A stretch of 64,000 bases of DNA, taken from NCBI RefSeq assembly GCF_001695855.1, contig NZ_MBSS01000012.1, positions 62,001-126,000 of the forward strand, given 5' to 3'. The translations under genes were made by a program, and so were the position numbers. Positions within the stretch are counted from its first letter, which is position 1. Every line of letters begins with the position of its first letter. The notes beneath the pieces were generated by a model that was not told the DNA's origin, did not search any database, and saw only the letters and a list, made by a program, of their open reading frames with translations. Source of the DNA: Ensifer sp. LC163 (GTDB lineage: Bacteria; Pseudomonadota; Alphaproteobacteria; Rhizobiales; Rhizobiaceae). Positions 1 through 64,000 of this stretch are shown one piece after another.

Positions 1-220
1 TGATGATGCCCTTGAGATTGCGGCGCTCTTCTGCCAGGAAGCCGATATCGGGCAGAACCAAATCCACCCCCGGAAGCTCCGGGCCTGGGAAAGTGACGCC
101 GCAATCGACCATTATCCACTGTCGCTGACCGGGTTTGCCGTAGCCATAGAGGCCAAGGTTCATCCCGATTTCGCCGACGCCGCCGAGCGGCAAGAACACC
201 AGTTCTTCTTCTTGCGCCAT
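1..220 (-). CDS. rnj: Ribonuclease J, N-terminal part (runs off the window)
   Basis: The minus strand from an ATG at 220 reads MAQEEELVFLPLGGVGEIGM, then a VDCGVTFP stretch and VLPDIGFL, which is the N-terminus of RNase J (metallo-beta-lactamase/beta-CASP RNase). Only about 73 residues are inside the window, so the catalytic HxHxDH motif is not seen. RNase J is a 5'-to-3' exonuclease and endonuclease used in mRNA decay and rRNA maturation in alphaproteobacteria. It lies 23 bp downstream of birA on the same strand and is probably the last gene of the nuo-birA transcription unit. Confidence 0.85.
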   Translation of the reverse strand, partial: MAQEEELVFLPLGGVGEIGMNLGLYGYGKPGQRQWIMVDCGVTFPGPELPGVDLVLPDIGFLAEERRNLKGII

Positions 221-243
221 GTTTTGATGCGCCCTTGTTTTGA

Positions 244-1011
244 TTATCCAAAAAATACGTCGCCGGCGGCGATCGTCTGCATCGTGTGCGAGCCCGTGTC
301 GAGCATCAACCGGCCGTCCTGATCAATACCGGCAAAGCGGCCGGAAAGCGACCGATCCGGCAGGTTCACCGTAATGGTCTCGCCGATGCCGCGCGCTGCC
401 GCCCGCCATTGGTCTATGATGTGTGCCACACCCCTGCCCCGGTCCCAAACGGCAAGCGTTTCGGCCATGGTCAGGAACAGATGGGCAAACAGTTCGTCCG
501 GCGATACCGACGCCCCTTCGTTGCGAAGCGAAGTCACCGGGTAGAGCGCCTCGTCGGGCTGGACGGCAATGTTGATGCCGCAGCCGATGACCAGTGCGCG
601 ACGGCCGTCCGCGAGACTCTCGCCTTCAAGCAGGATGCCGCAGGTCTTCTTGCCGTCGATGAGGATATCGTTCGGCCATTTGATCTCGACCGGAGCGCCG
701 GCAGGCGGCATCACCTTCCGAATGGCCCTGTGAACCGCCACGGCCACGGCCAGCGGCAGAGAATGCAGCAGCTCGATCGGGGCCGGCTCGATCAGCAGGA
801 GCGAAGCATAGAGATTGCCGGGCTCTGAAAACCAGGCCCGGCCGCGTCGGCCGCGTCCGCCCGTCTGGCGGGCGGCGGTGATCCAGAGATTTCCCCTGTC
901 TCCCTCGCGCGCCCGCACCAGGCATTCGCTGTTGGTGGAACCGACCTCATTGAGCGCGACGTGCCGGAAATCGTCGAGCGAAACCCGGCCGCCGCCTTCA
1001 AGGCCGATCAA
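244..1011 (-). CDS. birA: Biotin--[acetyl-CoA-carboxylase] ligase
   Basis: A 255-residue protein that attaches biotin to the biotin carboxyl carrier protein of acetyl-CoA carboxylase via biotinyl-5'-AMP. The signature STN near residue 25, the biotinyl-AMP loop GGRGRRGR at 51-58 and KWPNDI near 110 are all present. There is no N-terminal helix-turn-helix, so this is a monofunctional ligase and not an E. coli-type repressor. The start appears to be a TTG overlapping the nuoN stop codon (TTGA); no better in-frame ATG lies near the conserved N-terminus. Translational coupling to nuoN is likely. Confidence 0.93.
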
Positions 1012-2453
1012 AAGAAGGTCCGCGCCGCGACTTCAGCAGCGTTGCCGAGCGGACCGCCGATCAGGACATATCCGGCCACGAACAGGCCCGAGAGACCGAA
1101 GACCAGGCGAAGCTCGCCGGCGGTGCGGGCAAACTCACCCTTGGCATCGTCGAACCACATCACCTTGATGACGCGCAGGTAATAGTAGGCGCCAACGACC
1201 GATGCGAGCACGCCGATGATGGCGAGCGCGTAGAGATGCGCTTCGATCGCCGCCATGAACACGAAGTACTTCCCGAAGAAGCCTGCCATCGGCGGAATAC
1301 CGGCGAGCGAGAACATCAGGATGGTGAGGACCGTGGCCATGAAGGGGTTGGTCTGCGACAGGCCCGCGAGGTCGTCGATGCTTTCGACGTTCTCGCCGTC
1401 CTTGCGACGCATGGCGAGGATGCAGGCGAAGGTGCCGAGCGTCATGACCATGTAGATGAGCATGTAGAGCAGAACGCCGCGAACGCCCGCCATCGACCCG
1501 GCAGCAAGACCGACAAGCGCGTAGCCCATGTGGCCGATCGAGGAATAGGCCATCAGCCGCTTGATGTTCTTCTGACCGATCGCAGCAAAGGCGCCGAGCA
1601 GCATCGAAGCGATCGAGATGAAGACGACGATCTGCTGCCACTGGACAACGACGGGCTCGAACGCGTTGATGACGATGCGAACGAAAATGGCCATGGCGGC
1701 AACCTTCGGAGCAGCAGCAAAGAACGCCGTCACCGGCGTCGGCGCGCCTTCATAGACATCGGGCGTCCACATGTGGAACGGCACGGCGGAAATCTTGAAA
1801 GCGAGACCGGCAAGAATGAAGACCAGGCCGAAGATGAGGCCGAGCGACGGCGTGCCCGTCGTTGTCAGTGCAGTGGCAATCTCGTCAAAGCCGGTGTGGC
1901 CGGTGAAGCCATAGACCAGCGACATGCCATAGAGCAGCATGCCCGAAGACAGCGCGCCGAGGACGAAGTACTTCAGGCCGGCTTCGGTCGAGCGGATGCT
2001 GTCACGGTTGATAGCGGCAACGACGTAAAGCGCCAGAGACTGCAGCTCGAGCGACAGGTACAGCGACATCAGGTCGTTGGCCGAGATCATCAGCAGCATG
2101 CCGAGGGTGGCGAGCAACAGCAGCACCGGAAACTCGAAACGGTCGATCTGCGCCGAACGGGCATGGCCCACCGTCATTACCATGGCGGTGATGGAGCCGA
2201 TCAGAGCCAGCACCTTCATGAACTTGGCGAAGGGATCGGACAGGAAGGCGCCGCCATAAGCTTCGCCCTCGCCCGTCTTCAGGACGAGCCAGAGACCGGC
2301 GATGATCAGAACGGCAACCGCAAGGCCGGTGACGGTCGAGGTCGACTTTTCACCGGCGAACACGCCGATCATCAAGAGCGCCATCGCGCCGACCGCGAGG
2401 ATCAACTCGGGGATCGAGAGCTGCAGGCTAGCGAGGAGGGTTTCAGCAGTCAT
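1008..2453 (-). CDS. nuoN: NADH-quinone oxidoreductase subunit N
   Basis: A 481-residue antiporter-like membrane subunit of complex I and part of the proton-pumping arm. It is a polytopic protein (about 14 helices) of the Proton_antipo_M family, with the conserved core segment [19 protein letters not shown] and a lysine-bearing [17 protein letters not shown] stretch. The start is set at the ATG beginning MTAETLL; two codons upstream there is only a TTG. A GGAC-type Shine-Dalgarno lies in front. It follows nuoM by 19 bp and overlaps birA at its stop. It is the last complex I gene of the operon. Confidence 0.96.
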
Positions 2454-2472
2454 GTCCAATCACGTCCTGTGG

Positions 2473-3984
2473 TCATTGCACCGAAAGCGCAACGTTTTGC
2501 GCTGCCTGCAGGGCTGCGGAGTAGTTGTTGACGAGCAGATCCACGGAGGCTGCGGTCGCATCGAAGATCGGCGCCGGATAGACACCGAAGAAGATCGTCA
2601 GGATCACCAGCGGGTAGAGGATCGCCTTCTCACGTCCCGAAAGATCGAGCAGAGCCTTCAGGCTTTCCTTTTCCAGCGCACCGAAGATCACTCGGCGATA
2701 GAGCCAGAGCGCGTAGGCAGCCGAGAGAATGACGCCGCTCGTTGCAAAGAACGCAACCCAGGTATTGACGCGGAAGACGCCGACGAGGGTCAGCACTTCG
2801 CCGACGAAGCCGGACGTACCGGGAAGACCGACGTTGGCCATGGTGAACACCATGAAGGCGACGGCATATTTCGGCATGTTGTTGACGAGACCGCCATAGG
2901 CCGAGATCTCGCGGGTATGCAGACGGTCATAGACAACGCCGACGCAAAGGAAGAGCGCGCCGGAGACAATGCCGTGCGACAGCATCTGGAAAATCGCCCC
3001 CTGAACACCCTGCGTGTTGGCCGCGAAGATACCCATCGTCACGTAGCCCATGTGCGCGACGGACGAATAGGCGATCAGTTTCTTGATGTCGGACTGCATC
3101 ATCGCCACCAGCGAGGTGTAGATGATTGCAATGACCGACAGCGTGAAGACGAAGGGCGCGAAATAGTCGGATGCCAGCGGGAACATCGGCAGCGAGAAGC
3201 GCACGAAACCGTAGCCGCCAAGCTTCAGGAGGATGGCGGCCAGGATGACCGAACCCGCCGTCGGCGCCTGAACGTGCGCGTCGGGAAGCCAGGTGTGCAC
3301 CGGCCACATCGGCATCTTCACCGCGAAGGACGCGAAGAAGGCAAGCCATAACCACGTCTGCATCTCACGCGGGAAGTTGTAGGCGAGCAGTTCGGTGATG
3401 TCGGTGGTACCGGCCTGCCAGTACATCGCCATGACGGCGAGCAGCATCAGCACCGAGCCGAGCAGCGTGTAGAGGAAGAACTTGTAGCTCGCGTAGACGC
3501 GATCCTTGCCGCCCCAGACACCGATGATGAGGAACATCGGAATGAGGCCGGCTTCGAAGAACACGTAGAACAGCACGATGTCGAGCGACACGAACACGCC
3601 GATCATGAACGTTTCCAGGATCAGGAACGCGATCATGTATTCCTTCAGCCGCTTTTCGACCGACAACCAGCTTGCGAGTACGCAGAACGGCATCAGGAAG
3701 GCGGAGAGGACGACGAAGAGCACCGAGATGCCGTCGATGCCGAGATGATAGGAAATCCCGGTGCCGAGCCATTCGTGCTTCTCGGTCATCTGGAAACCCG
3801 GGTTCGAGCTGTCGAACTGGTACCAGATATAGACCGACACGGCGAAGGTGAAGATCGTCGTCAGCAGCGATACGTTGAGGATGTTGCGGCGGCCGTAGGC
3901 GCTGTCTTCTCTTGTCAGCAAGAGAAGCAGGACGCCGACGAGCGGCATGAAGGTGACCGCGGAAAGTACGGGCCAATCGGTCAT
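2473..3984 (-). CDS. nuoM: NADH-quinone oxidoreductase subunit M
   Basis: A 503-residue antiporter-like proton-pumping subunit of complex I, with about 14 transmembrane helices. It contains the family core [19 protein letters not shown] and [18 protein letters not shown]. The ATG at 3984 begins [12 protein letters not shown] and overlaps the nuoL stop as ATGA, which argues for this start over an in-frame one nine codons upstream. The length fits the family (about 500). Confidence 0.96.
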
Positions 3985-5978
3985 CAGAAGGAACTCCCGA
4001 GCATCATCCATGTAACGAGCGCTGCAATGCCGATCAGCATGGCGAACGCGTAGTGATAGAGGTAACCGGTCTGCAGCCGGACAACACGATCGGTGACATC
4101 AAGCACGCGTGCCGCAATCCCGTTCGGACCGAGGCCGTCGATGACCCGACCGTCGCCTTCCTTCCACAGGAAGACGCCGAGGCGCTTGGCGGAGCGCACG
4201 AACAGGAAGTCGTACAACTCGTCGAAGTACCACTTGTTGAGCAGGAACTGGTAGAGGCCGCGATGCTGCTCCGCCAGGTACTTCGGCAGCTCCGGCCGGC
4301 GGATGTACATGTACCAGGCCGTGAAGAGACCGAGCGCCATGGCGCAGAACGGGCTCCACTTAACCCACAGCGGAACATGGTGGTATTCCTCGAGGATTTC
4401 GTTCTCGGCGGACGTGAACAACGCACCCTGCCAGAATTCGGCATAGTGGTGGCCGAAGAAGTAGTCGTGGAACAGGAAGCCTGCGACCAGCGCGCCGGCC
4501 GCCAGGATGTAGAGCGGCACCAGCATGACCTGGGGCGATTCATGGACGTGATGCATGACATCCGAGGAAGCGCGCGGCCTGCCGTGGAAGGTCATGAAGG
4601 TCAGACGCCAGGAATAGAAGCTGGTGAACAGCGCGGCGATGACCAGCATCGCGAAGGCGAAACCCGAGACGACGCTGTGCGAAGCGAACGTCGATTCGAT
4701 GATGGCATCCTTCGAGAAGAAGCCGGCGGTACCGATGACGGTGCCGGGGATGCCGACGCCGGTCAGCGCGATCGTGCCGATGAACATCAGCCAGTAGGTG
4801 ACCGGAATGTGTTTACGCAGGCCACCCATGTAGCGCATGTCCTGTTCGCCATCGACGGCGTGGATGACCGAGCCTGCACCCAAGAACAGCAGAGCCTTGA
4901 AGAAGGCGTGCGTGAACAGGTGGAAGATGGCCGCGCCATAGGCGCCGACGCCGAGTGCCACGAACATGTAGCCGAGCTGCGAACAGGTCGAATAGGCAAT
5001 GACGCGCTTGATGTCGTTCTGCACCAGGCCGACGGTCGCGGCGAAGAACGCTGTGATCGCGCCGATCAGCGTGACGACGGTCAGCGCATCCGGCGAAAGT
5101 TCAAACAGCGGCGACATGCGGGCGACGAGGAAGACGCCGGCGGTAACCATCGTTGCAGCGTGAATGAGGGCCGAAACCGGGGTCGGGCCTTCCATCGCGT
5201 CCGGAAGCCAGGTGTGCAGCAGGAACTGCGCCGACTTGCCCATCGCGCCCATGAAGAGCAACAGGCAGGCAGCCGTGATGGCATCGGCCCTGTCGAGGTG
5301 CATGCCGAACAGCGTGACGACCGCCTCCCCTGCTGCAGCGCCTTCGGCCGGCAGGTAGGTCTGGGCTGCTGCGAAGATCGTTTCGAGATTGACCGAACCG
5401 AACAGGACGAAGACGAGGAAGATGCCGAGCGAGAAGCCGAAGTCGCCAACGCGGTTGACGATGAACGCCTTTATCGCGGCGGCGTTCGCCGACGGCTTCT
5501 TATACCAGAAGCCGATCAGCAGGTAGGATGCCAGACCCACGCCTTCCCAGCCGAAGAACATCTGCAGCAGGTTGTCGGACGTGATCAGCATCAACATCGC
5601 AAAGGTGAAGAGCGAGAGATAGGCGAAGAAGCGCGGACGGTGCGGATCGTGGTGCATGTAGCCAATCGAATAGACATGCACGAGCGTCGACACCGTGTTG
5701 ACGACCACGAACATGACTGCTGTCAACGTGTCGACGCGGAACGCCCATTCGACGTCGAAGCTGCCGGACTGGATCCAGCGCAGCACCGAAACCTTGATCA
5801 GTTCCTGTTCGCCCATCGCGACGTCGAAGAAGACGTACCACGACAGCGCGGCGGCGATGATCATCAGTCCGCAGGTGACATATTCAGAAGCCTTGGCGCC
5901 GATCGAAGTGCCGAAAAGGCCGGCGACCAGAAAGCCGATCAAAGGCAGGAAGACGATAGCCTTGATGATGGTATCCAT
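3984..5978 (-). CDS. nuoL: NADH-quinone oxidoreductase subunit L
   Basis: A 664-residue distal antiporter-like subunit of the complex I membrane arm. It has the NuoL/ND5 core [20 protein letters not shown] and [19 protein letters not shown]. The C-terminal part matches the ND5 extension that forms the lateral helix HL along the membrane arm. It lies 7 bp after nuoK and overlaps nuoM by the ATGA at 3982-3985. The length is typical for alphaproteobacteria (about 660). Confidence 0.97.
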
Positions 5979-5985
5979 AGCCCAA

Positions 5986-6294
5986 TCAGCCCTTCATCAT
6001 GTTGACGTCTTCAACAGCGATCGAGCCGCGGTTGCGGTAGAAGACGACGAGAATTGCAAGCCCGATGGCGGCTTCCGCAGCCGCGACGGTCAGAATGAAC
6101 AGAGCGAAGACCTGGCCCGTGATGTCGTTCAGGAACGACGAGAAGGCGACCATGTTGATGTTGACCGCAAGCAGGATCAGTTCGACCGACATCAGGATGA
6201 CGATGACGTTCTTCCGGTTCAGGAAGATGCCGAAGACACCAAGCGTGAACAGGATGGCGCTGACGGTGAGATAGTGGGAAATTCCGATTTCCAT
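5986..6294 (-). CDS. nuoK: NADH-quinone oxidoreductase subunit K
   Basis: A 102-residue, three-helix membrane subunit of complex I (MnhC/NuoK family). The segment [20 protein letters not shown] holds the conserved glutamate in helix 2 (VELILL) that takes part in proton transfer, and a second conserved glutamate lies in [11 protein letters not shown]. The length is exact for the family. It sits between nuoJ and nuoL. Confidence 0.97.
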
Positions 6295-6322
6295 TTTTTA
6301 GTTCCTCGACCTCGCGTCCGAA

Positions 6323-6937
6323 TTAAATGCCCTGCCCGGGCTTGACCGTGATCACCTCGACGGCGGTCTCGGGTGTGCGGGCAACCTGCTGCGGAACGCT
6401 CTGGCGCTTGATGTTCACGCGGTGACGCAGCGTGAGGACGATGGCGCCGATCATGGCGACCAGCAGCACGAGGCCCGCGATCTGGAAGAAATAGACATAG
6501 TGGGTATAGAGCACGTCGCCGAGGGCGGCCGTGTTCGTCCGGTCGGCAACCGCCGGGATCGGCATCGAGATACCCTTGGCAATCTCCGGCGAGAAGGTCG
6601 CGCCGCCGACGACGATGATCAGTTCGGCAGCCAGGATCAGACCGATCAGCGCACCAACCGGCGCATATTCAAGCACGCCCGCGCGCAGTTCCGCGAAGTC
6701 GATATCGAGCATCATGACGACGAACAGGAAGAGCACCGCAACCGCGCCGACATAGACCACAAGCAGGATCATCGCCAGGAACTCGGCGCCAGCCAGCAGG
6801 AACAGGCCCGCCGAATTGAAGAAGGTCAGGATCAGGAACAGCACCGAATAAACGGGGTTCCTGGCCGCAATGACCATAAATGCCGATGCCACCGCGATGA
6901 AGGCAAAGAGATAGAAAAAAAGAACCTGCAGACCCAT
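6323..6937 (-). CDS. nuoJ: NADH-quinone oxidoreductase subunit J
   Basis: A 204-residue, five-helix membrane subunit of complex I (NuoJ/ND6). It has the conserved FLLAGAEFLAMILLVVYVGA stretch that includes the pi-bulge helix. The start is the ATG of MGLQVLFFYLF; the open frame extends 30 codons further upstream, but that part has no NuoJ similarity. The segment between nuoI and nuoJ (6938-7072) is 135 bp, one of the longer gaps inside the operon. Confidence 0.95.
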   Translation of the reverse strand: MGLQVLFFYLFAFIAVASAFMVIAARNPVYSVLFLILTFFNSAGLFLLAGAEFLAMILLVVYVGAVAVLFLFVVMMLDIDFAELRAGVLEYAPVGALIGLILAAELIIVVGGATFSPEIAKGISMPIPAVADRTNTAALGDVLYTHYVYFFQIAGLVLLVAMIGAIVLTLRHRVNIKRQSVPQQVARTPETAVEVITVKPGQGI

Positions 6938-7072
6938 GATCGGTGCCTTTTTCGTCTTGCACGGCGTGAGGCTCTTGCAGCCCCACTCCACTGGCAAAGC
7001 CGGACGCGTGTCCGGCCTTTGCCCCAAACTGTTTCACATGTGCCGCCTTAAGGGCGGCACCACGCCTTGGTC

Positions 7073-7564
7073 TCAGCGATAGGGCGAGTCCATTGCGATG
7101 TTACGTGCGATTTCCCGTTCCCAACGGTCGCCATTGGCGAGGAGCTTGTCCTTGTCGTAGTACAGCTCTTCACGCGTCTCGGTGGCGAATTCGAAGTTCG
7201 GTCCCTCGACGATGGCGTCAACCGGACAGGCTTCCTGGCAGAAACCGCAATAGATGCACTTCACCATGTCGATGTCGTAGCGCACCGTGCGGCGGGTGCC
7301 GTCGTTGCGGCGCGGGCCAGCCTCGATGGTGATGGCCTGGGCAGGACAGATCGCCTCGCAGAGCTTGCAGGCGATGCAGCGCTCTTCGCCGTTCGGATAA
7401 CGACGCAGGGCGTGTTCGCCGCGGAAGCGCGGGCTGACCGGACCCTTTTCGAAGGGATAGTTCAATGTCGCCTTCGGCTTGAAGAAGTAGCGCATCGACA
7501 AAAAGAATGCGCCGACGAATTCCTTGAGGAACAGCGAGCTGACGGCTTGCGAAAGACCGGCCAT
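7073..7564 (-). CDS. nuoI: NADH-quinone oxidoreductase subunit I
   Basis: A 163-residue peripheral-arm subunit that carries two [4Fe-4S] clusters (N6a and N6b). The motifs [12 protein letters not shown] and [12 protein letters not shown] are intact, and the length is typical of the alphaproteobacterial and mitochondrial TYKY type. Two consecutive ATG codons are present; the GGAGG Shine-Dalgarno is better spaced to the second (7564), so that start is chosen. Confidence 0.97.
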
Positions 7565-7628
7565 CATTTACCTCCAGACTTGCCGGCCTCAGAGCGGCCA
7601 GCGGTATGCAACCGAGCGAAAGCCAACA

Positions 7629-8672
7629 TCATGCGGCTCCCGTCAGCTTGAGAACGAATGCAGTGATCACGACCATTGCGAGAGAGATCGGCAGGAAGAC
7701 CTTCCAGCCGAGACGCATCAGCTGGTCGTAGCGGTAACGCGGAACGAAAGCCTTCACCATCGCGAACATGAAGAACACGAAGGATGCCTTGAGAACGAAC
7801 CAGATGATGCCCGGGACCCAGTTCAGGAACCAGACGTCAACCGGAGGCAGCCAGCCGCCGAGGAAGAGAATGGTCGTCAGCGCGCACATCAGGCAGATGG
7901 CCGCATACTCGCCGAGCATGAACATCATGTAAGGCGTGGAGCCGTATTCGACCATGAAGCCGGCGACGAGTTCGGATTCCGCTTCCGGCAGATCGAAGGG
8001 CGGGCGGTTGGTTTCAGCCAGCGCCGAAATGAAGAACACGATGAACATCGGGAACAGTGCCAGCCAGTGCCAATCAAGGAACGATGCGGGCAGGCCCAAG
8101 TTCGTACCGATGCCATTGCTCTGCGCATTGACGATGTCGGTCAGGTTCAACGAGCCGACGCACAGCAGGACGGTGACGATGACGAAGCCGATCGAGACTT
8201 CGTAGGACACCATCTGCGCGGCAGACCGAAGCGCGCCGAGGAAGGGATATTTCGAGTTCGACGCCCAGCCGCCCATGATGATGCCATAAACTTCAAGAGA
8301 GGATATGGCGAACACGAAGAGGATGCCGACGTTGATATTCGCGATCACCCAGCCGGCGTTGAGCGGGATAACAGCCCAGGCAGCCAGCGCCAGCGTCACG
8401 GAGACGAGCGGTGCCAAGAGGAAGATTGCCTTGTTGGCGCCAGCCGGAATCACCGGTTCCTTGAAGACAAACTTCAAAAGGTCGGCGAAGGACTGGAAGA
8501 GACCCCAGGGGCCCACCACATTCGGACCACGGCGGAGCTGGACGGCCGCCCAGATCTTGCGGTCGGCCAGCAGAATGTAGGCGATGAAAAGCAGCAGCGC
8601 GACCAGCAGCAGCAGCGACTGGGCGACCATGATGATCGCAGGCCAGACATAGGTCGAAACGAAAGCGTCCAT
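7629..8672 (-). CDS. nuoH: NADH-quinone oxidoreductase subunit H
   Basis: A 347-residue membrane subunit (NuoH/ND1) that forms much of the quinone-binding cavity at the joint of the two arms. The conserved signatures [18 protein letters not shown] near the N-terminus and the acidic loop [20 protein letters not shown] are present. It starts 20 bp after the nuoG stop and is followed by nuoI. Confidence 0.97.
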
Positions 8673-8692
8673 GATACTCTATTCCCTCGCGC

Positions 8693-10774
8693 TCATTCCG
8701 CCGCAGCTTTGAAGTTGTTGCGTGCCAAAGCCGAGCATTCGGCCATGACGGCGGATGCGCGCGCTATCGGGTTCGTCAAATAGAAGTCTTTGACCGGAGA
8801 CGCAAACACGGATTTGCCCATCTCACCGGCTTTTTGAGCAAGTGCGGCAATTTCGTCGCCACTGCCGACGGCAATCGCGTCGACATCGGCGAAATGCGGA
8901 TGCGCGGCATAGAGCCTCGAGCGCAATTCGCCAAGCGAATCATAGGGCAGCTTCTTGCCGAGAACGTCGGAAAGCGCACGGATGATCGCCCAGTCTTCGC
9001 GGGCGTCGCCCGGAGCGAAGCCGGCGCGGTTGCCGATCTGCACGCGGCCTTCGGTGTTGACCCAGGTGCCGGACTTTTCGGTGTAGGTGGCGGCCGGCAG
9101 GATGACGTCGGCTGCGTGTGCACCGTTGTCGCCATGCGAACCGATGTAGACGGTAAAGCCGGACTTGCGGCCGGCAAGATCGATCTCGTCTGCGCCGAGC
9201 AGGAAGAGAACGTCGGAGGCCGAAACCATTTCGGCAGCCGTCTTGCCATTCTTGCCCGGGACGAAGCCGAGGTCGAGACCACCGACGCGGGACGCCGCGG
9301 TGTGCAGAACGGCAAAGCCGTTCCAGTCCGCGGTCACCGCACCGACTGCGCCTGCGAGCTTGGCAGCGGCAGCGAGAACGGCAGCCCCCCCCCCCCCTGC
9401 GACGGCGCCCTGGCCGATGATGATCATCGGACGCTGCGCCTTCTTCAGGGTCGCTGCGAACTTACCCTTGCCGGACACGAGTTCGGCCAGCGTGTCGGTG
9501 CCCGCACCGAGATACTCGAATTCGTAGCGCAACTCACCCTGCTCGCCGATGACGGCGATCGGGAAATTGCCCATCCGGTAACGCTTGCGGATGCGTGCGT
9601 TGAGAACGGATGCTTCGAGGCGCGGGTTCGAGCCGATGATCAACAGCGCGTCGGCGCTTTCGATGCCCTGAATGGTCGGGTTGAAGATGTAGCTGGCGCG
9701 GCCGAGCGACGGATCGAGCGCTGCACCATCCTGGCGGCAGTCGATGTTTTCCGAACCGAGCGAAGCAAGCAGTTCCTTCAGCGCGTACATTTCTTCGACG
9801 GAAGCAAGGTCGCCGGCGATGGCGCCGATCTTGTCACCGGAGGTCGCCGCAACGGCAGCCTTGATCGCCTGGAATGCCTCGCCCCAGCTTGCTGCCTGCA
9901 GACGGCCATCCTTCTTGACATAAGGACGGTCAAGACGCTGGGTCTTCAGACCATCCCAGATGAAGCGGCTCTTGTCGGAAATCCACTCTTCGTTGATGTC
10001 CTCGTTGACGCGCGGCATAATGCGCATCACTTCGCGGCCGCGGGTATCGACGCGGATGGCCGAACCGAGCGCGTCCATCACGTCGACGGATTCGGTCTTG
10101 TTCAGTTCCCACGGACGCGCCGTAAAGGCGAACGGCTTCGAAGTCAGCGCACCGACCGGGCAAAGGTCAACGACGTTGCCCTGAAGCTCGGAGGTCATCG
10201 CCTGTTCGAGATAGGTGGTGATCTCGGCATCTTCGCCGCGGCCGATAAGGCCGAGCTCGGCAATGCCGGCGACTTCCGTGGTGAAACGAACGCAGCGCGT
10301 GCAGTGGATGCAGCGGTTCATCACTGTCTTGACCAACGGGCCGATATACTTGTCTTCGACGGCGCGCTTGTTTTCCTGGTAGCGCGAACTGTCGATGCCG
10401 AAGGCCATCGCCTGGTCCTGCAGGTCGCATTCGCCACCCTGGTCGCAGATCGGGCAATCGAGCGGATGGTTGATCAGCAGGAATTCCATGACGCCTTCGC
10501 GCGCCTTCTTGACCATCGGCGTGGTCGTGAAGACTTCGGGCGTTTCGCCGTTCGGGCCGGGGCGAAGATCGCGCACGCCCATGGCGCAGGAGGCGGCGGG
10601 CTTGGGTGGCCCTCCCTTCACCTCGATCAGACACATGCGGCAGTTACCGGCGACCGACAGCCGCTCATGGAAACAGAAGCGCGGAACCTCGGCGCCGGCT
10701 TCTTCGCACGCCTGAAGCAGCGTGAAATGATCCGGGACCTCGATCTCTTTTCCGTCGACTTTCAGCTTTGCCAT
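8693..10774 (-). CDS. nuoG: NADH-quinone oxidoreductase subunit G
   Basis: A 693-residue peripheral-arm subunit of complex I. N-terminal [2Fe-2S] ligands are in CFHERLSVAGNCRMC, followed by the HPLDCPICDQGGECDLQDQ block and the NRCIHCTRC cluster motif. The C-terminal two thirds is a molybdopterin-oxidoreductase-like fold without cofactor. The start is the ATG of MAKLKVDGKEIEV; the eleven codons upstream are not conserved. The coding strand has a run of 13 G (9385-9397) encoding four glycines in AVAGGGGAAVL; the frame is intact as sequenced. Confidence 0.96.
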   Translation of the reverse strand: MAKLKVDGKEIEVPDHFTLLQACEEAGAEVPRFCFHERLSVAGNCRMCLIEVKGGPPKPAASCAMGVRDLRPGPNGETPEVFTTTPMVKKAREGVMEFLLINHPLDCPICDQGGECDLQDQAMAFGIDSSRYQENKRAVEDKYIGPLVKTVMNRCIHCTRCVRFTTEVAGIAELGLIGRGEDAEITTYLEQAMTSELQGNVVDLCPVGALTSKPFAFTARPWELNKTESVDVMDALGSAIRVDTRGREVMRIMPRVNEDINEEWISDKSRFIWDGLKTQRLDRPYVKKDGRLQAASWGEAFQAIKAAVAATSGDKIGAIAGDLASVEEMYALKELLASLGSENIDCRQDGAALDPSLGRASYIFNPTIQGIESADALLIIGSNPRLEASVLNARIRKRYRMGNFPIAVIGEQGELRYEFEYLGAGTDTLAELVSGKGKFAATLKKAQRPMIIIGQGAVAGGGGAAVLAAAAKLAGAVGAVTADWNGFAVLHTAASRVGGLDLGFVPGKNGKTAAEMVSASDVLFLLGADEIDLAGRKSGFTVYIGSHGDNGAHAADVILPAATYTEKSGTWVNTEGRVQIGNRAGFAPGDAREDWAIIRALSDVLGKKLPYDSLGELRSRLYAAHPHFADVDAIAVGSGDEIAALAQKAGEMGKSVFASPVKDFYLTNPIARASAVMAECSALARNNFKAAAE
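9385..9397. repeat. Homopolymer of 13 C (13 G on the coding strand) inside nuoG
   Basis: Thirteen consecutive C bases on the plus strand lie within nuoG and encode Gly-Gly-Gly-Gly on the minus strand. The reading frame continues correctly on both sides. Such a tract is prone to slippage and to sequencing error. Confidence 0.95.
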
Positions 10775-10877
10775 CTTCGTACTCAATCCTGTCTTCCATC
10801 CGTCCACCTTCAGGCGACGGACAATTCCAACACAGCCATGCTGCTTGCCGGTGGCAACCTCTGCCGGTCACCGCCTC

Positions 10878-11552
10878 TTATTCTTTTGCGCCTTTCAGCG
10901 CCTTTGCCTGCTTTACCCAGTCGTCGCGCAAGATACGTCCGCCAAAGCCCAGCTCGTCGTCGAAACGGGTGATGTCGGCGTCACTCCATGCGGCGATATC
11001 AGCGAACCGGCGAACGCCCTTGCCGTTCAGAACCTGCTCGAGCTTCGGGCCGATGCCGGAAATCCGCTTGAGGTCGTCGGCGGCACGGGCCTTGGCCTTT
11101 GAAGCCGCCGGCGCCTTGACGGGCTCTGCCAGTTTCTTCTCAGCCTTCGGCTTCGATACCGTGCTCTTCATCGCGACAACGGGCTTCACCGTCTCCGGCA
11201 GTCTTGCTTCCGCCTGAACCGGAGCAGCCTTGGCCGGAACGACCTCAGCCGGAACGCCTGCCTGCGTCTGGCCAGCCAAGGCCGAGCCCTTCTGCAACGC
11301 TTCGACGGCGCCCTGCATCGCGCCGAGCATGACGCCGGCGATATGGCTCGACAGACCGAAGCCAAGCGCCGTCGCCGCCGCAACGGCTCCTGCCGGATGC
11401 GCCATCAGCGGATGCAACGGCACCTGCGGCATGCTCTTCATCCATTCGGCCATGCCGAACGGATCGGCCGGGTCGCCGCCAAACGGACGCGCGGACGAAA
11501 TGCCGCTCTCGGCCTCTCCCCTCACCTGTCCATTCTTGTCTGCGCCGGCCAT
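10878..11552 (-). CDS. Helix-hairpin-helix accessory protein between nuoF and nuoG
   Basis: A 224-residue protein that is not one of the 14 core complex I subunits. The N-terminal half holds a glycine/alanine-rich segment that could associate with the membrane (AGAVAAATALGFGLS). An Ala/Lys/Pro-rich linker follows, then a C-terminal helix-hairpin-helix domain of the H3TH type: DDLKRISGIGPKLEQVL, with the ending RDDWVKQAKAL. The same domain ends NuoE in this operon (SGVGPKIE, RDDWVKQAKAL). It sits 6 bp downstream of nuoF and about 100 bp before nuoG. Function is unknown. HhH domains usually bind nucleic acid, but here a role in complex I assembly or stability is a reasonable inference from context. 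Confidence 0.85.
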   Translation of the reverse strand: MAGADKNGQVRGEAESGISSARPFGGDPADPFGMAEWMKSMPQVPLHPLMAHPAGAVAAATALGFGLSSHIAGVMLGAMQGAVEALQKGSALAGQTQAGVPAEVVPAKAAPVQAEARLPETVKPVVAMKSTVSKPKAEKKLAEPVKAPAASKAKARAADDLKRISGIGPKLEQVLNGKGVRRFADIAAWSDADITRFDDELGFGGRILRDDWVKQAKALKGAKE

Positions 11553-11558
11553 GGCCCG

Positions 11559-12863
11559 TTACTCCGCCGCTTCCAGCACCGCGCCGTGCGACGTCGCGTT
11601 GCGGGTATATTCGTCGATGCGCTTCTCGATCTCGGGACGGAAATTGCGGATCAGGCCCTGGATCGGCCAGGCGGCCGCATCACCCAGAGCACAGATCGTG
11701 TGACCTTCGATCTGCTTGGTAACGTCGAACAGCATGTCAATCTCGCGCTTCTGGGCGCGGCCCTGCACCATGCGTTCCATCACGCGCCACATCCAGCCGG
11801 TGCCTTCGCGGCACGGCGTGCACTGGCCGCAGCTCTCGTGCTTGAAGAAAGCCGAGATGCGGGCGATTGCCTTGATGATGTCGGTGGAGCGGTCCATGAC
11901 GATGGCAGCAGCGGTGCCGAAGGACGACTTGACTTCGCGAAGTCCGTCGAAATCCATCGGGCAGTCGATGATGTCTTCGGCCTTGACCACCGGGCACGAT
12001 GCACCGCCGGGGATGACGGCGAGCAGGTTGTCCCAGCCGCCGCGAATGCCGCCGGCATGCTTGTCGACGAGTTCGCGGAAGGTGATGCCCATCGCTTCTT
12101 CGACCGTGCACGGCTTGTTGACGTGGCCGGACAGCATGAACAGCTTGGTGCCGACATTGTTCGGGCGGCCGATCGACGAGAACCAGCCTGCGCCGCGGCG
12201 CAGGATCGTCGGGGCAACGGCGATCGACTCGACATTGTTGACGGTCGTCGGGCAGCCGTAGAGACCCATGTTCGCCGGGAACGGCGGCTTCAGGCGCGGC
12301 TGGCCCTTCTTGCCCTCAAGGCTTTCGAGCAGCGCGGTTTCTTCGCCGCAGATGTAGGCGCCGGCGCCGTGATGGACGAAAATGTCCATGTCCCAGCCGA
12401 GCTTGTTGTTCTTGCCGAGCAGGCCGGCGTCGTAGCATTCGTCGATCGCAGCCTGCAGCGCTTCGCGCTCGCGGATATATTCGCCGCGCACGTAGATATA
12501 GGCGGTGTGCGCACCCATGGCGAAGCTGGCGATGACGCAACCTTCGATCAGCGTATGCGGATCGTGACGCATGATGTCACGGTCCTTGCAGGTGCCCGGT
12601 TCGGATTCGTCGGCGTTGACGACCAGATAGTGCGGGCGCCCGTCGCTTTCCTTCGGCATGAAGGACCACTTGAGACCGGTCGGGAAGCCTGCGCCACCAC
12701 GGCCACGAAGACCCGAAGCCTTCATCTCGTTGACGATCCAGTCGCGACCCTTTTCAAGGATCTGTTTGGTGCCATCCCAATGGCCGCGGCTCATCGCGCC
12801 CTTGAGAGACTTGTCCTTAAGGCCGTAGATATTGGTAAAGATGCGATCTTCATCTCTGAGCAT
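11559..12863 (-). CDS. nuoF: NADH-quinone oxidoreductase subunit F
   Basis: A 434-residue subunit that binds NADH and FMN at the entry of electrons into complex I. The FMN/NADH loop [18 protein letters not shown] is present near residue 50, the conserved [10 protein letters not shown]-type segment appears here as [16 protein letters not shown], and the [4Fe-4S] N3 ligands lie in [15 protein letters not shown] near 350 with a fourth cysteine further on. It starts 11 bp after the nuoE stop. Confidence 0.97.
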
Positions 12864-12874
12864 GGTTCACCTCT

Positions 12875-13927
12875 TTACCGCGGCTTCTTGCCGAAAACTT
12901 TGATGTATTCGGCTTCGCCACCCTTGGCGAGCGCCTTGGCCTGCTTGACCCAATCGTCACGTTCGATCCGGCCCTTGAAATTGAGATAGCCGTCGACCCA
13001 TTCGCGCTCGGCCTTCTTCCACGACGCGACTTGCGCGAACGTGTAGATGCCGAGTTCGTGCAGCGTGCCCTCGATCTTCGGGCCGACACCGGAGATCAGC
13101 TTGAGGTCGTCGACAGCAGCCGGCTTGGCGATGCCTGCCGGGCGGTTCTTGTCTTCGAGCGAAGGCTTGCCGGAAACGTCGGCCGCCTTGGCGGGCTTCG
13201 ACTTGTCGGCGGTGTCGCCTTCGATCTTGGCGTTTGCGGCATTCGACGGCGGAACGCTGACGGTCGGCGCATCGCTGACCTTCTTCGCGCTCGCGGGAGC
13301 CTTCTTCGCCAGTGCGTCCGGCGTTGTCAGCGTGGTCGGGCCACCTTCCGGCGCCGAGAAGACGCGATCGATCTGCGGGCCGGTGGCGACTTCTGCGCCC
13401 TTGCCTGCATCGAAGCGGTCGATGATCTGCTCGAGCTGCTCGGGCGTCAGATCTTCATAGGTGTCCTTGAAGATCATGACCATCGGCGCGTTCACGCAGG
13501 CGCCCTGACATTCCACTTCTTCCCAGGAAAGCGTGCCGCTCTCGTTGAGGGTGAAGGGGTCGTGGGCGATCTTGCTCTTGCAGACCCGGATCAGGTCTTC
13601 AGCGCCACGCAGCATGCACGGCGTCGTGCCGCAGACTTGAACGTGGGCGCGCGTTCCGACCGGCTTCAGCTGGAACTGGGTATAGAAGGTCGCGACTTCG
13701 AGCACGCGGATATAGGCCATGCCGAGCATGTCGGCGATCGACTCGATCGCGGCCTTCGTTACCCAGCCGTCCTGCTCCTGCGCCCGCATCAACAGCGGAA
13801 TGACCGCGGACTGCTCGCGGCCTTTCGGATACTTCTGGATTGTCTTTTGTGCCCAAGCGGCGTTTTCGCGATTGAACGCGAATGCGGCCGGCTGGACATT
13901 GTCTTCGGCTAGTCGACGAACAGACAT
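12875..13927 (-). CDS. nuoE: NADH-quinone oxidoreductase subunit E with C-terminal HhH extension
   Basis: A 350-residue protein, about twice the size of a minimal NuoE. Residues 1 to about 170 are the thioredoxin-like [2Fe-2S] (N1a) domain, with ligands in CGTTPC and ECQGAC. Then comes a long Ala/Lys/Pro-rich linker, and near residues 275-345 a helix-hairpin-helix domain (LKLISGVGPKIEGTL ... RDDWVKQAKALAKGGE). The same domain ends the separate protein encoded between nuoF and nuoG. The extension is in frame and looks intact. Confidence 0.95.
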   Translation of the reverse strand: MSVRRLAEDNVQPAAFAFNRENAAWAQKTIQKYPKGREQSAVIPLLMRAQEQDGWVTKAAIESIADMLGMAYIRVLEVATFYTQFQLKPVGTRAHVQVCGTTPCMLRGAEDLIRVCKSKIAHDPFTLNESGTLSWEEVECQGACVNAPMVMIFKDTYEDLTPEQLEQIIDRFDAGKGAEVATGPQIDRVFSAPEGGPTTLTTPDALAKKAPASAKKVSDAPTVSVPPSNAANAKIEGDTADKSKPAKAADVSGKPSLEDKNRPAGIAKPAAVDDLKLISGVGPKIEGTLHELGIYTFAQVASWKKAEREWVDGYLNFKGRIERDDWVKQAKALAKGGEAEYIKVFGKKPR

Positions 13928-13943
13928 TCTTCACGACACCTTA

Positions 13944-14201
13944 TCAGTTAATCGACCCACACCGCGATTTCGTCACCGAAACGAATTCGCAGGCATAGGC
14001 TGACTGGTCTTTTTGTAAAAATACGATGTAGCGCGTGCCGTTGGCCACGGCCGCCTTGATCTCGTAGCCCTTGGCCACGAGATCGGCCATCGAGCCCCCA
14101 CGCATCGCGGCGGACGACGCTTCGCTGTTGACGGAATCCTGGGCGGACGCCGTCGCTGCGAGCGTAAGAAATCCTGCCATAGCCAGGGGCGCGAAACGCA
14201 T
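13944..14201 (-). CDS. Small secreted protein inserted between nuoD and nuoE
   Basis: An 85-residue protein with a clear signal peptide ([21 protein letters not shown], cleavage probably after ASA). The mature part is about 64 residues: MADLVAKGYEIKAAVANGTR, an YIVFLQKDQSAYAC strand pair and a second cysteine near the end (SRCGS). The two cysteines could form a disulphide in the periplasm. Its ATG overlaps the nuoD stop as ATGA, so it is translationally coupled to nuoD, and it ends 16 bp before nuoE. I do not recognise a named function. A soluble periplasmic protein coupled to cytoplasmic-arm subunits is unexpected. Confidence 0.82.
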   Translation of the reverse strand: MRFAPLAMAGFLTLAATASAQDSVNSEASSAAMRGGSMADLVAKGYEIKAAVANGTRYIVFLQKDQSAYACEFVSVTKSRCGSIN

Positions 14202-15391
14202 CAGCGATCCACCTCACCGAACACGATATCGATGGAGCCCAGCACGGCCGAAACGTCGGCAAGCTGGTGTCCGCGACAGAGGAAGTCCATCGCCTGCAGA
14301 TGCGCGTAGCCCGGGGCACGGATCTTGCAACGATAGGGCTTGTTGCTACCGTCGGAGACGAGATAGACGCCGAATTCGCCCTTGGGCGCTTCGACGGCTG
14401 CATAAACCTCGCCGGCCGGCACGTGGTAGCCTTCGGTGTAGAGCTTGAAGTGGTGGATCAGCGCTTCCATCGAGCGCTTCATCTCGCCGCGCTTCGGCGG
14501 AACGATCTTGCCGTCCATCGACGAGACCGGGCCGACCTTGGCATCGCCGAGCAGACGGTTCACGCATTGGCGCATGATCTTGGCCGACTGGCGCATTTCG
14601 ATCATGCGGATGAGATAGCGATCGAAGCAGTCGCCGTTCTTGCCGATCGGAATGTCGAATTCCATGTCCGAATAGCATTCGTAGGGCTGCGCACGACGCA
14701 GGTCCCAGGCAGCGCCGGAACCGCGAACCATCACGCCCGAAAAGCCCCAGGCCCAGGCATCTTCCAGCTTGACGACGCCGATGTCGACGTTGCGCTGCTT
14801 GAAGATGCGGTTGCCGGTCAGAAGCTCGTCGATATCGTCGACGGTCTTCAGGAACGGGTCGATCCACTTGCCGATGTCCTCGACCAGTTCGTGCGGCAGA
14901 TCCTGATGCACGCCGCCGGGACGGAAATAGGCCGAGTGCATGCGCGCGCCGCAGGCACGCTCATAGAACACCATCAGCTTTTCGCGCTCTTCGAAGCCCC
15001 AGAGCGGCGGCGTCAGCGCGCCGACGTCCATGGCCTGCGTCGTCACGTTCAGCAGATGCGACAGGATACGGCCGATCTCCGAATAGAGAACGCGGATCAG
15101 CTGGCCGCGGATCGGAACTTCGGTTCCGGTCAGCTTTTCCACGGCAAGCGCAAAAGCATGCTCCTGGTTCATCGGCGCGACATAGTCGAGCCGATCGAAA
15201 TAGGGAATTGCCTGCAGATAGGTCTTGGTTTCGATCAGCTTTTCGGTGCCGCGATGCAGCAGACCGATATGCGGGTCGACGCGCTCGACGATTTCGCCAT
15301 CAAGCTCGAGCACCAGACGAAGAACGCCGTGCGCTGCCGGATGCTGCGGGCCAAAGTTGATGTTGAAATTGCGGACGTTATGTTCGGTCAT
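14201..15391 (-). CDS. nuoD: NADH-quinone oxidoreductase subunit D
   Basis: A 396-residue, 49-kDa-type subunit that forms the quinone site together with NuoB. The N-terminal motif [21 protein letters not shown] with its conserved histidines, the [14 protein letters not shown] block and the C-terminal [12 protein letters not shown] ending are all typical. It is encoded separately from nuoC. It lies downstream of nuoC by 57 bp and overlaps the small secreted-protein gene. Confidence 0.97.
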
Positions 15392-15448
15392 ACCGATTGC
15401 TCCAGGCCGGACGGCGCCCTCAAAGGGTCGCCGCGGGCCGACTTAGTC

Positions 15449-16054
15449 TCACCGTGCTTTCGCCTTCTCGTCGCCGGGCAGGACGTATTCCGTCCCTTCC
15501 CACGGGGAGAGGAAGTCGAAGTTACGGAATTCCTGCTTCAGTTCGACAGGCTCATAGACGACGCGCTTGGCTTCGTCATCATAGCGAACCTCGACAAACC
15601 CGGTAACCGGGAAGTCCTTGCGCAGCGGATGCCCTTCGAAACCGTAGTCCGTCAGGATGCGACGCAGGTCCGGGTGGCCGGTAAACAGAATGCCATACAT
15701 GTCGTAGGCTTCGCGCTCGAACCAGTCGGCGCCGGGAAAGACGCTGGTGGCCGACGGCACGGGCTCGCCCTCGCCGGTCGCCACCTTGATGCGCACGCGC
15801 AGGTTCTGGCGTGGCGACAGCAAGTGATAGACGACGTCGAAACGATCCGGCCGCTGGGGCCAATCGACACCGCAGACATCGACGAAGTTGATGAAGGCGC
15901 ACTGCACGTCGTCGCGCAGGAACGTCAGCAATTCGATCAGGTTTGCAGCCGTCGTCGTCAGCGTCAGTTCGCCGTATTTGATGGCGGCATCCGAAATCAG
16001 CTGGCTGCGCGTCTCGCGCAGATAGGAGGCAAGCTCGTTCAGGGCTTCAGTCAT
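15449..16054 (-). CDS. nuoC: NADH-quinone oxidoreductase subunit C
   Basis: A 201-residue, 30-kDa-type subunit of the peripheral arm. The family signature [20 protein letters not shown] and the following [20 protein letters not shown] are intact. The length matches the unfused alphaproteobacterial form. It begins 18 bp after the nuoB stop. Confidence 0.97.
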
Positions 16055-16072
16055 GTTAAGAACCCCCTACCC

Positions 16073-16651
16073 TTAGCGTTCGATCGTGCCGGTCCGGCGG
16101 ATCTTCTTCTGCAGCAGAAGCACGCCGTAAAGCAGCGCTTCTGCTGTGGGAGGACAGCCTGGCACATAGATATCAACGGGCACGACACGGTCGCAGCCAC
16201 GCACGACGGAATAGGAATAGTGATAATAGCCGCCGCCATTGGCGCACGAACCCATCGAGATCACGTAACGCGGCTCCGGCATCTGGTCGTAGACCTTGCG
16301 GAGCGCGGGCGCCATCTTGTTGGTCAAGGTGCCGGCAACGATCATCACGTCGGACTGGCGCGGCGAAGCGCGCGGCGCGAAGCCGAAGCGCTCGGCGTCG
16401 TAACGCGGCATCGACATCTGCATCATCTCGACAGCGCAGCAGGCAAGACCGAAGGTCATCCACATCAGCGAACCGGTGCGCGCCCAGTTGATGAGCTCAT
16501 CGGTCGACGTGACCAGAAAACCCTTGTCGGCGAGCTCATTGTTGATCTCGCCGAAGAATGCATCATTGCTGCCGATCGGCTTGCCGGTCGAGGGATCGAT
16601 GATCCCCTTCGACTTGGGCGCAACGAGCGTGGTGCCGGATGCTAGTTCCAT
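16073..16651 (-). CDS. nuoB: NADH-quinone oxidoreductase subunit B
   Basis: A 192-residue subunit that holds the terminal [4Fe-4S] cluster N2 next to the quinone site. Ligand motifs [12 protein letters not shown] (tandem cysteines), GSCANGGG and [14 protein letters not shown] are present. The start MELASGTT is chosen because a GGGAG Shine-Dalgarno lies 7 bp ahead; the frame also opens seven codons earlier. The gene overlaps nuoA by 10 bp. Confidence 0.97.
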
Positions 16652-17007
16652 TCCAGCGCTCCCTTCTTCCATTCATAGACAAAGCCGATCGTCAGCACAC
16701 CAAGGAAGACCATCATGGACCAGAATCCGAACCAGCCCAGCTGGTGGAACGAAACGGCCCATGGGAAGAGGAATGCGACTTCCAGGTCGAAGATGATGAA
16801 AAGGATCGACACAAGATAGAAACGAATGTCGAACTTCATGCGCGCATCGTCGAACGCATTGAAACCGCATTCGTAGGCCGACAGCTTTTCCGAATCGGGC
16901 GCCTTGAACGCGACAGCGAAGGGAGCAATCAAAAGTGCCAGGCCGATCACAAGTGCGATTCCAATGAAAATCGCGATCGGAACGTAGGAACCGAGAAGTT
17001 CAGTCAT
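16642..17007 (-). CDS. nuoA: NADH-quinone oxidoreductase subunit A
   Basis: A 121-residue, three-helix membrane subunit (NuoA/ND3) and the first gene of the complex I operon. The conserved loop [20 protein letters not shown] with its cysteine and the second helix [13 protein letters not shown] are present. The start is the ATG of [10 protein letters not shown]; the open frame runs 44 codons further upstream through sequence with no similarity to NuoA. Confidence 0.96.
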
Positions 17008-17097
17008 TGTTATCCGTCCCTGCCTGCGGGAGGGCGCCCGGGGAGCGCCAAAACAACAAATCTCGCAGGCCGAAAAATATGTTGCAACGCCAGAGTG

Positions 17098-17125
17098 GTT
17101 AGCGCAGCCCGCGCCTGCGCGCAAG
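17098..17125 (-). promoter_or_regulatory. Candidate promoter of the nuo operon
   Basis: On the minus strand CTTGCG (17120-17125) and GCTAAC (17098-17103) are separated by 16 bp and lie about 90 bp before nuoA. This resembles rhizobial housekeeping promoters but is only a partial match. Confidence 0.35.
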
Positions 17126-17302
17126 CCTTCGAGGGCCATTTAAACCGGTTCGCGACACAGGATTGGACGGCATGCCGCGGCAAAGCGCTGATTTGCAGGC
17201 ATGGGGAGACTTTACCGTAAAAGCGAAGCCCGGAGGGCAGATTGCCGCACTGCAAAAGACGCTATCTGCAGTCATGCTATCTCGGAGGGATATAGCGGTA
17301 AA

Positions 17303-17379
17303 TGGCGCGAGTGACGGGGCTCGAACCCGCGACCTCCGGCGTGACAGGCCGGCACTCTAACCGACTGAGCTACACCCGC
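17303..17379 (-). tRNA. tRNA-Asp(GTC), copy 1
   Basis: A 77-nt tRNA on the minus strand including the encoded CCA. The acceptor stem GCGGGTG pairs with CACTCGC, and the T arm is GCGGG-TTCGAGC-CCCGT. The anticodon loop CTGTCAC inside a CCGGC/GCCGG stem gives GTC, which is Asp. It is identical in sequence to the copy at 17454-17530. Confidence 0.97.
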
Positions 17380-17453
17380 GCATATGACCACTAGGGTCAG
17401 TATTACCACCATCGGCGCTTCGTGAGAATGCCTAGGTCTAACCATATCAAGAA

Positions 17454-17530
17454 TGGCGCGAGTGACGGGGCTCGAACCCGCGACCTCCGGCGTGACAGGC
17501 CGGCACTCTAACCGACTGAGCTACACCCGC
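17454..17530 (-). tRNA. tRNA-Asp(GTC), copy 2
   Basis: A second 77-nt tRNA-Asp, base-for-base identical to copy 1 and separated from it by 74 bp. It is upstream on the minus strand and probably co-transcribed with copy 1. Confidence 0.97.
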
Positions 17531-17929
17531 ATCATCTTGAAGTGGCTGGAGCGTTTCCGCCCCGGCACCGAGCGGGCTTGCCCGTTCGATGAGCGGCTAA
17601 CTAAGCGGTTCGCATTTGGGTGTCAAGCGTGTTTGGAGACAAATCCATGACGGAGCCAATTTTGATCCACAGGCAATGTCAAAGCCGGCTTCTCCCTCCC
17701 CCATTACTAGGAAGCCCCTGCCCTTTGCGCAGCGGCGATCGCCGGTCTGGGGGAAGACAACGCACAGATAATGGGCCCGGCCGACAGAATCGGATCAGCG
17801 TTGCCGCGACCCCCGTCACCCTTTTCCCCAAGTGCCGCTCTCCGCTTTTTTTCCACAATGGGAAAACCCGACAACTCCTGCACTTCTGTCGGCTCACGCA
17901 AAAAAAATCAAAAAAACGACGGAAATGCT
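17531..17929. other. Intergenic region between divergent tRNA-Asp and tRNA-Val
   Basis: About 400 bp between the divergent tRNA genes. Short open frames exist on both strands but have no start context or recognisable composition, and I see no gene. Near 17898-17917 there are two oligo-A runs. The only sites I can propose are the promoters listed separately. Confidence 0.6.
17599..17627 (-). promoter_or_regulatory. Candidate promoter of the tRNA-Asp pair
   Basis: On the minus strand CTTGAC (17622-17627), a 17-bp spacer and TTAGTT (17599-17604) lie about 70 bp before the first tRNA-Asp. The -35 is a perfect rhizobial element; the -10 is weak. Confidence 0.45.
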
Positions 17930-17958
17930 CTTGCGGTTTTTTTCGGTTACGCCTAGAT
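17930..17958 (+). promoter_or_regulatory. Candidate promoter of tRNA-Val
   Basis: CTTGCG at 17930-17935, a 17-bp spacer and CTAGAT at 17953-17958. This is a good fit to the rhizobial sigma-70 consensus and is positioned 44 bp before the tRNA. It has the same architecture as the promoter proposed upstream of the FMN riboswitch. Confidence 0.6.
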
Positions 17959-18001
17959 CACGGCCACCGACGCGGCGGACACATCCGGTCCGAACGCTGA
18001 A

Positions 18002-18077
18002 GGGCGATTAGCTCAGTTGGTAGAGCGCCTCGTTTACACCGAGGATGTCGGGAGTTCGAGTCTCTCATCGCCCACCA
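18002..18077 (+). tRNA. tRNA-Val(TAC)
   Basis: A 76-nt tRNA with encoded CCA. The acceptor GGGCGAT pairs with ATCGCCC. The anticodon stem CCTCG/CGAGG encloses the loop TTTACAC, giving anticodon TAC (Val). The T arm is GGGAG-TTCGAGT-CTCTC. Confidence 0.97.
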
Positions 18078-18389
18078 TTTTCTTCCCTAGAATTATCGGT
18101 GCCTACCCCTGCAGCAACGCTTGCTCCCGCACGTTCGCTTCCAAACGATGGCCAGCCAAAATTCGGCGTTCCATGTCATCAGCAAATCAAAACATCGAAC
18201 CGTCAGCACCGTGGCCCGAGGCAAACTTGCATCTGGGCGCCCGATAATCGAGCGTGTAACCGCCTTCCGCGTGGTGCAGCCGAACCTGTTGAAAGTGGAT
18301 CCTTACTCCCGTAGCGCGCTGCGAACACGCGCCGGAAGACCGATTCGTCGTCCGATCGCCAAACTGCGGTCGATGCGCATGAAAATCGT
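18078..18389. other. Intergenic region after tRNA-Val
   Basis: About 310 bp between tRNA-Val and the convergent cupin gene. An open frame on the plus strand (about 18148-18393, starting MASQNSAFHV) has no good ribosome-binding site and a composition unlike a folded protein, so I do not call it. I looked here for a repeat of the tRNA 3' end that would mark an integration site and saw none. Confidence 0.5.
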
Positions 18390-18788
18390 CTAGGCGCCGC
18401 GATACTGTTCGTCGGTGACATGCTCCAGCCAGTCGACCGCCTTGCCGTCGAGCGCTTCCTGAATGGCGAGGTGAACCATGGCAGTATCCGGCGCGGCGCC
18501 GTGCCAATGTTTTTCGCCAGGCGGAAACCAGACGACGTCTCCTGTGCTTATCTCACGCACCGGGCCGCCCCAGACCTGCGCCAGGCCCCGGCCTGATGTC
18601 ACTACCAGCGTCTGCCCAAGCGGATGCGTGTGCCATGCTGTCCGCGCGCCGGGCTCGAAAGTCACGTTCACGGCGCGCACACGGGCCGGCTCTGCCGCCT
18701 CGATGACGGGATCCTGCCTGACCGTGCCGGTAAAGTACTCGGCCGGGGGTCGTGTCGACGCCCGCGTTCCGCTGGGTATGATTTCCAT
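18390..18788 (-). CDS. Cupin-domain protein, (R)-mandelonitrile-lyase-like
   Basis: A 132-residue single-domain cupin. Metal-binding motif 1 is visible as [12 protein letters not shown] (HxH with a downstream glutamine in place of the usual glutamate), and motif 2 as [15 protein letters not shown] with a histidine. This arrangement and the N-terminal IIPSGTR fit the family that includes bacterial manganese cupin hydroxynitrile lyases, although most members have no proven substrate. It stands alone, convergent with tRNA-Val. Confidence 0.85.
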
Positions 18789-18851
18789 CTGCCGAGCCTC
18801 CCGGTTCCCGTTGCAATAATTCGCCAGCCGAATGCCGACCGCGCAGCCGCA

Positions 18852-21800
18852 TCATAGTCTGTGGATAGTCACTTCCGGACACGCCGTTCGGGCAATATCG
18901 CACAGGTGCCCATGGTGCGTCAGGTAGATCACCTGCCCGACGCGGGCCATATCCGCCATCAGCTCGAAGGCGCGACCGGCGCGACCGTCGTCAAACGTCT
19001 CCATGATATCGTCGGCGATGAAGGGCAAGGTTTCCCGCGCCGCAGCAACCTCGTGATAGCCCGCGATCCTGAGCGACAGATAGAGCTGGAAGCGCGTCCC
19101 CTTGGAAAGATCGCGCGCCAGCTTGGAGCCACCTGCCGCGGCGTTGGCAATCAGGAACTCCTGACCCTTGTCGGCCTGCGCCGACAGGCTGGAATATTCT
19201 CCGCCGCTGATGCGGCTGAAAGTCTCCGATGCGCGCCGCATCATGGCACTGCGATGGCGCTCGCGAAAAAGCCGGAGCGCCTGCTCGGCGGCGATGACGC
19301 CGGCCTTCAGCTTGAGATAGCCGAGCGCCTTGGCCTCGATCTCCAGAAGCAGCGTGCGGCGGCGCTGGTCGAGCGCTGCAACGGTGTCGTCGCCGGCGAT
19401 ATTGGCGAGTGCTGCTTCCTTCGTCCGCACATCCGCATGCAATTCGCTGACATCGCGGTCGCTCTCTTCAAGGAGCGCCTCGACGCGAGCCAGCTCCAGC
19501 CGCACCGTTTCGTCATCAAGCGTAGCCAGCAACGCCTCGGCGTCTTCGCTGCCGGCGACACCGAGGCGGGACGCGAGATCAGCCTCCGATTCGGCGATGC
19601 GCTGGCGCAGCCGCTCCTGTTCGCGGGCAGCGTCGAGCCGCAACCCCGCTTCGTCCAATGTCTCGCAGTTGAAGAAATCGAGCACGAGACGTTTGCGAGC
19701 GGTGTGGAGATCCTGCTCGGCAGCGATGGTGCGTTTCTCCTCTTCAACGCGGAGAAGTTCCGCCAACAGCGCCGCGCGCCGATCCTCTTGTTTCTCCGCG
19801 TCGGCGACACGCGCCCTCATGGCCGCAAAGGTCGCAAGCGTGTCTTCGATGCCCGGCATACCAGCAAGGTCTGCGACCGCCGTCTCAAAGGCCACCTGGT
19901 CCTTGCGCATGCCGGCGACGCGGTGATCGAGATCGGCCTTGCGCTGGACCAACTTGTCGAGATCCTGCAAGACCGCGAGCATGGGAGCGACCCGATCCGG
20001 CAGAGGCCGCTCCTGCCTGTCGGCAAGCCAGGTGGCTGAGAGCGGATCGTCCCATTGCTCCTGCCAGGAGGACAAGGCGTCCTCGGCTTGCGCCAAGGTC
20101 GACTGCCGCTGCTCCAGCATGTCGCCGGCTCGCCGGACCGCCTCGCGCGCAGCCTTGCCGGCAGAGAAAGCCGCCTGCGCCTGCGCGACAGCATTTTCGG
20201 CAAACGCCAGCAGATCATCAAGCCGCTTGGGCAAACGCTCGATCACACCGATCTCGGCAAGCGATTCCTTGAGAACATCGCGCGCGTCGTTCTCGTCTGC
20301 CTGGGCGCGGGCGAGATCCAGCCGCGTAGAGCGCTGTTGTTCACGAATATCGAGCGCCACAAGCCGCGCTGCAAGCCAGGCCTCCAGTTCCGGCAATTGC
20401 GTAACGTTAGGTAATCCACAGACTGCGGCGGCCGTCGTGACCGCTTTTGCCAATGGGGACGATTCCTCGGCGAGGGAGAGCCGCTGTTTCCGAAGTGCGT
20501 CAAGGCGGGCCCGGCGCTCGGCGATCGACAAAGCGAGCGACCGCATATCCGCGACCTTTGCCGCCTCGGCAAGCCGCAACGCCGCCGCATCGTCGTCCCG
20601 ATTCAGTGCGTCTTCAAAGAGCGCCGCAGTCGTCGTGTCCAACCGAGCCCTGTGTTGCTCCCAGGCGTGCTGCCGGTGCTGGCGAAGCTCAGCGGATGCC
20701 CTGTCGTCAATGGCGCCGCCCGAGGCAACCAGGGCGGCCAGACGCGCCTCCTCGCCGGCCAGTTGCTCGGTCTCGCTGGCGACACGATCGGCAAGGCGCA
20801 GACGCTTTTCGTCCTGTGTTGCAAAATCACGACGCCAGGTCTCGATCGTGCCGGCAGCGGGCACCGGCAGGCCAAGCAGATCATCGGCACTGCCGGAATA
20901 GGGCTTCAAAGCCTCCAGCTTGCAGGCCAGCTCCGCATCCAGGCGCTCGAGCGATTGTCTGGCGGCCCGCAGGCGCAGCCCACAATCGTCCTGCCGCAGG
21001 CGTCGCAGCCGCTCGGCAAGCGCACCCGAATCGACACACGGACCGCCTTCGGCCTTTAGCCGCGCCAACTCGCTGGCCGCCTCCTGCTCCGCACGTTTTG
21101 CCCCATCTGCCTCCTGTCGGGCCGATGCCGCACGCTCCTGCAGCGCGGAATGTTGCCGAGAGAGTTCCTGCAGCCGGGCGTTCGTGGCCGTCGGCAACAG
21201 CAGCGATGCCGGATCCCGGTCGCCGGGCTCGCCGAGCCTGATAAGGCAGGCGGCAATCTCCGTTTTCGTCCGCGACAGTTCCTCGATCCGTGCAGGCATA
21301 TCGCGCGCCGCCGTGACATAGCGCGCATCGAGCGCCACCTCCTGCAGCGCGTTCAAACGCTCCATCAGAATGAGTGCCGCCTCGTCACGCGGCAGGTCCT
21401 CAAGCTCCTCCTGCCGACGCCGGGTTTCGTCATCGAGCTGACGAAGCTTCGTTGCGATCTCGACGTCACGCCGACGCAGTGCCGGCAATTCCGTTGCCCA
21501 CTCGGCAGGAGCAAGCGGCAAGGTAGGCGTCCTGGCCAGATCGGCGCGCAAGCCACAAAGGCGACGGAAGAGCGGCAAGGCATCGATCTGTGCCTTTAGC
21601 CGATCACGCTCCACCCGCAGCTCGACACGCCGAGCCATGGCCGCGTCGTGGCGCTCGCGGGCGGCAAACAGCGTCTTGCGCAGCGACGCATATTCGCGAG
21701 CATTGACGTCCAACCCGTTGCGCTCGACTTTCAGCGCGTCGAGTTCGGCCTTCAGCTCCGAAAGCTGATGCTTGCGTGCCTGGGGCCGGTAGAAGGCATC

Positions 21801-22313
21801 CGCCTCGGCGCGCAGGGTAGACAGGATCGCGGCACTGTCCGGCAGACCCGAACTTGCGGAGAAGAGCAGCGAGCCGAGTTCGCCTTCGCTTTTGAGGATC
21901 GCCTCTCCTCCCTGCTCGATACTGTCATCGTCGAGCGAGAACATCATGCGATAGGTCGCGCGGTCGATCGAGCCGAGCGAGGCGGAAAACAGATTGTCCG
22001 GTAGTGGCTGGTCGTCGGCGCCCACCAGCGTATTGGTCTTGCGTTTTATCCGGAAGGCCTGGTGGGTGCGGCCGGCGGCCTCGATCGTGCCGCCGACCCG
22101 CATGGTCTGGTATGGGTGCAGAAAACCGTACGAGCTGTAGTGCTCGATGCCGAAGAGCAGGTCGAGGAAGCCGGAAAACAGCGTCGACTTGCCGGCCTCG
22201 TTCGGACCGTAGACGATATGCAGGTCGGGCCTGCCCGCTGTCGCCGGGCCGAAGTCGAGGCGGCGCTCGGTAAACTTGCCGTACCGCACCAGGTCGAGTT
22301 CGCGCAGCCGCAT
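18852..22313 (-). CDS. SbcC/Rad50-like ATPase, YhaN family
   Basis: A 1153-residue AAA ATPase of the SMC/Rad50 superfamily. The N-terminal half-domain has the Walker A GPNEAGKST near residue 36. A very long middle region rich in Glu, Arg, Leu and Ala is predicted to form antiparallel coiled coils. The C-terminal half-domain holds the signature-like LSKGTRFQLYLSLRIAG, the Walker B FIADDIMETFDD and the H-loop YLTHH. It lacks an obvious CxxC zinc hook, as in the YhaN group. Its start overlaps the stop of the upstream phosphoesterase gene (ATGA), so the two products are almost certainly partners in DNA end or structure processing. Confidence 0.9.
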   Translation of the reverse strand: MRLRELDLVRYGKFTERRLDFGPATAGRPDLHIVYGPNEAGKSTLFSGFLDLLFGIEHYSSYGFLHPYQTMRVGGTIEAAGRTHQAFRIKRKTNTLVGADDQPLPDNLFSASLGSIDRATYRMMFSLDDDSIEQGGEAILKSEGELGSLLFSASSGLPDSAAILSTLRAEADAFYRPQARKHQLSELKAELDALKVERNGLDVNAREYASLRKTLFAARERHDAAMARRVELRVERDRLKAQIDALPLFRRLCGLRADLARTPTLPLAPAEWATELPALRRRDVEIATKLRQLDDETRRRQEELEDLPRDEAALILMERLNALQEVALDARYVTAARDMPARIEELSRTKTEIAACLIRLGEPGDRDPASLLLPTATNARLQELSRQHSALQERAASARQEADGAKRAEQEAASELARLKAEGGPCVDSGALAERLRRLRQDDCGLRLRAARQSLERLDAELACKLEALKPYSGSADDLLGLPVPAAGTIETWRRDFATQDEKRLRLADRVASETEQLAGEEARLAALVASGGAIDDRASAELRQHRQHAWEQHRARLDTTTAALFEDALNRDDDAAALRLAEAAKVADMRSLALSIAERRARLDALRKQRLSLAEESSPLAKAVTTAAAVCGLPNVTQLPELEAWLAARLVALDIREQQRSTRLDLARAQADENDARDVLKESLAEIGVIERLPKRLDDLLAFAENAVAQAQAAFSAGKAAREAVRRAGDMLEQRQSTLAQAEDALSSWQEQWDDPLSATWLADRQERPLPDRVAPMLAVLQDLDKLVQRKADLDHRVAGMRKDQVAFETAVADLAGMPGIEDTLATFAAMRARVADAEKQEDRRAALLAELLRVEEEKRTIAAEQDLHTARKRLVLDFFNCETLDEAGLRLDAAREQERLRQRIAESEADLASRLGVAGSEDAEALLATLDDETVRLELARVEALLEESDRDVSELHADVRTKEAALANIAGDDTVAALDQRRRTLLLEIEAKALGYLKLKAGVIAAEQALRLFRERHRSAMMRRASETFSRISGGEYSSLSAQADKGQEFLIANAAAGGSKLARDLSKGTRFQLYLSLRIAGYHEVAAARETLPFIADDIMETFDDGRAGRAFELMADMARVGQVIYLTHHGHLCDIARTACPEVTIHRL

Positions 22314-23590
22314 CAGCGTGAACCCTCGCCCGCACCGCCATGGAGATGTGCGAGCACCTCTGCCGCGCCGGAAACGCCGGCGTCGAACGCCAGCCTTTCG
22401 ACCGCCACTTCATCCGGCGCCAGAGCCTGGCGCAGGTCCGGCGGCAACTGCTGCAACAACTCCTCGACGGCGGCGCGCACTTCCTGACGAAAACCATGAG
22501 CCGGCAGGACATCGCTGCCGACAAGGGCCGCCAATTCGTCGACCGGATCGGCGATAGCCGTCCCGGTCTCGGCATCCGGACTGCGGCAATCCTGCTCAAT
22601 TTTCTCAACCCAGCAGCCACCGATGCCGGCAGCGACATTGTCGATCTCCGCCTGGAGCAGGTCGGCATCGCGGCGCAGGCGCCAGGCAAGCGGCGTCGCA
22701 CCGGTCAAGGTCAGACGGAGAATTACGTTGTCGGCAGCGGTCGTCTCGCGAGACTGCAGGAAGGCGTTCCTGACCGCATCAAGCATATCACCCCAGTCCG
22801 AAACATCGGTGAGATCAAGGTTCATTCTCTCGAAGGTGGCAAGCCCGATCGCCCGTTCCTCGATCGACAAACGCCCCTCGTCGGTGACCGTCACCAGCGT
22901 CACGCCCTTGGTGCCGGCTTCGTTGATATCGCGCCCCTGCGGCATGCCCGGCATGACGACGAAGGGCTCACTGGCGTGCACCTGGCGCTGATGAACGTGG
23001 CCGAGCGCCCAATAGTCGAACCCGTGCGCCTGGAGATCCGCCACGCTGCAGGGCGCATAGAGGTCATGGCCGGCAGCGCCGGCAAGGCTCGTATGCAGCA
23101 TGCCGATATTGATCGCGTCGGCGGCCGGCGGCTGAAACGACGGCAGCAGGCTTTCCGGTGCATGGGGGCTCGCAAAGCTCATGCCATGAACAAGGACGCC
23201 GCGGCCGCTCTCCAGCGTCTTTGCCAGAACGGCCTTGCTGCGGCCCTTGAAGACATGCACCGACGGCGGCAGCGTCAGCTCGTTCGTCACCTGCGATTGG
23301 GCATCGTGATTGCCGCGGATGATGAAGACACGGATACCGGCCTCGTCGAGCCGGCGCAGCTCGCCCGCGAGAAACAGCGCGGTATTCATCGAGGTCTGGC
23401 TGCCATCATAAAGGTCGCCAGCGACCAGCAGGGCATCGACCTCTTCGGCAAGGCAGAGGTCTACGATCCTGGCAAGCGCTTGCCTCGTTGCGCCGCGCAC
23501 GATTTCGGCGAGATCGGCATTTCTAAGCGCAAGGCTGCGCAGCGGCGAATCAAGATGAAGGTCGGCGGTGTGAACGAAGCGGAAGGGCAT
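22313..23590 (-). CDS. Mre11/SbcD-like metallophosphoesterase, YhaO family
   Basis: A 425-residue calcineurin-fold DNA nuclease homologue. The five metal motifs are visible: HTADLHLDSPL near the N-terminus, GDLYDGSQT, RGNHDAQS, a later VHGMS and GHVHQRQ. The start is the ATG of MPFRFVHTAD; the frame continues 26 codons upstream without family similarity. It is coupled by an ATGA overlap to the YhaN-like ATPase, which is the expected nuclease-ATPase pairing. Transcription is divergent from the chemoreceptor gene. Confidence 0.9.
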   Translation of the reverse strand: MPFRFVHTADLHLDSPLRSLALRNADLAEIVRGATRQALARIVDLCLAEEVDALLVAGDLYDGSQTSMNTALFLAGELRRLDEAGIRVFIIRGNHDAQSQVTNELTLPPSVHVFKGRSKAVLAKTLESGRGVLVHGMSFASPHAPESLLPSFQPPAADAINIGMLHTSLAGAAGHDLYAPCSVADLQAHGFDYWALGHVHQRQVHASEPFVVMPGMPQGRDINEAGTKGVTLVTVTDEGRLSIEERAIGLATFERMNLDLTDVSDWGDMLDAVRNAFLQSRETTAADNVILRLTLTGATPLAWRLRRDADLLQAEIDNVAAGIGGCWVEKIEQDCRSPDAETGTAIADPVDELAALVGSDVLPAHGFRQEVRAAVEELLQQLPPDLRQALAPDEVAVERLAFDAGVSGAAEVLAHLHGGAGEGSR

Positions 23591-23967
23591 GGCCGACCAT
23601 GGCCCGCGAAAGCAGCACCCGTCAATGCGCCGGACACCGTCATCCACGCGAACGCGCCTGTCGCTCACCGTTATTTCAGGCCGCCCAAGTAAAGACAGTT
23701 CTAAATACGTGCGGGCTGCAGTTTCGACATGAAACGCCCGCCGGAAAATGTGCGCACGCCTATGTGCAAATATCAGATTATACTCACTTTAATCGATTAG
23801 CGCTTTTGTAATAACTTGTTGGCTAGGTTTCGCGCGGCTGCATTTTGCGTGCGGCCAAGCACAGGAATGACTCCCTGCTTCGGCATCCGCTCCGTCATGA
23901 CGATCCAGAGCCGGAACGACTTATTCATGCACAAGCTTTTACGGACGCCGTTCCTCCGGAGTTATTC
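23591..23967. other. Divergent intergenic region between the YhaO-like gene and the chemoreceptor
   Basis: About 377 bp without a convincing gene. The stretch 23760-23820 is clearly more AT-rich than its surroundings and probably holds promoters for one or both divergent units. I could not assign a specific sigma-factor site. Confidence 0.5.
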
Positions 23968-25806
23968 ATGTCGCGCCTAAAGATATCACACACCCTCATT
24001 GCCCTCTTCCTGATGGTTGGCCTCATCGTCGCCGTGCTGGCGGTCGCTTCGCTTGGCGGCATCAAGATGATGAACGAACGCAACAACGAGATCGCCACGA
24101 CCTGGCTGCCACGCGTCTCGCTCTCACGTGCGCTTGAAACCCAGCTTTCGGACACGCGCATGTCGTTTGCCCGGCACCTGATCTCGCTAACGCCCTTCGA
24201 GAAGAAGGCGGCCGAGAAGGTCATCGGCGAAACCGTGGATGGCTTCAACAAGCTTTCGGATGAATATGCCGCACTGATGGTCAGCGACGCCGACAGGGCA
24301 GCGCTCGAAAAGGTCAAGAGCGCCTACGAGGCCTATCTCTCGGTTTCCGCCGGCATGGTCAAGCTCTCCAACAATCTCGAAAACATGAAGGCGCAGAGCG
24401 TGTTCAAGGTCGAGATGCGCGAGACGGAACAGCTGGTCGACCAGGCGATCAAGGAAATGCGCGCGCTTAACCTTGCGGGTGCCGATGCTGCCGTTGCGGC
24501 CAGCTCCGCCACGCACGACCAGATTCGCACGATCGAAATCGCTGTCATCGCGGTTGCGGCCCTCATCGTGCTCGGCGCCATTCTTTATGCGATCCGCGGC
24601 ATCGCCCGTCCGATCCAGATCATCACCCGGTCGATGGCAGGTCTCGCAAATGGCGATACCGCCACCGCCATTCCCTATGGCGTGCGCAAGGATGAGATCG
24701 GCGAGATGGCGCGCGCCGTCGAGGTCTTCCGCCAGGCAGCGATCTCCAATCTGCAGCTCGAGGAAGACGCCAAGGTACAGCGCGCTCAGGCAGAGGCCGA
24801 GCGCCGGCGCGTGACCGAAGAGGCCGAAGCCGCCGCACAGCTGCGTCTGCAGGAAGCAACCGCGGGCCTTGCAACCGGTCTTCGCCGTCTGGCAGCCGGC
24901 GACCTTGCCTTCCAGCTCAACGAACCTTTCGCGCCGGACTTCGAACAGCTGCGTCACGACCTCAACCAGGCCGTTGCCCAGCTGGCCGATACGCTGGCTG
25001 CCGTCTCCTCCAGCTCCGGCAGTATCGACAGCGGCGCACGCGAAGTCAGCCAGAGCGCCGACGATCTGTCGCGCCGCACCGAACAGCAGGCCGCGTCGCT
25101 CGAAGAAACGGCCGCCGCACTCGACCAGATCACGGTCAATGTCGGAAGCTCGTCCAAACGCACCAATGAAGCCCGCGCCGTCGCCAGCCAGGCAAACGAA
25201 AGCGCACACAAGTCCGGCGCCATCGTTTCCGGCGCAATCGACGCCATGGGCCGCATCGAGCATTCGTCGAGCCAGATCTCCAACATCATCGGCGTCATCG
25301 ACGAAATCGCCTTCCAGACCAACCTGCTGGCGCTCAATGCCGGCGTGGAAGCCGCTCGCGCCGGTGATGCTGGCAAGGGCTTTGCCGTCGTTGCCCAGGA
25401 AGTGCGCGAACTGGCACAGCGCTCGGCCAATGCCGCCAAGGAGATCAAGGACCTGATCCGCAATTCGGCCGTCGAAGTGCAGAGCGGCGTCAAGCTCGTC
25501 CGCGAAACCGGCGAGGCTCTGCGCACGATCGAAGGCTTCATCGTGACGATCAACCAGCACATGGATGCGATTGCGGTGTCGGCGCAGGAACAGTCCGCCG
25601 GGCTTTCCGAGGTCAACACCGCCGTCAACCAGATGGACCAGGTGACCCAGCAGAACGCCGCGATGGTCGAAGAGGCGAACGCCGCAAGCGCGACGCTGGC
25701 GCAGGAGGCCGGTCGTCTGCGCGAGCTTATCGCCCGCTTCACCCTGGCCGAGGCTTCGGGCTACGGCTACGCGCCTTCGGCCGGCTCATCGCGCTGGGCG
25801 GCATAG
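23968..25806 (+). CDS. Methyl-accepting chemotaxis protein
   Basis: A 612-residue transmembrane chemoreceptor. A first membrane helix near residues 10-33 is followed by a periplasmic four-helix-bundle sensor of about 155 residues. A second membrane helix (IAVIAVAALIVLGAILYAI) leads to a HAMP domain (RPIQIITRSMAGLANGD) and a long cytoplasmic signalling domain. The conserved hairpin tip IDEIAFQTNLLALNAGVEAA and FAVVAQEVRELAQRSA are intact. There is no C-terminal CheR-binding pentapeptide (the protein ends SSRWAA). The ATG at 23968 has a GGAG Shine-Dalgarno. The ligand is unknown. Confidence 0.93.
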   Translation: MSRLKISHTLIALFLMVGLIVAVLAVASLGGIKMMNERNNEIATTWLPRVSLSRALETQLSDTRMSFARHLISLTPFEKKAAEKVIGETVDGFNKLSDEYAALMVSDADRAALEKVKSAYEAYLSVSAGMVKLSNNLENMKAQSVFKVEMRETEQLVDQAIKEMRALNLAGADAAVAASSATHDQIRTIEIAVIAVAALIVLGAILYAIRGIARPIQIITRSMAGLANGDTATAIPYGVRKDEIGEMARAVEVFRQAAISNLQLEEDAKVQRAQAEAERRRVTEEAEAAAQLRLQEATAGLATGLRRLAAGDLAFQLNEPFAPDFEQLRHDLNQAVAQLADTLAAVSSSSGSIDSGAREVSQSADDLSRRTEQQAASLEETAAALDQITVNVGSSSKRTNEARAVASQANESAHKSGAIVSGAIDAMGRIEHSSSQISNIIGVIDEIAFQTNLLALNAGVEAARAGDAGKGFAVVAQEVRELAQRSANAAKEIKDLIRNSAVEVQSGVKLVRETGEALRTIEGFIVTINQHMDAIAVSAQEQSAGLSEVNTAVNQMDQVTQQNAAMVEEANAASATLAQEAGRLRELIARFTLAEASGYGYAPSAGSSRWAA

Positions 25807-25838
25807 TCCGAACGGGCGAAATTCTTGAGCGTACAAGT

Positions 25839-25870
25839 GAAACGGCCTGCGGAAACGCGGGCCGTTTCTT
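25839..25870 (+). terminator. Terminator after the chemoreceptor gene
   Basis: GAAACGGCC (25839-25847) pairs with GGCCGTTTC (25860-25868), with an inner GCG/CGC around a GAAA loop and a short T run after. It lies about 33 bp after the stop codon. Confidence 0.75.
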
Positions 25871-25941
25871 AGCTGTGGAGGTAGTTCCCGTGAAATTGCA
25901 GAGGTTTTAGTCGACAAATGTAGCAATTGTAACTATCAATA

Positions 25942-26463
25942 ATGTTGCTGCCATTTGACATGGCACCTCATAATTTTCCAACGATGATCATGAAGAAGAC
26001 ATTCGAAGTTTCTGACAGGCTGTTTGAGCTTTATCACCGCGTCCACCGGCTGGTGAACGAGTCGATGACCGAGGAAGGCGTTTCGCTGGCGCGAAGCAAG
26101 TTCCTGTTCTTCCTGAGCAAGCTCGGTCCCTGTCGTTCGACGGATATCGCCTGTGCCCTGAACTTCGCGCCACGCACGGTCACCGAAGCGATCGACGGCC
26201 TCGAGCGCGATCGTCTCGTCATGCGCAAACCGGACCCCGAGGACCGTCGCGCCAAGATCGTCTCAATCACCGACACCGGGCGCGTCATTCTGGAAGCAGC
26301 CGAACATCCGCGCAAACAGCTGATCGAGGAAATCTTCTCGGCGCTCGACGACAAGGAACTCGACCAGCTCTTCGATATCGTCGGCAAACTCGTGGACAAG
26401 ACCGACGAGATCCGCAAGCGCAAGGACGAGGCCGAAGCGGCCGAGATCGCGGTCGTTCGCTAA
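25942..26463 (+). CDS. MarR-family transcriptional regulator
   Basis: Up to 173 residues. A winged helix-turn-helix is evident: FFLSKLGPCRSTDIACALNF, then the recognition helix RTVTEAIDGLERDRLV, and the wing RKPDPEDRRAKIVSITDTG. A C-terminal acidic helix (EIRKRKDEAEAAEIA) extends beyond the usual fold. The true start is uncertain: in-frame ATGs also occur at codons 7, 15 and 17, and none has a strong Shine-Dalgarno. The region upstream (25919-25945) is AT-rich with CAATTG at its centre and could be an autoregulatory operator. The target genes are unknown. Confidence 0.88.
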   Translation: MLLPFDMAPHNFPTMIMKKTFEVSDRLFELYHRVHRLVNESMTEEGVSLARSKFLFFLSKLGPCRSTDIACALNFAPRTVTEAIDGLERDRLVMRKPDPEDRRAKIVSITDTGRVILEAAEHPRKQLIEEIFSALDDKELDQLFDIVGKLVDKTDEIRKRKDEAEAAEIAVVR

Positions 26464-26500
26464 AGATTGCTCAGTCAATTACCGATAGCTGAAACAGAAA

Positions 26501-26537
26501 GAGGCCGGGACGTCATGTCCCGGCCTCTGCCGTTTTT
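26501..26537 (+). terminator. Strong terminator after the marR gene
   Basis: An 11-bp perfect stem, GAGGCCGGGAC (26501-26511) with GTCCCGGCCTC (26517-26527), a 5-nt loop and a T run (CGTTTTT). It lies between the marR stop and the end of the convergent esterase gene and may serve both directions. Confidence 0.9.
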
Positions 26538-26552
26538 CCCCTGGCCCGACGC

Positions 26553-28748
26553 TTACATCGCGTCGATGGCACCGATGGAGAAGAACAGCGTTTCGCCGGA
26601 AGAATCATCGACACCGTCGTTGTCGGTGACGACATAGCCGTTGCCGGCGGCATCGACGGTAAGGCCTTCGACCTTATCGACGACGTAACCGTTCAAAGCC
26701 TTCAGATCGGGAACGAGGTCGCGAACCTCTTCCTTCTTGACGACGGGGAGCTCGCTGCCGAGGGCTGCCGGCTTCAGGTCGGCAAGCGCGACACGGTAGA
26801 GCTTCTTCAGCTTGGCGGCCTGGCCGATCAGGTTGTCGCGTTCGATGATGTAGGCATAGTCGCCGTGGACCGAGATTTCGGACAGACCGACCCAACCGCC
26901 GTCCGCCTTTTCGAGCGGATAGCGGACCGCACCCCATTCCTCGCTCGACGGCTTGTAGGAGACGAGCTTGACGAAGCCCTTCTCGTCATCCTTCCATTCG
27001 CGCTGAACGGCCATCCAGAGCACCTGGTCGTCGCCTTCGCCGACGACTGTTACGCCTTCAAAGCCGAAGCGGGTCTCGCCGGCCCGCAGAGCTTCAGGCA
27101 GGGCGATCTCCTTTTTGATCTCGCCCTTCTTGTTCACGCGCAGCAGCGCGTGGCTGTAGAGCTTGTCGGAGTTACCCTCCGAAGCGAGCCAGAAGCCCCC
27201 TTCCCCATCATTGGCTACGCCTTCGATGTCGAGCTTCTGTGCCGGTGAGCCATCGCGGGTAATGCGAAGCGTTTCGGTGATCAGCGCCGGCTTCTGGGTC
27301 GCGTCGATGGTGAAGATCGTCGGCTGCGACGAATGGACTGAATCGTTGACGGCGCGCAGAAAACCGGGCTTGTCGGCAACCGCTGCCAGGCCGGAAAGCG
27401 CTCCGAACCCGACAGGCAGACCATCCTTGTCGGCCGAGCGGATCTGCGGATAGGCAGCTTCGCCTTCGCCGCGTTCGTAGATCATCACATGCGAGCGGGC
27501 ACCGCCGTCTTCACCGAGATCGACTTCGTTGGCGGTGGCAAGCAGATTGCGGGACGGGATCGCGACAGCACCTTCCGGCGAAATGCCTGATGGCAGCAAT
27601 TGCAGCAGTTCCGGCTCGGCGCCGGTGTCCTTGTAAACGCCGACGACAGATGCGCGTTCAGCAAGCACGAAGAACAGATTGTCGTCGCCGAACTTGGCGG
27701 CCTCGAGGCCCTCCGGCTCGACACCCTTGGCCGACGAGCGCTTCTCCGGATAATGGCCGATCGACGCGATCGCGTGCTCGAAGCTCGCGCCCGATTCGAA
27801 CAGGACCTTACCGGCCGTGTCGAAGATCGTGAAGCCGCGCGAACCACCCTCATAGTCACCTTCGTTGGCAACGACGATGCGATCGTCGTCAAGCCACTTG
27901 ACGGCGTCAGGTTCGCGCTTGCGGCCCGACTGCTCGTCCTTGAAGGCGATAGCACCGTCGCGCTTGGTGTCGATGTCCTTGAGGTCGGCTGCGCCGGCGG
28001 AGAAATGCGTCTTTACCGCCGCGGACTTGGCGTCGATGATGACGATGTGGTTGTTTTCCTGCAGCGTCAGCGCGATCTCGTCCTTGCCGTTGAAGGAGAC
28101 GAATTCCGGCTCTGGATCGTCGCCAGCAATTTCGGCAAGACCCGTCAGAGTCACGTGCTTGATCGTCGCGCAATCGGCAACGCCGTCCTTCAGAGACAGG
28201 ATCACCAGATCGCCGGCAGGCATCTGCGGGATCTTGCCGTCGTTGACCTCTTCATCACGCTCATTTTCGATGGCGATCGCGGTAAGCGTGCGGTCCTTGT
28301 TGACAGCGACGGAGTCCGGCTGACCGCCGAGATCACAGGTCGCCTCGACCTTCTTCGAGGCAACGTCGACGGTGGCGAGGAAGCCGGAAGGCTTTGTGAA
28401 GCTTTCGCGCGTATTGACCGCGACCAGCGCCTTGGCACCGGCGACAGTCACCGATGTCGGCTCTCCCTCGAACGAAACAGTGCCGGCGGCCTTCGGCGCC
28501 TTGGCCTCGGTGATGTCGATGAGGCCGATGCGCTTCCCCGGGCTATCGGAATAAATCAGCGTGTTGCCGTCTTCGGTTGCGGCGATGATTTCCGCGGATG
28601 TCGCTTCCTTGCGGGCATCACCCTCGGGCAGGTTGTCGGCAACGGCGAAGGACGCAATACGATTGAACACCGGTTCGGCGGCAGCCGGAAAAGCAACGGA
28701 CGCGAGAAGCATGGCGGCGAGCGCTGTTCTGCATGATGAAATGGTCAT
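26553..28748 (-). CDS. Secreted phytase-like esterase / beta-propeller protein
   Basis: A 731-residue exported protein. It has a typical signal peptide (MTISSCRTALAAMLLASVAF, cleavage near AAAEP). The N-terminal half has repeated strands of the YVTN/beta-propeller type. The C-terminal half, from about residue 430 (GLSGLAAVADKPGFLRAVND) onward with DIEGVANDGEGGFWLASEGN, matches the esterase-like activity of phytase domain (Pfam PF13449). The ATG at 28748 is chosen because a GGGGGA Shine-Dalgarno lies just before it. The substrate is not evident; a phosphoester or organic phosphate is a family-level guess only. Confidence 0.85.
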   Translation of the reverse strand: MTISSCRTALAAMLLASVAFPAAAEPVFNRIASFAVADNLPEGDARKEATSAEIIAATEDGNTLIYSDSPGKRIGLIDITEAKAPKAAGTVSFEGEPTSVTVAGAKALVAVNTRESFTKPSGFLATVDVASKKVEATCDLGGQPDSVAVNKDRTLTAIAIENERDEEVNDGKIPQMPAGDLVILSLKDGVADCATIKHVTLTGLAEIAGDDPEPEFVSFNGKDEIALTLQENNHIVIIDAKSAAVKTHFSAGAADLKDIDTKRDGAIAFKDEQSGRKREPDAVKWLDDDRIVVANEGDYEGGSRGFTIFDTAGKVLFESGASFEHAIASIGHYPEKRSSAKGVEPEGLEAAKFGDDNLFFVLAERASVVGVYKDTGAEPELLQLLPSGISPEGAVAIPSRNLLATANEVDLGEDGGARSHVMIYERGEGEAAYPQIRSADKDGLPVGFGALSGLAAVADKPGFLRAVNDSVHSSQPTIFTIDATQKPALITETLRITRDGSPAQKLDIEGVANDGEGGFWLASEGNSDKLYSHALLRVNKKGEIKKEIALPEALRAGETRFGFEGVTVVGEGDDQVLWMAVQREWKDDEKGFVKLVSYKPSSEEWGAVRYPLEKADGGWVGLSEISVHGDYAYIIERDNLIGQAAKLKKLYRVALADLKPAALGSELPVVKKEEVRDLVPDLKALNGYVVDKVEGLTVDAAGNGYVVTDNDGVDDSSGETLFFSIGAIDAM

Positions 28749-28845
28749 GAAATCCCCCATATCGAATATTCAAAAACAAGGGGGTTCTGCGGGATGGCGA
28801 TGACAGGCGCATGACAACCCCGCGCCTTTGTTGTGCAGCGTTGCG

Positions 28846-29754
28846 CTACGCGGTCGCGCGCTCGCGTTTCATCTCGTTGCGCATGATAAAAAGCGAGGCG
28901 CCGAGGATCAGTACAGCCCCTAGCCAGAGATACCCGCTCGGCGCATAACCGAAAACGATCCAGCCGGCCAACACGTTGAGCGGCAGCTTGAGATCGTCGA
29001 AAGGCTGCACATAGGCGGCGTCGGCGACGGTATAGGCCAGCGTCAATAGATATTGCGCCACCACCGTCAGCAGCCCCGCCAGCACCAATAGCGCAAGGAT
29101 GGTGCCGCTCGGCACGGCAAATCCTGTCGACAGCGCCAGCACGCCGTTGATCGGCGTCAGAAGCACAAGCAACCAGACCGTTATCGTCTCCGGACGCTCG
29201 ATGCCCGTCAGGCTCTTGGTGATCAACGACGACGCCCCCCAGAGCAGTGCCGAGAGGATGGGCAGCAAGGCTGCCCAGGTGAAGCTTTCCGACCAGGGCT
29301 GCAGGATGATCGTGGCGCCAGCAAAGCCGACTGCCGCCGCAGCCCAGCGCGCAGCACCGACGCGTTCGCCGAGGAAGAGGCGCGCACCGAGAATGATGAA
29401 GAACGGCGACGTCATCACCAGCGCGATGGCCTGCCAGATCGGAACCGAAGCCAGCCCCGAAACCCAGGCCCCCACACCCAGCGCCGCAAGGGCAACGCGA
29501 ACGACGTGACGCCAGGGATAATCGGTGCGCATCGCCGACAAGCCGACCCGAAACAGGAACGGCAGGGAGAAGACGAGCGCGAATGCATATTGCCAGAAGG
29601 CGGTCGAAGTGGCGGAAAAGCCGAGCTGCATCGTCATCCATTGCGTGACGACATTCAGCAGAGCGAAGGCGACGCCGGCCAGTATCATCCAGGCGGCACC
29701 GGCCATGGCGCGGGAGGTGAAAAGTGCTTGGGTAGTCTCGCTCATGTCCTTCAT
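28846..29754 (-). CDS. ribN: EamA/DMT transporter, riboflavin importer RibN
   Basis: About 302 residues with ten predicted membrane helices in two EamA repeats, the drug/metabolite transporter fold. Sequence alone would only say DMT transporter. The identification as RibN comes from the FMN riboswitch directly upstream on the same strand and from the known rhizobial RibN family of riboflavin transporters controlled by such riboswitches. Two candidate starts, MKDMSETT (29754) and MSETT (29745), are three codons apart and neither has an ideal Shine-Dalgarno. The frame open further upstream reads through the riboswitch leader and is not coding. Confidence 0.87.
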   Translation of the reverse strand: MKDMSETTQALFTSRAMAGAAWMILAGVAFALLNVVTQWMTMQLGFSATSTAFWQYAFALVFSLPFLFRVGLSAMRTDYPWRHVVRVALAALGVGAWVSGLASVPIWQAIALVMTSPFFIILGARLFLGERVGAARWAAAAVGFAGATIILQPWSESFTWAALLPILSALLWGASSLITKSLTGIERPETITVWLLVLLTPINGVLALSTGFAVPSGTILALLVLAGLLTVVAQYLLTLAYTVADAAYVQPFDDLKLPLNVLAGWIVFGYAPSGYLWLGAVLILGASLFIMRNEMKRERATA

Positions 29755-29837
29755 CCGCAAACAGGGACCAACACAAATCAGGACGCATGAGCGCAGGGCG
29801 CGACAACGGACAGCGCTGCCCTTCGCACCCACGATCA

Positions 29838-30086
29838 TTCTCTTTCATCCGGACTATGACCGTCGGCTCCGGAGTTGCACCGGATCTGCTACCTTCCGGC
29901 GCAAAACCGCCGGAAGCGCTCGCGGGCTTGGGCTTACTGCATAATTTTCTCCTTAAATCGGATCCGATTTAAGGAGAAAATTATGCAGCAACTTTCAAGC
30001 GTCACAGCGTCCTTTGGGCGTCATATTTGACGCGTGGCGCTGTTAGCCCTTACCGCCGGTGGGGACTTTCACCCCGCCCTGAGAAC
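29838..30086 (-). promoter_or_regulatory. FMN riboswitch (RFN element) with greatly enlarged P3
   Basis: The minus strand carries the near-invariant RFN blocks in order: GGGCGGGGTGAAAGTCCCCA, then ACCGGCGGTAA, AGCCCGCGAGCG, a variable hairpin (CTTCCGGCG/CGCCGGAAG), GATCCGGTGCAACTCCGG, AGCCGACGGT and ATAGTCCGGATG. P1 can form from TTCTC and GAGAA. Between GGTAA and AGCCCGCGA, where P3 normally is, there are about 110 nt. These form a GGGCT/AGCCC base, a nested hairpin (ACAGCG/CGCTGT around GCGTCA/TGACGC) and a 52-nt perfect palindrome. It is followed by the ribN start about 85 nt downstream, so it probably controls riboflavin uptake in response to FMN. Confidence 0.95.
29937..29988. repeat. 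52-bp perfect palindrome inside the riboswitch P3
   Basis: Bases 29937-29962 are the exact reverse complement of 29963-29988, with no unpaired centre (the centre is GGATCC). The match breaks at the next base on each side. It is AT-rich compared with its surroundings. Each arm contains AAGGAGAAAATTATGCAG when read outward from the centre. Confidence 0.98.
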
Positions 30087-30094
30087 AGGCTGAG

Positions 30095-30123
30095 CCCTAG
30101 ACCAAAGACCGCCCTGCCGCAAG
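30095..30123 (-). promoter_or_regulatory. Candidate promoter of the riboswitch-ribN unit
   Basis: On the minus strand CTTGCG (30118-30123), a 17-bp spacer and CTAGGG (30095-30100) place a transcription start just before the first conserved base of the riboswitch. Confidence 0.6.
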
Positions 30124-30130
30124 GCCACCC

Positions 30131-30165
30131 GAAAAGCAAAAGGGTCCGGCGTGAGCCGAACCCTT
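30131..30165 (-). terminator. hupB terminator
   Basis: On the minus strand AAGGGTTCGGC (30155-30165) pairs with GCCGGACCCTT (30140-30150, one G-T pair) around a 4-nt loop, followed by TTTGCTTTTC. It is located 47 bp after the hupB stop and immediately before the ribN promoter. Confidence 0.8.
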
Positions 30166-30211
30166 CAAGACTTGGACTGCCGGCCTCGTATCCGGCCGTC
30201 AAGCAAACTCA

Positions 30212-30487
30212 TCAGCCGTTAACGGCATCCTTCAGGCCTTTGCCGGCCGTGAACTTCGGAACGTTGCGTGCCGGGATGTCAACTTCAGCGCCCGTGGACG
30301 GGTTGCGGCCCTTGGAGGCTTCGCGACGCGAAACGGAGAAGTTGCCGAAACCGACGAGGCGAATGTCGCCGCCGTTCTTCAGTTCAGCCTGGATGGTCTC
30401 GAAAACTGCATCAACTGCGGAAGATGCGTCGGTCTTGGAAAGTCCGGCCTTCTCAGCAACGGCAGACACGAGCTCATTTTTGTTCAT
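30212..30487 (-). CDS. hupB: DNA-binding protein HU
   Basis: A 91-residue histone-like HU protein that bends and compacts DNA. It starts MNKNELVSAVAEKAGLSK and has the beta-arm signature GFGNFSVSRREASKGRNP and the ending VPKFTAGKGLKDAVNG. The ATG at 30487 is preceded by a GGGGTGG Shine-Dalgarno; an open frame continues upstream but is not conserved. It lies downstream of lon, with its own terminator and a lon terminator between them, so it is probably transcribed independently. Confidence 0.97.
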   Translation of the reverse strand: MNKNELVSAVAEKAGLSKTDASSAVDAVFETIQAELKNGGDIRLVGFGNFSVSRREASKGRNPSTGAEVDIPARNVPKFTAGKGLKDAVNG

Positions 30488-30620
30488 GTTTCCACCCCTT
30501 TCAAAATGGTTCGAAACAACTGTGTTTTTAAGCCGCGGCGGCTTGCGCATCGCCCGCGTCTTGCCATTCCCAATTGCGCCTAATCCCTTGGAATGCAAGG
30601 CTTGCGGCATGCTTTTACAA

Positions 30621-30648
30621 CAAAAAAGACCGGCCAAAGGCCGGTCTT
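30621..30648 (-). terminator. lon terminator
   Basis: On the minus strand AAGACCGGCC (30639-30648) and GGCCGGTCTT (30626-30635) form a 10-bp perfect stem with a 3-nt loop, followed by a T run. It separates lon from hupB. Confidence 0.9.
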
Positions 30649-30709
30649 CCTTGTTTTTCCACCAAATGGGCTGCCGGGGAGCACAATTGCACCCACCCGT
30701 GCCTGTCGA

Positions 30710-33130
30710 TCAGTGGGCGATGGAAGCGCCCGCTTCATCCTGCGAATCAACGGCGGCGACTGGTGCCGGCTCATTTGCAGGGTCCCATTCGATCGGCTCC
30801 GGGACGCGGACCAGAGCGTGCTCAAGCACTTCACCCATCCGCGAAACGGGGATGATCTCGAGCACGTTCTTCACGTTGTCCGGAATTTCAGCGAGATCCT
30901 TGGCGTTCTCCTCAGGGATCAGCACCTTCTTGATGCCGCCGCGAACCGCCGCCAGCAGTTTTTCCTTCAGGCCGCCGATCGGCAGCACGCGGCCGCGAAG
31001 GGTGATCTCACCCGTCATCGCCACGTCCTTGGAGATCGGGATGCCGGTCATCACCGACACGATCGCCGTCGCCATGGCAACACCGGCCGACGGGCCATCC
31101 TTGGGCGTCGCACCCTCCGGCAGGTGCACGTGGATGTCGCGCTTGTCGAACAGCGGCGGTTCGATGCCGAAGTCGATCGCCCGCGAGCGCACGTAAGACG
31201 CCGCCGCCGAAATCGATTCCTTCATCACGTCGCGCAGGTTGCCGGTAACGGTCATCCGGCCCTTGCCGGGCATCATGACGCCTTCGATCGTCAGCAGCTC
31301 GCCGCCGACCTCAGTCCAGGCAAGCCCTGTGACCACGCCGACCTGATCGTCGCGTTCGGCTTCGCCGTGACGGTAGCGCGGTACACCCAGGTAATCCGGG
31401 ATGTTTTCCGCGGTGACTGCCACTGCCTTGGCCTTGCCCTTGATGATCTCGGTTACCGCCTTGCGGGCCAGCTTCATCAGTTCGCGCTCGAAGTTACGAA
31501 CGCCCGCTTCACGGGTGTAGGTCTGGATGACCGCCATCAGCGCACCGTCGGTGACCGAAAACTCTTTCGGCTGCAGCGCGTGATCGCGGATCGCCTTCGG
31601 CAGTAGGTGCCGCTTGGCGATTTCCAGCTTTTCCTCTTCCGTGTAGCCGGCGATGCGGATCACTTCCATGCGGTCCATCAGCGGCGCCGGAATGTTCAGC
31701 GTGTTTGCCGTGGTGATGAACATGACGTTGGACAGATCGTATTCGACTTCCAGGTAGTGATCCATGAAGGTCGAGTTCTGTTCCGGATCCAGCACCTCCA
31801 GCAGAGCCGAGGACGGGTCGCCACGGAAGTCCTGGCCCATCTTGTCGATCTCGTCGAACAGGAAGAGCGGGTTGGACTTCTTCGCCTTCTTCATCGACTG
31901 GACGACCTTGCCGGGCATCGAACCGATGTAGGTGCGGCGGTGACCGCGGATTTCCGCTTCGTCGCGAACGCCGCCCAGCGCCATGCGCACGTATTCGCGG
32001 CCGGTCGCCTTGGCGATCGACTTGGCAAGCGACGTCTTGCCGACGCCCGGAGGGCCGACGAGGCACAGGATCGGGCCCTTGATCTTCGTCGAACGCGCCT
32101 GGACGGCGAGATACTCAACGATTCGTTCCTTGACCTTGTCGAGGCCGAAATGATCGACGTTGAGCACTTCCTCGGCATGGTTCAGGTCGGTCTTGATCTT
32201 GGACTTCTTGCCCCACGGCATGCCAAGCAGCCAATCCAGATAGTTGCGCACGACGGTTGCTTCCGCCGACATCGGGCTCATCTGGCGCAGCTTCTTCAGC
32301 TCCGCGTCAGCCTTTTCGCGCGCTTCCTTGGAAAGCTTGGTCTTGGCGATACGCTCTTCGATTTCGGCCATCTCGTCGCGGCCGTCTTCGCCGTCGCCGA
32401 GTTCCTTCTGGATCGCCTTCATCTGTTCGTTGAGGTAGTACTCGCGCTGGGTTTTCTCCATCTGGCGCTTGACGCGCGAGCGGATACGCTTTTCCACCTG
32501 CAGGACGGAGATCTCGCCTTCCATGAAGCCGAGCGCCTTTTCGAGACGCATCTTCACGCTGGTGGTTTCCAGCATTTCCTGCTTTTCGACGATCTTGATC
32601 GACAGATGCGACGCGACGGTGTCGGCGAGCTTCGAATAATCCTCGATCTGGCTCGCGACGCCGACCACTTCCGGAGAAATCTTCTTGTTGAGCTTCACGT
32701 AGCTTTCGAACTCGGAGACGACCGAGCGGCTGAGCGCCTCGATCTCGACCGGATCTTCTTCCGGCTCGTCGAGCGCCTGTGCTGTCGCTTCGTAGAATTC
32801 CTCGCGCGGCGTGTAGCTGTCAATCTTGGCGCGCGTGCGCCCTTCGACCAACACCTTGACGGTGCCGTCGGGCAACTTCAGCAGCTGCAGAACGTTGGCG
32901 ATCGTACCCACATGGTAGATCGCGGAGGGTTCCGGATCGTCGTCCGTCGCGTTGATCTGGGTGGCAAGCATGATCTGCTTGTCGGTCCCCATGACTTCTT
33001 CCAGCGCACGGATGGACTTTTCACGGCCGACGAAGAGCGGCACGATCATGTGCGGGAAGACTACAATGTCGCGGAGCGGCAAGACCGGATAGGTCGCGCT
33101 TTCAGTCGCCGGAGACGTTTTGCTCGTCAT
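30710..33130 (-). CDS. lon: ATP-dependent protease Lon
   Basis: An 806-residue AAA+ serine protease that degrades misfolded and regulatory proteins. It has the N-terminal substrate domain ([20 protein letters not shown]), the Walker [10 protein letters not shown] near residue 360, the Walker [11 protein letters not shown] and the catalytic serine in [15 protein letters not shown], with the partner lysine in [15 protein letters not shown]. The ATG at 33130 has an AAGGA Shine-Dalgarno. It lies in the conserved order clpP-clpX-lon-hupB. A heat-shock-type promoter is proposed about 80 bp upstream. Confidence 0.98.
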
Positions 33131-33456
33131 GTCATTTCCTTTCCGTCCCGATTTCGGGCCCGTTCCCGGGAGCCACAGCGGCACTCCCGGTTGTCATATT
33201 TTCCACATGAAAGTGGAGTGCTAGAGAGTCCTTTTCAAGGCTCGACGCGACATCCACGATCAATGGCCGGGTCCTTCTGACTACGCTTTATTGCTGTTGC
33301 GTACCTTGCGACGGAAAACGAGGCTTCAAGGATAGGCAACGGCCGAGGCCCTTTACTGAATCGTCACATCATTGCGTTGTTAAGACACTTTAGCAACAAC
33401 CGAATTGTTAAATCGCCTGCTGCGGAAGCCATCTCAACAACTAAGTGTAAGGTCAT
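33131..33456. other. Intergenic region between lon and clpX
   Basis: About 326 bp with no gene. The part next to lon holds the proposed heat-shock promoter, and the far end borders the clpX terminator. The rest (33260-33450) is AT-richer than the coding DNA and I see no further element in it. Confidence 0.55.
33211..33239 (-). promoter_or_regulatory. Candidate heat-shock (RpoH) promoter of lon
   Basis: On the minus strand CTTGAA (33234-33239), a 17-bp spacer and CCACTT (33211-33216). The pair resembles sigma-32-type promoters (CTTGAA with a CCAnnT -10), which is where lon is expected to be controlled. Confidence 0.5.
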
Positions 33457-33483
33457 GAAAAAGCCCGCACGAGGCGGGCTTTT
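33457..33483 (-). terminator. clpX terminator
   Basis: On the minus strand AAAAGCCCGC (33474-33483) and GCGGGCTTTT (33459-33468) form a 10-bp stem with a 5-nt loop, followed by TC. It lies 24 bp after the clpX stop. Confidence 0.85.
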
Positions 33484-33506
33484 CAGATCCGATCTGCGTG
33501 CCTCGA

Positions 33507-34784
33507 TCAGGCCGAAACGTTGGTCTTCTCTTCCGAGCGCTCGGAATAGATGTAGAGCGGCCGTGCGGCACCCTTCACGACCTCGTCGGAGATCACGACT
33601 TCGCGAACGCCTTCGAGCGTCGGCAGCTCAAACATCGTGTCGAGCAGGATCTTTTCCATGATCGAGCGGAGACCACGGGCGCCGGTCTTGCGCACGATGG
33701 CACGACGGGCGATCTCGCGCAGCGCGTCCTCGTGGAAGGTCAGCTCGACGTCTTCCATCTCGAACAGGCGCTGGTACTGCTTGATCAGAGCGTTCTTCGG
33801 CTCGGACAGGATCTGGATCAGCGCATCTTCATCGAGGTCTTCGAGCGTCGCCAGAACCGGCAGACGGCCGATGAATTCCGGGATGAGGCCGAACTTGACC
33901 AGATCTTCCGGCTCAAGTTCGCGCAGAACCTCGCCGACGCGGCGATCTTCCGGGGAGCGAACCGTTGCACCGAAACCGATCGACGTCTTCTCGCCGCGGG
34001 CGGAGATGATCTTGTCGAGGCCGGCGAAGGCGCCGCCGCAGATGAACAGGATGTTGGTGGTATCCACCTGCAGGAATTCCTGCTGCGGATGCTTACGGCC
34101 ACCCTGAGGCGGCACCGAAGCGACGGTGCCTTCCATGATCTTCAGGAGCGCCTGCTGCACGCCCTCACCCGAAACGTCACGGGTGATCGACGGGTTGTCG
34201 GACTTGCGCGAGATCTTGTCGACTTCGTCGATGTAGACGATGCCGCGCTGGGCGCGCTCGACATTGTAGTCGGCAGCCTGGAGCAGCTTCAGGATGATGT
34301 TTTCGACGTCTTCACCGACATAGCCGGCTTCCGTCAGGGTCGTCGCATCGGCCATCGTGAAGGGCACGTCGATGATGCGCGCAAGTGTCTGTGCGAGATA
34401 GGTCTTGCCGCAACCGGTCGGGCCGACGAGCATGATGTTCGACTTCGCCAGCTCCACATCGCTGCCCTTGGCCGCGTGGGCCAGGCGCTTGTAGTGGTTG
34501 TGCACCGCGACCGAAAGAATGCGCTTCGCCTGCTGCTGACCGATGACGTATTCGTCGAGGACCTTGATGATTTCCTGGGGGGTCGGAACACCATCGCGGG
34601 ACTTGACCATCGAGGTCTTGTTCTCTTCGCGAATGATGTCCATGCAGAGCTCGACGCATTCATCGCAGATGAAAACCGTCGGTCCGGCAATCAGTTTGCG
34701 GACTTCGTGCTGGCTCTTGCCGCAAAACGAACAATAAAGCGTATTCTTCGAGTCACCGCCGTTGCTACCGCTGACCTTGCTCAT
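33507..34784 (-). CDS. clpX: ATP-dependent Clp protease ATPase subunit ClpX
   Basis: A 425-residue AAA+ unfoldase that feeds substrates to ClpP. The N-terminal zinc-binding domain has cysteines 18, 21, 40 and 43 (CSFCGK and CDECVELC). The Walker A GPTGCGKT is at 121-128, the Walker [11 protein letters not shown] follows, and the ClpP-docking IGF loop lies in [11 protein letters not shown] and the [10 protein letters not shown] region. The ATG at 34784 has an AAGGA Shine-Dalgarno. It is downstream of clpP by about 295 bp. Confidence 0.97.
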
Positions 34785-35034
34785 TTCCATTTCCTTCCAG
34801 CACGCCGGACACCTTCGGACAGATATCACGGTCCACTCAATTCGCCCCGCGCAAAGACCTGCGCCGCATTAAGAGGGCTTCCGGGAGTACCCACCGTATC
34901 AGGGCATTTTGCCCAAGATTCGGCCGCAACGACTCTCCCACCTAACTCTGAACCCTATGCCTTCACAGCTCAACATAGCATTAAGGGTTCATCTTAGCGG
35001 CTTTACCCCCTCGATAAAGCCCTTATCACCATTA

Positions 35035-35068
35035 CAATTGTGTCACAATTGCATCTATCGTGACACAA
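35035..35068. promoter_or_regulatory. Overlapping inverted repeats between clpP and clpX
   Basis: CAATTGTG-T-CACAATTG (35035-35051) is a 17-bp palindrome. It overlaps a second inverted repeat, TTGTGTCAC (35038-35046) with GTGACACAA (35060-35068). The clpP stop codon begins only 10 bp away. The elements share bases, so as RNA the hairpins would be mutually exclusive. It could be an operator for a dimeric regulator or a processing site; there is no T run for a classic terminator. Confidence 0.55.
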
Positions 35069-35078
35069 AAGCGCGCTA

Positions 35079-35711
35079 TCACGCCTGCTCTGCAGCCTCG
35101 GTCGCTTCGCGCGACGTGATGACCTTGTCGATCAGACCCCAGTCGAGCGCTTCGTCGGAACTCATGAAATGGTCGCGATCGAGCGTCTGTTCAACCTCTT
35201 CGTAGGTCCGGCCGCAATGCTTGACGTAAACCTCGTTCAGGCGACGCTTCATCTTGAGGATGTCCTTGGCGTGACGCTCGATATCAGAGGCCTGGCCCTG
35301 GAAGCCGCCGGACGGCTGGTGCACCATGATGCGCGAATTCGGAGTAGCGAAACGCATGTCCTTGTGACCTGCAGCCAACAGGAGCGAGCCCATCGAAGCG
35401 GCCTGGCCGATGCACAGCGTCGAAACCGCCGGCTTGATGAACTGCATGGTGTCGTAGATCGCCATGCCGGCGGAAACGACACCGCCCGGCGAATTGATGT
35501 AGAGCGCGATTTCCTTCTTCGGATTCTCCGCTTCAAGGAAAAGAAGCTGGGCGCAGACGAGCGTTGCCATCTGATCTTCAACCGGGCCGGTCAGGAAGAT
35601 GATGCGCTCTTTCAGAAGGCGCGAAAAGATGTCGTAGGAACGTTCGCCGCGGTTGGTCTGCTCCACAACCATCGGCACCAGCGCCATGGCGGTATCAACT
35701 GGATTTCTCAT
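35079..35711 (-). CDS. clpP: ATP-dependent Clp protease proteolytic subunit ClpP
   Basis: A 210-residue serine peptidase that forms the tetradecameric chamber of ClpXP and ClpAP. The catalytic triad is visible as Ser106 ([10 protein letters not shown]), His131 ([10 protein letters not shown]) and Asp180 (LDRDHFMS). The N-terminus has a short propeptide-like extension. It is the first gene of the clpP-clpX-lon-hupB cluster, with a proposed promoter upstream. Confidence 0.97.
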
Positions 35712-35766
35712 ATCGAACCTTCATCAATCGGGCCCGCAAAACCTTTGCGAACCGGGAATCACAGGA

Positions 35767-35796
35767 TTAGCCTTCTGCCCCTACATAGAGTGTCAA
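35767..35796 (-). promoter_or_regulatory. Candidate promoter of clpP
   Basis: On the minus strand TTGACA (35791-35796), an 18-bp spacer and GGCTAA (35767-35772) lie about 55 bp before clpP. A CTTGAA lies slightly further upstream (minus strand, around 35805-35812) and could serve a heat-shock factor. Confidence 0.4.
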
Positions 35797-36003
35797 CACC
35801 CTTCACTTCAAGTCGCCAACGTCCGATAACCTTAATCGGCGGCACCCTTCCGGCCGAAGAACAGCGGTCCTCCACCCTTGATTGCTGATAGAACGTTTTT
35901 TCGCCGCCGCCTTTGCCAATGCCCCGGCTTTTGCGCTTTCCGCACAACATTCGCCACCGCTGGGTAAACGGACGGTAAACGGGGGCGCGCGCCGCCACTG
36001 ACG

Positions 36004-37563
36004 TCAGAGCTGCGATTCGATCGGCAGAATACGGATGATCCTGGCGATGACGCGCCTCAGCAAGCTGGCGTCGGGCTCGCGCCGCAGCAGCCGCTCGGTC
36101 CCGTTGGTTCGGTCGCGCCAGACGAGCCGCGCACCCTCAAGGCTCAGCCGGTAGCTGACGGACGGGGCCGTCTCCTCCTCGAACATCGCGGCGAGTTCGC
36201 CGGCAAGTGCTGCATCCGCAAACACGACGCCCATTTCGGTGTTCAACGATGCCGATCGTGGGTCGAAGTTCATCGACCCGACGAAGCCGTTCAGGCCATC
36301 GACGACAAAGGCCTTGCTGTGCAGGCTCGCATTGCGCCGGCCAAACAGCGACATGCGATGGCTTTCGCCGGTATCGCCCTGCTCTTTCAGTTCGAAAAGC
36401 TCGACACCGGCGCGCACGAGGTTTCGACGATACTTCACATAGCCACCGTGAACGGCCGCGACGTCGGTCGCAGCCAGTGAATTGGTCAGCACCGCGACCC
36501 TGGCGCCCTTCTTCACCAGAGCTGTCAGTTCGCGCGTCCCGGCCATGCCGGGAATGAAGTAAGGCGAAATGATGCGCAGATCGTTCTTTGCCGCCTGGAT
36601 CAGCGGGAAGAGTTCGCGCAGCAGCCAGTTCTGCCGCTTCTGCATCAACGCCTTCTCGGGCGGGTCGGACTCAAGGCGAACGTCGTTGATCCAGTACAGT
36701 TTTCTCGAGCCGCTATAGAAGGTTTCTTCGGCCATCGCGTCAGCCACTCGCTCCAGATAGAAACGGGCGGCAGGCGTGCGCGCATGGGCGTCGAGCGTCT
36801 CCCTCAGCGCCGGCAGATATTGCTTGCGGGGGGTGCGCAGCTTGGCGATCGGCAGCACGGACGTGCTGTTCCAATAACGATCGAACATTGCCGTCGCCTG
36901 ATCGACTACCGGCCCGATCATCCAGACATCGAGGTCACGAAAGTTCGAAAGCTCCGCGGCGTCGAAATAGGCATCGCCGATATTGCGGCCACCGGCGATG
37001 GCCAGGCGCGCATCGGAAACCCACAGTTTATTGTGCATGCGGCGCGTGGCGCTGAAGGCGCGGATAGCCATCTCGAAACCGCGGCGGATACGATCGGTGC
37101 GGGCACGACTTGGATTGAAGAGCCTGACCTCAATGTTCGCATGGGCATCGAGCGCGATACACATCCGGTCGTGGATGCCGGCATTGATATCGTCGAGCAG
37201 CAGGCGCACGTGGACGCCGCGGTCCGCTGCCGACAGGATTTCGCGCGTGAGCAAGAGACCGGTCAGGTCATCTTTCCAGTAATAGTACTGCAGGTCGAGG
37301 CTGCGGCCGGCCCTGCGGGCCGCATGCGCCCTGACGACGAAAGCTTCGATGTTGTCAGAGATCAGCGATATGCCATTCTTTCCGGAGCGGGTGCGCAGCA
37401 GAGGACCTACGGCCCGATCGAGTTCGGTATCGGCGTCGGCGACAGGGAGTGCGGCTGACGGGTCTCCGTGGGGACGCCGACCGAAGCGACCATAGACATA
37501 GAAGATCGCTGCGCCGAACGCACCGCCGATGGCGACAACGGCAACAAAGACAAAGGACAACAT
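36004..37563 (-). CDS. Phospholipase D family protein, cardiolipin synthase-like
   Basis: A 519-residue protein with one N-terminal membrane anchor (FVFVAVVAIGGAFGAAIFYV) and two PLD catalytic motifs: HNKLWVSDARLAIAGGRNIG and HSKAFVVDGLNGFVGSMNFD. Both HxK and the downstream acidic and GG/GS residues are intact. This arrangement fits cardiolipin synthase type C/B proteins that join two phospholipids, though other phosphatidyl transfer is possible. It follows the endonuclease/exonuclease/phosphatase gene by 22 bp, a pairing also seen in E. coli ybhP-clsB. An ATG at 37563 is preferred over the adjacent GTG. Confidence 0.88.
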   Translation of the reverse strand: MLSFVFVAVVAIGGAFGAAIFYVYGRFGRRPHGDPSAALPVADADTELDRAVGPLLRTRSGKNGISLISDNIEAFVVRAHAARRAGRSLDLQYYYWKDDLTGLLLTREILSAADRGVHVRLLLDDINAGIHDRMCIALDAHANIEVRLFNPSRARTDRIRRGFEMAIRAFSATRRMHNKLWVSDARLAIAGGRNIGDAYFDAAELSNFRDLDVWMIGPVVDQATAMFDRYWNSTSVLPIAKLRTPRKQYLPALRETLDAHARTPAARFYLERVADAMAEETFYSGSRKLYWINDVRLESDPPEKALMQKRQNWLLRELFPLIQAAKNDLRIISPYFIPGMAGTRELTALVKKGARVAVLTNSLAATDVAAVHGGYVKYRRNLVRAGVELFELKEQGDTGESHRMSLFGRRNASLHSKAFVVDGLNGFVGSMNFDPRSASLNTEMGVVFADAALAGELAAMFEEETAPSVSYRLSLEGARLVWRDRTNGTERLLRREPDASLLRRVIARIIRILPIESQL

Positions 37564-37585
37564 CACCTGCCCGCCAGAAAGTGTC

Positions 37586-38443
37586 TCAGGCCGATCCGGC
37601 CCGGCTCACTTCAATCCGTTCCTTGTTATGGCCTTCCCGCTTGCCAACCTTCAGATCGATCGATGCCTTGACCGGCAAATGATCGGAAGCGACGCGGGCC
37701 AAAGGGGAATCGTGCACGGCCACCGACGTGACCAGGCTGTGCGGATTGCCGAGAACGCGGTCGAGCGGCAACAGCGGAAAGCGGGAGGGAAAGCTCGCGA
37801 CGGTCGCATGCGACGGATCGAAGATCGGGCTGAGGAAGGACAGGGACGATCGTTTGCCCATGCGCCATTCGTTGAGATCGCCGATTAGCAAAGTCGGCCT
37901 TCCGCCCGCGTCGGATGCCGCCTCGATGATCGCCTCGGCCTGCTGGGCGCGGGAATGGCGCAGCAGCCCCAGATGGGCCGCGATTACCCGCAACGGCCCC
38001 ATCTTGAGGTCCAGATCGACAACAAGCGCGCCGCGCGGCTCGACGCCCGGCAGCCTCAGTTGCTGGACATCAGAAACGGCCCCCTCGCGCAGAAGGAGAA
38101 CATTGCCGTGCCAGCCATGGCCCTTGGTGGAGAAGCCCGAGATCGGGACGGATACGAGATGCGCTTCACGCCGCAGGTGTTCCAGGTCAAGGAGCCCTGC
38201 CCGCTCGCCGAACCGCTGGTCGGCCTCCTGAAGGGCGACGATATCGGCGCCGAGCTCGCCGATCACCTGGGCTGTACGGCCTGGATCGAAGCGGCCATCG
38301 GTGCCGACGCATTTGTGGATGTTGTAGGAAGCGATGACGATATCGCCGCGGCTGACCGCCGCCTCCCGGCTGACGACTGTGGGTCGGCGCTTGCGGATTG
38401 CCGCCACGATGCCCGCCGATAGACTGCTCTGGTTTTTTGCCAT
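37586..38443 (-). CDS. Endonuclease/exonuclease/phosphatase family protein
   Basis: A 285-residue protein of the EEP fold. Visible motifs are IASYNIHKCVG, the metal ligand in VALQEADQRFG, GDLNEW and the terminal SDHLPVKASI. The ATG at 38443 has a good AGGGAG Shine-Dalgarno; upstream codons in the same frame are not conserved. It is co-directional with the phospholipase D gene and probably in one operon with it, so membrane-lipid metabolism is more likely than DNA repair. Confidence 0.88.
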   Translation of the reverse strand: MAKNQSSLSAGIVAAIRKRRPTVVSREAAVSRGDIVIASYNIHKCVGTDGRFDPGRTAQVIGELGADIVALQEADQRFGERAGLLDLEHLRREAHLVSVPISGFSTKGHGWHGNVLLLREGAVSDVQQLRLPGVEPRGALVVDLDLKMGPLRVIAAHLGLLRHSRAQQAEAIIEAASDAGGRPTLLIGDLNEWRMGKRSSLSFLSPIFDPSHATVASFPSRFPLLPLDRVLGNPHSLVTSVAVHDSPLARVASDHLPVKASIDLKVGKREGHNKERIEVSRAGSA

Positions 38444-38653
38444 GCCGCTCCCTGCTTGCTGCCGCATCATGCGCAAATAGGTCGCCGGACGCCACTGAAA
38501 AAGGTTTCGGACAGAAAGTTGTTCCGCTTGAAATGACGGGAGCGGCATTTCTTGAGGCTCGACACGGGCACTTTTGCGCTCGGGCATCGTGTGGCCAGCG
38601 CCGCTCCAAGACGAGCCAACCGCCGCGAATTTCCAACTGTTTCAGGCTAGCAC

Positions 38654-38681
38654 GCGATGGCGGGCAGCAGCCCGCCATCGC
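38654..38681. repeat. 11-bp perfect hairpin
   Basis: GCGATGGCGGG (38654-38664) pairs with CCCGCCATCGC (38671-38681) around a 6-nt loop. There is no T run. It lies 11 bp beyond the stop of the glyoxalase remnant and may be that gene's old terminator or a 3'-end stabiliser. Confidence 0.6.
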
Positions 38682-38692
38682 ACGCGCAATCG

Positions 38693-38785
38693 TCAATCCG
38701 CCGGGCCGGCAAACAGGATCAGATTGCCGTCGGGATCAAGGACGATGAAGTTCCGTGCACCCCACGGCTCGGTGCGCAAGGGATC
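38693..38785 (-). pseudogene. C-terminal remnant of a VOC/glyoxalase-family gene
   Basis: The minus-strand frame ends with PWGARNFIVLDPDGNLILFA, which is the characteristic last strand of vicinal-oxygen-chelate (glyoxalase/bleomycin-resistance) proteins. The sequence before it in the same frame has no VOC character. No intact gene exists in the 520 bp between the EEP gene and the P450, so this looks like a truncated leftover. Confidence 0.6.
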
Positions 38786-38966
38786 AGGACATTGACTGGC
38801 GGAGAGCCATGTTGTCAACGCGCTGACACGCAACCCGAACGCCTGTTGCGACAACCGCATGGCCGGGCTGTTGATCGGCCAGCCCTGCACGACTTGCGCC
38901 CTTGCGGGCGGAAGCCCGACGCCCTTAGAAATAGCTGTCTTAACCGCTTTGCGAAGAGCCAGCACC

Positions 38967-40214
38967 ATGCCGCCCAAGCCCGCCATCACCATCGACAGTG
39001 CCGAGCGGCGCGTTTCGATCGACGTGCACAACCCGGATTTCTATCGTTCGCCATCGTCGGCCTACGCAGAGATTCACGCTCACTGCCCGGCATTTTACTG
39101 GAGCGAGCGCGAGCAATGGTATTTTGCGGGCTATGATCAGGTGAATGCGTTGCTGCGCGACCGGCGTTTTGGCCGGCAGATCCTGCACGTGGCGACCCGC
39201 GAAGAACTCGGCATGCCGGCACCGAAGCCGCATCTGAAGGATTTCGACGCACTCGAGGAGCATTCGCTGCTGGAGCTCGAACCGCCGGCCCACACCAGGC
39301 TTCGCACCCTCGTCAACCGCGCCTTCGTCTCAAGGCAGATCGAACAGTTGCGGCCGGACATCGAACGTCTGTCGCACACAGTGATCGACGGTTTCGAGCG
39401 CAATGGTGAAGTCGAATTGCTGAAAACCTATGCCGAAACGATCCCAGTCACCATCATCGCCCGCATGCTCGGCATTCCCGTCGAAGCCGCGCCGGACCTT
39501 CTCGACTGGTCGCATCGCATGGTGCGAATGTACGTCTTCAATCCAAGCCACGAGACCGAACTCGACGCCAACCAGGCATCCGTCGACTTCGCCGACTACC
39601 TGAAGACGATCATCGCCGAGAAGCGCCTTAGGCCGGCTGACGATCTGCTGACGCACATGATCACGTCGGAGAAGGACGGAGAGCGATTGTCAGAGGCAGA
39701 GCTTGCCTCCACGGCCGCCCTGCTTCTCAACGCCGGCCACGAGGCGACCGTGCATCAGATCGGCAATGCGGTGCGAACGATCCTGCAGTCGGGCCACGCG
39801 CCTGGAGATCTGTTCGCAACCGAGGCGACGACCGAACTTGCGATCGAGGAATGTCTGAGATTTGCGGCACCGCTGCATATCTTTCAGCGGTACGCGCTGT
39901 CGGATATAGAGCTCGAGGAAGGGATCACGCTTCGCAAGGGCGACAAGATCGGCTTGCTCCTTGGCGCTGCCAATGTCGATCCCCGAAAGTTCAGCGACCC
40001 TTACCGCTTCAAGCCCGCGCGCGACGAAGGCGCCAACGTCTCGTTCGGTGCTGGCCTGCACTTCTGCATCGGGGCGCCGCTCGCCCGGCTCGAACTCAAG
40101 CTGTCGCTGCCGATCCTGTTTCAGCGCCTGCCCGGCATGCGGCTGAAACAACAGCCGGAGGTCAAGGACAGTTTCCATTTCCATGGACTGGAGCGGCTGG
40201 ACCTCGTTTGGTGA
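38967..40214 (+). CDS. Cytochrome P450
   Basis: A 415-residue soluble bacterial P450. The heme-binding loop FGAGLHFCIGAPLARLEL with its cysteine is near residue 360, and the ExxR is EECLRF. The I-helix LLNAGHEATVHQIGNAV carries Ala-Gly-His-Glu-Ala-Thr where the usual (A/G)GxxT is shifted. The ATG of MPPKPAITID is preferred; the open frame extends 36 codons upstream into the intergenic region. No ferredoxin or reductase gene is adjacent, and the substrate is unknown. Confidence 0.92.
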   Translation: MPPKPAITIDSAERRVSIDVHNPDFYRSPSSAYAEIHAHCPAFYWSEREQWYFAGYDQVNALLRDRRFGRQILHVATREELGMPAPKPHLKDFDALEEHSLLELEPPAHTRLRTLVNRAFVSRQIEQLRPDIERLSHTVIDGFERNGEVELLKTYAETIPVTIIARMLGIPVEAAPDLLDWSHRMVRMYVFNPSHETELDANQASVDFADYLKTIIAEKRLRPADDLLTHMITSEKDGERLSEAELASTAALLLNAGHEATVHQIGNAVRTILQSGHAPGDLFATEATTELAIEECLRFAAPLHIFQRYALSDIELEEGITLRKGDKIGLLLGAANVDPRKFSDPYRFKPARDEGANVSFGAGLHFCIGAPLARLELKLSLPILFQRLPGMRLKQQPEVKDSFHFHGLERLDLVW

Positions 40215-40240
40215 CGGCGCGCTCTGCCCGGTTTGCGCAA

Positions 40241-40273
40241 AGCAAAACGGCTTCGACGCCACCGCCGAAGCCG
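40241..40273 (-). terminator. Probable terminator of the SDR gene
   Basis: On the minus strand CGGCTTCG (40266-40273) and CGAAGCCG (40248-40255) form an 8-bp stem followed by TTTTGCTTTG. It lies between the convergent P450 and SDR genes. Confidence 0.6.
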
Positions 40274-40309
40274 CTTGATCCCAGTTGTGGAGGAGCGCGC
40301 GCCTGAGCC

Positions 40310-41128
40310 TCAGACGGCGGCCGCCGCCCGTTCGATACCGTAGCGAGCCGCCGGTCTGTCATGCGAAAGATTGGGCGCCAGCACGAGGCGCGCCGTGGTG
40401 AAGGCTTCCCAGTCGGCAGCGTCGGGCAGTGATGGGATGGTGACCAGTTCTCCCCGGTCGAAACCGGCAAGTGCCGCATCGACGAGATCGGTGGCGTCCA
40501 TCACCATCGACGGATCGAGCCGGTCGATCGAGCCGCCGGCCCGATCGAAGATTTCGGTGCGGGTCAGCCCGGGCAGCACCGCCTGGACCTTGACGCCCTT
40601 GCCCGCCGCTTCCGTGTTGATCGACTGGGTCAGGTTGAGCACGAACGCCTTGGTGGCGTTGTATGTGCCGTGGAACCGCTCGGGCACCAGCGCCACGACA
40701 GAGGCGATGTTGATGATCGATCCCTTACCGCGGGCTGCGAATGTCTGGGCGGCGGCGATCGCCAGCCGGTTCACCGCGACGACGTTAAGATCGATCATGG
40801 CTTCGAGGTAATCCAGGTCATCGGCGAGCAGCGGCCCCTTCGGGCCGATCCCGGCATTGTTGACGAGGAGTTCAATCGCCGCGTCTTCACGCAGGCGCTT
40901 CTCAACGCTCCTAACGTCATCCCGCAGCGTCAAGTCCGCCTTCAGCACATCGACGGCGACGTCATATTGCGCCGACAGCTTGGCAGCGAGGTCGGAAAGA
41001 CGCTTTTCGTCGCGCGCCACCAGAACCAGGTCATGGCCGCGTTGCGCCAACCGGTCCGCATAGGTCGCGCCGATGCCCGAAGAAGCGCCCGTCACCAGCG
41101 CCTTACCCTTTTTCTCCACTGCACTCAT
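40310..41128 (-). CDS. Short-chain dehydrogenase/reductase
   Basis: A 272-residue classical SDR. The NAD(P)-binding TGASSGIG is at 13-20, NNAG follows near 90, and the catalytic Ser (INIASVVAL) and YxxxK (YNATK) are near 150-165. It is divergently transcribed from a MarR-type regulator with a palindromic operator between them, so it is probably the regulated target. The substrate is unknown. Confidence 0.92.
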   Translation of the reverse strand: MSAVEKKGKALVTGASSGIGATYADRLAQRGHDLVLVARDEKRLSDLAAKLSAQYDVAVDVLKADLTLRDDVRSVEKRLREDAAIELLVNNAGIGPKGPLLADDLDYLEAMIDLNVVAVNRLAIAAAQTFAARGKGSIINIASVVALVPERFHGTYNATKAFVLNLTQSINTEAAGKGVKVQAVLPGLTRTEIFDRAGGSIDRLDPSMVMDATDLVDAALAGFDRGELVTIPSLPDAADWEAFTTARLVLAPNLSHDRPAARYGIERAAAAV

Positions 41129-41154
41129 TGTCGGTTTCCTTGTTCCGATTTCAA

Positions 41155-41176
41155 TTTAGTGGTATATGCCACTAAA
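41155..41176. promoter_or_regulatory. Operator-like palindrome between SDR and marR
   Basis: TTTAGTGG-N6-CCACTAAA, with perfect 8-bp arms at 41155-41162 and 41169-41176, in the 126-bp divergent promoter region. The size and symmetry fit a MarR dimer site that could repress both genes. Confidence 0.75.
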
Positions 41177-41254
41177 TATACAGCAAACTGGACGCTGCGC
41201 AAGAGTGGCGCTACCAAAGTCGAAAACGGGTGCCGCAGCCCGACGGAGGAAACG

Positions 41255-41743
41255 ATGGACGACACACCGAAGGGCATCTGGGACTTCTGCACCAACAGCG
41301 CGCTGAAACGCGCCTCGCGCCAATTGGGACAGCTCTATGAGGATGTGCTCGCGCCGAGCGGATTGCGCGGAACGCAGTACTCATTGCTGAGTCAGATCGC
41401 CCACAGCAAAAATGCGTCGCTGCGTACACTCGCGGATCTGCTGGTTATGGATCTATCGGCACTGGGCCACACGCTGAAACCGCTGATCCGCGACGGTTAC
41501 GTCGAGCTCGTGCCCGACGCGTCTGACCGGCGGGTGAAGCGCGTTCAGCTGACGCCGTTCGGCGTCAAGAAACAGCAGGAGACGACGGATCTTTGGCGCA
41601 AGGCGCAGGCGCGCTTCGAAAATGCCCTCGGCAAACAGGAAGCCGAAGCGCTGCGGCGGGCGCTGAACGGGATCTCGGAAGCCGCGTTCGCCGAAGCGTT
41701 CACACGGGCGCCGGACGGCAGCGAGCCGGGCGCAACCGGATAA
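41255..41743 (+). CDS. MarR-family transcriptional regulator
   Basis: A 162-residue winged-helix regulator. The segments LAPSGLRGTQYSLLSQIAHS, TLADLLVMDLSALGHTLKPL (recognition helix) and the wing DASDRRVKRVQLTPFG are typical. The ATG is preceded by GGAGGAAACG, an excellent ribosome-binding site. The divergent SDR gene and the palindrome at 41155-41176 suggest local autoregulation with a small organic inducer. Confidence 0.92.
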   Translation: MDDTPKGIWDFCTNSALKRASRQLGQLYEDVLAPSGLRGTQYSLLSQIAHSKNASLRTLADLLVMDLSALGHTLKPLIRDGYVELVPDASDRRVKRVQLTPFGVKKQQETTDLWRKAQARFENALGKQEAEALRRALNGISEAAFAEAFTRAPDGSEPGATG

Positions 41744-41751
41744 CGGGTCGA

Positions 41752-42096
41752 TCAGAGACGGATGACGTAATCCTTGCGGGTTGTCTCGATGACCTCCCAC
41801 GTTCCCTTGAAGCCGGGCCTGATGACCATGCTGTCGCCGGCGCGCAGATGCACCGCTGCGCCGCCGTCTTCAGTGACGACCGAGTAGCCGGACAGAATAT
41901 GGAAGTACTCCCATTCGTCATAGACGATCCGCCATTTGCCCGGCGTGGATTCCCAGACGCCGGCATAAAGCCCGCCATCGGCCTCCTCGACGTTCCAGGT
42001 GCGGAACCGGGGCGTGCCCGCGATCAGCCGATCGACCGCGGGTTCGCCGAGTTCGGGCTCGAACGCCGACAGGTCGAATTTCTGCATCTTCACCAT
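41752..42096 (-). CDS. Cupin-domain protein (EutQ-like cupin_3)
   Basis: A 114-residue cupin. WEYFHILSGYSVVTEDGG and AGDSMVIRPGFKGTWEVIET fit the cupin_3 (DUF861) group found in small metabolite-binding proteins. It is convergent with the marR gene at its 3' end (8 bp apart). Function is unknown. Confidence 0.85.
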   Translation of the reverse strand: MVKMQKFDLSAFEPELGEPAVDRLIAGTPRFRTWNVEEADGGLYAGVWESTPGKWRIVYDEWEYFHILSGYSVVTEDGGAAVHLRAGDSMVIRPGFKGTWEVIETTRKDYVIRL

Positions 42097-42449
42097 AGGT
42101 CACAGCTCCGAAGGAGACGGGATTAAGTACCCATCATTTGGATGTCCTAACTACGTGTATTACTTTGGCAGGCCAAGTTGGCACCGACCCGTTTTCGGCG
42201 GCCTGGACCTTCTGATCGAGGATCGCTTTCCCAGATGAACACGGTCGCGACACGGCAGACAATGTGATAGCTTGATAAACCTCTTCGTCCGTCATCACAT
42301 TCCGGTTCGGCTTGAATTGATGGAGCGTCGCTTCTGGCGGCTTCCGAAAGGCGATCTTCTCCATCTCTCAGTAAACTACGGTATTTTACTCTGGCTGCGC
42401 CGATACCGGTACTATCCTCGGGCGGTCGTTTTCGCAAGGGAGTGGAGAC
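42097..42449. other. Intergenic region before the 156-aa hypothetical gene
   Basis: About 350 bp. A minus-strand open frame of 76 codons (42134-42364, starting MEKIAFRKPPEATL) has a weak GAGAG upstream but no recognisable family, and I do not call it. Base composition here is lower in GC than in the flanking core genes, the first sign of the accessory block that follows. Confidence 0.45.
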
Positions 42450-42920
42450 ATGAGCGAAATAAAACAGCCAGGCCCCAACACCCCGGTTCCAAGTGCTGCA
42501 GATTTGCGAAAAGCCCTGTTAGAAAAGCAATTGGCCTCGATGGATCGTGAAGACGCGATCAGGTCGCGGCAGCGGGAGGAGCGCGCCAAGTTCGCCGATG
42601 AATTCTTCAAGTCGCACGTCAGCGACGAAGAGCGGGCAATTATCCGCAAGGTCGTGATGAGAGCGGTTTCCGACGGGAAGATGGAGGCGCTTGTATACAG
42701 TTTCCCATCGGATTTCTGCACAGATAGCGGGCGCGCGATCAACAACAGCCAACCGGATTGGCCCGAGACGCTGCAAGGCAAGGCCAAGGAGCTTTACGAC
42801 CGCTTCAAACTGGTGGCGCAGCCACAGGGCTACCGACTGAAAGCGATGGTTATCAGTTTTCCCGGCGGCGTACCGGGTGATATCGGCTTCATCCTGAACT
42901 GGGAGCAGCCGATCGCCTAG
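42450..42920 (+). CDS. Hypothetical protein, 156 residues
   Basis: A soluble protein with a charged helical N-terminal half (LRKALLEKQLASMDREDAIR and a following Arg/Glu-rich stretch). A C-terminal alpha/beta part (ALVYSFPSDFCTDSGRAINN, GYRLKAMVISFPGGVPGDIG) looks like a small folded domain. It starts MSEIKQPGPN with a GGAG sequence about 9 bp upstream. I do not recognise the family. It is followed by the AI-2E transporter on the same strand. Confidence 0.75.
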   Translation: MSEIKQPGPNTPVPSAADLRKALLEKQLASMDREDAIRSRQREERAKFADEFFKSHVSDEERAIIRKVVMRAVSDGKMEALVYSFPSDFCTDSGRAINNSQPDWPETLQGKAKELYDRFKLVAQPQGYRLKAMVISFPGGVPGDIGFILNWEQPIA

Positions 42921-43016
42921 CGCAACGCACAGTGATGGCAGCTGCAGCGCGCAGTCCGACCATCAGCGCTGCGGTCGATTTCTGTTCGTGCATGAAAAGC
43001 CGCTGGGAGCGCGAGC

Positions 43017-44138
43017 ATGGACGAGAACCGAACTCGCAATGACGAGGGCATCGATACTGCGAAAGGTACACTCCCAGCGATCGAGACACGGATCACCGAT
43101 TTTGTCAGGCTGGGCATCGTTGGGTTGTTTGCCTATTGGTCGCTCACGCTCGTAGCGCCGTTTGCCATTATAGCAATCTGGGCCGCCATTCTAACTGTCG
43201 CACTCTATCCCGCCTATGCGCGGCTCCGTCTCATGTTGGGCGGTCGCGGCCGGCTTGCAGCGCTCACTATTACCCTGTTCAATCTCGGCATAATCATCGG
43301 CCCGTTGGCCGCCATTATCTTCGGCTCGGCGGAAGCGGCACAGGCGCTTTTCACGAAGTTCAAAGACGGCGGCATCGCCGTCCCGCTTCCTGCCGAAAGC
43401 GTGCGCCACTGGCCGCTGGTTGGCGAACGTCTCTACGCAAACTGGGTGCTTGCCTCCAGCAACCTCGACGCCCTGATCAAACAACTCGAGCCGTCCCTTC
43501 TGCATGTCGGCAGTTCTGCGGTCGGCATCATTGCCAGCATAGGTGTCGGGCTGCTGGGCTTCGTGGCGTCGGTGATCGTAGCCGGTTTTCTGTTTAGGCC
43601 TGGGCCCCGCATCGCCAATGTTATCATGACGTTTGCAGACCGGATCGCCGGCCAAAGGGGTCTCGGCTTCATCAAGATGACAACCTCGACAATCCGAAAC
43701 GTGGCGAGAGGCGTCATCGGCGTTGCTCTAATTCAAACATTTCTCTGCGCGATTGTGCTTCACATATTCGCCGTGCCGTTGCCCGGCCTGATCGCCTTTG
43801 CAGTCCTCATCCTCTGTATCGTTCAAATCGGTCCGGCGCCCGTATTGCTGCCGCTGGCGATTTGGGGTTGGTCTACGCTTGACGTGGGCACCGCGCTCGC
43901 GTTTACGCTTTTGCTCGTCCCCATCGGATTGATCGACAACATCATGAAGCCAATTCTGGTCGCCCGTGGTCTCTCGACACCGATGCTCGTTATCCTCATC
44001 GGCGTGCTTGGCGGCACACTGTCATATGGCCTCATAGGCCTGTTCCTGGGCCCGATCGTACTGAGTGTCTTCTACGATCTGCTACTCGTCTGGTTGCGAG
44101 CCGGAAGCGAGACGCAGCAACAAGGGCCCACGGCCTGA
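43017..44138 (+). CDS. AI-2E family transporter (PerM/TqsA-like)
   Basis: A 373-residue polytopic inner-membrane protein. Two helices near the N-terminus (FVRLGIVGLFAYWSLTLVAP) precede an amphipathic region and a C-terminal block with VPIGLIDNIMKPILVARGLS and LIGVLGGTLSYGLIGLFLGP, the conserved signature of PF01594. Members export small molecules, autoinducer-2 or Na+/H+; the substrate here is unknown. A GGGAGC Shine-Dalgarno lies before the ATG. Confidence 0.9.
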   Translation: MDENRTRNDEGIDTAKGTLPAIETRITDFVRLGIVGLFAYWSLTLVAPFAIIAIWAAILTVALYPAYARLRLMLGGRGRLAALTITLFNLGIIIGPLAAIIFGSAEAAQALFTKFKDGGIAVPLPAESVRHWPLVGERLYANWVLASSNLDALIKQLEPSLLHVGSSAVGIIASIGVGLLGFVASVIVAGFLFRPGPRIANVIMTFADRIAGQRGLGFIKMTTSTIRNVARGVIGVALIQTFLCAIVLHIFAVPLPGLIAFAVLILCIVQIGPAPVLLPLAIWGWSTLDVGTALAFTLLLVPIGLIDNIMKPILVARGLSTPMLVILIGVLGGTLSYGLIGLFLGPIVLSVFYDLLLVWLRAGSETQQQGPTA

Positions 44139-44192
44139 TCCCGCGCGCTCCTTCAGAGGTGGCGCGGACGGGAAGTCCCACCCCCCAAGGGC

Positions 44193-45026
44193 TCACTGGC
44201 GCGTGTCAAATACGTCGGGCACGTAATTGCGTGGCGTCGTGTCGTCGACCCATCCGTCAGGTCTTTTCTGCCGTTTCCCCAGATCCGGTTTCTGGAATTT
44301 GACCTTCTCGTAGGGAATCGACTTCAGAATATGGGTGATGCAGTTGATCCGCGCGCTCTTCTTGTTGTCCGACGGAACCATCCACCAGGGCGCGTGCTGG
44401 CTATCCGTCATTCGGATCATGTCATCGTATGCCCGCGTGTAGTCCCACCACCGCTGATAGGATTCAACATCCATCGGGCTCAGTTTCCATTGACGCAACG
44501 GGTCTTCAATCCGGCGGCGAAAACGACGCTCCTGCTCGTCCTCGCTAACGGTCAGAAAATACTTGAGTAAGGTCACGCCACTTTCGACAATCGCGGCCTC
44601 GAAACGCGAGGCGAGCTCGAGGAACCGGCGCGCCTGCTTGTCGGTGCAAAACCCCATGACGCGCTCGACGCCCGGCCTGTTGTACCAGCTGCGATCCAGG
44701 ATGAGGACTTCACCCGCAGCCGGCAGCAGTGTGATATAGCGCTGGATGTATATCTGGGTCTTCTCGCGATCGGTCGGCGCCGGCAATGCGACGACGCGAA
44801 AGACGCGGGGACTGACGCGCTCGGTGAGACGCCTGATGACGCCACCCTTGCCGGCCGCATCGCGTCCCTCGAAGATGATCACCACCCGCGCGCCCGACTT
44901 TTTTACCCAGGCTTGCAGATGCGCGAGCTCGACCTGCAGCCGCTGCATTTCCTTTTCATAGCGCGCCGTATTCTGTTTCTTGCTTTCACCATTTTGGTTC
45001 ATCGCCTTATCGGCCTTCTTATCCAT
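44193..45026 (-). CDS. ppk2: Polyphosphate kinase 2
   Basis: A 277-residue single-domain PPK2 that transfers phosphate between polyphosphate and nucleotides. It has the Walker A EGRDAAGKGG near residue 55, the lid-type VSPRVFRVVALPAPTDRE and the DRSWYNRPGVERVMGF motif. It is immediately downstream of the SulP gene; the SulP stop overlaps an ATG at 45032, but the AGGAGG Shine-Dalgarno is better spaced for the ATG at 45026. The two genes are translationally coupled, which links polyphosphate metabolism with anion transport. Confidence 0.93.
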   Translation of the reverse strand: MDKKADKAMNQNGESKKQNTARYEKEMQRLQVELAHLQAWVKKSGARVVIIFEGRDAAGKGGVIRRLTERVSPRVFRVVALPAPTDREKTQIYIQRYITLLPAAGEVLILDRSWYNRPGVERVMGFCTDKQARRFLELASRFEAAIVESGVTLLKYFLTVSEDEQERRFRRRIEDPLRQWKLSPMDVESYQRWWDYTRAYDDMIRMTDSQHAPWWMVPSDNKKSARINCITHILKSIPYEKVKFQKPDLGKRQKRPDGWVDDTTPRNYVPDVFDTRQ

Positions 45027-45028
45027 TT

Positions 45029-46777
45029 TCATTCCTCCTGATGCTGGCCCCGCACGCCTGCCGCGGCGGTCGCCTCCTGTGGGAAATTCTTCGGATCAAA
45101 TGCCTGGAAAGCGCGAAAAGCGTCGTCGAGATCAGCGAACACAAATGCCTCGCCGATCTGTTGCAACACGCCGGCTCGTTCCAGCAATTCCTTGACTTCG
45201 GCGTGGAGTTCTGCGAGCGCCAGCGTCGTGCCGCGTTTAGCGAGATCATCGCGAACCCCGGCCAGCATCACGGCGGCAGTGCTATCGATCTGAACGATTG
45301 CGCTGGCGTCGAGGACAAGCCAACGGGTGTCCGCAGGCAGTTCCTCAAAAATTGTCCGGATGCGTGATTGCACGTAGTCGGCATTGAAAAAGAGAAGGCT
45401 GCCTTGGATAAGGCAGACCGCGAAGCCCGGCACGGGGCGCGCGTCGGGCGTGCGATGAAGCTTGTAGAATCCATCGCGCCCGGCAAGCCGGCCAAGCAGC
45501 GCATCGCGCGGAAACATCATCTTCAGCAGGAGGTAGATGAGGGTCGCGGCGATCGCGATGACAACCCCGTTCAGAACGCCGAGGCTGATTGCACCCCACA
45601 TGGTGACAAGTGCGAATGCGAATTCCACACGACTTACGCGCCAGATTTGTCGAAGTTCTCCGACATCGATGAGACTGATGGCCGCTGCCGCCAGAATTGC
45701 GCCGAGGGTTGGCGTTGGCAATATGTTCAGAGCGCCGCCCAGATAAAGCAGGGTGATCACGAGTGCGGCGGCCGACACCAGGCCGGCCAGTTGTGACTTG
45801 CCGCCCGCCGACAAATTGATGGCGGTCCTGGAGTCGGACATGCTGACCGGGAATGCGCCGAACGCTCCCGCCGCTACGTTGGCAGCACCGATGCCCACAA
45901 GTTCCTGGTCTGCGTCCACGTGTTCGCCGGTTCGTGTTGCAAAGCTGCGCGCCGCCACGATGCCTGATCCGAAACTGACAAGGAAAATCGCCCCGGCACC
46001 GAGCAGCACCTTGTCCAAGGGAAAGGCCCAAATCGGAGGTAGTGAAAGGCTGGGGATGGAAGAGGGTATATCGCCGACCACCGCAACCCCCATCCCCTTG
46101 AGGTCGAGCACAGCCGACAATGCCACCGAAATGACAATTGCGATGACAGGACCGGGGACAGGAAGTCGTAGCGCCGTCGCAATCTGCAAAAGCACGAACA
46201 TCGAGCCTGCGAGTATCAGTGACGGCCAATGGATGTCGCCGCTCTTTTGCAGAAGCTCGAAGAGCGGCGCGAAAAGCCCGTCAGCCTCGATGGAGAGGCC
46301 GGTAAAGCGGCCGATCTGACCCACAAGTATAGAAAGGGAAATCCCGGCGAAGAAGCCGACCAGAATGGGTCGGGAAAGAAATGTCGCCAGCACGCCGAGA
46401 TGCAAGAGACGCGCGGCAATACAAAATCCGCCAACGGCCAAGGCCAACACGGCCGCGATGGCGACACGGTCGTGCGAGGCAGCCGCCGGCATTGCCGCAA
46501 TGATCGACGCAATCGCCGCCGCGAGCACCGTCATGCTGGCAGCATCCGGTCCGACGATCATTCGATGCGACGGACCAAAGACAGCATAAGCGGCCGGGGC
46601 CGCAATACTGGCATAAAGCCCAACCTCGGGAGGAAGACCGGCAATCGCCGGATACGCAATGGCACTTGGCAGCCCGACCGCCGCTATCGCCAACCCTGCC
46701 GAGATATCGTTAGGAAGCCACGCGGCGCGAAAACCACCAAAACCGGAGAAGACCGGCAGGTGAAAGCGATCACTCAT
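45029..46777 (-). CDS. SulP-family anion transporter with STAS domain
   Basis: A 582-residue inner-membrane transporter (sulfate, bicarbonate or dicarboxylate). The N-terminal signature is AGLAIAAVGLPSAIAYPAIA followed by LPPEVGLYASI; about 11-14 membrane helices follow to near residue 420. The C-terminal STAS domain (LVLDASAIVQIDSTAAVML) is the regulatory module. It is in operon with ppk2. The actual anion cannot be told from sequence. Confidence 0.92.
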   Translation of the reverse strand: MSDRFHLPVFSGFGGFRAAWLPNDISAGLAIAAVGLPSAIAYPAIAGLPPEVGLYASIAAPAAYAVFGPSHRMIVGPDAASMTVLAAAIASIIAAMPAAASHDRVAIAAVLALAVGGFCIAARLLHLGVLATFLSRPILVGFFAGISLSILVGQIGRFTGLSIEADGLFAPLFELLQKSGDIHWPSLILAGSMFVLLQIATALRLPVPGPVIAIVISVALSAVLDLKGMGVAVVGDIPSSIPSLSLPPIWAFPLDKVLLGAGAIFLVSFGSGIVAARSFATRTGEHVDADQELVGIGAANVAAGAFGAFPVSMSDSRTAINLSAGGKSQLAGLVSAAALVITLLYLGGALNILPTPTLGAILAAAAISLIDVGELRQIWRVSRVEFAFALVTMWGAISLGVLNGVVIAIAATLIYLLLKMMFPRDALLGRLAGRDGFYKLHRTPDARPVPGFAVCLIQGSLLFFNADYVQSRIRTIFEELPADTRWLVLDASAIVQIDSTAAVMLAGVRDDLAKRGTTLALAELHAEVKELLERAGVLQQIGEAFVFADLDDAFRAFQAFDPKNFPQEATAAAGVRGQHQEE

Positions 46778-47037
46778 TGCGCACTCCCTAACCGGTCAAA
46801 CGACTTCTGTTCGGTCTTTTGCGCACTCCCCTCCACGCGCCCGTGCACGTTCCTGGCCAAGGAGGTCTCTCCGGTCGATGAAGTCGGCAACACTTTGGGA
46901 AGCGTCGTGTCGAACCTTCGCCAAGACCGAGGAGTTTCGCCAACCGGTCAAATATATCGCTCAAACAATAAAAGGGCTTGTAGCATCGTGTAGTATCGGG
47001 TGCTCCTGGCCGCATCCTTATCGCAACTTTCGCAGAC

Positions 47038-48802
47038 CTACTCTTCGGGTACTGCCAGCCCTGCCTGGCGTATGCCGTCTATAAATTTCGCCTGGTCGAT
47101 CGGGCGGGAAACGCGCATGGCAACTTCACGACGGATGTTGCGTACGAGTTCGGGCGCATTGGTGCGAAGCCATTGCAACTCCTGCGCAGCCTCCTCGGCC
47201 TGCCCGGAGCGGCCGAGGATCGCGAGCAGTATCAGATGGTAGATCGGATTCGTCTGCATATCGGCCAGCCGGGCCCACCGTTCCGCCGTCCGATAATCGC
47301 CCGAGATGTAGGAACAGATCGCCAGGGCCGTTTCGAAGTAGCCAAGCGGTCCGGGGTTCCGCTCGACAGCGCCGCTCACCAGCTCGCAGCCTTCCGGCCA
47401 TTGACCCGACAAGGCAAGTCGGAACCCATACTCCCCCGCGAGTTCGGTATCGTTCGGGTTGATCGCCATGGCGCGGGCGCCAACCTTCAACGCCGTATCG
47501 ATTTCCCCACGAAAGAAGAACCCGAGCATTTCCGCCTGGAGCGCCCGAACATTCTGCGGATCCAGTTCAACAGCACGCGCTGCGGTCTCGACGGCACGGT
47601 CCAGAGAGACCGGCGACGCTTCGTCGAAACGATAACGAAAGCGAAGCTCATCGATATAGGTCAGGGAAAGGAGCGCCCACGCGGTGGCGTAGTTCGGGAA
47701 TCTCGCGACTGCTTTCTGCAGGCAAGTCTGTACCGAGGCGTGCGTTTGGGGATCGAGGTCAGCCCGATAGCCATAGTAGGCAAGCGTGCATGCGTATGCC
47801 TCCCAATCCTGGGGCGCTGATTGCGTTAGGTTTGTGGCATCGGTCCGAAAAATGATCCCGTAAGGTTGAGCCAACGCCGTCGCAACCGCTCTCGCCACTT
47901 CCGCCTCAACTGTGAGGAGGTTGCGAACATCAAACACCTCGTCGTAGTTGCTCGCCCATATGATGGACTGATCCGATCTTTGGACCAGGCGGACGCTCAG
48001 TCTCAATTTGGTGCTGTCGACGCGGACAGTTCCTTGCAACGCATAGAGCGGCGGTTTGGAGCCAAATGCCTTCGCAGTTGGCAGGTCGGAGGCACGCCCC
48101 GCCACCACCGCTATCTCTTTAAATTTGACGATTTGGCTGATCACCTCATCCGTCAGCCCACGGGCGATTGTGGACGAAAGCTGACCATTCGACAGGTCCT
48201 CAAAGGGCTCTACCAATATTCGCGGAATATCCGGCTGGGCTTCGTTCTGCTTGGTAAGCGCATTTCCCTGTCCCGCAGGCAACTCGGTCAGTTGGGGCAA
48301 TATGGTTACGATGAAGACGATCGACGCCGATGCGGCGACGCCGAGCGCCAGCCACGCCGCAGCGGTCGTTGCGCGTCATCAATCTCGTTATGGCCATTCG
48401 CCTCGGCCGGCATACGGCGCGTAAATGTCGGAACATATCCGCCTTTCGGCATCGCTATGATGATCGGATCCTCACGCCCAGCGACCAAGTAGTAGCGTTC
48501 GAGGGCGCGGCGCACCCGCCCGGCCTCAATGCGCACGGCCGGATCGGCTTGGGCGTCGAAGGACGTTTCTCTGCCAAGGACGTTTCTCTGCCGAAGACTT
48601 CCGTCGCGATCGTGTATGCCTTTATTCGCCCGGACCTGCCTGCGATCGCTTCCTCTATGACATAGCCTAGAAACTTGCGCGCACGTTCAGGCGTGTCAAA
48701 CTCGGGACTGGACCGGATCCGGTCGAGTTGCGCGCGTATCTCGTGTTCGCTTGGGAGCGTTGTCGGTTCGTCAACGGCACTCGCTCTTATGGCAAGAGTC
48801 AT
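47038..48802 (-). pseudogene. Broken wHTH-TM-TPR regulator (adenylate-cyclase-like family)
   Basis: Three frames of one ancestral gene. The first (from 48802) encodes a DNA-binding-type N-terminus (HEIRAQLDRIRSSPEFDTPE, FLGYVIEEAIAGR, YTIATEVFGRETS). The second continues with RIEAGRVRRALERYYLVAGR and PKGGYVPTF. The third (47038 to about 48375) encodes a membrane helix (WLALGVAASASIVFIVTIL), the domain PRILVEPFEDLS and TPR repeats. A 17-bp tandem duplication at 48559-48592 separates frames one and two, and a further shift in the linker (48379-48440) separates two and three. Many rhizobia carry intact paralogues with this architecture. The third part could still be made from a TTG at 48300. Confidence 0.85.
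48559..48592. repeat. 17-bp perfect tandem duplication (two copies)
   Basis: AAGGACGTTTCTCTGCC occurs twice in a row at 48559-48575 and 48576-48592. Removing one copy restores the reading frame of the N-terminal domain (VFGRETSFDAQADPAVRIEAG). Confidence 0.97.
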
Positions 48803-48940
48803 GTCCTCCCCCTATGTCCCGATGGGCGCGCAAACGCCAGGGGTCACGTATGCTCCCGTAAATTACGTGCCCCATCGCAAGATAACACAATATAAGAATG
48901 CACGTATATATCGTGTCGCCGCTTCGGCCGGAGGACCGAG

Positions 48941-49201
48941 ATGGACAAGAATTTCCGCGAAACAGAGGAGAGGCAGGGCCTGGTGGCGGCAACACGCCGC
49001 TTTCCGATGCAGTCGCTGGAAATCAGAAGACGGGTACTTAGAGACGAGAATTTCAGGGGAATCTGTGCAGACCTCGCTGCCGCTGAAAGCGCCTTGGCTT
49101 CCGTGGACAGCTTCCCGGCCCATCTGCGTGACGAGCGTCGGGCCGAGTTTGAAGGCATGATCGAAAGCTTGGCGTTGGAGATCGCGCAAAGCTTGAAATA
49201 G
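48941..49201 (+). CDS. Small hypothetical protein, 86 residues
   Basis: It begins MDKNFRETEERQGLVAATRR after a good GGAGGACCGAG ribosome-binding site and ends in a helical, acidic segment (ERRAEFEGMIESLALEIAQS). It has no signal peptide or membrane helix. It is divergent from the broken regulator and upstream of the universal stress protein on the same strand. I do not recognise a family. Confidence 0.65.
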   Translation: MDKNFRETEERQGLVAATRRFPMQSLEIRRRVLRDENFRGICADLAAAESALASVDSFPAHLRDERRAEFEGMIESLALEIAQSLK

Positions 49202-49686
49202 CCGAAAGCTGTCAAACGGACCAGCCGAGATGAAGGTGAGGACCGCAAATGATCGGCAGGAACGGCATTTGCGCCGATGCAGGTCCATACTGGACGCTGC
49301 CGCTGCCCATCAACAAGCTTGAGCTTCACCCCGCTCTGCGTCAGGAAATCGAAGGGCGCAAGGATCGCCGTGCATTCGAGGCCTACCTGCTGATGATCTT
49401 CGACGAGACGTCGGCTCCGCCCTCGGGGATTTTGGAAATTGCTCTGAATCGGCGGGCAAAATGCGCTTGCGCCATATACGAAGCCAAACGCGTGAGCCGC
49501 CCGCTTTCACGCCGTTTTTCGAATGCAGCCACGAAACCATTGTGGATCAAGGCAAGAACCGCTCAGCATGCGGCGAACATTTTCTACCGGGCGATTGTCG
49601 ACCAGCGACACGATATTCGATCGCCAGCCTTCGACACCGATAGCCCTGGTGGCGCTGCCGCTGCGAGACCACATGAAAGGGTGAAT
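49202..49686 (+). other. Open but unassigned segment before the universal stress protein
   Basis: An open frame from an ATG at 49249 (MIGRNGICADAGPYWTLPLP) runs in frame without a stop into the stress-protein gene, 146 codons upstream of the stress protein's likely start. A GAGGACC precedes that ATG. The segment to about 49460 looks protein-like (ALRQEIEGRKDRRAFEAYLL); the rest does not. It may be a separate small gene whose stop was lost or simply open high-GC sequence. Confidence 0.4.
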
Positions 49687-50529
49687 ATGTCGCTTAAAAC
49701 GATTCTCGTCTTCGTTGACTTTTCGCCATCAGGCGAAGCGCGCACGCGTTACGCAGTAAACTTGTGCCTTCGACACGGCGCTCATCTGATCGGGGTGTAT
49801 GTCGCACCGGCTGGATGGCGAGGGGACCGGGCAGGATCTTATGTCCGGGGGCAAGATGCCATCCGACAACTGATCAATCAGCATAAGGCCGAGGAGGCGA
49901 TTGCGTCTGATGCAGCACTGGAGTGTTTCAAGGCGGTAACCAGGCGCGAGGACATCAACTTCGACTTCCGAATTATTCGAGAGAGCGACGCGAACGAGCA
50001 CGCAAAGCTGCATTCGTTGCACGCCGATCTCATCATCGTGGGCTTCCCGGGACCCGGAGGCCTGCCTGGCAACTGGTCACCGGAAGATATGCTCCTGGCG
50101 ACAGGAGTGCCGTTGCTCATCGTCCCCGATACATGGAATCCAGATTCGATCGCGGAGCGCATACTTCTTGGCTGGAACGCCAGTCGCGAAGCACGCCGGG
50201 CGATAACGGATTCGCTTCCACTGTTGGCCACGGCACAATCGGTTTCTGTCGTCGTGGTGGATTCCGAGAATAACCCGCGTCACGGTGAAGAGCCTGGCGC
50301 TGATGTCGCGCTATATCTCAGCAGGCATGGCGCAAAGGTTACCGTGGAACACGCACGATCGGCAGGACATTCAACTGCCGAGGTGCTTCAGATGGCAGCG
50401 AAGCGAAATAACAGCGATTTGCTCGTCGTCGGCGCGTACAGCCATTCCCGTTCCAGACAGGCGATCTTTGGTGGGGTGACGCGCGCCCTGCTCGCAAATG
50501 TCACAATTCCCCTGCTCATTGCCCACTGA
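49687..50529 (+). CDS. Universal stress protein, tandem UspA domains
   Basis: A 280-residue cytoplasmic protein. Domain 1 starts MSLKTILVFVDFSPSGEART; domain 2 starts near RILLGWNASREARRAITDSL and ends SDLLVVGAYSHSRSRQAIFG followed by TRALLANVTIPLLIAH, with the G-2x-G-9x-G(S/T)-like ATP loop partly preserved. A GAAAGGGTG Shine-Dalgarno supports this ATG. Such proteins typically support survival under starvation, oxygen limitation or oxidative stress, in keeping with the ppk2 neighbour. Confidence 0.9.
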   Translation: MSLKTILVFVDFSPSGEARTRYAVNLCLRHGAHLIGVYVAPAGWRGDRAGSYVRGQDAIRQLINQHKAEEAIASDAALECFKAVTRREDINFDFRIIRESDANEHAKLHSLHADLIIVGFPGPGGLPGNWSPEDMLLATGVPLLIVPDTWNPDSIAERILLGWNASREARRAITDSLPLLATAQSVSVVVVDSENNPRHGEEPGADVALYLSRHGAKVTVEHARSAGHSTAEVLQMAAKRNNSDLLVVGAYSHSRSRQAIFGGVTRALLANVTIPLLIAH

Positions 50530-50623
50530 AATCGTCTTCGACCGGGCGATATCATCTTCGCTGTCTTGGCGAAGGGGCGCCTTGCTTCGAATGCGGTCAA
50601 TGTGGCCACCGTGCAACCTTGCG

Positions 50624-50655
50624 CAGGAGCCAGGCGCGACCTCGCCTGGCTCCTG
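50624..50655. terminator. 13-bp perfect hairpin between convergent usp and metY
   Basis: CAGGAGCCAGGCG (50624-50636) pairs exactly with CGCCTGGCTCCTG (50643-50655) around a 6-nt loop. There is no strong T run on either side, but its position between convergent genes suggests a bidirectional transcript end. A second GC-rich inverted repeat with long spacing (CCGCCGCC/GGCGGCGG type, 50688-50735) lies nearer metY. Confidence 0.55.
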
Positions 50656-50743
50656 TCATGGCCGCAATACATTTATGCAAAGTCGACCGCCGCCTCCGGG
50701 CCTATCGTTCTCAGACGTCCGGCGGCGGCCTTTATGAAACGCA

Positions 50744-52027
50744 TCAGATCTTTGCGAGCGACTGCTCGAGATCGGCGATAATATCGGAAACGTCCTCGAT
50801 GCCGACAGACAGGCGCACGACGTCGGGGCCTGCTCCCGCGGCAACTTGTTGCTCCGGCGTCAACTGGCGATGGGTGGTCGAGGCCGGATGGATGACGAGC
50901 GAACGGGTGTCGCCGATATTGGCGAGGTGGGAGAACATCTCGAGTCCTTCGACGAAACGCTTTCCTGCCTCGTAACCGTCCTTGAGACCGAAGGTGAAGA
51001 CGGCGCCGGCACCCTTCGGGGCATAGCGTTTTTGCAGCCCATTGTTCGGATCGTCCTCAAGCCCGGCATAGTTGACCCAAGACACCTTGTCGTGGCCCTT
51101 CAGCCACTTGGCGACGGCAAGCGCATTGTCGCAATGGCGCTGCATGCGCAGCGGCAGCGTCTCGACGCCGGTCAGGATCATGAAGGCGTTGAAAGGCGAA
51201 ATCGCCGGTCCGAAATCGCGAAGACCCAGGACGCGAGCAGCAATCACAAAGGCGAAATTGCCGAACACCTGATGCAGCACGACACCGGCATATTCCGGAC
51301 GCGGCTCAGACAGCATCGGATACTTGCCTGACTTCGACCAGTCGAAGGTACCGCCGTCGACAATAACGCCGCCCATCGAATTGCCGTGGCCGCCGATGAA
51401 TTTGGTGAGCGAATGCACGACGATATCGGCACCGTGCTCCAGCGGACGCAGCAGGTAGGGTGTCGCCATCGTGTTGTCGACGATCAGCGGCAGACCATGC
51501 TTGCGTGCGACCTCGGCAATTGCGGCGATATCAACGAACGTGCCGCCCGGGTTGGCCAGGCTTTCGATGAAGATCGCCTTGGTGCGCGCGTCGATCTTGG
51601 CCTCAAAGCTCGAAGGATCGCCCGGATCCGCCCAGCGAACCTGCCAATCGAAGGACTTGAAGGCATGGCCGAACTGGTTGACCGAACCGCCGTAAAGCCG
51701 GTTGGCGGCGACGAAGTTGTCGCCCGGGCTCATGATCGTGTGGAAGACGAGAAGCTGGGCCGCATGCCCGGAAGCAACCGCAAGTGCAGCCGTGCCGCCT
51801 TCCAGTGCTGCGAGGCGCTCTTCCAGCACCGCCTGTGTCGGGTTCATGATGCGGGTGTAGATATTACCGAACTGCTGCAGGCCGAAGAGTGCTGCCGCAT
51901 GGTCGGTATCGTTGAAGACGAAGCTGGTCGTCTGGTAGATCGGCGTCGCCCGGGCGCCCGTCGTCGGATCTGGTTGCGCTCCGGCGTGGATTGCGAGCGT
52001 GCTGAAACCAGGATTGTCTTTCGTCAT
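50744..52027 (-). CDS. metY: O-acetylhomoserine sulfhydrylase (aminocarboxypropyltransferase)
   Basis: A 427-residue PLP enzyme of the Cys/Met metabolism family that makes homocysteine (or methionine) from O-acetylhomoserine and sulfide (or methanethiol). The PLP lysine is Lys209 in [16 protein letters not shown], and [17 protein letters not shown] and ESLANPGG are family signatures of the longer MetY type. A GGGAGGGAT Shine-Dalgarno precedes the ATG. The leader (52028-52242) has a GC-rich hairpin but no SAM-II aptamer signature that I can recognise. Confidence 0.94.
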
Positions 52028-52242
52028 TCATCCCTCCCTTGACCAGAGCGCCGCACCTCCCGTGGAGGCGCCAAGGGCACCCTATCGCTTTGATTCCAGG
52101 CATCTTGCGCGTCGAAGGTCAGCTTCGATTTCGGCCTCATGCGCTGGAGCGGCGGCACTATTCCAGAGCCGCCACGCATGGTCAAAGAAAGATTTTTTCA
52201 AAACTGACGGTTGAGCGGAACATCGCTCGCCCTGATACTGTC

Positions 52243-52689
52243 TCAACCGATCAGGCGTGGATATTCCATCGCCGGACAGCGATCCATGACGACCTTGATG
52301 CCGGCTGCCTCCGCCTTGGCGGCGGCCGCGTCATGCCTTACCGAAAGCTGACCCCAGATCACTTTCGGCAAGGCCTCGAGTGCCAGGATCTCGTCGACGA
52401 GCGCCGGCAGCGCAGCGGCCGCGCGAAAGACGTCGACCATGTCGATCGGCTCCTTGATGTCGGCGAGCCGGCCCACGACAGGCTGATCGAGGATCGTCTT
52501 GCCGACATGACCCGGATTGATGGGGATGACGCGGTAGCCCTTGCGCAGAAGGAAGGCCATGACCCGATGGCTTGGCCGCTCTGCGTTCGGCGATGCGCCG
52601 ACGAGGGCGATCGTCTTTGTCGAACGCAGGATGTCCGCAAGATAATAATCCGGGTAGGCGTCGTGGTTCATGGTCTGATCCGAACTCAT
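52243..52689 (-). CDS. CoA-binding domain protein (YccU-like)
   Basis: A 148-residue Rossmann-fold protein. TIALVGASPNAERPSHRVMA is the nucleotide/CoA-binding loop, followed by YRVIPINPG, VDVFR and the C-terminal VMDRCPAMEYPRL. The size matches the stand-alone CoA-binding family (PF13380). An alternative start at MNHDAYPD (52671) is possible. It lies upstream of metY on the same strand with 215 bp between. Confidence 0.88.
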   Translation of the reverse strand: MSSDQTMNHDAYPDYYLADILRSTKTIALVGASPNAERPSHRVMAFLLRKGYRVIPINPGHVGKTILDQPVVGRLADIKEPIDMVDVFRAAAALPALVDEILALEALPKVIWGQLSVRHDAAAAKAEAAGIKVVMDRCPAMEYPRLIG

Positions 52690-52858
52690 CTGTTAAACAC
52701 GCGTATAATTTGCGCGGCGGCCGCGTGTGTCAATCGAACGCCCGATCTCGGCAGCGACCCTGCATGGGGCATCATCCGGCCAGTTTCCGGTTGCATTTCC
52801 CGTACAGTGGCGCGACAACGCTGGCAACGGCCGCCCCATCGTCCACCGAGGTTTCATC

Positions 52859-53695
52859 TTGCCCCTTGATGTCATTGCGCTCGTCCTTTTCGGGGCGCTG
52901 TTGCACGCGACCTGGAATGCCCTGGTCAAGGCGGGTTCGGAGAAATCGCTCGATGCGGCAATGATTGCGCTCGGCGCGGCCGCCGTTGCCATACCCTTCC
53001 TGCCGTTCCTGCCATTGCCGCAGCCGGAAGCCTGGCCGTTCATTCTGGTTTCGGCACTTTTCCAGTTCGCCTATTTCCAGTTGGTCGCGGCCTCCTACCG
53101 TGCCGGCGATATCGGCCTCGTCTATCCCCTGATGCGCGGCGTCGCTCCACTGATCGTCGCATCCACCAGCAGCGTCATCATCGGCGAACAGCTGACAACC
53201 GGTGCAATGGCGGGCGTGCTGACGATTAGCGTCGGCGTACTGACGCTCGCCTTCGAATCGCGAAAAGGCGGCAAACACGCGATCATCCTTGCGCTGCTCA
53301 ACGCCTGTGTGATCGCATGCTATACCTTTGTCGACGGCATCGGCGCCCGCGTTTCGGGCAATGCCATCTCCTACACCCTGTGGATGGCGCTTCTTCCGCC
53401 GGTGTTGCTGTTTGCCTGGGCCTTTGCCCGGCGGGGCATCAAACCGGTCGCCCGCCACGTCTACAAGCACTGGTGGCGCGGTCTCATCGGTGGCGCCGGC
53501 TCGATTGGCGCCTATGGCCTGGCGCTCTGGGCGATGACGAAGGCGCCGGTCGCGAGTGTTGCAGCGTTGCGCGAAACCTCGATCCTGTTTGCCGTCGTCA
53601 TCTCCGTGGTGTTTCTCAAGGAACGCGTCAGCGTCTGGCGCATTGCCGCCGCCGGCGTGATCGCCCTCGGCGCACTTCTCCTGAAACTGGCCTGA
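52859..53695 (+). CDS. EamA/DMT-superfamily transporter
   Basis: About 278 residues with ten predicted helices in two EamA repeats: VIALVLFGALLHATWNALVK at the start, and SVAALRETSILFAVVISVVF followed by FLKERVSVWRIAAAG at the end. The start is uncertain. A TTG at 52859 with GAGG 7 bp upstream gives a protein beginning at the first helix; the frame also runs from a GTG at 52727, but those 44 residues look non-coding. The substrate is unknown. Confidence 0.83.
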   Translation: MPLDVIALVLFGALLHATWNALVKAGSEKSLDAAMIALGAAAVAIPFLPFLPLPQPEAWPFILVSALFQFAYFQLVAASYRAGDIGLVYPLMRGVAPLIVASTSSVIIGEQLTTGAMAGVLTISVGVLTLAFESRKGGKHAIILALLNACVIACYTFVDGIGARVSGNAISYTLWMALLPPVLLFAWAFARRGIKPVARHVYKHWWRGLIGGAGSIGAYGLALWAMTKAPVASVAALRETSILFAVVISVVFLKERVSVWRIAAAGVIALGALLLKLA

Positions 53696-53698
53696 CCC

Positions 53699-54520
53699 CT
53701 ATTCCCTATCCCATTCCGGCATGCGCTTGCCGAGGAAGGCGCCGATGCCGTTTTCGGCGTCGCCCGCCATCATGTTTTCGACCATGACGCCGACCGCATA
53801 ATCGTAAGCCTCGGGAAGGCTCATTTCCGCCTGGCGATAAAAGGCTTCCTTGCCGATCTTCAGCGCCTGCGGCGATTTCGAAGCGATCACGGCCGCATAT
53901 TTGTCGACGACCTGGCGAAGATATTGCTGCGGCACGATGCGATTGACCAGGCCGAAATCCTTGGCGGTCGATGCATCGATGGTCTCGCCCGTCAAAAGCA
54001 TTTCCATCGCCTGCTTGCGGTGTGCTGCACGCGACAGCGCCACCATCGGCGTCGAGCAGAACAGGCCGATATTGACGCCCGGCGTGCAGAACGTGGAGCT
54101 GTCGGTGCAGATCGCCAGATCGCAGCTGGCGACAAGCTGGCAGCCGGCCGCCGTCGCAAGACCGTCGATCTCGGCGATGACCGCCTGCGGCAGTCGCGTG
54201 ATTTTCATCATCAGGTCCGCAGCAAGGCGGATCGTCGTTTCGAAGAACGCCCTGCCCCCATCGGCATCGGCCCGATGCGCCGTCATTTCCTTGAGGTCAT
54301 GGCCCGCAGAAAACAGCTTGCCGGATGCCGCCAGCACCACAACCCTGATATCCCTCGAATGGGCAACGGCGTCGAGCGCAGTGTGCAATGCCTCCATCAG
54401 CTCGATCGACAGCACGTTGGCCGGCGGATTGTTGAGCGTCAGCCGGAGCACCGGCCCCGAAAGCTCGCGCACAAGCAATCCACTCGGCTCCTCCTTCCGA
54501 AATGAAACAACGTCCGCCAT
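53699..54520 (-). CDS. Enoyl-CoA hydratase/isomerase family protein
   Basis: A 273-residue crotonase-fold protein. The oxyanion hole is visible in AASGKLFSAGHDLKEM and in DGLATAAGCQLVASCDLAIC. The second catalytic position normally held by Glu is replaced (STFCTPGVNIGLFCSTPMVA), as in ECHDC3-like members, so true hydratase activity is uncertain. It is convergent with the EamA gene (3 bp apart) and divergent from the thioesterase gene. Confidence 0.88.
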   Translation of the reverse strand: MADVVSFRKEEPSGLLVRELSGPVLRLTLNNPPANVLSIELMEALHTALDAVAHSRDIRVVVLAASGKLFSAGHDLKEMTAHRADADGGRAFFETTIRLAADLMMKITRLPQAVIAEIDGLATAAGCQLVASCDLAICTDSSTFCTPGVNIGLFCSTPMVALSRAAHRKQAMEMLLTGETIDASTAKDFGLVNRIVPQQYLRQVVDKYAAVIASKSPQALKIGKEAFYRQAEMSLPEAYDYAVGVMVENMMAGDAENGIGAFLGKRMPEWDRE

Positions 54521-54691
54521 GCTTTTCTCCTGCTGTCTTGTCTATCCCAGTAAATGGGCATCCGTGGTACGCCGCCTCTTGCGACCTTTCAAGTCGGCGG
54601 TGGGCGCAGCGACTAAGACCTTTTTCCGCCTTGCGCAAAGCACATGTCGACTTCACTAAGTGCCAAAGCTCGCGCAAAGGAAAACCGGCCG

Positions 54692-55123
54692 ATGAAAATC
54701 CAACCCATCATGACGGTCGAGGAACTGAACCGGTTTCTCGACACGGACTTCCCCCAGGTCCACACGGACGGCAAGGTGTTCCACGTCACAGCCACCGGCC
54801 CTGGATTTGCGACGATGCGGCTCGACCCAAACGAGCGTCATATCCGGCCGGGCGGCACCGTATCGGGCCCGACGCTTTTCGCGCTTGCAGATGTTTCGGC
54901 CTATATCGCACTGATCGCCCATATCGGCCCGGTGGCGCTCGCCGTCACCACCAATCTCAACATCAATTTCCTGCGCAAGCCGGAGCCGCAGCCGCTCGAA
55001 TGCACCTGCCGCATCCTCAAGCTCGGCAAGCGATTGGCCGTTCTCGACGCCTCGGTTGCCATGGTCGGCAGCGACGATCTCGTGGCGCATGCGACGGCGA
55101 CCTATTCGATTCCGCCGCGCTGA
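54692..55123 (+). CDS. PaaI-family hotdog thioesterase
   Basis: A 143-residue acyl-CoA thioesterase-like protein. RPGGTVSGPTLFALADVSAY is the hotdog helix with the catalytic Asp/Ser region, and TTNLNINFLRKPEP is the conserved strand. The ATG of MKIQPIMTVEELN has an AAGGA ribosome-binding site; an in-frame start 16 codons earlier is less likely. It is divergent from the enoyl-CoA hydratase, so both could act on acyl-CoA pools. Confidence 0.88.
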   Translation: MKIQPIMTVEELNRFLDTDFPQVHTDGKVFHVTATGPGFATMRLDPNERHIRPGGTVSGPTLFALADVSAYIALIAHIGPVALAVTTNLNINFLRKPEPQPLECTCRILKLGKRLAVLDASVAMVGSDDLVAHATATYSIPPR

Positions 55124-55200
55124 GTTGTGGTATCAACACACCACATAGATAACGTTTTGTTTTTGCATTGTTTTATTTCACGTCGATGAAATTCACGTTG

Positions 55201-55229
55201 TTGACGCCGGTTTAGCGCTTGCGTATAAG
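55201..55229 (+). promoter_or_regulatory. Promoter of rplM-rpsI
   Basis: TTGACG (55201-55206), a 17-bp spacer and TATAAG (55224-55229) lie 120 bp before rplM. This is the best sigma-70-type match in the window. Confidence 0.75.
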
Positions 55230-55267
55230 CACCCTCAGATCGCGGTCCCTCTCGGGCCGCTTTCTTC

Positions 55268-55291
55268 TTTTGGCTGAATTTCAGCCAAAAC
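55268..55291 (+). promoter_or_regulatory. Hairpin in the rplM leader
   Basis: The leader carries TTTTGGCTGA and TCAGCCAAAA, a 10-bp perfect stem with a 3-nt loop, between the promoter and rplM. It is a candidate L13 autoregulatory structure or attenuator; no known L13 leader consensus could be checked. Confidence 0.5.
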
Positions 55292-55348
55292 CAAGCAACA
55301 AGAAACGCCCAACGGTTCGCCGTTCGGGTCCAAAGAAAGAGTTTTGTT

Positions 55349-55813
55349 ATGGCAACCTTCGTTCAGAAGCCTGCAGAGGTGGAGAAGAAGTGGATCATCA
55401 TCGATGCCGAAGGCCTCGTTGTTGGTCGCCTCGCTTCCATCATCGCGAACCGCCTGCGCGGCAAGCACAAAGCCACCTTCACGCCGCATGTTGACGATGG
55501 CGACAACGTCATCGTGATCAACGCCGAGAAGGCTGTGCTCACGGGCAAGAAGTACACCGACAAGAAGTACTACTGGCACACCGGCTACCCCGGCGGCATC
55601 AAGGAGCGCACCGCGCGCCAGATCATCGAAGGCCGCTTCCCGGAGCGCGTCATCGAGAAGGCCGTCGAGCGCATGGTTCCCCGCGGCCCGCTCGGCCGTC
55701 GCCAGATGAAGAACCTGCGCGTTTACGCAGGCACGAACCATCCGCATGAAGCACAGCAGCCGGCCGTCCTCGACGTCGCCAAGCTGAACAGCAAGAACAC
55801 AAGGAGCGCCTAA
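55349..55813 (+). CDS. rplM: 50S ribosomal protein L13
   Basis: A 154-residue protein with the L13 signature [30 protein letters not shown] and the [20 protein letters not shown] block. It overlaps rpsI by one base (TAATG). Standard L13-S9 operon. Confidence 0.99.
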
Positions 55814-56280
55814 TGGCCGACCTTTCCGCTCTCAAGGAAATCGCCACGACTGCGGAACCGGCAGCTCCGGTTCACGTCAAGAAGGTCGATGCACAGGGCC
55901 GCTCCTACGCGACCGGCAAGCGTAAGAACGCTGTCGCCCGCGTATGGGTCAAGCCCGGCTCGGGCAAGATCACCGTCAACGGCAAGCCGTACCTCGACTA
56001 CTTCGCTCGTCCGGTTCTGCAGATGATCCTGCAGCAGCCGATCGTCGCAGCTGCCCGTGATGGCCAGTTCGACATCGACGCGACGGTCGCTGGTGGCGGT
56101 CTCTCCGGCCAGGCCGGTGCCGTTCGTCACGGCATTTCCAAGGCGCTCACCTACTTCGAACCGGGCCTGCGCTCGGTCCTGAAGAAGGGCGGCTTCCTGA
56201 CCCGCGACAGCCGTGTCGTTGAACGTAAGAAGTACGGCAAGGCCAAGGCCCGTCGTTCGTTCCAGTTCTCCAAGCGTTAA
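55813..56280 (+). CDS. rpsI: 30S ribosomal protein S9
   Basis: A 155-residue protein with [39 protein letters not shown] and the C-terminal basic tail ending FQFSKR, whose arginine contacts P-site tRNA. The N-terminal extension of about 30 residues is usual in alphaproteobacteria. Confidence 0.99.
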
Positions 56281-56304
56281 TCGCTGGCAGACACTGCATT
56301 TTGG

Positions 56305-56331
56305 AAGGCCGGGTTCGCCCGGCCTTTTTTT
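56305..56331. terminator. Terminator shared by rpsI and lrp
   Basis: AAGGCCGGG (56305-56313) pairs with CCCGGCCTT (56318-56326) around a TTCG loop, with a T run to 56331. The convergent regulator gene stops 4 bp beyond it. Confidence 0.92.
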
Positions 56332-56334
56332 GTG

Positions 56335-56808
56335 TCAGATCGGCAGCTCAGTCGTCGATTTCAACTCGCGCAGCACGAAGCTCGAAACCACCGTGCGCAC
56401 ATGCGGATTGCGCATGAGATAACGCGTCATGAATGCATCATAGCTGTCGACGTCATTCGCCCGGATCTTCAGCATGTAGTCGAAGGTTCCCGACAGCGCA
56501 TAGCACTCCATGATCTCCGGTCGGTCACGGACGACCGCCGAGAAGGCCGCGATCGCCTCGTCGTGATGATCCTCGAGCGTCACATGGGCGATGATGCACA
56601 GCTTCAGATCCAGCTTCGACGGATCGAGCAGCGCCACCCGCTTGCGGATCACGCCGTCGGCCTCCAATTCCTGCAGGCGGCGCCAGGCCGAGCTTTGCGA
56701 CATGCCCGCCCTTTCCGCGAGCTCCGACAACGACTGACCGCTATCGGCCTGGATCAACCGCAGCAGCTTGCGCAATGGCTGGGAAGTTTCCTTCAAATCC
56801 GACGACAT
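56335..56808 (-). CDS. Lrp/AsnC-family regulator, divergent from phhA
   Basis: A 157-residue regulator. The helix-turn-helix is SLSELAERAGMSQSSAWRRL, followed by a RAM/AsnC effector domain (CIIAHVTLEDHHDEAIAAFS, ECYALSGTFDYMLKIRANDV). The ATG of MSSDLKETSQ is preferred over upstream in-frame starts. It is divergent from phhA with about 112 bp between the starts, so it is the likely activator of phenylalanine degradation, responding to Phe or Tyr. Confidence 0.92.
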   Translation of the reverse strand: MSSDLKETSQPLRKLLRLIQADSGQSLSELAERAGMSQSSAWRRLQELEADGVIRKRVALLDPSKLDLKLCIIAHVTLEDHHDEAIAAFSAVVRDRPEIMECYALSGTFDYMLKIRANDVDSYDAFMTRYLMRNPHVRTVVSSFVLRELKSTTELPI

Positions 56809-56920
56809 TCCGAAATTTCCTCCCGCAACAGAGCCTTCCACCGGCAACTGTGAAACAAATACTCGCTCCATTCGCGATACAATTGCAACAACTGGATGTT
56901 TTGACGAATGAGGAGACGTC

Positions 56921-57712
56921 ATGCCCATGGAAAGCAGCTACACCGCGAAACTGCCCGAGCCGGATGGCAGCTATCACTACACGCCCGAGGAGGACGCGAT
57001 CTGGGGTGAGCTTTACCAGCGACAGATGAAACTGCTCGCGGACAAGGCCTGCGACGAGTATCTGGAGGGTGCGCGCAAACTCGGCCTTGGCCCTGACCGC
57101 GTGCCGCAGTTGCAGGAGGTCAACCACCGCCTGCAGGAAACCACCGGCTTCGGTGTCGAAGGCGTGCCGGCACTGATCCCGCCGTCACGGTTCTACGAAC
57201 TTCTGTCCCAGGGCAAGTTTCCGCTCGCAACCTTCATGCGCCGGCGTGAACATATCGACTATATCGAAGAGCCTGACATCTTCCACGAGGTCTTCGGCCA
57301 CTGCCCGCTCCTAACCAACCAGAGCTACGCCAACTTCGTCCGCCGCTTCGGTGAAAAGGCCGTCGCGCTTGGCAAGGGCTATTCCTGGCATATGTTCCGG
57401 ATCTTCTGGTTCACCGTCGAGTTCGGGCTGATCAATACGCCGCAAGGGCGGCGCTGCTACGGTGCCGGCATCGTGTCGTCGCCGAACGAGACCCGCACTG
57501 CGATGGAACCGTCGGCCAGCGAGTTTCGCCCCTTCGACCTGATGACGGTGCTGCGCACGCCCTATCGCATCGATATCGTCCAGCCGATCTACTACGTCAT
57601 CGACAGCTTCGCGCAGCTCGAGGCCATCATCGAAGAAGACATCGGCGCGCGCATTACCGAGGCCAAGGCGCTCGGCGACTTCGCGCCGACCTTCGAAGCC
57701 AAGGCGTCCTGA
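56921..57712 (+). CDS. phhA: Phenylalanine-4-hydroxylase
   Basis: A 263-residue monomeric bacterial enzyme that converts phenylalanine to tyrosine with tetrahydropterin and oxygen. The iron ligands are His122 and His127 (FHEVFGHCPLL) and Glu167 (FTVEFGL). It lacks the regulatory ACT domain of animal enzymes, as expected. GAGGAGACGTC precedes the ATG. Confidence 0.96.
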   Translation: MPMESSYTAKLPEPDGSYHYTPEEDAIWGELYQRQMKLLADKACDEYLEGARKLGLGPDRVPQLQEVNHRLQETTGFGVEGVPALIPPSRFYELLSQGKFPLATFMRRREHIDYIEEPDIFHEVFGHCPLLTNQSYANFVRRFGEKAVALGKGYSWHMFRIFWFTVEFGLINTPQGRRCYGAGIVSSPNETRTAMEPSASEFRPFDLMTVLRTPYRIDIVQPIYYVIDSFAQLEAIIEEDIGARITEAKALGDFAPTFEAKAS

Positions 57713-57791
57713 CAGCATTGGAATTCGCCGGCAGGGACTTGCCTTGCCGGCGACGATTGTCCAACGTTCAGCTATACACGGGAGACGGGAC

Positions 57792-58754
57792 ATGGCGAAC
57801 AGGACGATCGATCACGCGCTGACGGCGCGCTCACTCACATCGGCGGCATCGGACCCGACGCATGCCGGTATCCTCTCCTTCATGCGGCGCAAATACTCCA
57901 AGCAGCTGAAGGACGTCGATGTCGTCGTCTGGGGCATCCCCTTTGATGCCGCAACTTCCAATCGCCCCGGCGCCCGCTTCGGACCGCAGGCGATCCGCCG
58001 CGCGTCGGCGATCTTCGACAACGATCCGCAATATCCGTTCGAGCGCGACCTCTTTGCCGAAATGGCAACGATCGACTACGGCGACTGCCTGCTCGACTAC
58101 GGCAACCACTCGAAAACGCCGGCGACGATCGAGCGCGAAGCGGCAAAGATCCTGAAGAGCGGCGCCTATCTGCAGACGCTTGGCGGCGATCATTTCGTCA
58201 CCTATCCGATCCTCAAGGCGCACGCCGCGATCCACGGCCCCCTCGCCCTCGTCCAGTTCGACGCGCATCAGGACACCTGGCCGGACGAACGCGGCCGCAT
58301 CGACCATGGTTCCTTTGTCGGTCGTGCGGCGCGTGCTGGCCTGATCGACACCGACCGATCGATCCAGATCGGCGTACGCACCCATGCGCCGGAGGACTGC
58401 GGCATCCGCATTCTCTATGGCTACGATGTCGAGGAAATGAGCGTCACGGACATTGCCGACGCCATCATCCGGCAGGTCGGGGAGCGCAAGGCCTACCTGA
58501 CCTTCGACATCGATTGCCTCGATCCGGCCTATGCACCCGGCACCGGCACTCCCGTTGCCGGCGGCCCTTCCAGCGCCAAGATACTTTCGGTCCTGCGCAA
58601 GCTTGGAGCCCTGACGGTCGTCGGCAGCGATGTCGTCGAAGTCGCGCCTGCCTATGACCACGCCGACGTCACCGCCATCGCCGGCGCGACTGTCGCCATG
58701 TACATGCTGGGGCTGCATGCCGAAAAGCTGGCGGAGCGTTCGACGCTCCGCTGA
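57792..58754 (+). CDS. speB: Agmatinase/ureohydrolase family protein
   Basis: A 320-residue binuclear-manganese ureohydrolase. The metal motifs are GGDHFVTYP, FDAHQDTW with a following HGS, and TFDIDCLDPAYAPGTGTPVA. The family includes agmatinase, arginase, guanidinobutyrase and guanidinopropionase; the GGPSS after the last motif favours agmatinase-like enzymes but does not decide. The ATG at 57792 has GGAGACGGGAC upstream. Putrescine from agmatine would be the usual product. argC is nearby. Confidence 0.85.
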   Translation: MANRTIDHALTARSLTSAASDPTHAGILSFMRRKYSKQLKDVDVVVWGIPFDAATSNRPGARFGPQAIRRASAIFDNDPQYPFERDLFAEMATIDYGDCLLDYGNHSKTPATIEREAAKILKSGAYLQTLGGDHFVTYPILKAHAAIHGPLALVQFDAHQDTWPDERGRIDHGSFVGRAARAGLIDTDRSIQIGVRTHAPEDCGIRILYGYDVEEMSVTDIADAIIRQVGERKAYLTFDIDCLDPAYAPGTGTPVAGGPSSAKILSVLRKLGALTVVGSDVVEVAPAYDHADVTAIAGATVAMYMLGLHAEKLAERSTLR

Positions 58755-58978
58755 TCACTTGCTCCGTCAATCGAGATTGAGCAGACTCGCGTCCTTGGCT
58801 GCAACCGCGAAAGCAGGAACAGCAGTGCGGCGATCGCAAGCGTCACGGCGACGAGAAAGGGCACGAACCGCCAGCACGTATCGAAATAGTGCAAGGCCTG
58901 AAGCAACGCCAGGAACGCCAGCGAGATAGGCAGCGGATGCCTGAGCACGCGCCCAGCCTTCTCGATCACGTTCTTCAC
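58652..58978 (-). CDS. Possible small two-helix membrane protein
   Basis: A GTG-started frame of 108 codons on the minus strand: VKNVIEKAGRVLRHPLPISL, then LAFLALLQALHYF and RFVPFLVAVTLAIAALLFLL, a credible pair of transmembrane helices. A GGGAGCAGAG lies just before the GTG. The C-terminal third runs antisense into the end of the speB gene by about 100 bp, and its composition there is poor, so the true stop region or the whole call is uncertain. Confidence 0.4.
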   Translation of the reverse strand: MKNVIEKAGRVLRHPLPISLAFLALLQALHYFDTCWRFVPFLVAVTLAIAALLFLLSRLQPRTRVCSISIDGASDQRSVERSASFSACSPSMYMATVAPAMAVTSAWS

Positions 58979-59278
58979 CCTCTGCTCCCATATGACAGTT
59001 TTGTGGCAGAGCCTCTGATGCGGAATTGCCGGCAACAAGGCAACCTCTGGGTTGTAAATCGCAAGTCATGGTTTAGCGTGCCAAGCGCGCCGCGGTGTCG
59101 CCGAAACGTTGCTGGCGCGGGCTGCCCGGTTGCGGGCTGCGGCCGCTGCTTATATATGAACACGACCGCGCCACCGGGCGGGCACTGCACGCGCGAACGG
59201 AGCGTTGAGAAACTGAATCAAATCTGTGCCAGATTGATTCCGGAATGACTCGTAACCTTCTGGAAGAACGGGAAAATC
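58755..59278. other. Region between speB and argC
   Basis: About 520 bp holding the possible small membrane-protein gene. The remaining part (58990-59278) contains no protein-like frame. An argC promoter is expected here, but I could not pick one with confidence. Confidence 0.5.
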
Positions 59279-60211
59279 ATGAAACCGAAGATCTTCATCG
59301 ATGGCGAACACGGCACCACCGGGCTGCAGATCCGCACCCGCATGGCCGGCCGAACCGATCTCGAACTCCTGTCGATACCGGAAGCCGAGCGACGCAACGC
59401 CGCGATGCGCGAAGACCTTCTGAACAATGCCGACATCGCAATCCTCTGCCTGCCGGACGACGCATCGCGCGAAGCTGTCTCCATGGTCGCCGGCAACAAC
59501 CGGGTGCGCATCATCGACACCTCGACCGCGCACCGGATCGCTCCGGACTGGGCCTACGGTTTTGCGGAAATGGACAAGGCACAACCCGCCAAGATCCGCG
59601 ATGCCCGCCATGTCGCCAATCCCGGCTGCTATCCGACGGGCGCGATCGGCGTCATCCGTCCACTGCGTCAGGCCGGCATCCTGCCCGATGGATACCCGGT
59701 CACGGTCAACGCCGTTTCCGGCTACACCGGTGGCGGCAAGCAGATGATCGCGCAGATGGAGGACGAGGCAAACCCGGATCACATCAGTGCGCCGCATTTC
59801 CTCTACGGGCTGACACTCAAGCACAAGCATGTGCCCGAAATGAAGATGCACGGCCTTCTCGACCGCGCGCCCGTGTTTGCGCCTTCGGTCGGCAAGTTCC
59901 CGCAGGGCATGATCGTCCAGGTACCGCTCTATCTCGACGATCTCGCCGCCGGCGCGACGGTCGAGAGCATTCATGCGGCGCTCGTCGAACATTATGCCGG
60001 CCAGTCGATCGTCGAAGTGGTCCCGCTTGCCGCCAGCGAAAAGCTCGGCCGCATTGATGCCACGGAACTCGCCGGTGAAGATACGATGAGACTGTTCGTG
60101 TTCGGCACGCCAGGCGGAACTCATGTGAACCTCGTCGCCCTGCTCGACAATCTTGGCAAGGGTGCCTCGGGCGCCGCCGTCCAGAACATGGATTTGATGC
60201 TGTCGGCCTGA
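59279..60211 (+). CDS. argC: N-acetyl-gamma-glutamyl-phosphate reductase
   Basis: A 310-residue NADPH-dependent enzyme of arginine biosynthesis, of the short argC2 type. The NADP loop is [16 protein letters not shown], and the catalytic cysteine is Cys117 in [21 protein letters not shown] and the H at PEMKMHG-type positions follow the family. It starts MKPKIFIDG after a weak AACGGG. Confidence 0.95.
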
Positions 60212-60233
60212 TCGATAGCAGCCGCCCGAAAGA

Positions 60234-60266
60234 AAAGACCCCGGCGAGATGCTCGCCGGGGTCTTT
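60234..60266. terminator. Bidirectional terminator between argC and ctaA
   Basis: A 15-bp perfect stem, AAAGACCCCGGCGAG (60234-60248) with CTCGCCGGGGTCTTT (60252-60266), with T-rich ends on both strands. It lies between the convergent argC and ctaA genes. Confidence 0.92.
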
Positions 60267-60288
60267 CTTGTTTATCCTCTTGCCGAAT

Positions 60289-61392
60289 TTAGCTGCGCAA
60301 CTCGATTGCGGTCGGCTTTGGATACTCGCCGACGAAGCCGCGCCAATGCGCGATTGCGAAGCCGAGTACCACCAGCGCGCCACCCTGATGCAGGACGCCC
60401 CAGCCGACCGGCACCTGCAGCAAGAGCGTGGTGATACCAATGACCGCCTGAATGCTGACGAGCGCAAACAGCAACACCGAGCGGCGCGCATGCGTGGATT
60501 CCGGCGCCGCCCTGACCGAGGCGATCACGTGCATCAGCGCCAGCGCGAAGAGCACGTAGGCACCGATCCGGTGGATGAACTGCACGGTCTTCGGGTTCTC
60601 GAAGACATTGATCCACCAGGGGTGCTGCAGGAAAAGATCGGACGGGATCCATGCGCCATCCATCAGCGGCCAGGTATTGTAGCTGAAACCCGCATCGAGC
60701 CCGGCAACCAGCGCGCCGAGATAAATCTGGAACAGGCTCATGATGGCGATGATGGCCGCCATCCTGCGCGAGCGATCCGTCGGCGCCGCATCGTCGGAAT
60801 GCAGACAAAGGCCGCGCTGGATCCACATGCAGGCTGCAAAGATCAGGCAAGCGATGACGAGGTGGGTCGCCAGCCTGTATTGACTGACATCGGTCCGCTC
60901 CGCCAGACCGGAGGAAACCATCCACCAGCCGATAAAGCCCTGGAATCCCCCGAGCGCCAGAATGCCGAGAAGCGGCCAGCGAAGCCGGCGTTCGACCCGA
61001 CCCGTCAGCCAGAACAAGGCGAGCGGCACCGCGAAGATCACGCCGATGGTGCGGGCCAGCAGCCGGTGGGCCCATTCCCACCAGAAGATCGTCTTGAACT
61101 CACCGACCGTCATGCCCTTGTTGATCTGCTGGTATTGCGGGATGCGCTGATAGAGCTGAAACTCTTCTTCCCATTCCTCGGCCGTGAGAGGTGGGATGAC
61201 GCCGTGGATCGGCTTCCACTCGGTGATCGACAGGCCAGATTCCGTCAGGCGCGTCGCACCACCGACAAGCACCAGCGCGAAAAGCGTGAAGAGAACGACG
61301 ACGAGCCAGCCGCGGATCTGCCGGCGGTTGCGATCGGTCCTGTCGATCTCGCTTCGGAGCATCTGTTCTGTCGCCAATTCGACGCCTGCCAT
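60289..61392 (-). CDS. ctaA: Heme A synthase (COX15/CtaA)
   Basis: A 367-residue, eight-helix membrane enzyme that oxidises heme O to heme A for aa3-type oxidases. The conserved histidines are seen in [38 protein letters not shown] and [12 protein letters not shown]. The N-terminal [19 protein letters not shown] is the family signature. Its presence implies a heme-A terminal oxidase elsewhere in the genome. Confidence 0.96.
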
Positions 61393-61570
61393 GGCTTTCC
61401 CTCTGGTATCGCGGGGTTGGCGGCAGGGGGATCGAGCGGTTCATCGCCGCGCCTGCCGGAAAGCCGTTGATTTGCACCAGAGCGGCATGCAAAACAAGGC
61501 CGAACCCTTTGCGGCATGCCGTCGCGGCCGGATCCAGGGTCAGGACCTGGCGCCATTTGAAAGAAATGAA

Positions 61571-61783
61571 ATGCCCGTACGTCTCAGAAAGCTGATCGGC
61601 ACGATCCTGATCATCATCCTTGTCATCGTTTATGCGCTTGCCGCCGTTACCTTCGCATCGTTGCTGCTGGGCGCCGCGCCCTGGTGGGTGCATCTGATGT
61701 ACTTCTTCCTTACCGGCCTGCTCTGGGTGCTGCCGGCCATGCTGATCATCAAGTGGATGGAAAAACCGGCGAAGGACCGCTGA
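61571..61783 (+). CDS. DUF2842 family membrane protein
   Basis: A 70-residue protein with two membrane helices: RKLIGTILIIILVIVYALAA and the WWVHLMYFFLTGLLWVLPAM segment, ending IIKWMEKPAKDR. This matches DUF2842, a small alphaproteobacterial family of unknown function. The start is the ATG of MPVRLRKLIG; the frame is open far upstream through non-coding sequence. It is divergent from ctaA. Confidence 0.88.
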   Translation: MPVRLRKLIGTILIIILVIVYALAAVTFASLLLGAAPWWVHLMYFFLTGLLWVLPAMLIIKWMEKPAKDR

Positions 61784-61798
61784 GCCAGAGGGACGCTG

Positions 61799-62542
61799 AT
61801 GAAGGTTGCGATCATTTCCGATATCCATGGCAACGACCTTGCGCTCGAGGCGGTGCTTGCCGATATCGACGCGCTGGGGATCACCGACATTGTCAATCTC
61901 GGCGACCATGTCAGCGGTCCGCTCAATGCTGCGCGCACCGCCGATATCCTGATGGCACGCAACATCCCGTCGATATCAGGCAATCATGACCGATACCTGC
62001 TGACGATCGATCCGGCCGACATGGGACTGTCCGACCGCGCGGCCCATGGGGAATTGCACCCCCGACATCTCGATTGGCTCGCGACACTACCGACCACCCT
62101 CGTCTATCGTGATGCGCTCTTTCTTTGCCACGGCACACCTGCAAGCGACGAAACCTACTGGCTCGAAGCGTTGACCGCCGACGGCGTGGTCCATCTGGCA
62201 GCGCGCAGCGCCATCGAGGCCTTCGCGACAGGCATCGAACAACCGGTCATTCTCTGCGGACACACGCACATTCCCCGAGCGATCCGCCTGGCGGACGGCC
62301 GGCTCGTGGTCAATCCCGGCAGCGTCGGTTGCCCTGGCTATGACGACGACCGCCCGGTCGCGCACAAGGTGGAAGTCGGTTCGCCGGATGCGCGCTACGC
62401 CATCATAGAAAGTGCCGGCAATGGCTGGAGCGTCACGTTCCGCACGATCCCCTACGACCATAAGGCGATGTCGAGGCTGGCTGCGGAGCGAAACCGCGTG
62501 CAGTGGGCAGAAGCTCTTGCAACAGGTTTTCTCAGCGCGTAG
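61799..62542 (+). CDS. Metallophosphoesterase (YfcE/ApaH-like)
   Basis: A 247-residue calcineurin-fold phosphodiesterase. Metal motifs: IISDIHGNDLALEAVL, NLGDHVSGP, SGNHDRYL, LCHGTP and CGHTHIPRAI, with VNPGSVGCPGYDDDRPVAH at the end. This set is typical of broad-specificity phosphodiesterases. It starts 15 bp after the DUF2842 gene, probably as one transcript. Confidence 0.9.
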   Translation: MKVAIISDIHGNDLALEAVLADIDALGITDIVNLGDHVSGPLNAARTADILMARNIPSISGNHDRYLLTIDPADMGLSDRAAHGELHPRHLDWLATLPTTLVYRDALFLCHGTPASDETYWLEALTADGVVHLAARSAIEAFATGIEQPVILCGHTHIPRAIRLADGRLVVNPGSVGCPGYDDDRPVAHKVEVGSPDARYAIIESAGNGWSVTFRTIPYDHKAMSRLAAERNRVQWAEALATGFLSA

Positions 62543-62644
62543 CTGTGCGAGCTTCACGCTTTGCTAACTGCATTCGCCGGTTGTTGCCCGGAGGCCGCCG
62601 TCGTATTTCACGAATTAAGCGGATTGTAGAGGAGTTGCCGTTCA

Positions 62645-63928
62645 ATGGCGGCCGCAACCAGCATCCGGACCGCCCTGCCGATGATGAATACAGATCTGAC
62701 CATCGGCCGATCGGGCCATCGAGACGCACAAGCTGCGTCCCGGTCCGATGCTGCCGCGAGCCGGTTCGAGATCTCCATCCATGACACGATGGCGCCGCTG
62801 GAGCAGGAATGGCGATCGCTGGAAGCGCTGCCTTTCAACTCGTTGCACAATGGCTACGACTGGTGCGCGGCATGGGCGCTGGCCCATGACAGCGAGCTGT
62901 TGATCGTCCGCGGCACCCTTGATGGCGAACTGCAGTTCATCCTGCCCCTCGAATTCGTGCCTGGCCGCCTGTTCAACACGGCCCGGTTTATCGGTGCGCC
63001 CCACAGCAATCTCAATACCGGACTGTTTGCAGCGGATGCGCTGCCCCTTCCCCATACCGATGTTTCTGACCTCCTGGCGCGCGAGCTCAATCACCGTCCG
63101 GGCCACAGGGTCGATCTCGTCACGCTCGAAAAGACCCCGCATCACTGGCACGGAACCGCAAGTCCGTTGACGGGTCTGCCCGGCATCAAGAACCAGAATG
63201 CCTCGTTTCAACTGCCCCTGTTCGCGAGCTTCGAACGCACGCTGGCGCAGGTCAATGCAAAGCGCCGGCGCAAGAAGATGCGGATCTCCGAGCGGAGGCT
63301 CGAGGCTCTCGGGGGCTACGACTACGTCATTGCGCAAAGCCCCGCGGAAGCGCAGGCATTGCTCGACGTCTTCTTGCGACAGAAGGCAATCCGTTTTGCA
63401 ACTCTTGGTCTTCCCGACGTTTTCCATGAGGCGCCGACGCGGGCGTTCTTTCACGCGCTCGCCGGTCGCTGCGGCGAGACTGGAAATCCGCTGCTCGAAC
63501 TCAATGCCATCCGTCTGAAAGGTGAACATGGCGGACGGGTCGTCGCTGTCGCCGGTCTTTCGCGAAAGGCCGACCATGTCATCTGCCAGTTCGGGTCTAT
63601 CGACGAGGAGCTGGCAGGCGATGCCAGTCCCGGCGAGCTCTTGTTCTACAGGATGATCGAGAGGCTCTGTGGCGAAGGTGCGGCGCTGTTTGACTTCGGT
63701 GTCGGCGACCAGCCCTACAAGCGCTCGTGGTGCACGATCGAGACACCGCTGAGAGACATTGTCGTGCCGCTAACGGTGCGCGGCCGGTTCGCGGCTGCCT
63801 ATCACCGGGCACTGGTGCGGGCGAAAGTGGTGATCAAGGCGAACAAGGCCGCCTACGCCTTCTTTCAGCGTGCACGCAGTCGCAAGAAAAACGCCGGTAG
63901 AAAGACCGGCGACAGAGACGTCGAATAA
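62645..63928 (+). CDS. GNAT/BioF2-like acetyltransferase (CelD-related)
   Basis: A 427-residue protein. The N-terminal half (EQEWRSLEALPFNSLHNGYD, DWCAAWALAHDSELLIVRG) and C-terminal half (FLRQKAIRFATLGLPDVFHE, FDFGVGDQPYKRSWC) fit the acetyltransferase_6 fold seen in proteins next to cellulose or exopolysaccharide genes. The last 30 residues are very basic. GAGGAG lies upstream of the ATG. The neighbours within the window do not reveal a polysaccharide cluster, so the substrate is unknown. Confidence 0.82.
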   Translation: MAAATSIRTALPMMNTDLTIGRSGHRDAQAASRSDAAASRFEISIHDTMAPLEQEWRSLEALPFNSLHNGYDWCAAWALAHDSELLIVRGTLDGELQFILPLEFVPGRLFNTARFIGAPHSNLNTGLFAADALPLPHTDVSDLLARELNHRPGHRVDLVTLEKTPHHWHGTASPLTGLPGIKNQNASFQLPLFASFERTLAQVNAKRRRKKMRISERRLEALGGYDYVIAQSPAEAQALLDVFLRQKAIRFATLGLPDVFHEAPTRAFFHALAGRCGETGNPLLELNAIRLKGEHGGRVVAVAGLSRKADHVICQFGSIDEELAGDASPGELLFYRMIERLCGEGAALFDFGVGDQPYKRSWCTIETPLRDIVVPLTVRGRFAAAYHRALVRAKVVIKANKAAYAFFQRARSRKKNAGRKTGDRDVE

Positions 63929-64000
63929 GTACCCTCGCGCAGGCAGCGCTTCGCGCGGCATGCTGACGGTATTGCCTCCGCTCATGCCGCGTGACGGTCG

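What the first reader, a model, noticed from the sequence alone, without database searches (positions are those of the whole stretch)
29937..29988. A 52-bp perfect palindrome embedded in an FMN riboswitch
Bases 29937-29962 and 29963-29988 are exact reverse complements with no spacer, in the position of the variable P3 stem of a complete FMN aptamer. The RNA could form a hairpin of about 24 bp. P3 tolerates length variation, but a perfect, AT-rich palindrome this long is unlikely to persist by chance. It could be an inserted palindromic element, an RNase III cleavage site that splits the aptamer (compare intervening sequences in rhizobial 23S rRNA), or a fold-back assembly artefact.
Basis: partly seen in the sequence, partly recalled or inferred. 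Interest (0 to 1): 0.85.

Follow-up and report, generated by a model that had tools for sequence, protein, structure and literature searches.

The report
Repeat element lodged inside a riboswitch
The perfect 52-base palindrome is one half of a common rhizobial repeat that landed in the tip of a vitamin B2 riboswitch hairpin, and its two arms apparently became perfect later, by a copying error that used one arm as the template for the other.

Summary
In detail: 29937-29988 is an exact zero-spacer palindrome (26-base arms) in the P3 stem of a complete FMN riboswitch (29833-30090, minus strand, 93.7 bits) upstream of ribN. But it is only half of the insert. The whole insert (core 29937-30042) is a RIME-like, two-palindrome repeat; its palB core matches 291 places in this genome, and I hold 105 full copies. 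Relatives without it have an ordinary short P3. In one 16-genome genus the repeat reached P3 tips at least twice independently (ribN, ribH2), probably three times, in one orientation. Ten of 14 tested copies are missing at the matching site of the sister genome, so it moved recently. The perfection looks derived: both orthologues carry the usual 48-base bulged palindrome; the window differs by two substitutions and a 4-base insertion, each copying the left arm. That is the footprint of quasi-palindrome template switching; in the sister genome the other palindrome is perfect instead. Most likely a tolerated passenger in a working aptamer. RNase III processing is untested; an assembly artefact is unlikely.

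The parts
29833..30090 (-). FMN riboswitch aptamer of ribN, complete, with a large insert in the P3 loop
   Evidence: Rfam RF00050, 93.7 bits, model 1-138
29937..30042 (-). RIME-like repeat, core (palindrome B 5', palindrome A 3' in the RNA)
   Evidence: nhmmer with a model of 65 distinct own-genome sequences: 1-102 of 102, E 4.8e-29; other copies
29937..29988 (.). palindrome A, 52 bp, perfect (the finding)
30004..30043 (.). palindrome B, imperfect, 40 bp
   Evidence: sequence; RNA fold of the insert, -61.8 kcal/mol, z -10.2
29922..29936 (-). 3' strand of the P3 stem and its junction with the insert
   Evidence: alignment to the Rfam model, sequence, comparison with the empty P3 of relatives
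30043..30057 (-). 5' strand of the P3 stem and its junction with the insert
28846..29745 (-). ribN-type EamA transporter; likely start at 29745 (MSETTQ...), not the upstream 29838
   Evidence: Pfam EamA E 4.6e-21 for the longer ORF 28846-29838; start codon and reading; the name ribN rests on relatives and recall, no ribN model was hit

Best explanation
A mobile, non-coding rhizobial repeat of the RIME kind inserted in the apical loop of P3 of the ribN FMN riboswitch, most simply in a common ancestor of the window's species and two close relatives. P3 tips vary and are not part of the ligand pocket (recalled), and the repeat folds on itself into two hairpins, so the aptamer probably kept working with P3 turned into a branched arm. 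In the window's lineage a replication template switch inside palindrome A then copied the left arm onto the right arm, removing a 4-base bulge and two mismatches and making the 52-bp perfect palindrome. Shown by sequence: repeat identity, empty sites, recurrent insertion in P3 tips, clustered differences that all match the left arm. Inferred: that the perfect state is the later one (from trees and from the usual form of the repeat), that the riboswitch still works, and that template switching was the mutational route.
For: Repeat: 181 arm matches, 105 distinct full copies held, palB-core pattern 291 matches in this genome against 1 for the reversed control. Empty P3: G003, G004, G006 and G015 have a short tetraloop tip; 75 of 80 named ribN relatives have P3 segments of at most 21 bases (74 by a strict reading, plus L140 read), the other five (L110, L113, L117, L123, L152) being longer. 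Full repeat found by profile in 6 of 142 distinct aptamer sequences, palindrome B alone in 2 more at E below 1e-6, the best match in sense orientation in all 8. Tree: window genome and G013 are sisters (99/97; 99.8/100), and G014 shares with G013 the 48-base form with the TTGG centre, so the 52-base form is best read as derived. Window differences: T to C, G to C and a 4-base insertion, all matching the left arm. In G013 palindrome B is the perfect one, 18-base arms around AACA (read from the sequence). The bulged form is usual: 91 of 100 scorable palindrome A sequences among 105 copies are 48 bases. Recent mobility: contiguous repeat-free sites in G013 for 10 of 14 copies. Aptamer sequence 5' of P3 unchanged between window and G013 (0 of 41 aligned; 2 of 41 against G014) while the P3 segment has 14 substitutions and 8 gapped columns.
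Against: No experiment shows ligand binding or regulation. The 3' part of the aptamer region is not more conserved than the leader after it (7 of 99 against 6 of 119, window versus G013), so sequence conservation supports function only weakly. Unconstrained folding gives the P3 base helix pair probabilities of 0.27-0.50 for the window and 0.08-0.15 for G014; the empty G003 ribN aptamer gives 0.01-0.02 and the empty G003 ribH2 aptamer 0.20-0.43, so this measure does not discriminate. That the three carriers form a clade has only 85/85 in the ribN tree and the place of G014 is unresolved in the linked-region tree (14.5/45). In the ribH2 gene tree G000 pairs with G014 (90/82). Ectopic conversion from an unseen perfect copy could give the same arms.
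Confidence: 0.77

Rival explanations
1. The insert is an exapted RNA-processing site: RNase III cuts the 24-26 bp hairpin and splits the aptamer or leader, as intervening sequences do in 23S rRNA, changing stability or switching of the ribN mRNA.
For: The RNA of the insert folds with a long unbroken hairpin (-61.8 kcal/mol, z -10.2, 0 of 200 shuffles as good). A review passage reports RNase III cleavage of transcripts carrying Correia elements (PMC10969869, passages seen). The 8 profile-positive aptamers carry the repeat in sense orientation, although among the 105 copies those between co-directional ORFs are more often antisense (27 against 11, mechanical ORF calls).
Against: No RNA data. Orthologues G013 and G014 keep bulged palindrome A arms, and the clade B ribN aptamers in which the profile finds palindrome B (G012, G008) lack palindrome A, so no constraint on the long hairpin is visible.
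Confidence: 0.15
2. The insertion inactivated or damaged the riboswitch and the locus is decaying.
For: Lower Rfam score than the empty ribN aptamers of G003, G004, G006 and G015 (93.7 against 111.6-114.7 bits); a related ribN aptamer in G001 seems to have lost its 3' half (29.3 bits).
Against: All model positions are filled and the conserved core letters are kept (alignment), so the lower score is mostly the cost of the long insert; orthologous inserts are kept in three genomes with nearly unchanged sequence 5' of P3.
Confidence: 0.08
3. The perfect arms came by gene conversion from another perfect copy of the repeat, not by template switching within this copy.
For: Other perfect or near-perfect palindrome A copies exist (L044, L237, L062, L267, L066, L009).
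Against: None of these six carries the window's arm variant throughout, and the linker beside it resembles that of G013 and G014 more than the usual copies. But only 105 full copies were read of roughly 290 palB matches.
Confidence: 0.07
4. Fold-back assembly artefact.
For: A perfect inverted repeat is a known artefact form (general knowledge); no reads were available.
Against: Unique riboswitch flanks on both sides, orthologous insert in G013 and G014, the same kind of palindrome elsewhere in the genome.
Confidence: 0.02

Closest known systems
RIME (Rhizobium-specific intergenic mosaic element; RIME1)
   Same: Short non-coding intergenic rhizobial repeat of about 100 bp with two large palindromes (size and two palindromes of RIME1 are recalled; that RIMEs are annotated intergenic repeats of S. 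meliloti was read in passages of PMC2573895)
   Different: The founding paper (Osteras 1995) is not held, so no letter-by-letter comparison was made. A RIME inside a riboswitch aptamer turned up in none of the listings or passages I saw (searches; passages 19, 20, 50, 51, 52, 53, 54, 69, 72); that is not proof that it is unpublished.
Bacterial MITEs that act in RNA (Correia/NEMIS, ERIC)
   Same: Mobile hairpin repeats that become part of transcripts (PMC10969869 passages)
   Different: Here the repeat sits inside a ligand-binding domain, at the tip of one helix
Quasi-palindrome correction by template switching (PMC8794818, passages seen)
   Same: One event makes an imperfect stem perfect by copying one arm
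   Different: The held text of that paper does not contain the word riboswitch; this is a riboswitch case whose order of states is suggested by sister and outgroup copies
Intervening sequences in helices of rhizobial 23S rRNA (recalled)
   Same: Extra hairpin at a tolerant helix tip of a structured RNA
   Different: No evidence of excision or cleavage here

Membership tests
FMN riboswitch (RF00050) | Multi-helix aptamer with conserved core | tested here: met
   93.7 bits against gathering 66.2, model 1-138
FMN riboswitch (RF00050) | Binds FMN and controls the gene | not testable with these tools
   no experiment
RIME repeat | Two palindromes in about 100 bp | tested here: met
   profile length 102; palindromes A and B measured in 105 copies
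RIME repeat | Many intergenic copies | tested here: met
   100 of 105 full copies lie outside ORFs of at least 100 codons called mechanically
RIME repeat | Confined to rhizobia | tested here: inconclusive
   palB-core pattern (at most 1 mismatch) in 26 of 121 genomes of the family, dense in few: G000 291, G084 171, G012 120; outside the family not searched
RIME repeat | Sequence identity with the published RIME1 | not tested
   paper not held; name recalled
TA-target MITE (IS630/mariner type) | TA target duplicated | tested here: inconclusive
   TA on both sides in 80 of 105 copies, but the ten empty sites in G013 read TA 4, CA 3, TG 1, AA 1 and a gap 1, so strict TA duplication is not supported
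Template-switch mutation | Clustered changes all templated by the opposite arm | tested here: met
   two substitutions and a 4-base insertion in the right arm, all matching the left arm
Template-switch mutation | Perfect state later than the imperfect one | tested here: met
   G000+G013 sisters, G014 outside, G013 and G014 bulged; caveat: G000+G014 in the ribH2 tree, which also leaves G013 and G014 apart

The most novel reading that the evidence does not exclude
The repeat has a preference for the tips of hairpins, as DNA or through selection, so that riboswitch variable loops are recurrent landing pads: a mobile hairpin that plugs into hairpins and is then tidied by template switching, giving riboswitches interchangeable side arms that may be cut or bound. 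In favour: P3 tips hit at least twice in one genus; 4 of 105 genome copies sit between flanks with a stem score of 8 or more (0.54 expected, reached by 0 of 200 shuffles), one of them exactly in a terminator-like hairpin tip that is empty in relatives (L003). Against: at a stem score of 6 there is no excess (4 seen, 3.79 expected), and most copies do not sit in hairpin tips.
Probability: 0.2. Interest if true: 0.75.

Novelty: new variant of a known kind. Interest (0 to 1): 0.5.

Why it matters
It shows a dispersed repeat repeatedly entering the aptamer domain of a riboswitch without removing the aptamer core, which makes the tolerance of P3 testable in nature. It also gives a before-and-after case, with sister species and an outside copy, for how a long perfect hairpin can arise in one step: in one species palindrome A is perfect, in its sister palindrome B. 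Annotators should expect large repeat inserts in FMN riboswitches of this genus, which lower model scores.

Tried and rejected
P3 drift: rejected, the insert matches a repeat model. Strict TA target duplication (mariner type): weakened by non-TA empty sites. General hairpin-tip targeting: only a modest excess of complementary flanks (mean 3.08 against 2.76 shuffled, sd of the mean 0.11; score 4 or more 30 of 105 against 21.4; 5 or more 17 against 9.3; 6 or more 4 against 3.79; 7 or more 4 against 1.51, reached by 13 of 200 shuffles; 8 or more 4 against 0.54, reached by none; the riboswitch copy itself is among the 105). Folding as a test of aptamer integrity: does not discriminate. A repeat identity for the long P3 of G111 and G253: 14 and 17 loose palindrome places with up to 3 mismatches against 0 and 1 for the reversed pattern, but genomes without such a P3 insert in hand also have 3-19, so suggestive only. 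The long insert in G134 and G266: 3 and 2 places, the riboswitch one included, not clearly a repeat. Clade B ribN inserts: profile support for G012 and G008 only; G007 (E 0.045), G011 (0.32) and G009 (3.1) are weak, and G005, G010, G001 and G002 were not hit. Chance of P3 hits: no formal estimate was made. Literature: searches; of these 13, 33, 46 and 73 returned nothing. Papers: passages only, of PMC2573895, PMC1273637, PMC8794818, PMC10969869, PMC3733652, PMC4418817, PMC2245857, PMC2873474 and PMC2267715; others in listings only.

Of the 14 joined flanks, 10 have contiguous sites in G013 that I read. Of the other four, one (L061) matches there as two halves about 110 bases apart, as expected of an occupied site; L050 has a weak spanning match in G013 that was not fetched; L008 and L262 have no clear G013 site.

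Scripts that failed and were rerun: wrong regular expression; no match. In one search an over-loose expression listed spurious copies; its counts are not used. In one search L152 was misread as a short P3 and a count of left-arm variants returned nothing; one search is the stricter reading.

Full report
What is there. The palindrome is real and exact, far beyond chance for this window (arm 26 against at most 11 in 30 Markov windows). It lies on the minus strand inside a complete FMN riboswitch, RF00050 at 29833-30090, 93.7 bits, with 119 bases between the arms of P3 where the model has 10. The gene below encodes an EamA transporter, taken as ribN from its riboswitch and relatives; the reading places its start at 29745, 87 bases past the aptamer.

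It is half of a repeat. The 25-base arm pattern has 181 matches with at most three mismatches in the 6.5 Mb genome, 0 for the reversed control. Extending the match shows a two-palindrome unit: in the RNA sense, palindrome B, a linker, palindrome A. A profile of length 102 from 65 distinct sequences finds 105 distinct full copies in the stretches I fetched, which are only part of the genome; 80 of 105 have TA on both sides. One hundred of 105 lie outside ORFs of at least 100 codons. The palB-core pattern has 291 matches in this genome and is dense in few genomes of the family (26 of 121 have any). I call it RIME-like from recall of RIME1; the founding paper is not held. That RIMEs are annotated S. 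meliloti repeats is from passages of PMC2573895.

It is an insertion. Of 80 named ribN relatives, 75 have a P3 segment of at most 21 bases and five have longer ones. The nearest named record, Ensifer adhaerens SD006 (L110, 98% ribN identity), carries the insert, so the window is taken to be from Ensifer or close kin. Within the 16 genomes of the genus, ribN of the window genome, G013 and G014 carries the full repeat, while G003, G004, G006 and G015 have a short tetraloop tip. The other FMN riboswitch, before ribH2, carries a full repeat at the same P3 tip in G004, G006 and G015 and not in the other 13. The ribH2 tree puts these three with the empty G003 (92/85), so one loss, one replacement by recombination, or two gains are needed. 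In clade B ribN aptamers, palindrome B alone is detected in G012 (E 1.5e-9) and G008 (4.8e-7), weakly in G007 (0.045) and G011 (0.32). In all, the full repeat is in 6 of 142 distinct aptamer sequences cut by a regular expression from the loci then held, and the best match is in sense orientation in these 6 and in G012 and G008. In four Rhizobium leaders (L149, L166, L169, L179) the repeat lies instead between the aptamer and the ribN start, antisense.

It moved recently. Joined flanks of 14 copies found contiguous, repeat-free sites in the sister genome G013 for 10 of 14. The dinucleotide at these ten empty sites is TA 4, CA 3, TG 1, AA 1 and a gap 1, so a strict TA duplication is not supported.

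How the palindrome became perfect. The ribN tree and a tree of the linked region both join the window genome with G013 (99/97; 99.8/100). The clade of the three carriers has 85/85 in the first and G014 is unresolved in the second (14.5/45). G013 and G014 share the 48-base palindrome A with a 4-base bulge and a TTGG centre. The window differs by T to C, G to C and a 4-base insertion, all in the right arm and all matching the left arm (alignment). Ninety-one of 100 scorable copies are 48 bases, so the bulged form is also the usual state. Seven of 105 copies, the window's included, have palindrome A arms of 19 bases or more and three have palindrome B arms of 17 or more. In G013 palindrome B of this same insert is perfect, with 18-base arms. 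This is the pattern expected of template switching within a quasi-palindrome, as described for RNA genes in PMC8794818 (passages). The ribH2 tree groups G000 with G014 (90/82); in neither gene tree are G013 and G014 sisters.

What it probably does. The aptamer core letters and all model positions are kept, and the part 5' of P3 is unchanged in the sister (0 of 41; 2 of 41 against G014) while the P3 segment has 14 substitutions and 8 gapped columns. The 3' part is not more conserved than the leader beyond it (7 of 99 against 6 of 119). I therefore think the riboswitch works and the insert is a passenger, but this is inference. The insert folds strongly (-61.8 kcal/mol, z -10.2) and would suit RNase III, which is untested.

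Why the tip of P3. Tolerance of a variable loop is the simple answer. A preference for hairpin tips is possible: four copies have strongly complementary flanks where 0.54 are expected, but there is no excess at an intermediate threshold (4 against 3.79).

Noticed in passing
L070 (G001), ribN leader: The ribN FMN aptamer seems to have lost its 3' half (29.3 bits), while the ribH2 aptamer of the same genome is whole (113 bits).
   Followed up: partly
L207 (G111) and L209 (G253): P3 of another genus carries a different palindromic insert; loosely similar palindromes occur at 14 and 17 places in these genomes.
   Followed up: partly
L226/L229 (G134) and L227/L230 (G266): A long insert in a later stem of an FMN aptamer (seen in L226) goes with two overlapping or adjacent partial Rfam hits per genome; 3 and 2 related places.
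   Followed up: partly
L149, L166, L169, L179: The same repeat lies between the FMN aptamer and the ribN start in four Rhizobium genomes, antisense.
   Followed up: partly
L003, repeat core from 1447: A copy sits exactly in the tip of a terminator-like hairpin whose repeat-free form is present in G013, G014 and G004.
   Followed up: yes
105 copies in G000: Between co-directional ORFs the repeat is more often antisense (27) than sense (11), yet the riboswitch copies found by profile are sense.
   Followed up: no
L161 and L163: Another palindromic stretch (GAGCATGATGCCGAAAAGTGTGAGCGG...) lies just upstream of the ribN riboswitch in Rhizobium johnstonii 3841 and R. leguminosarum Norway.
   Followed up: no
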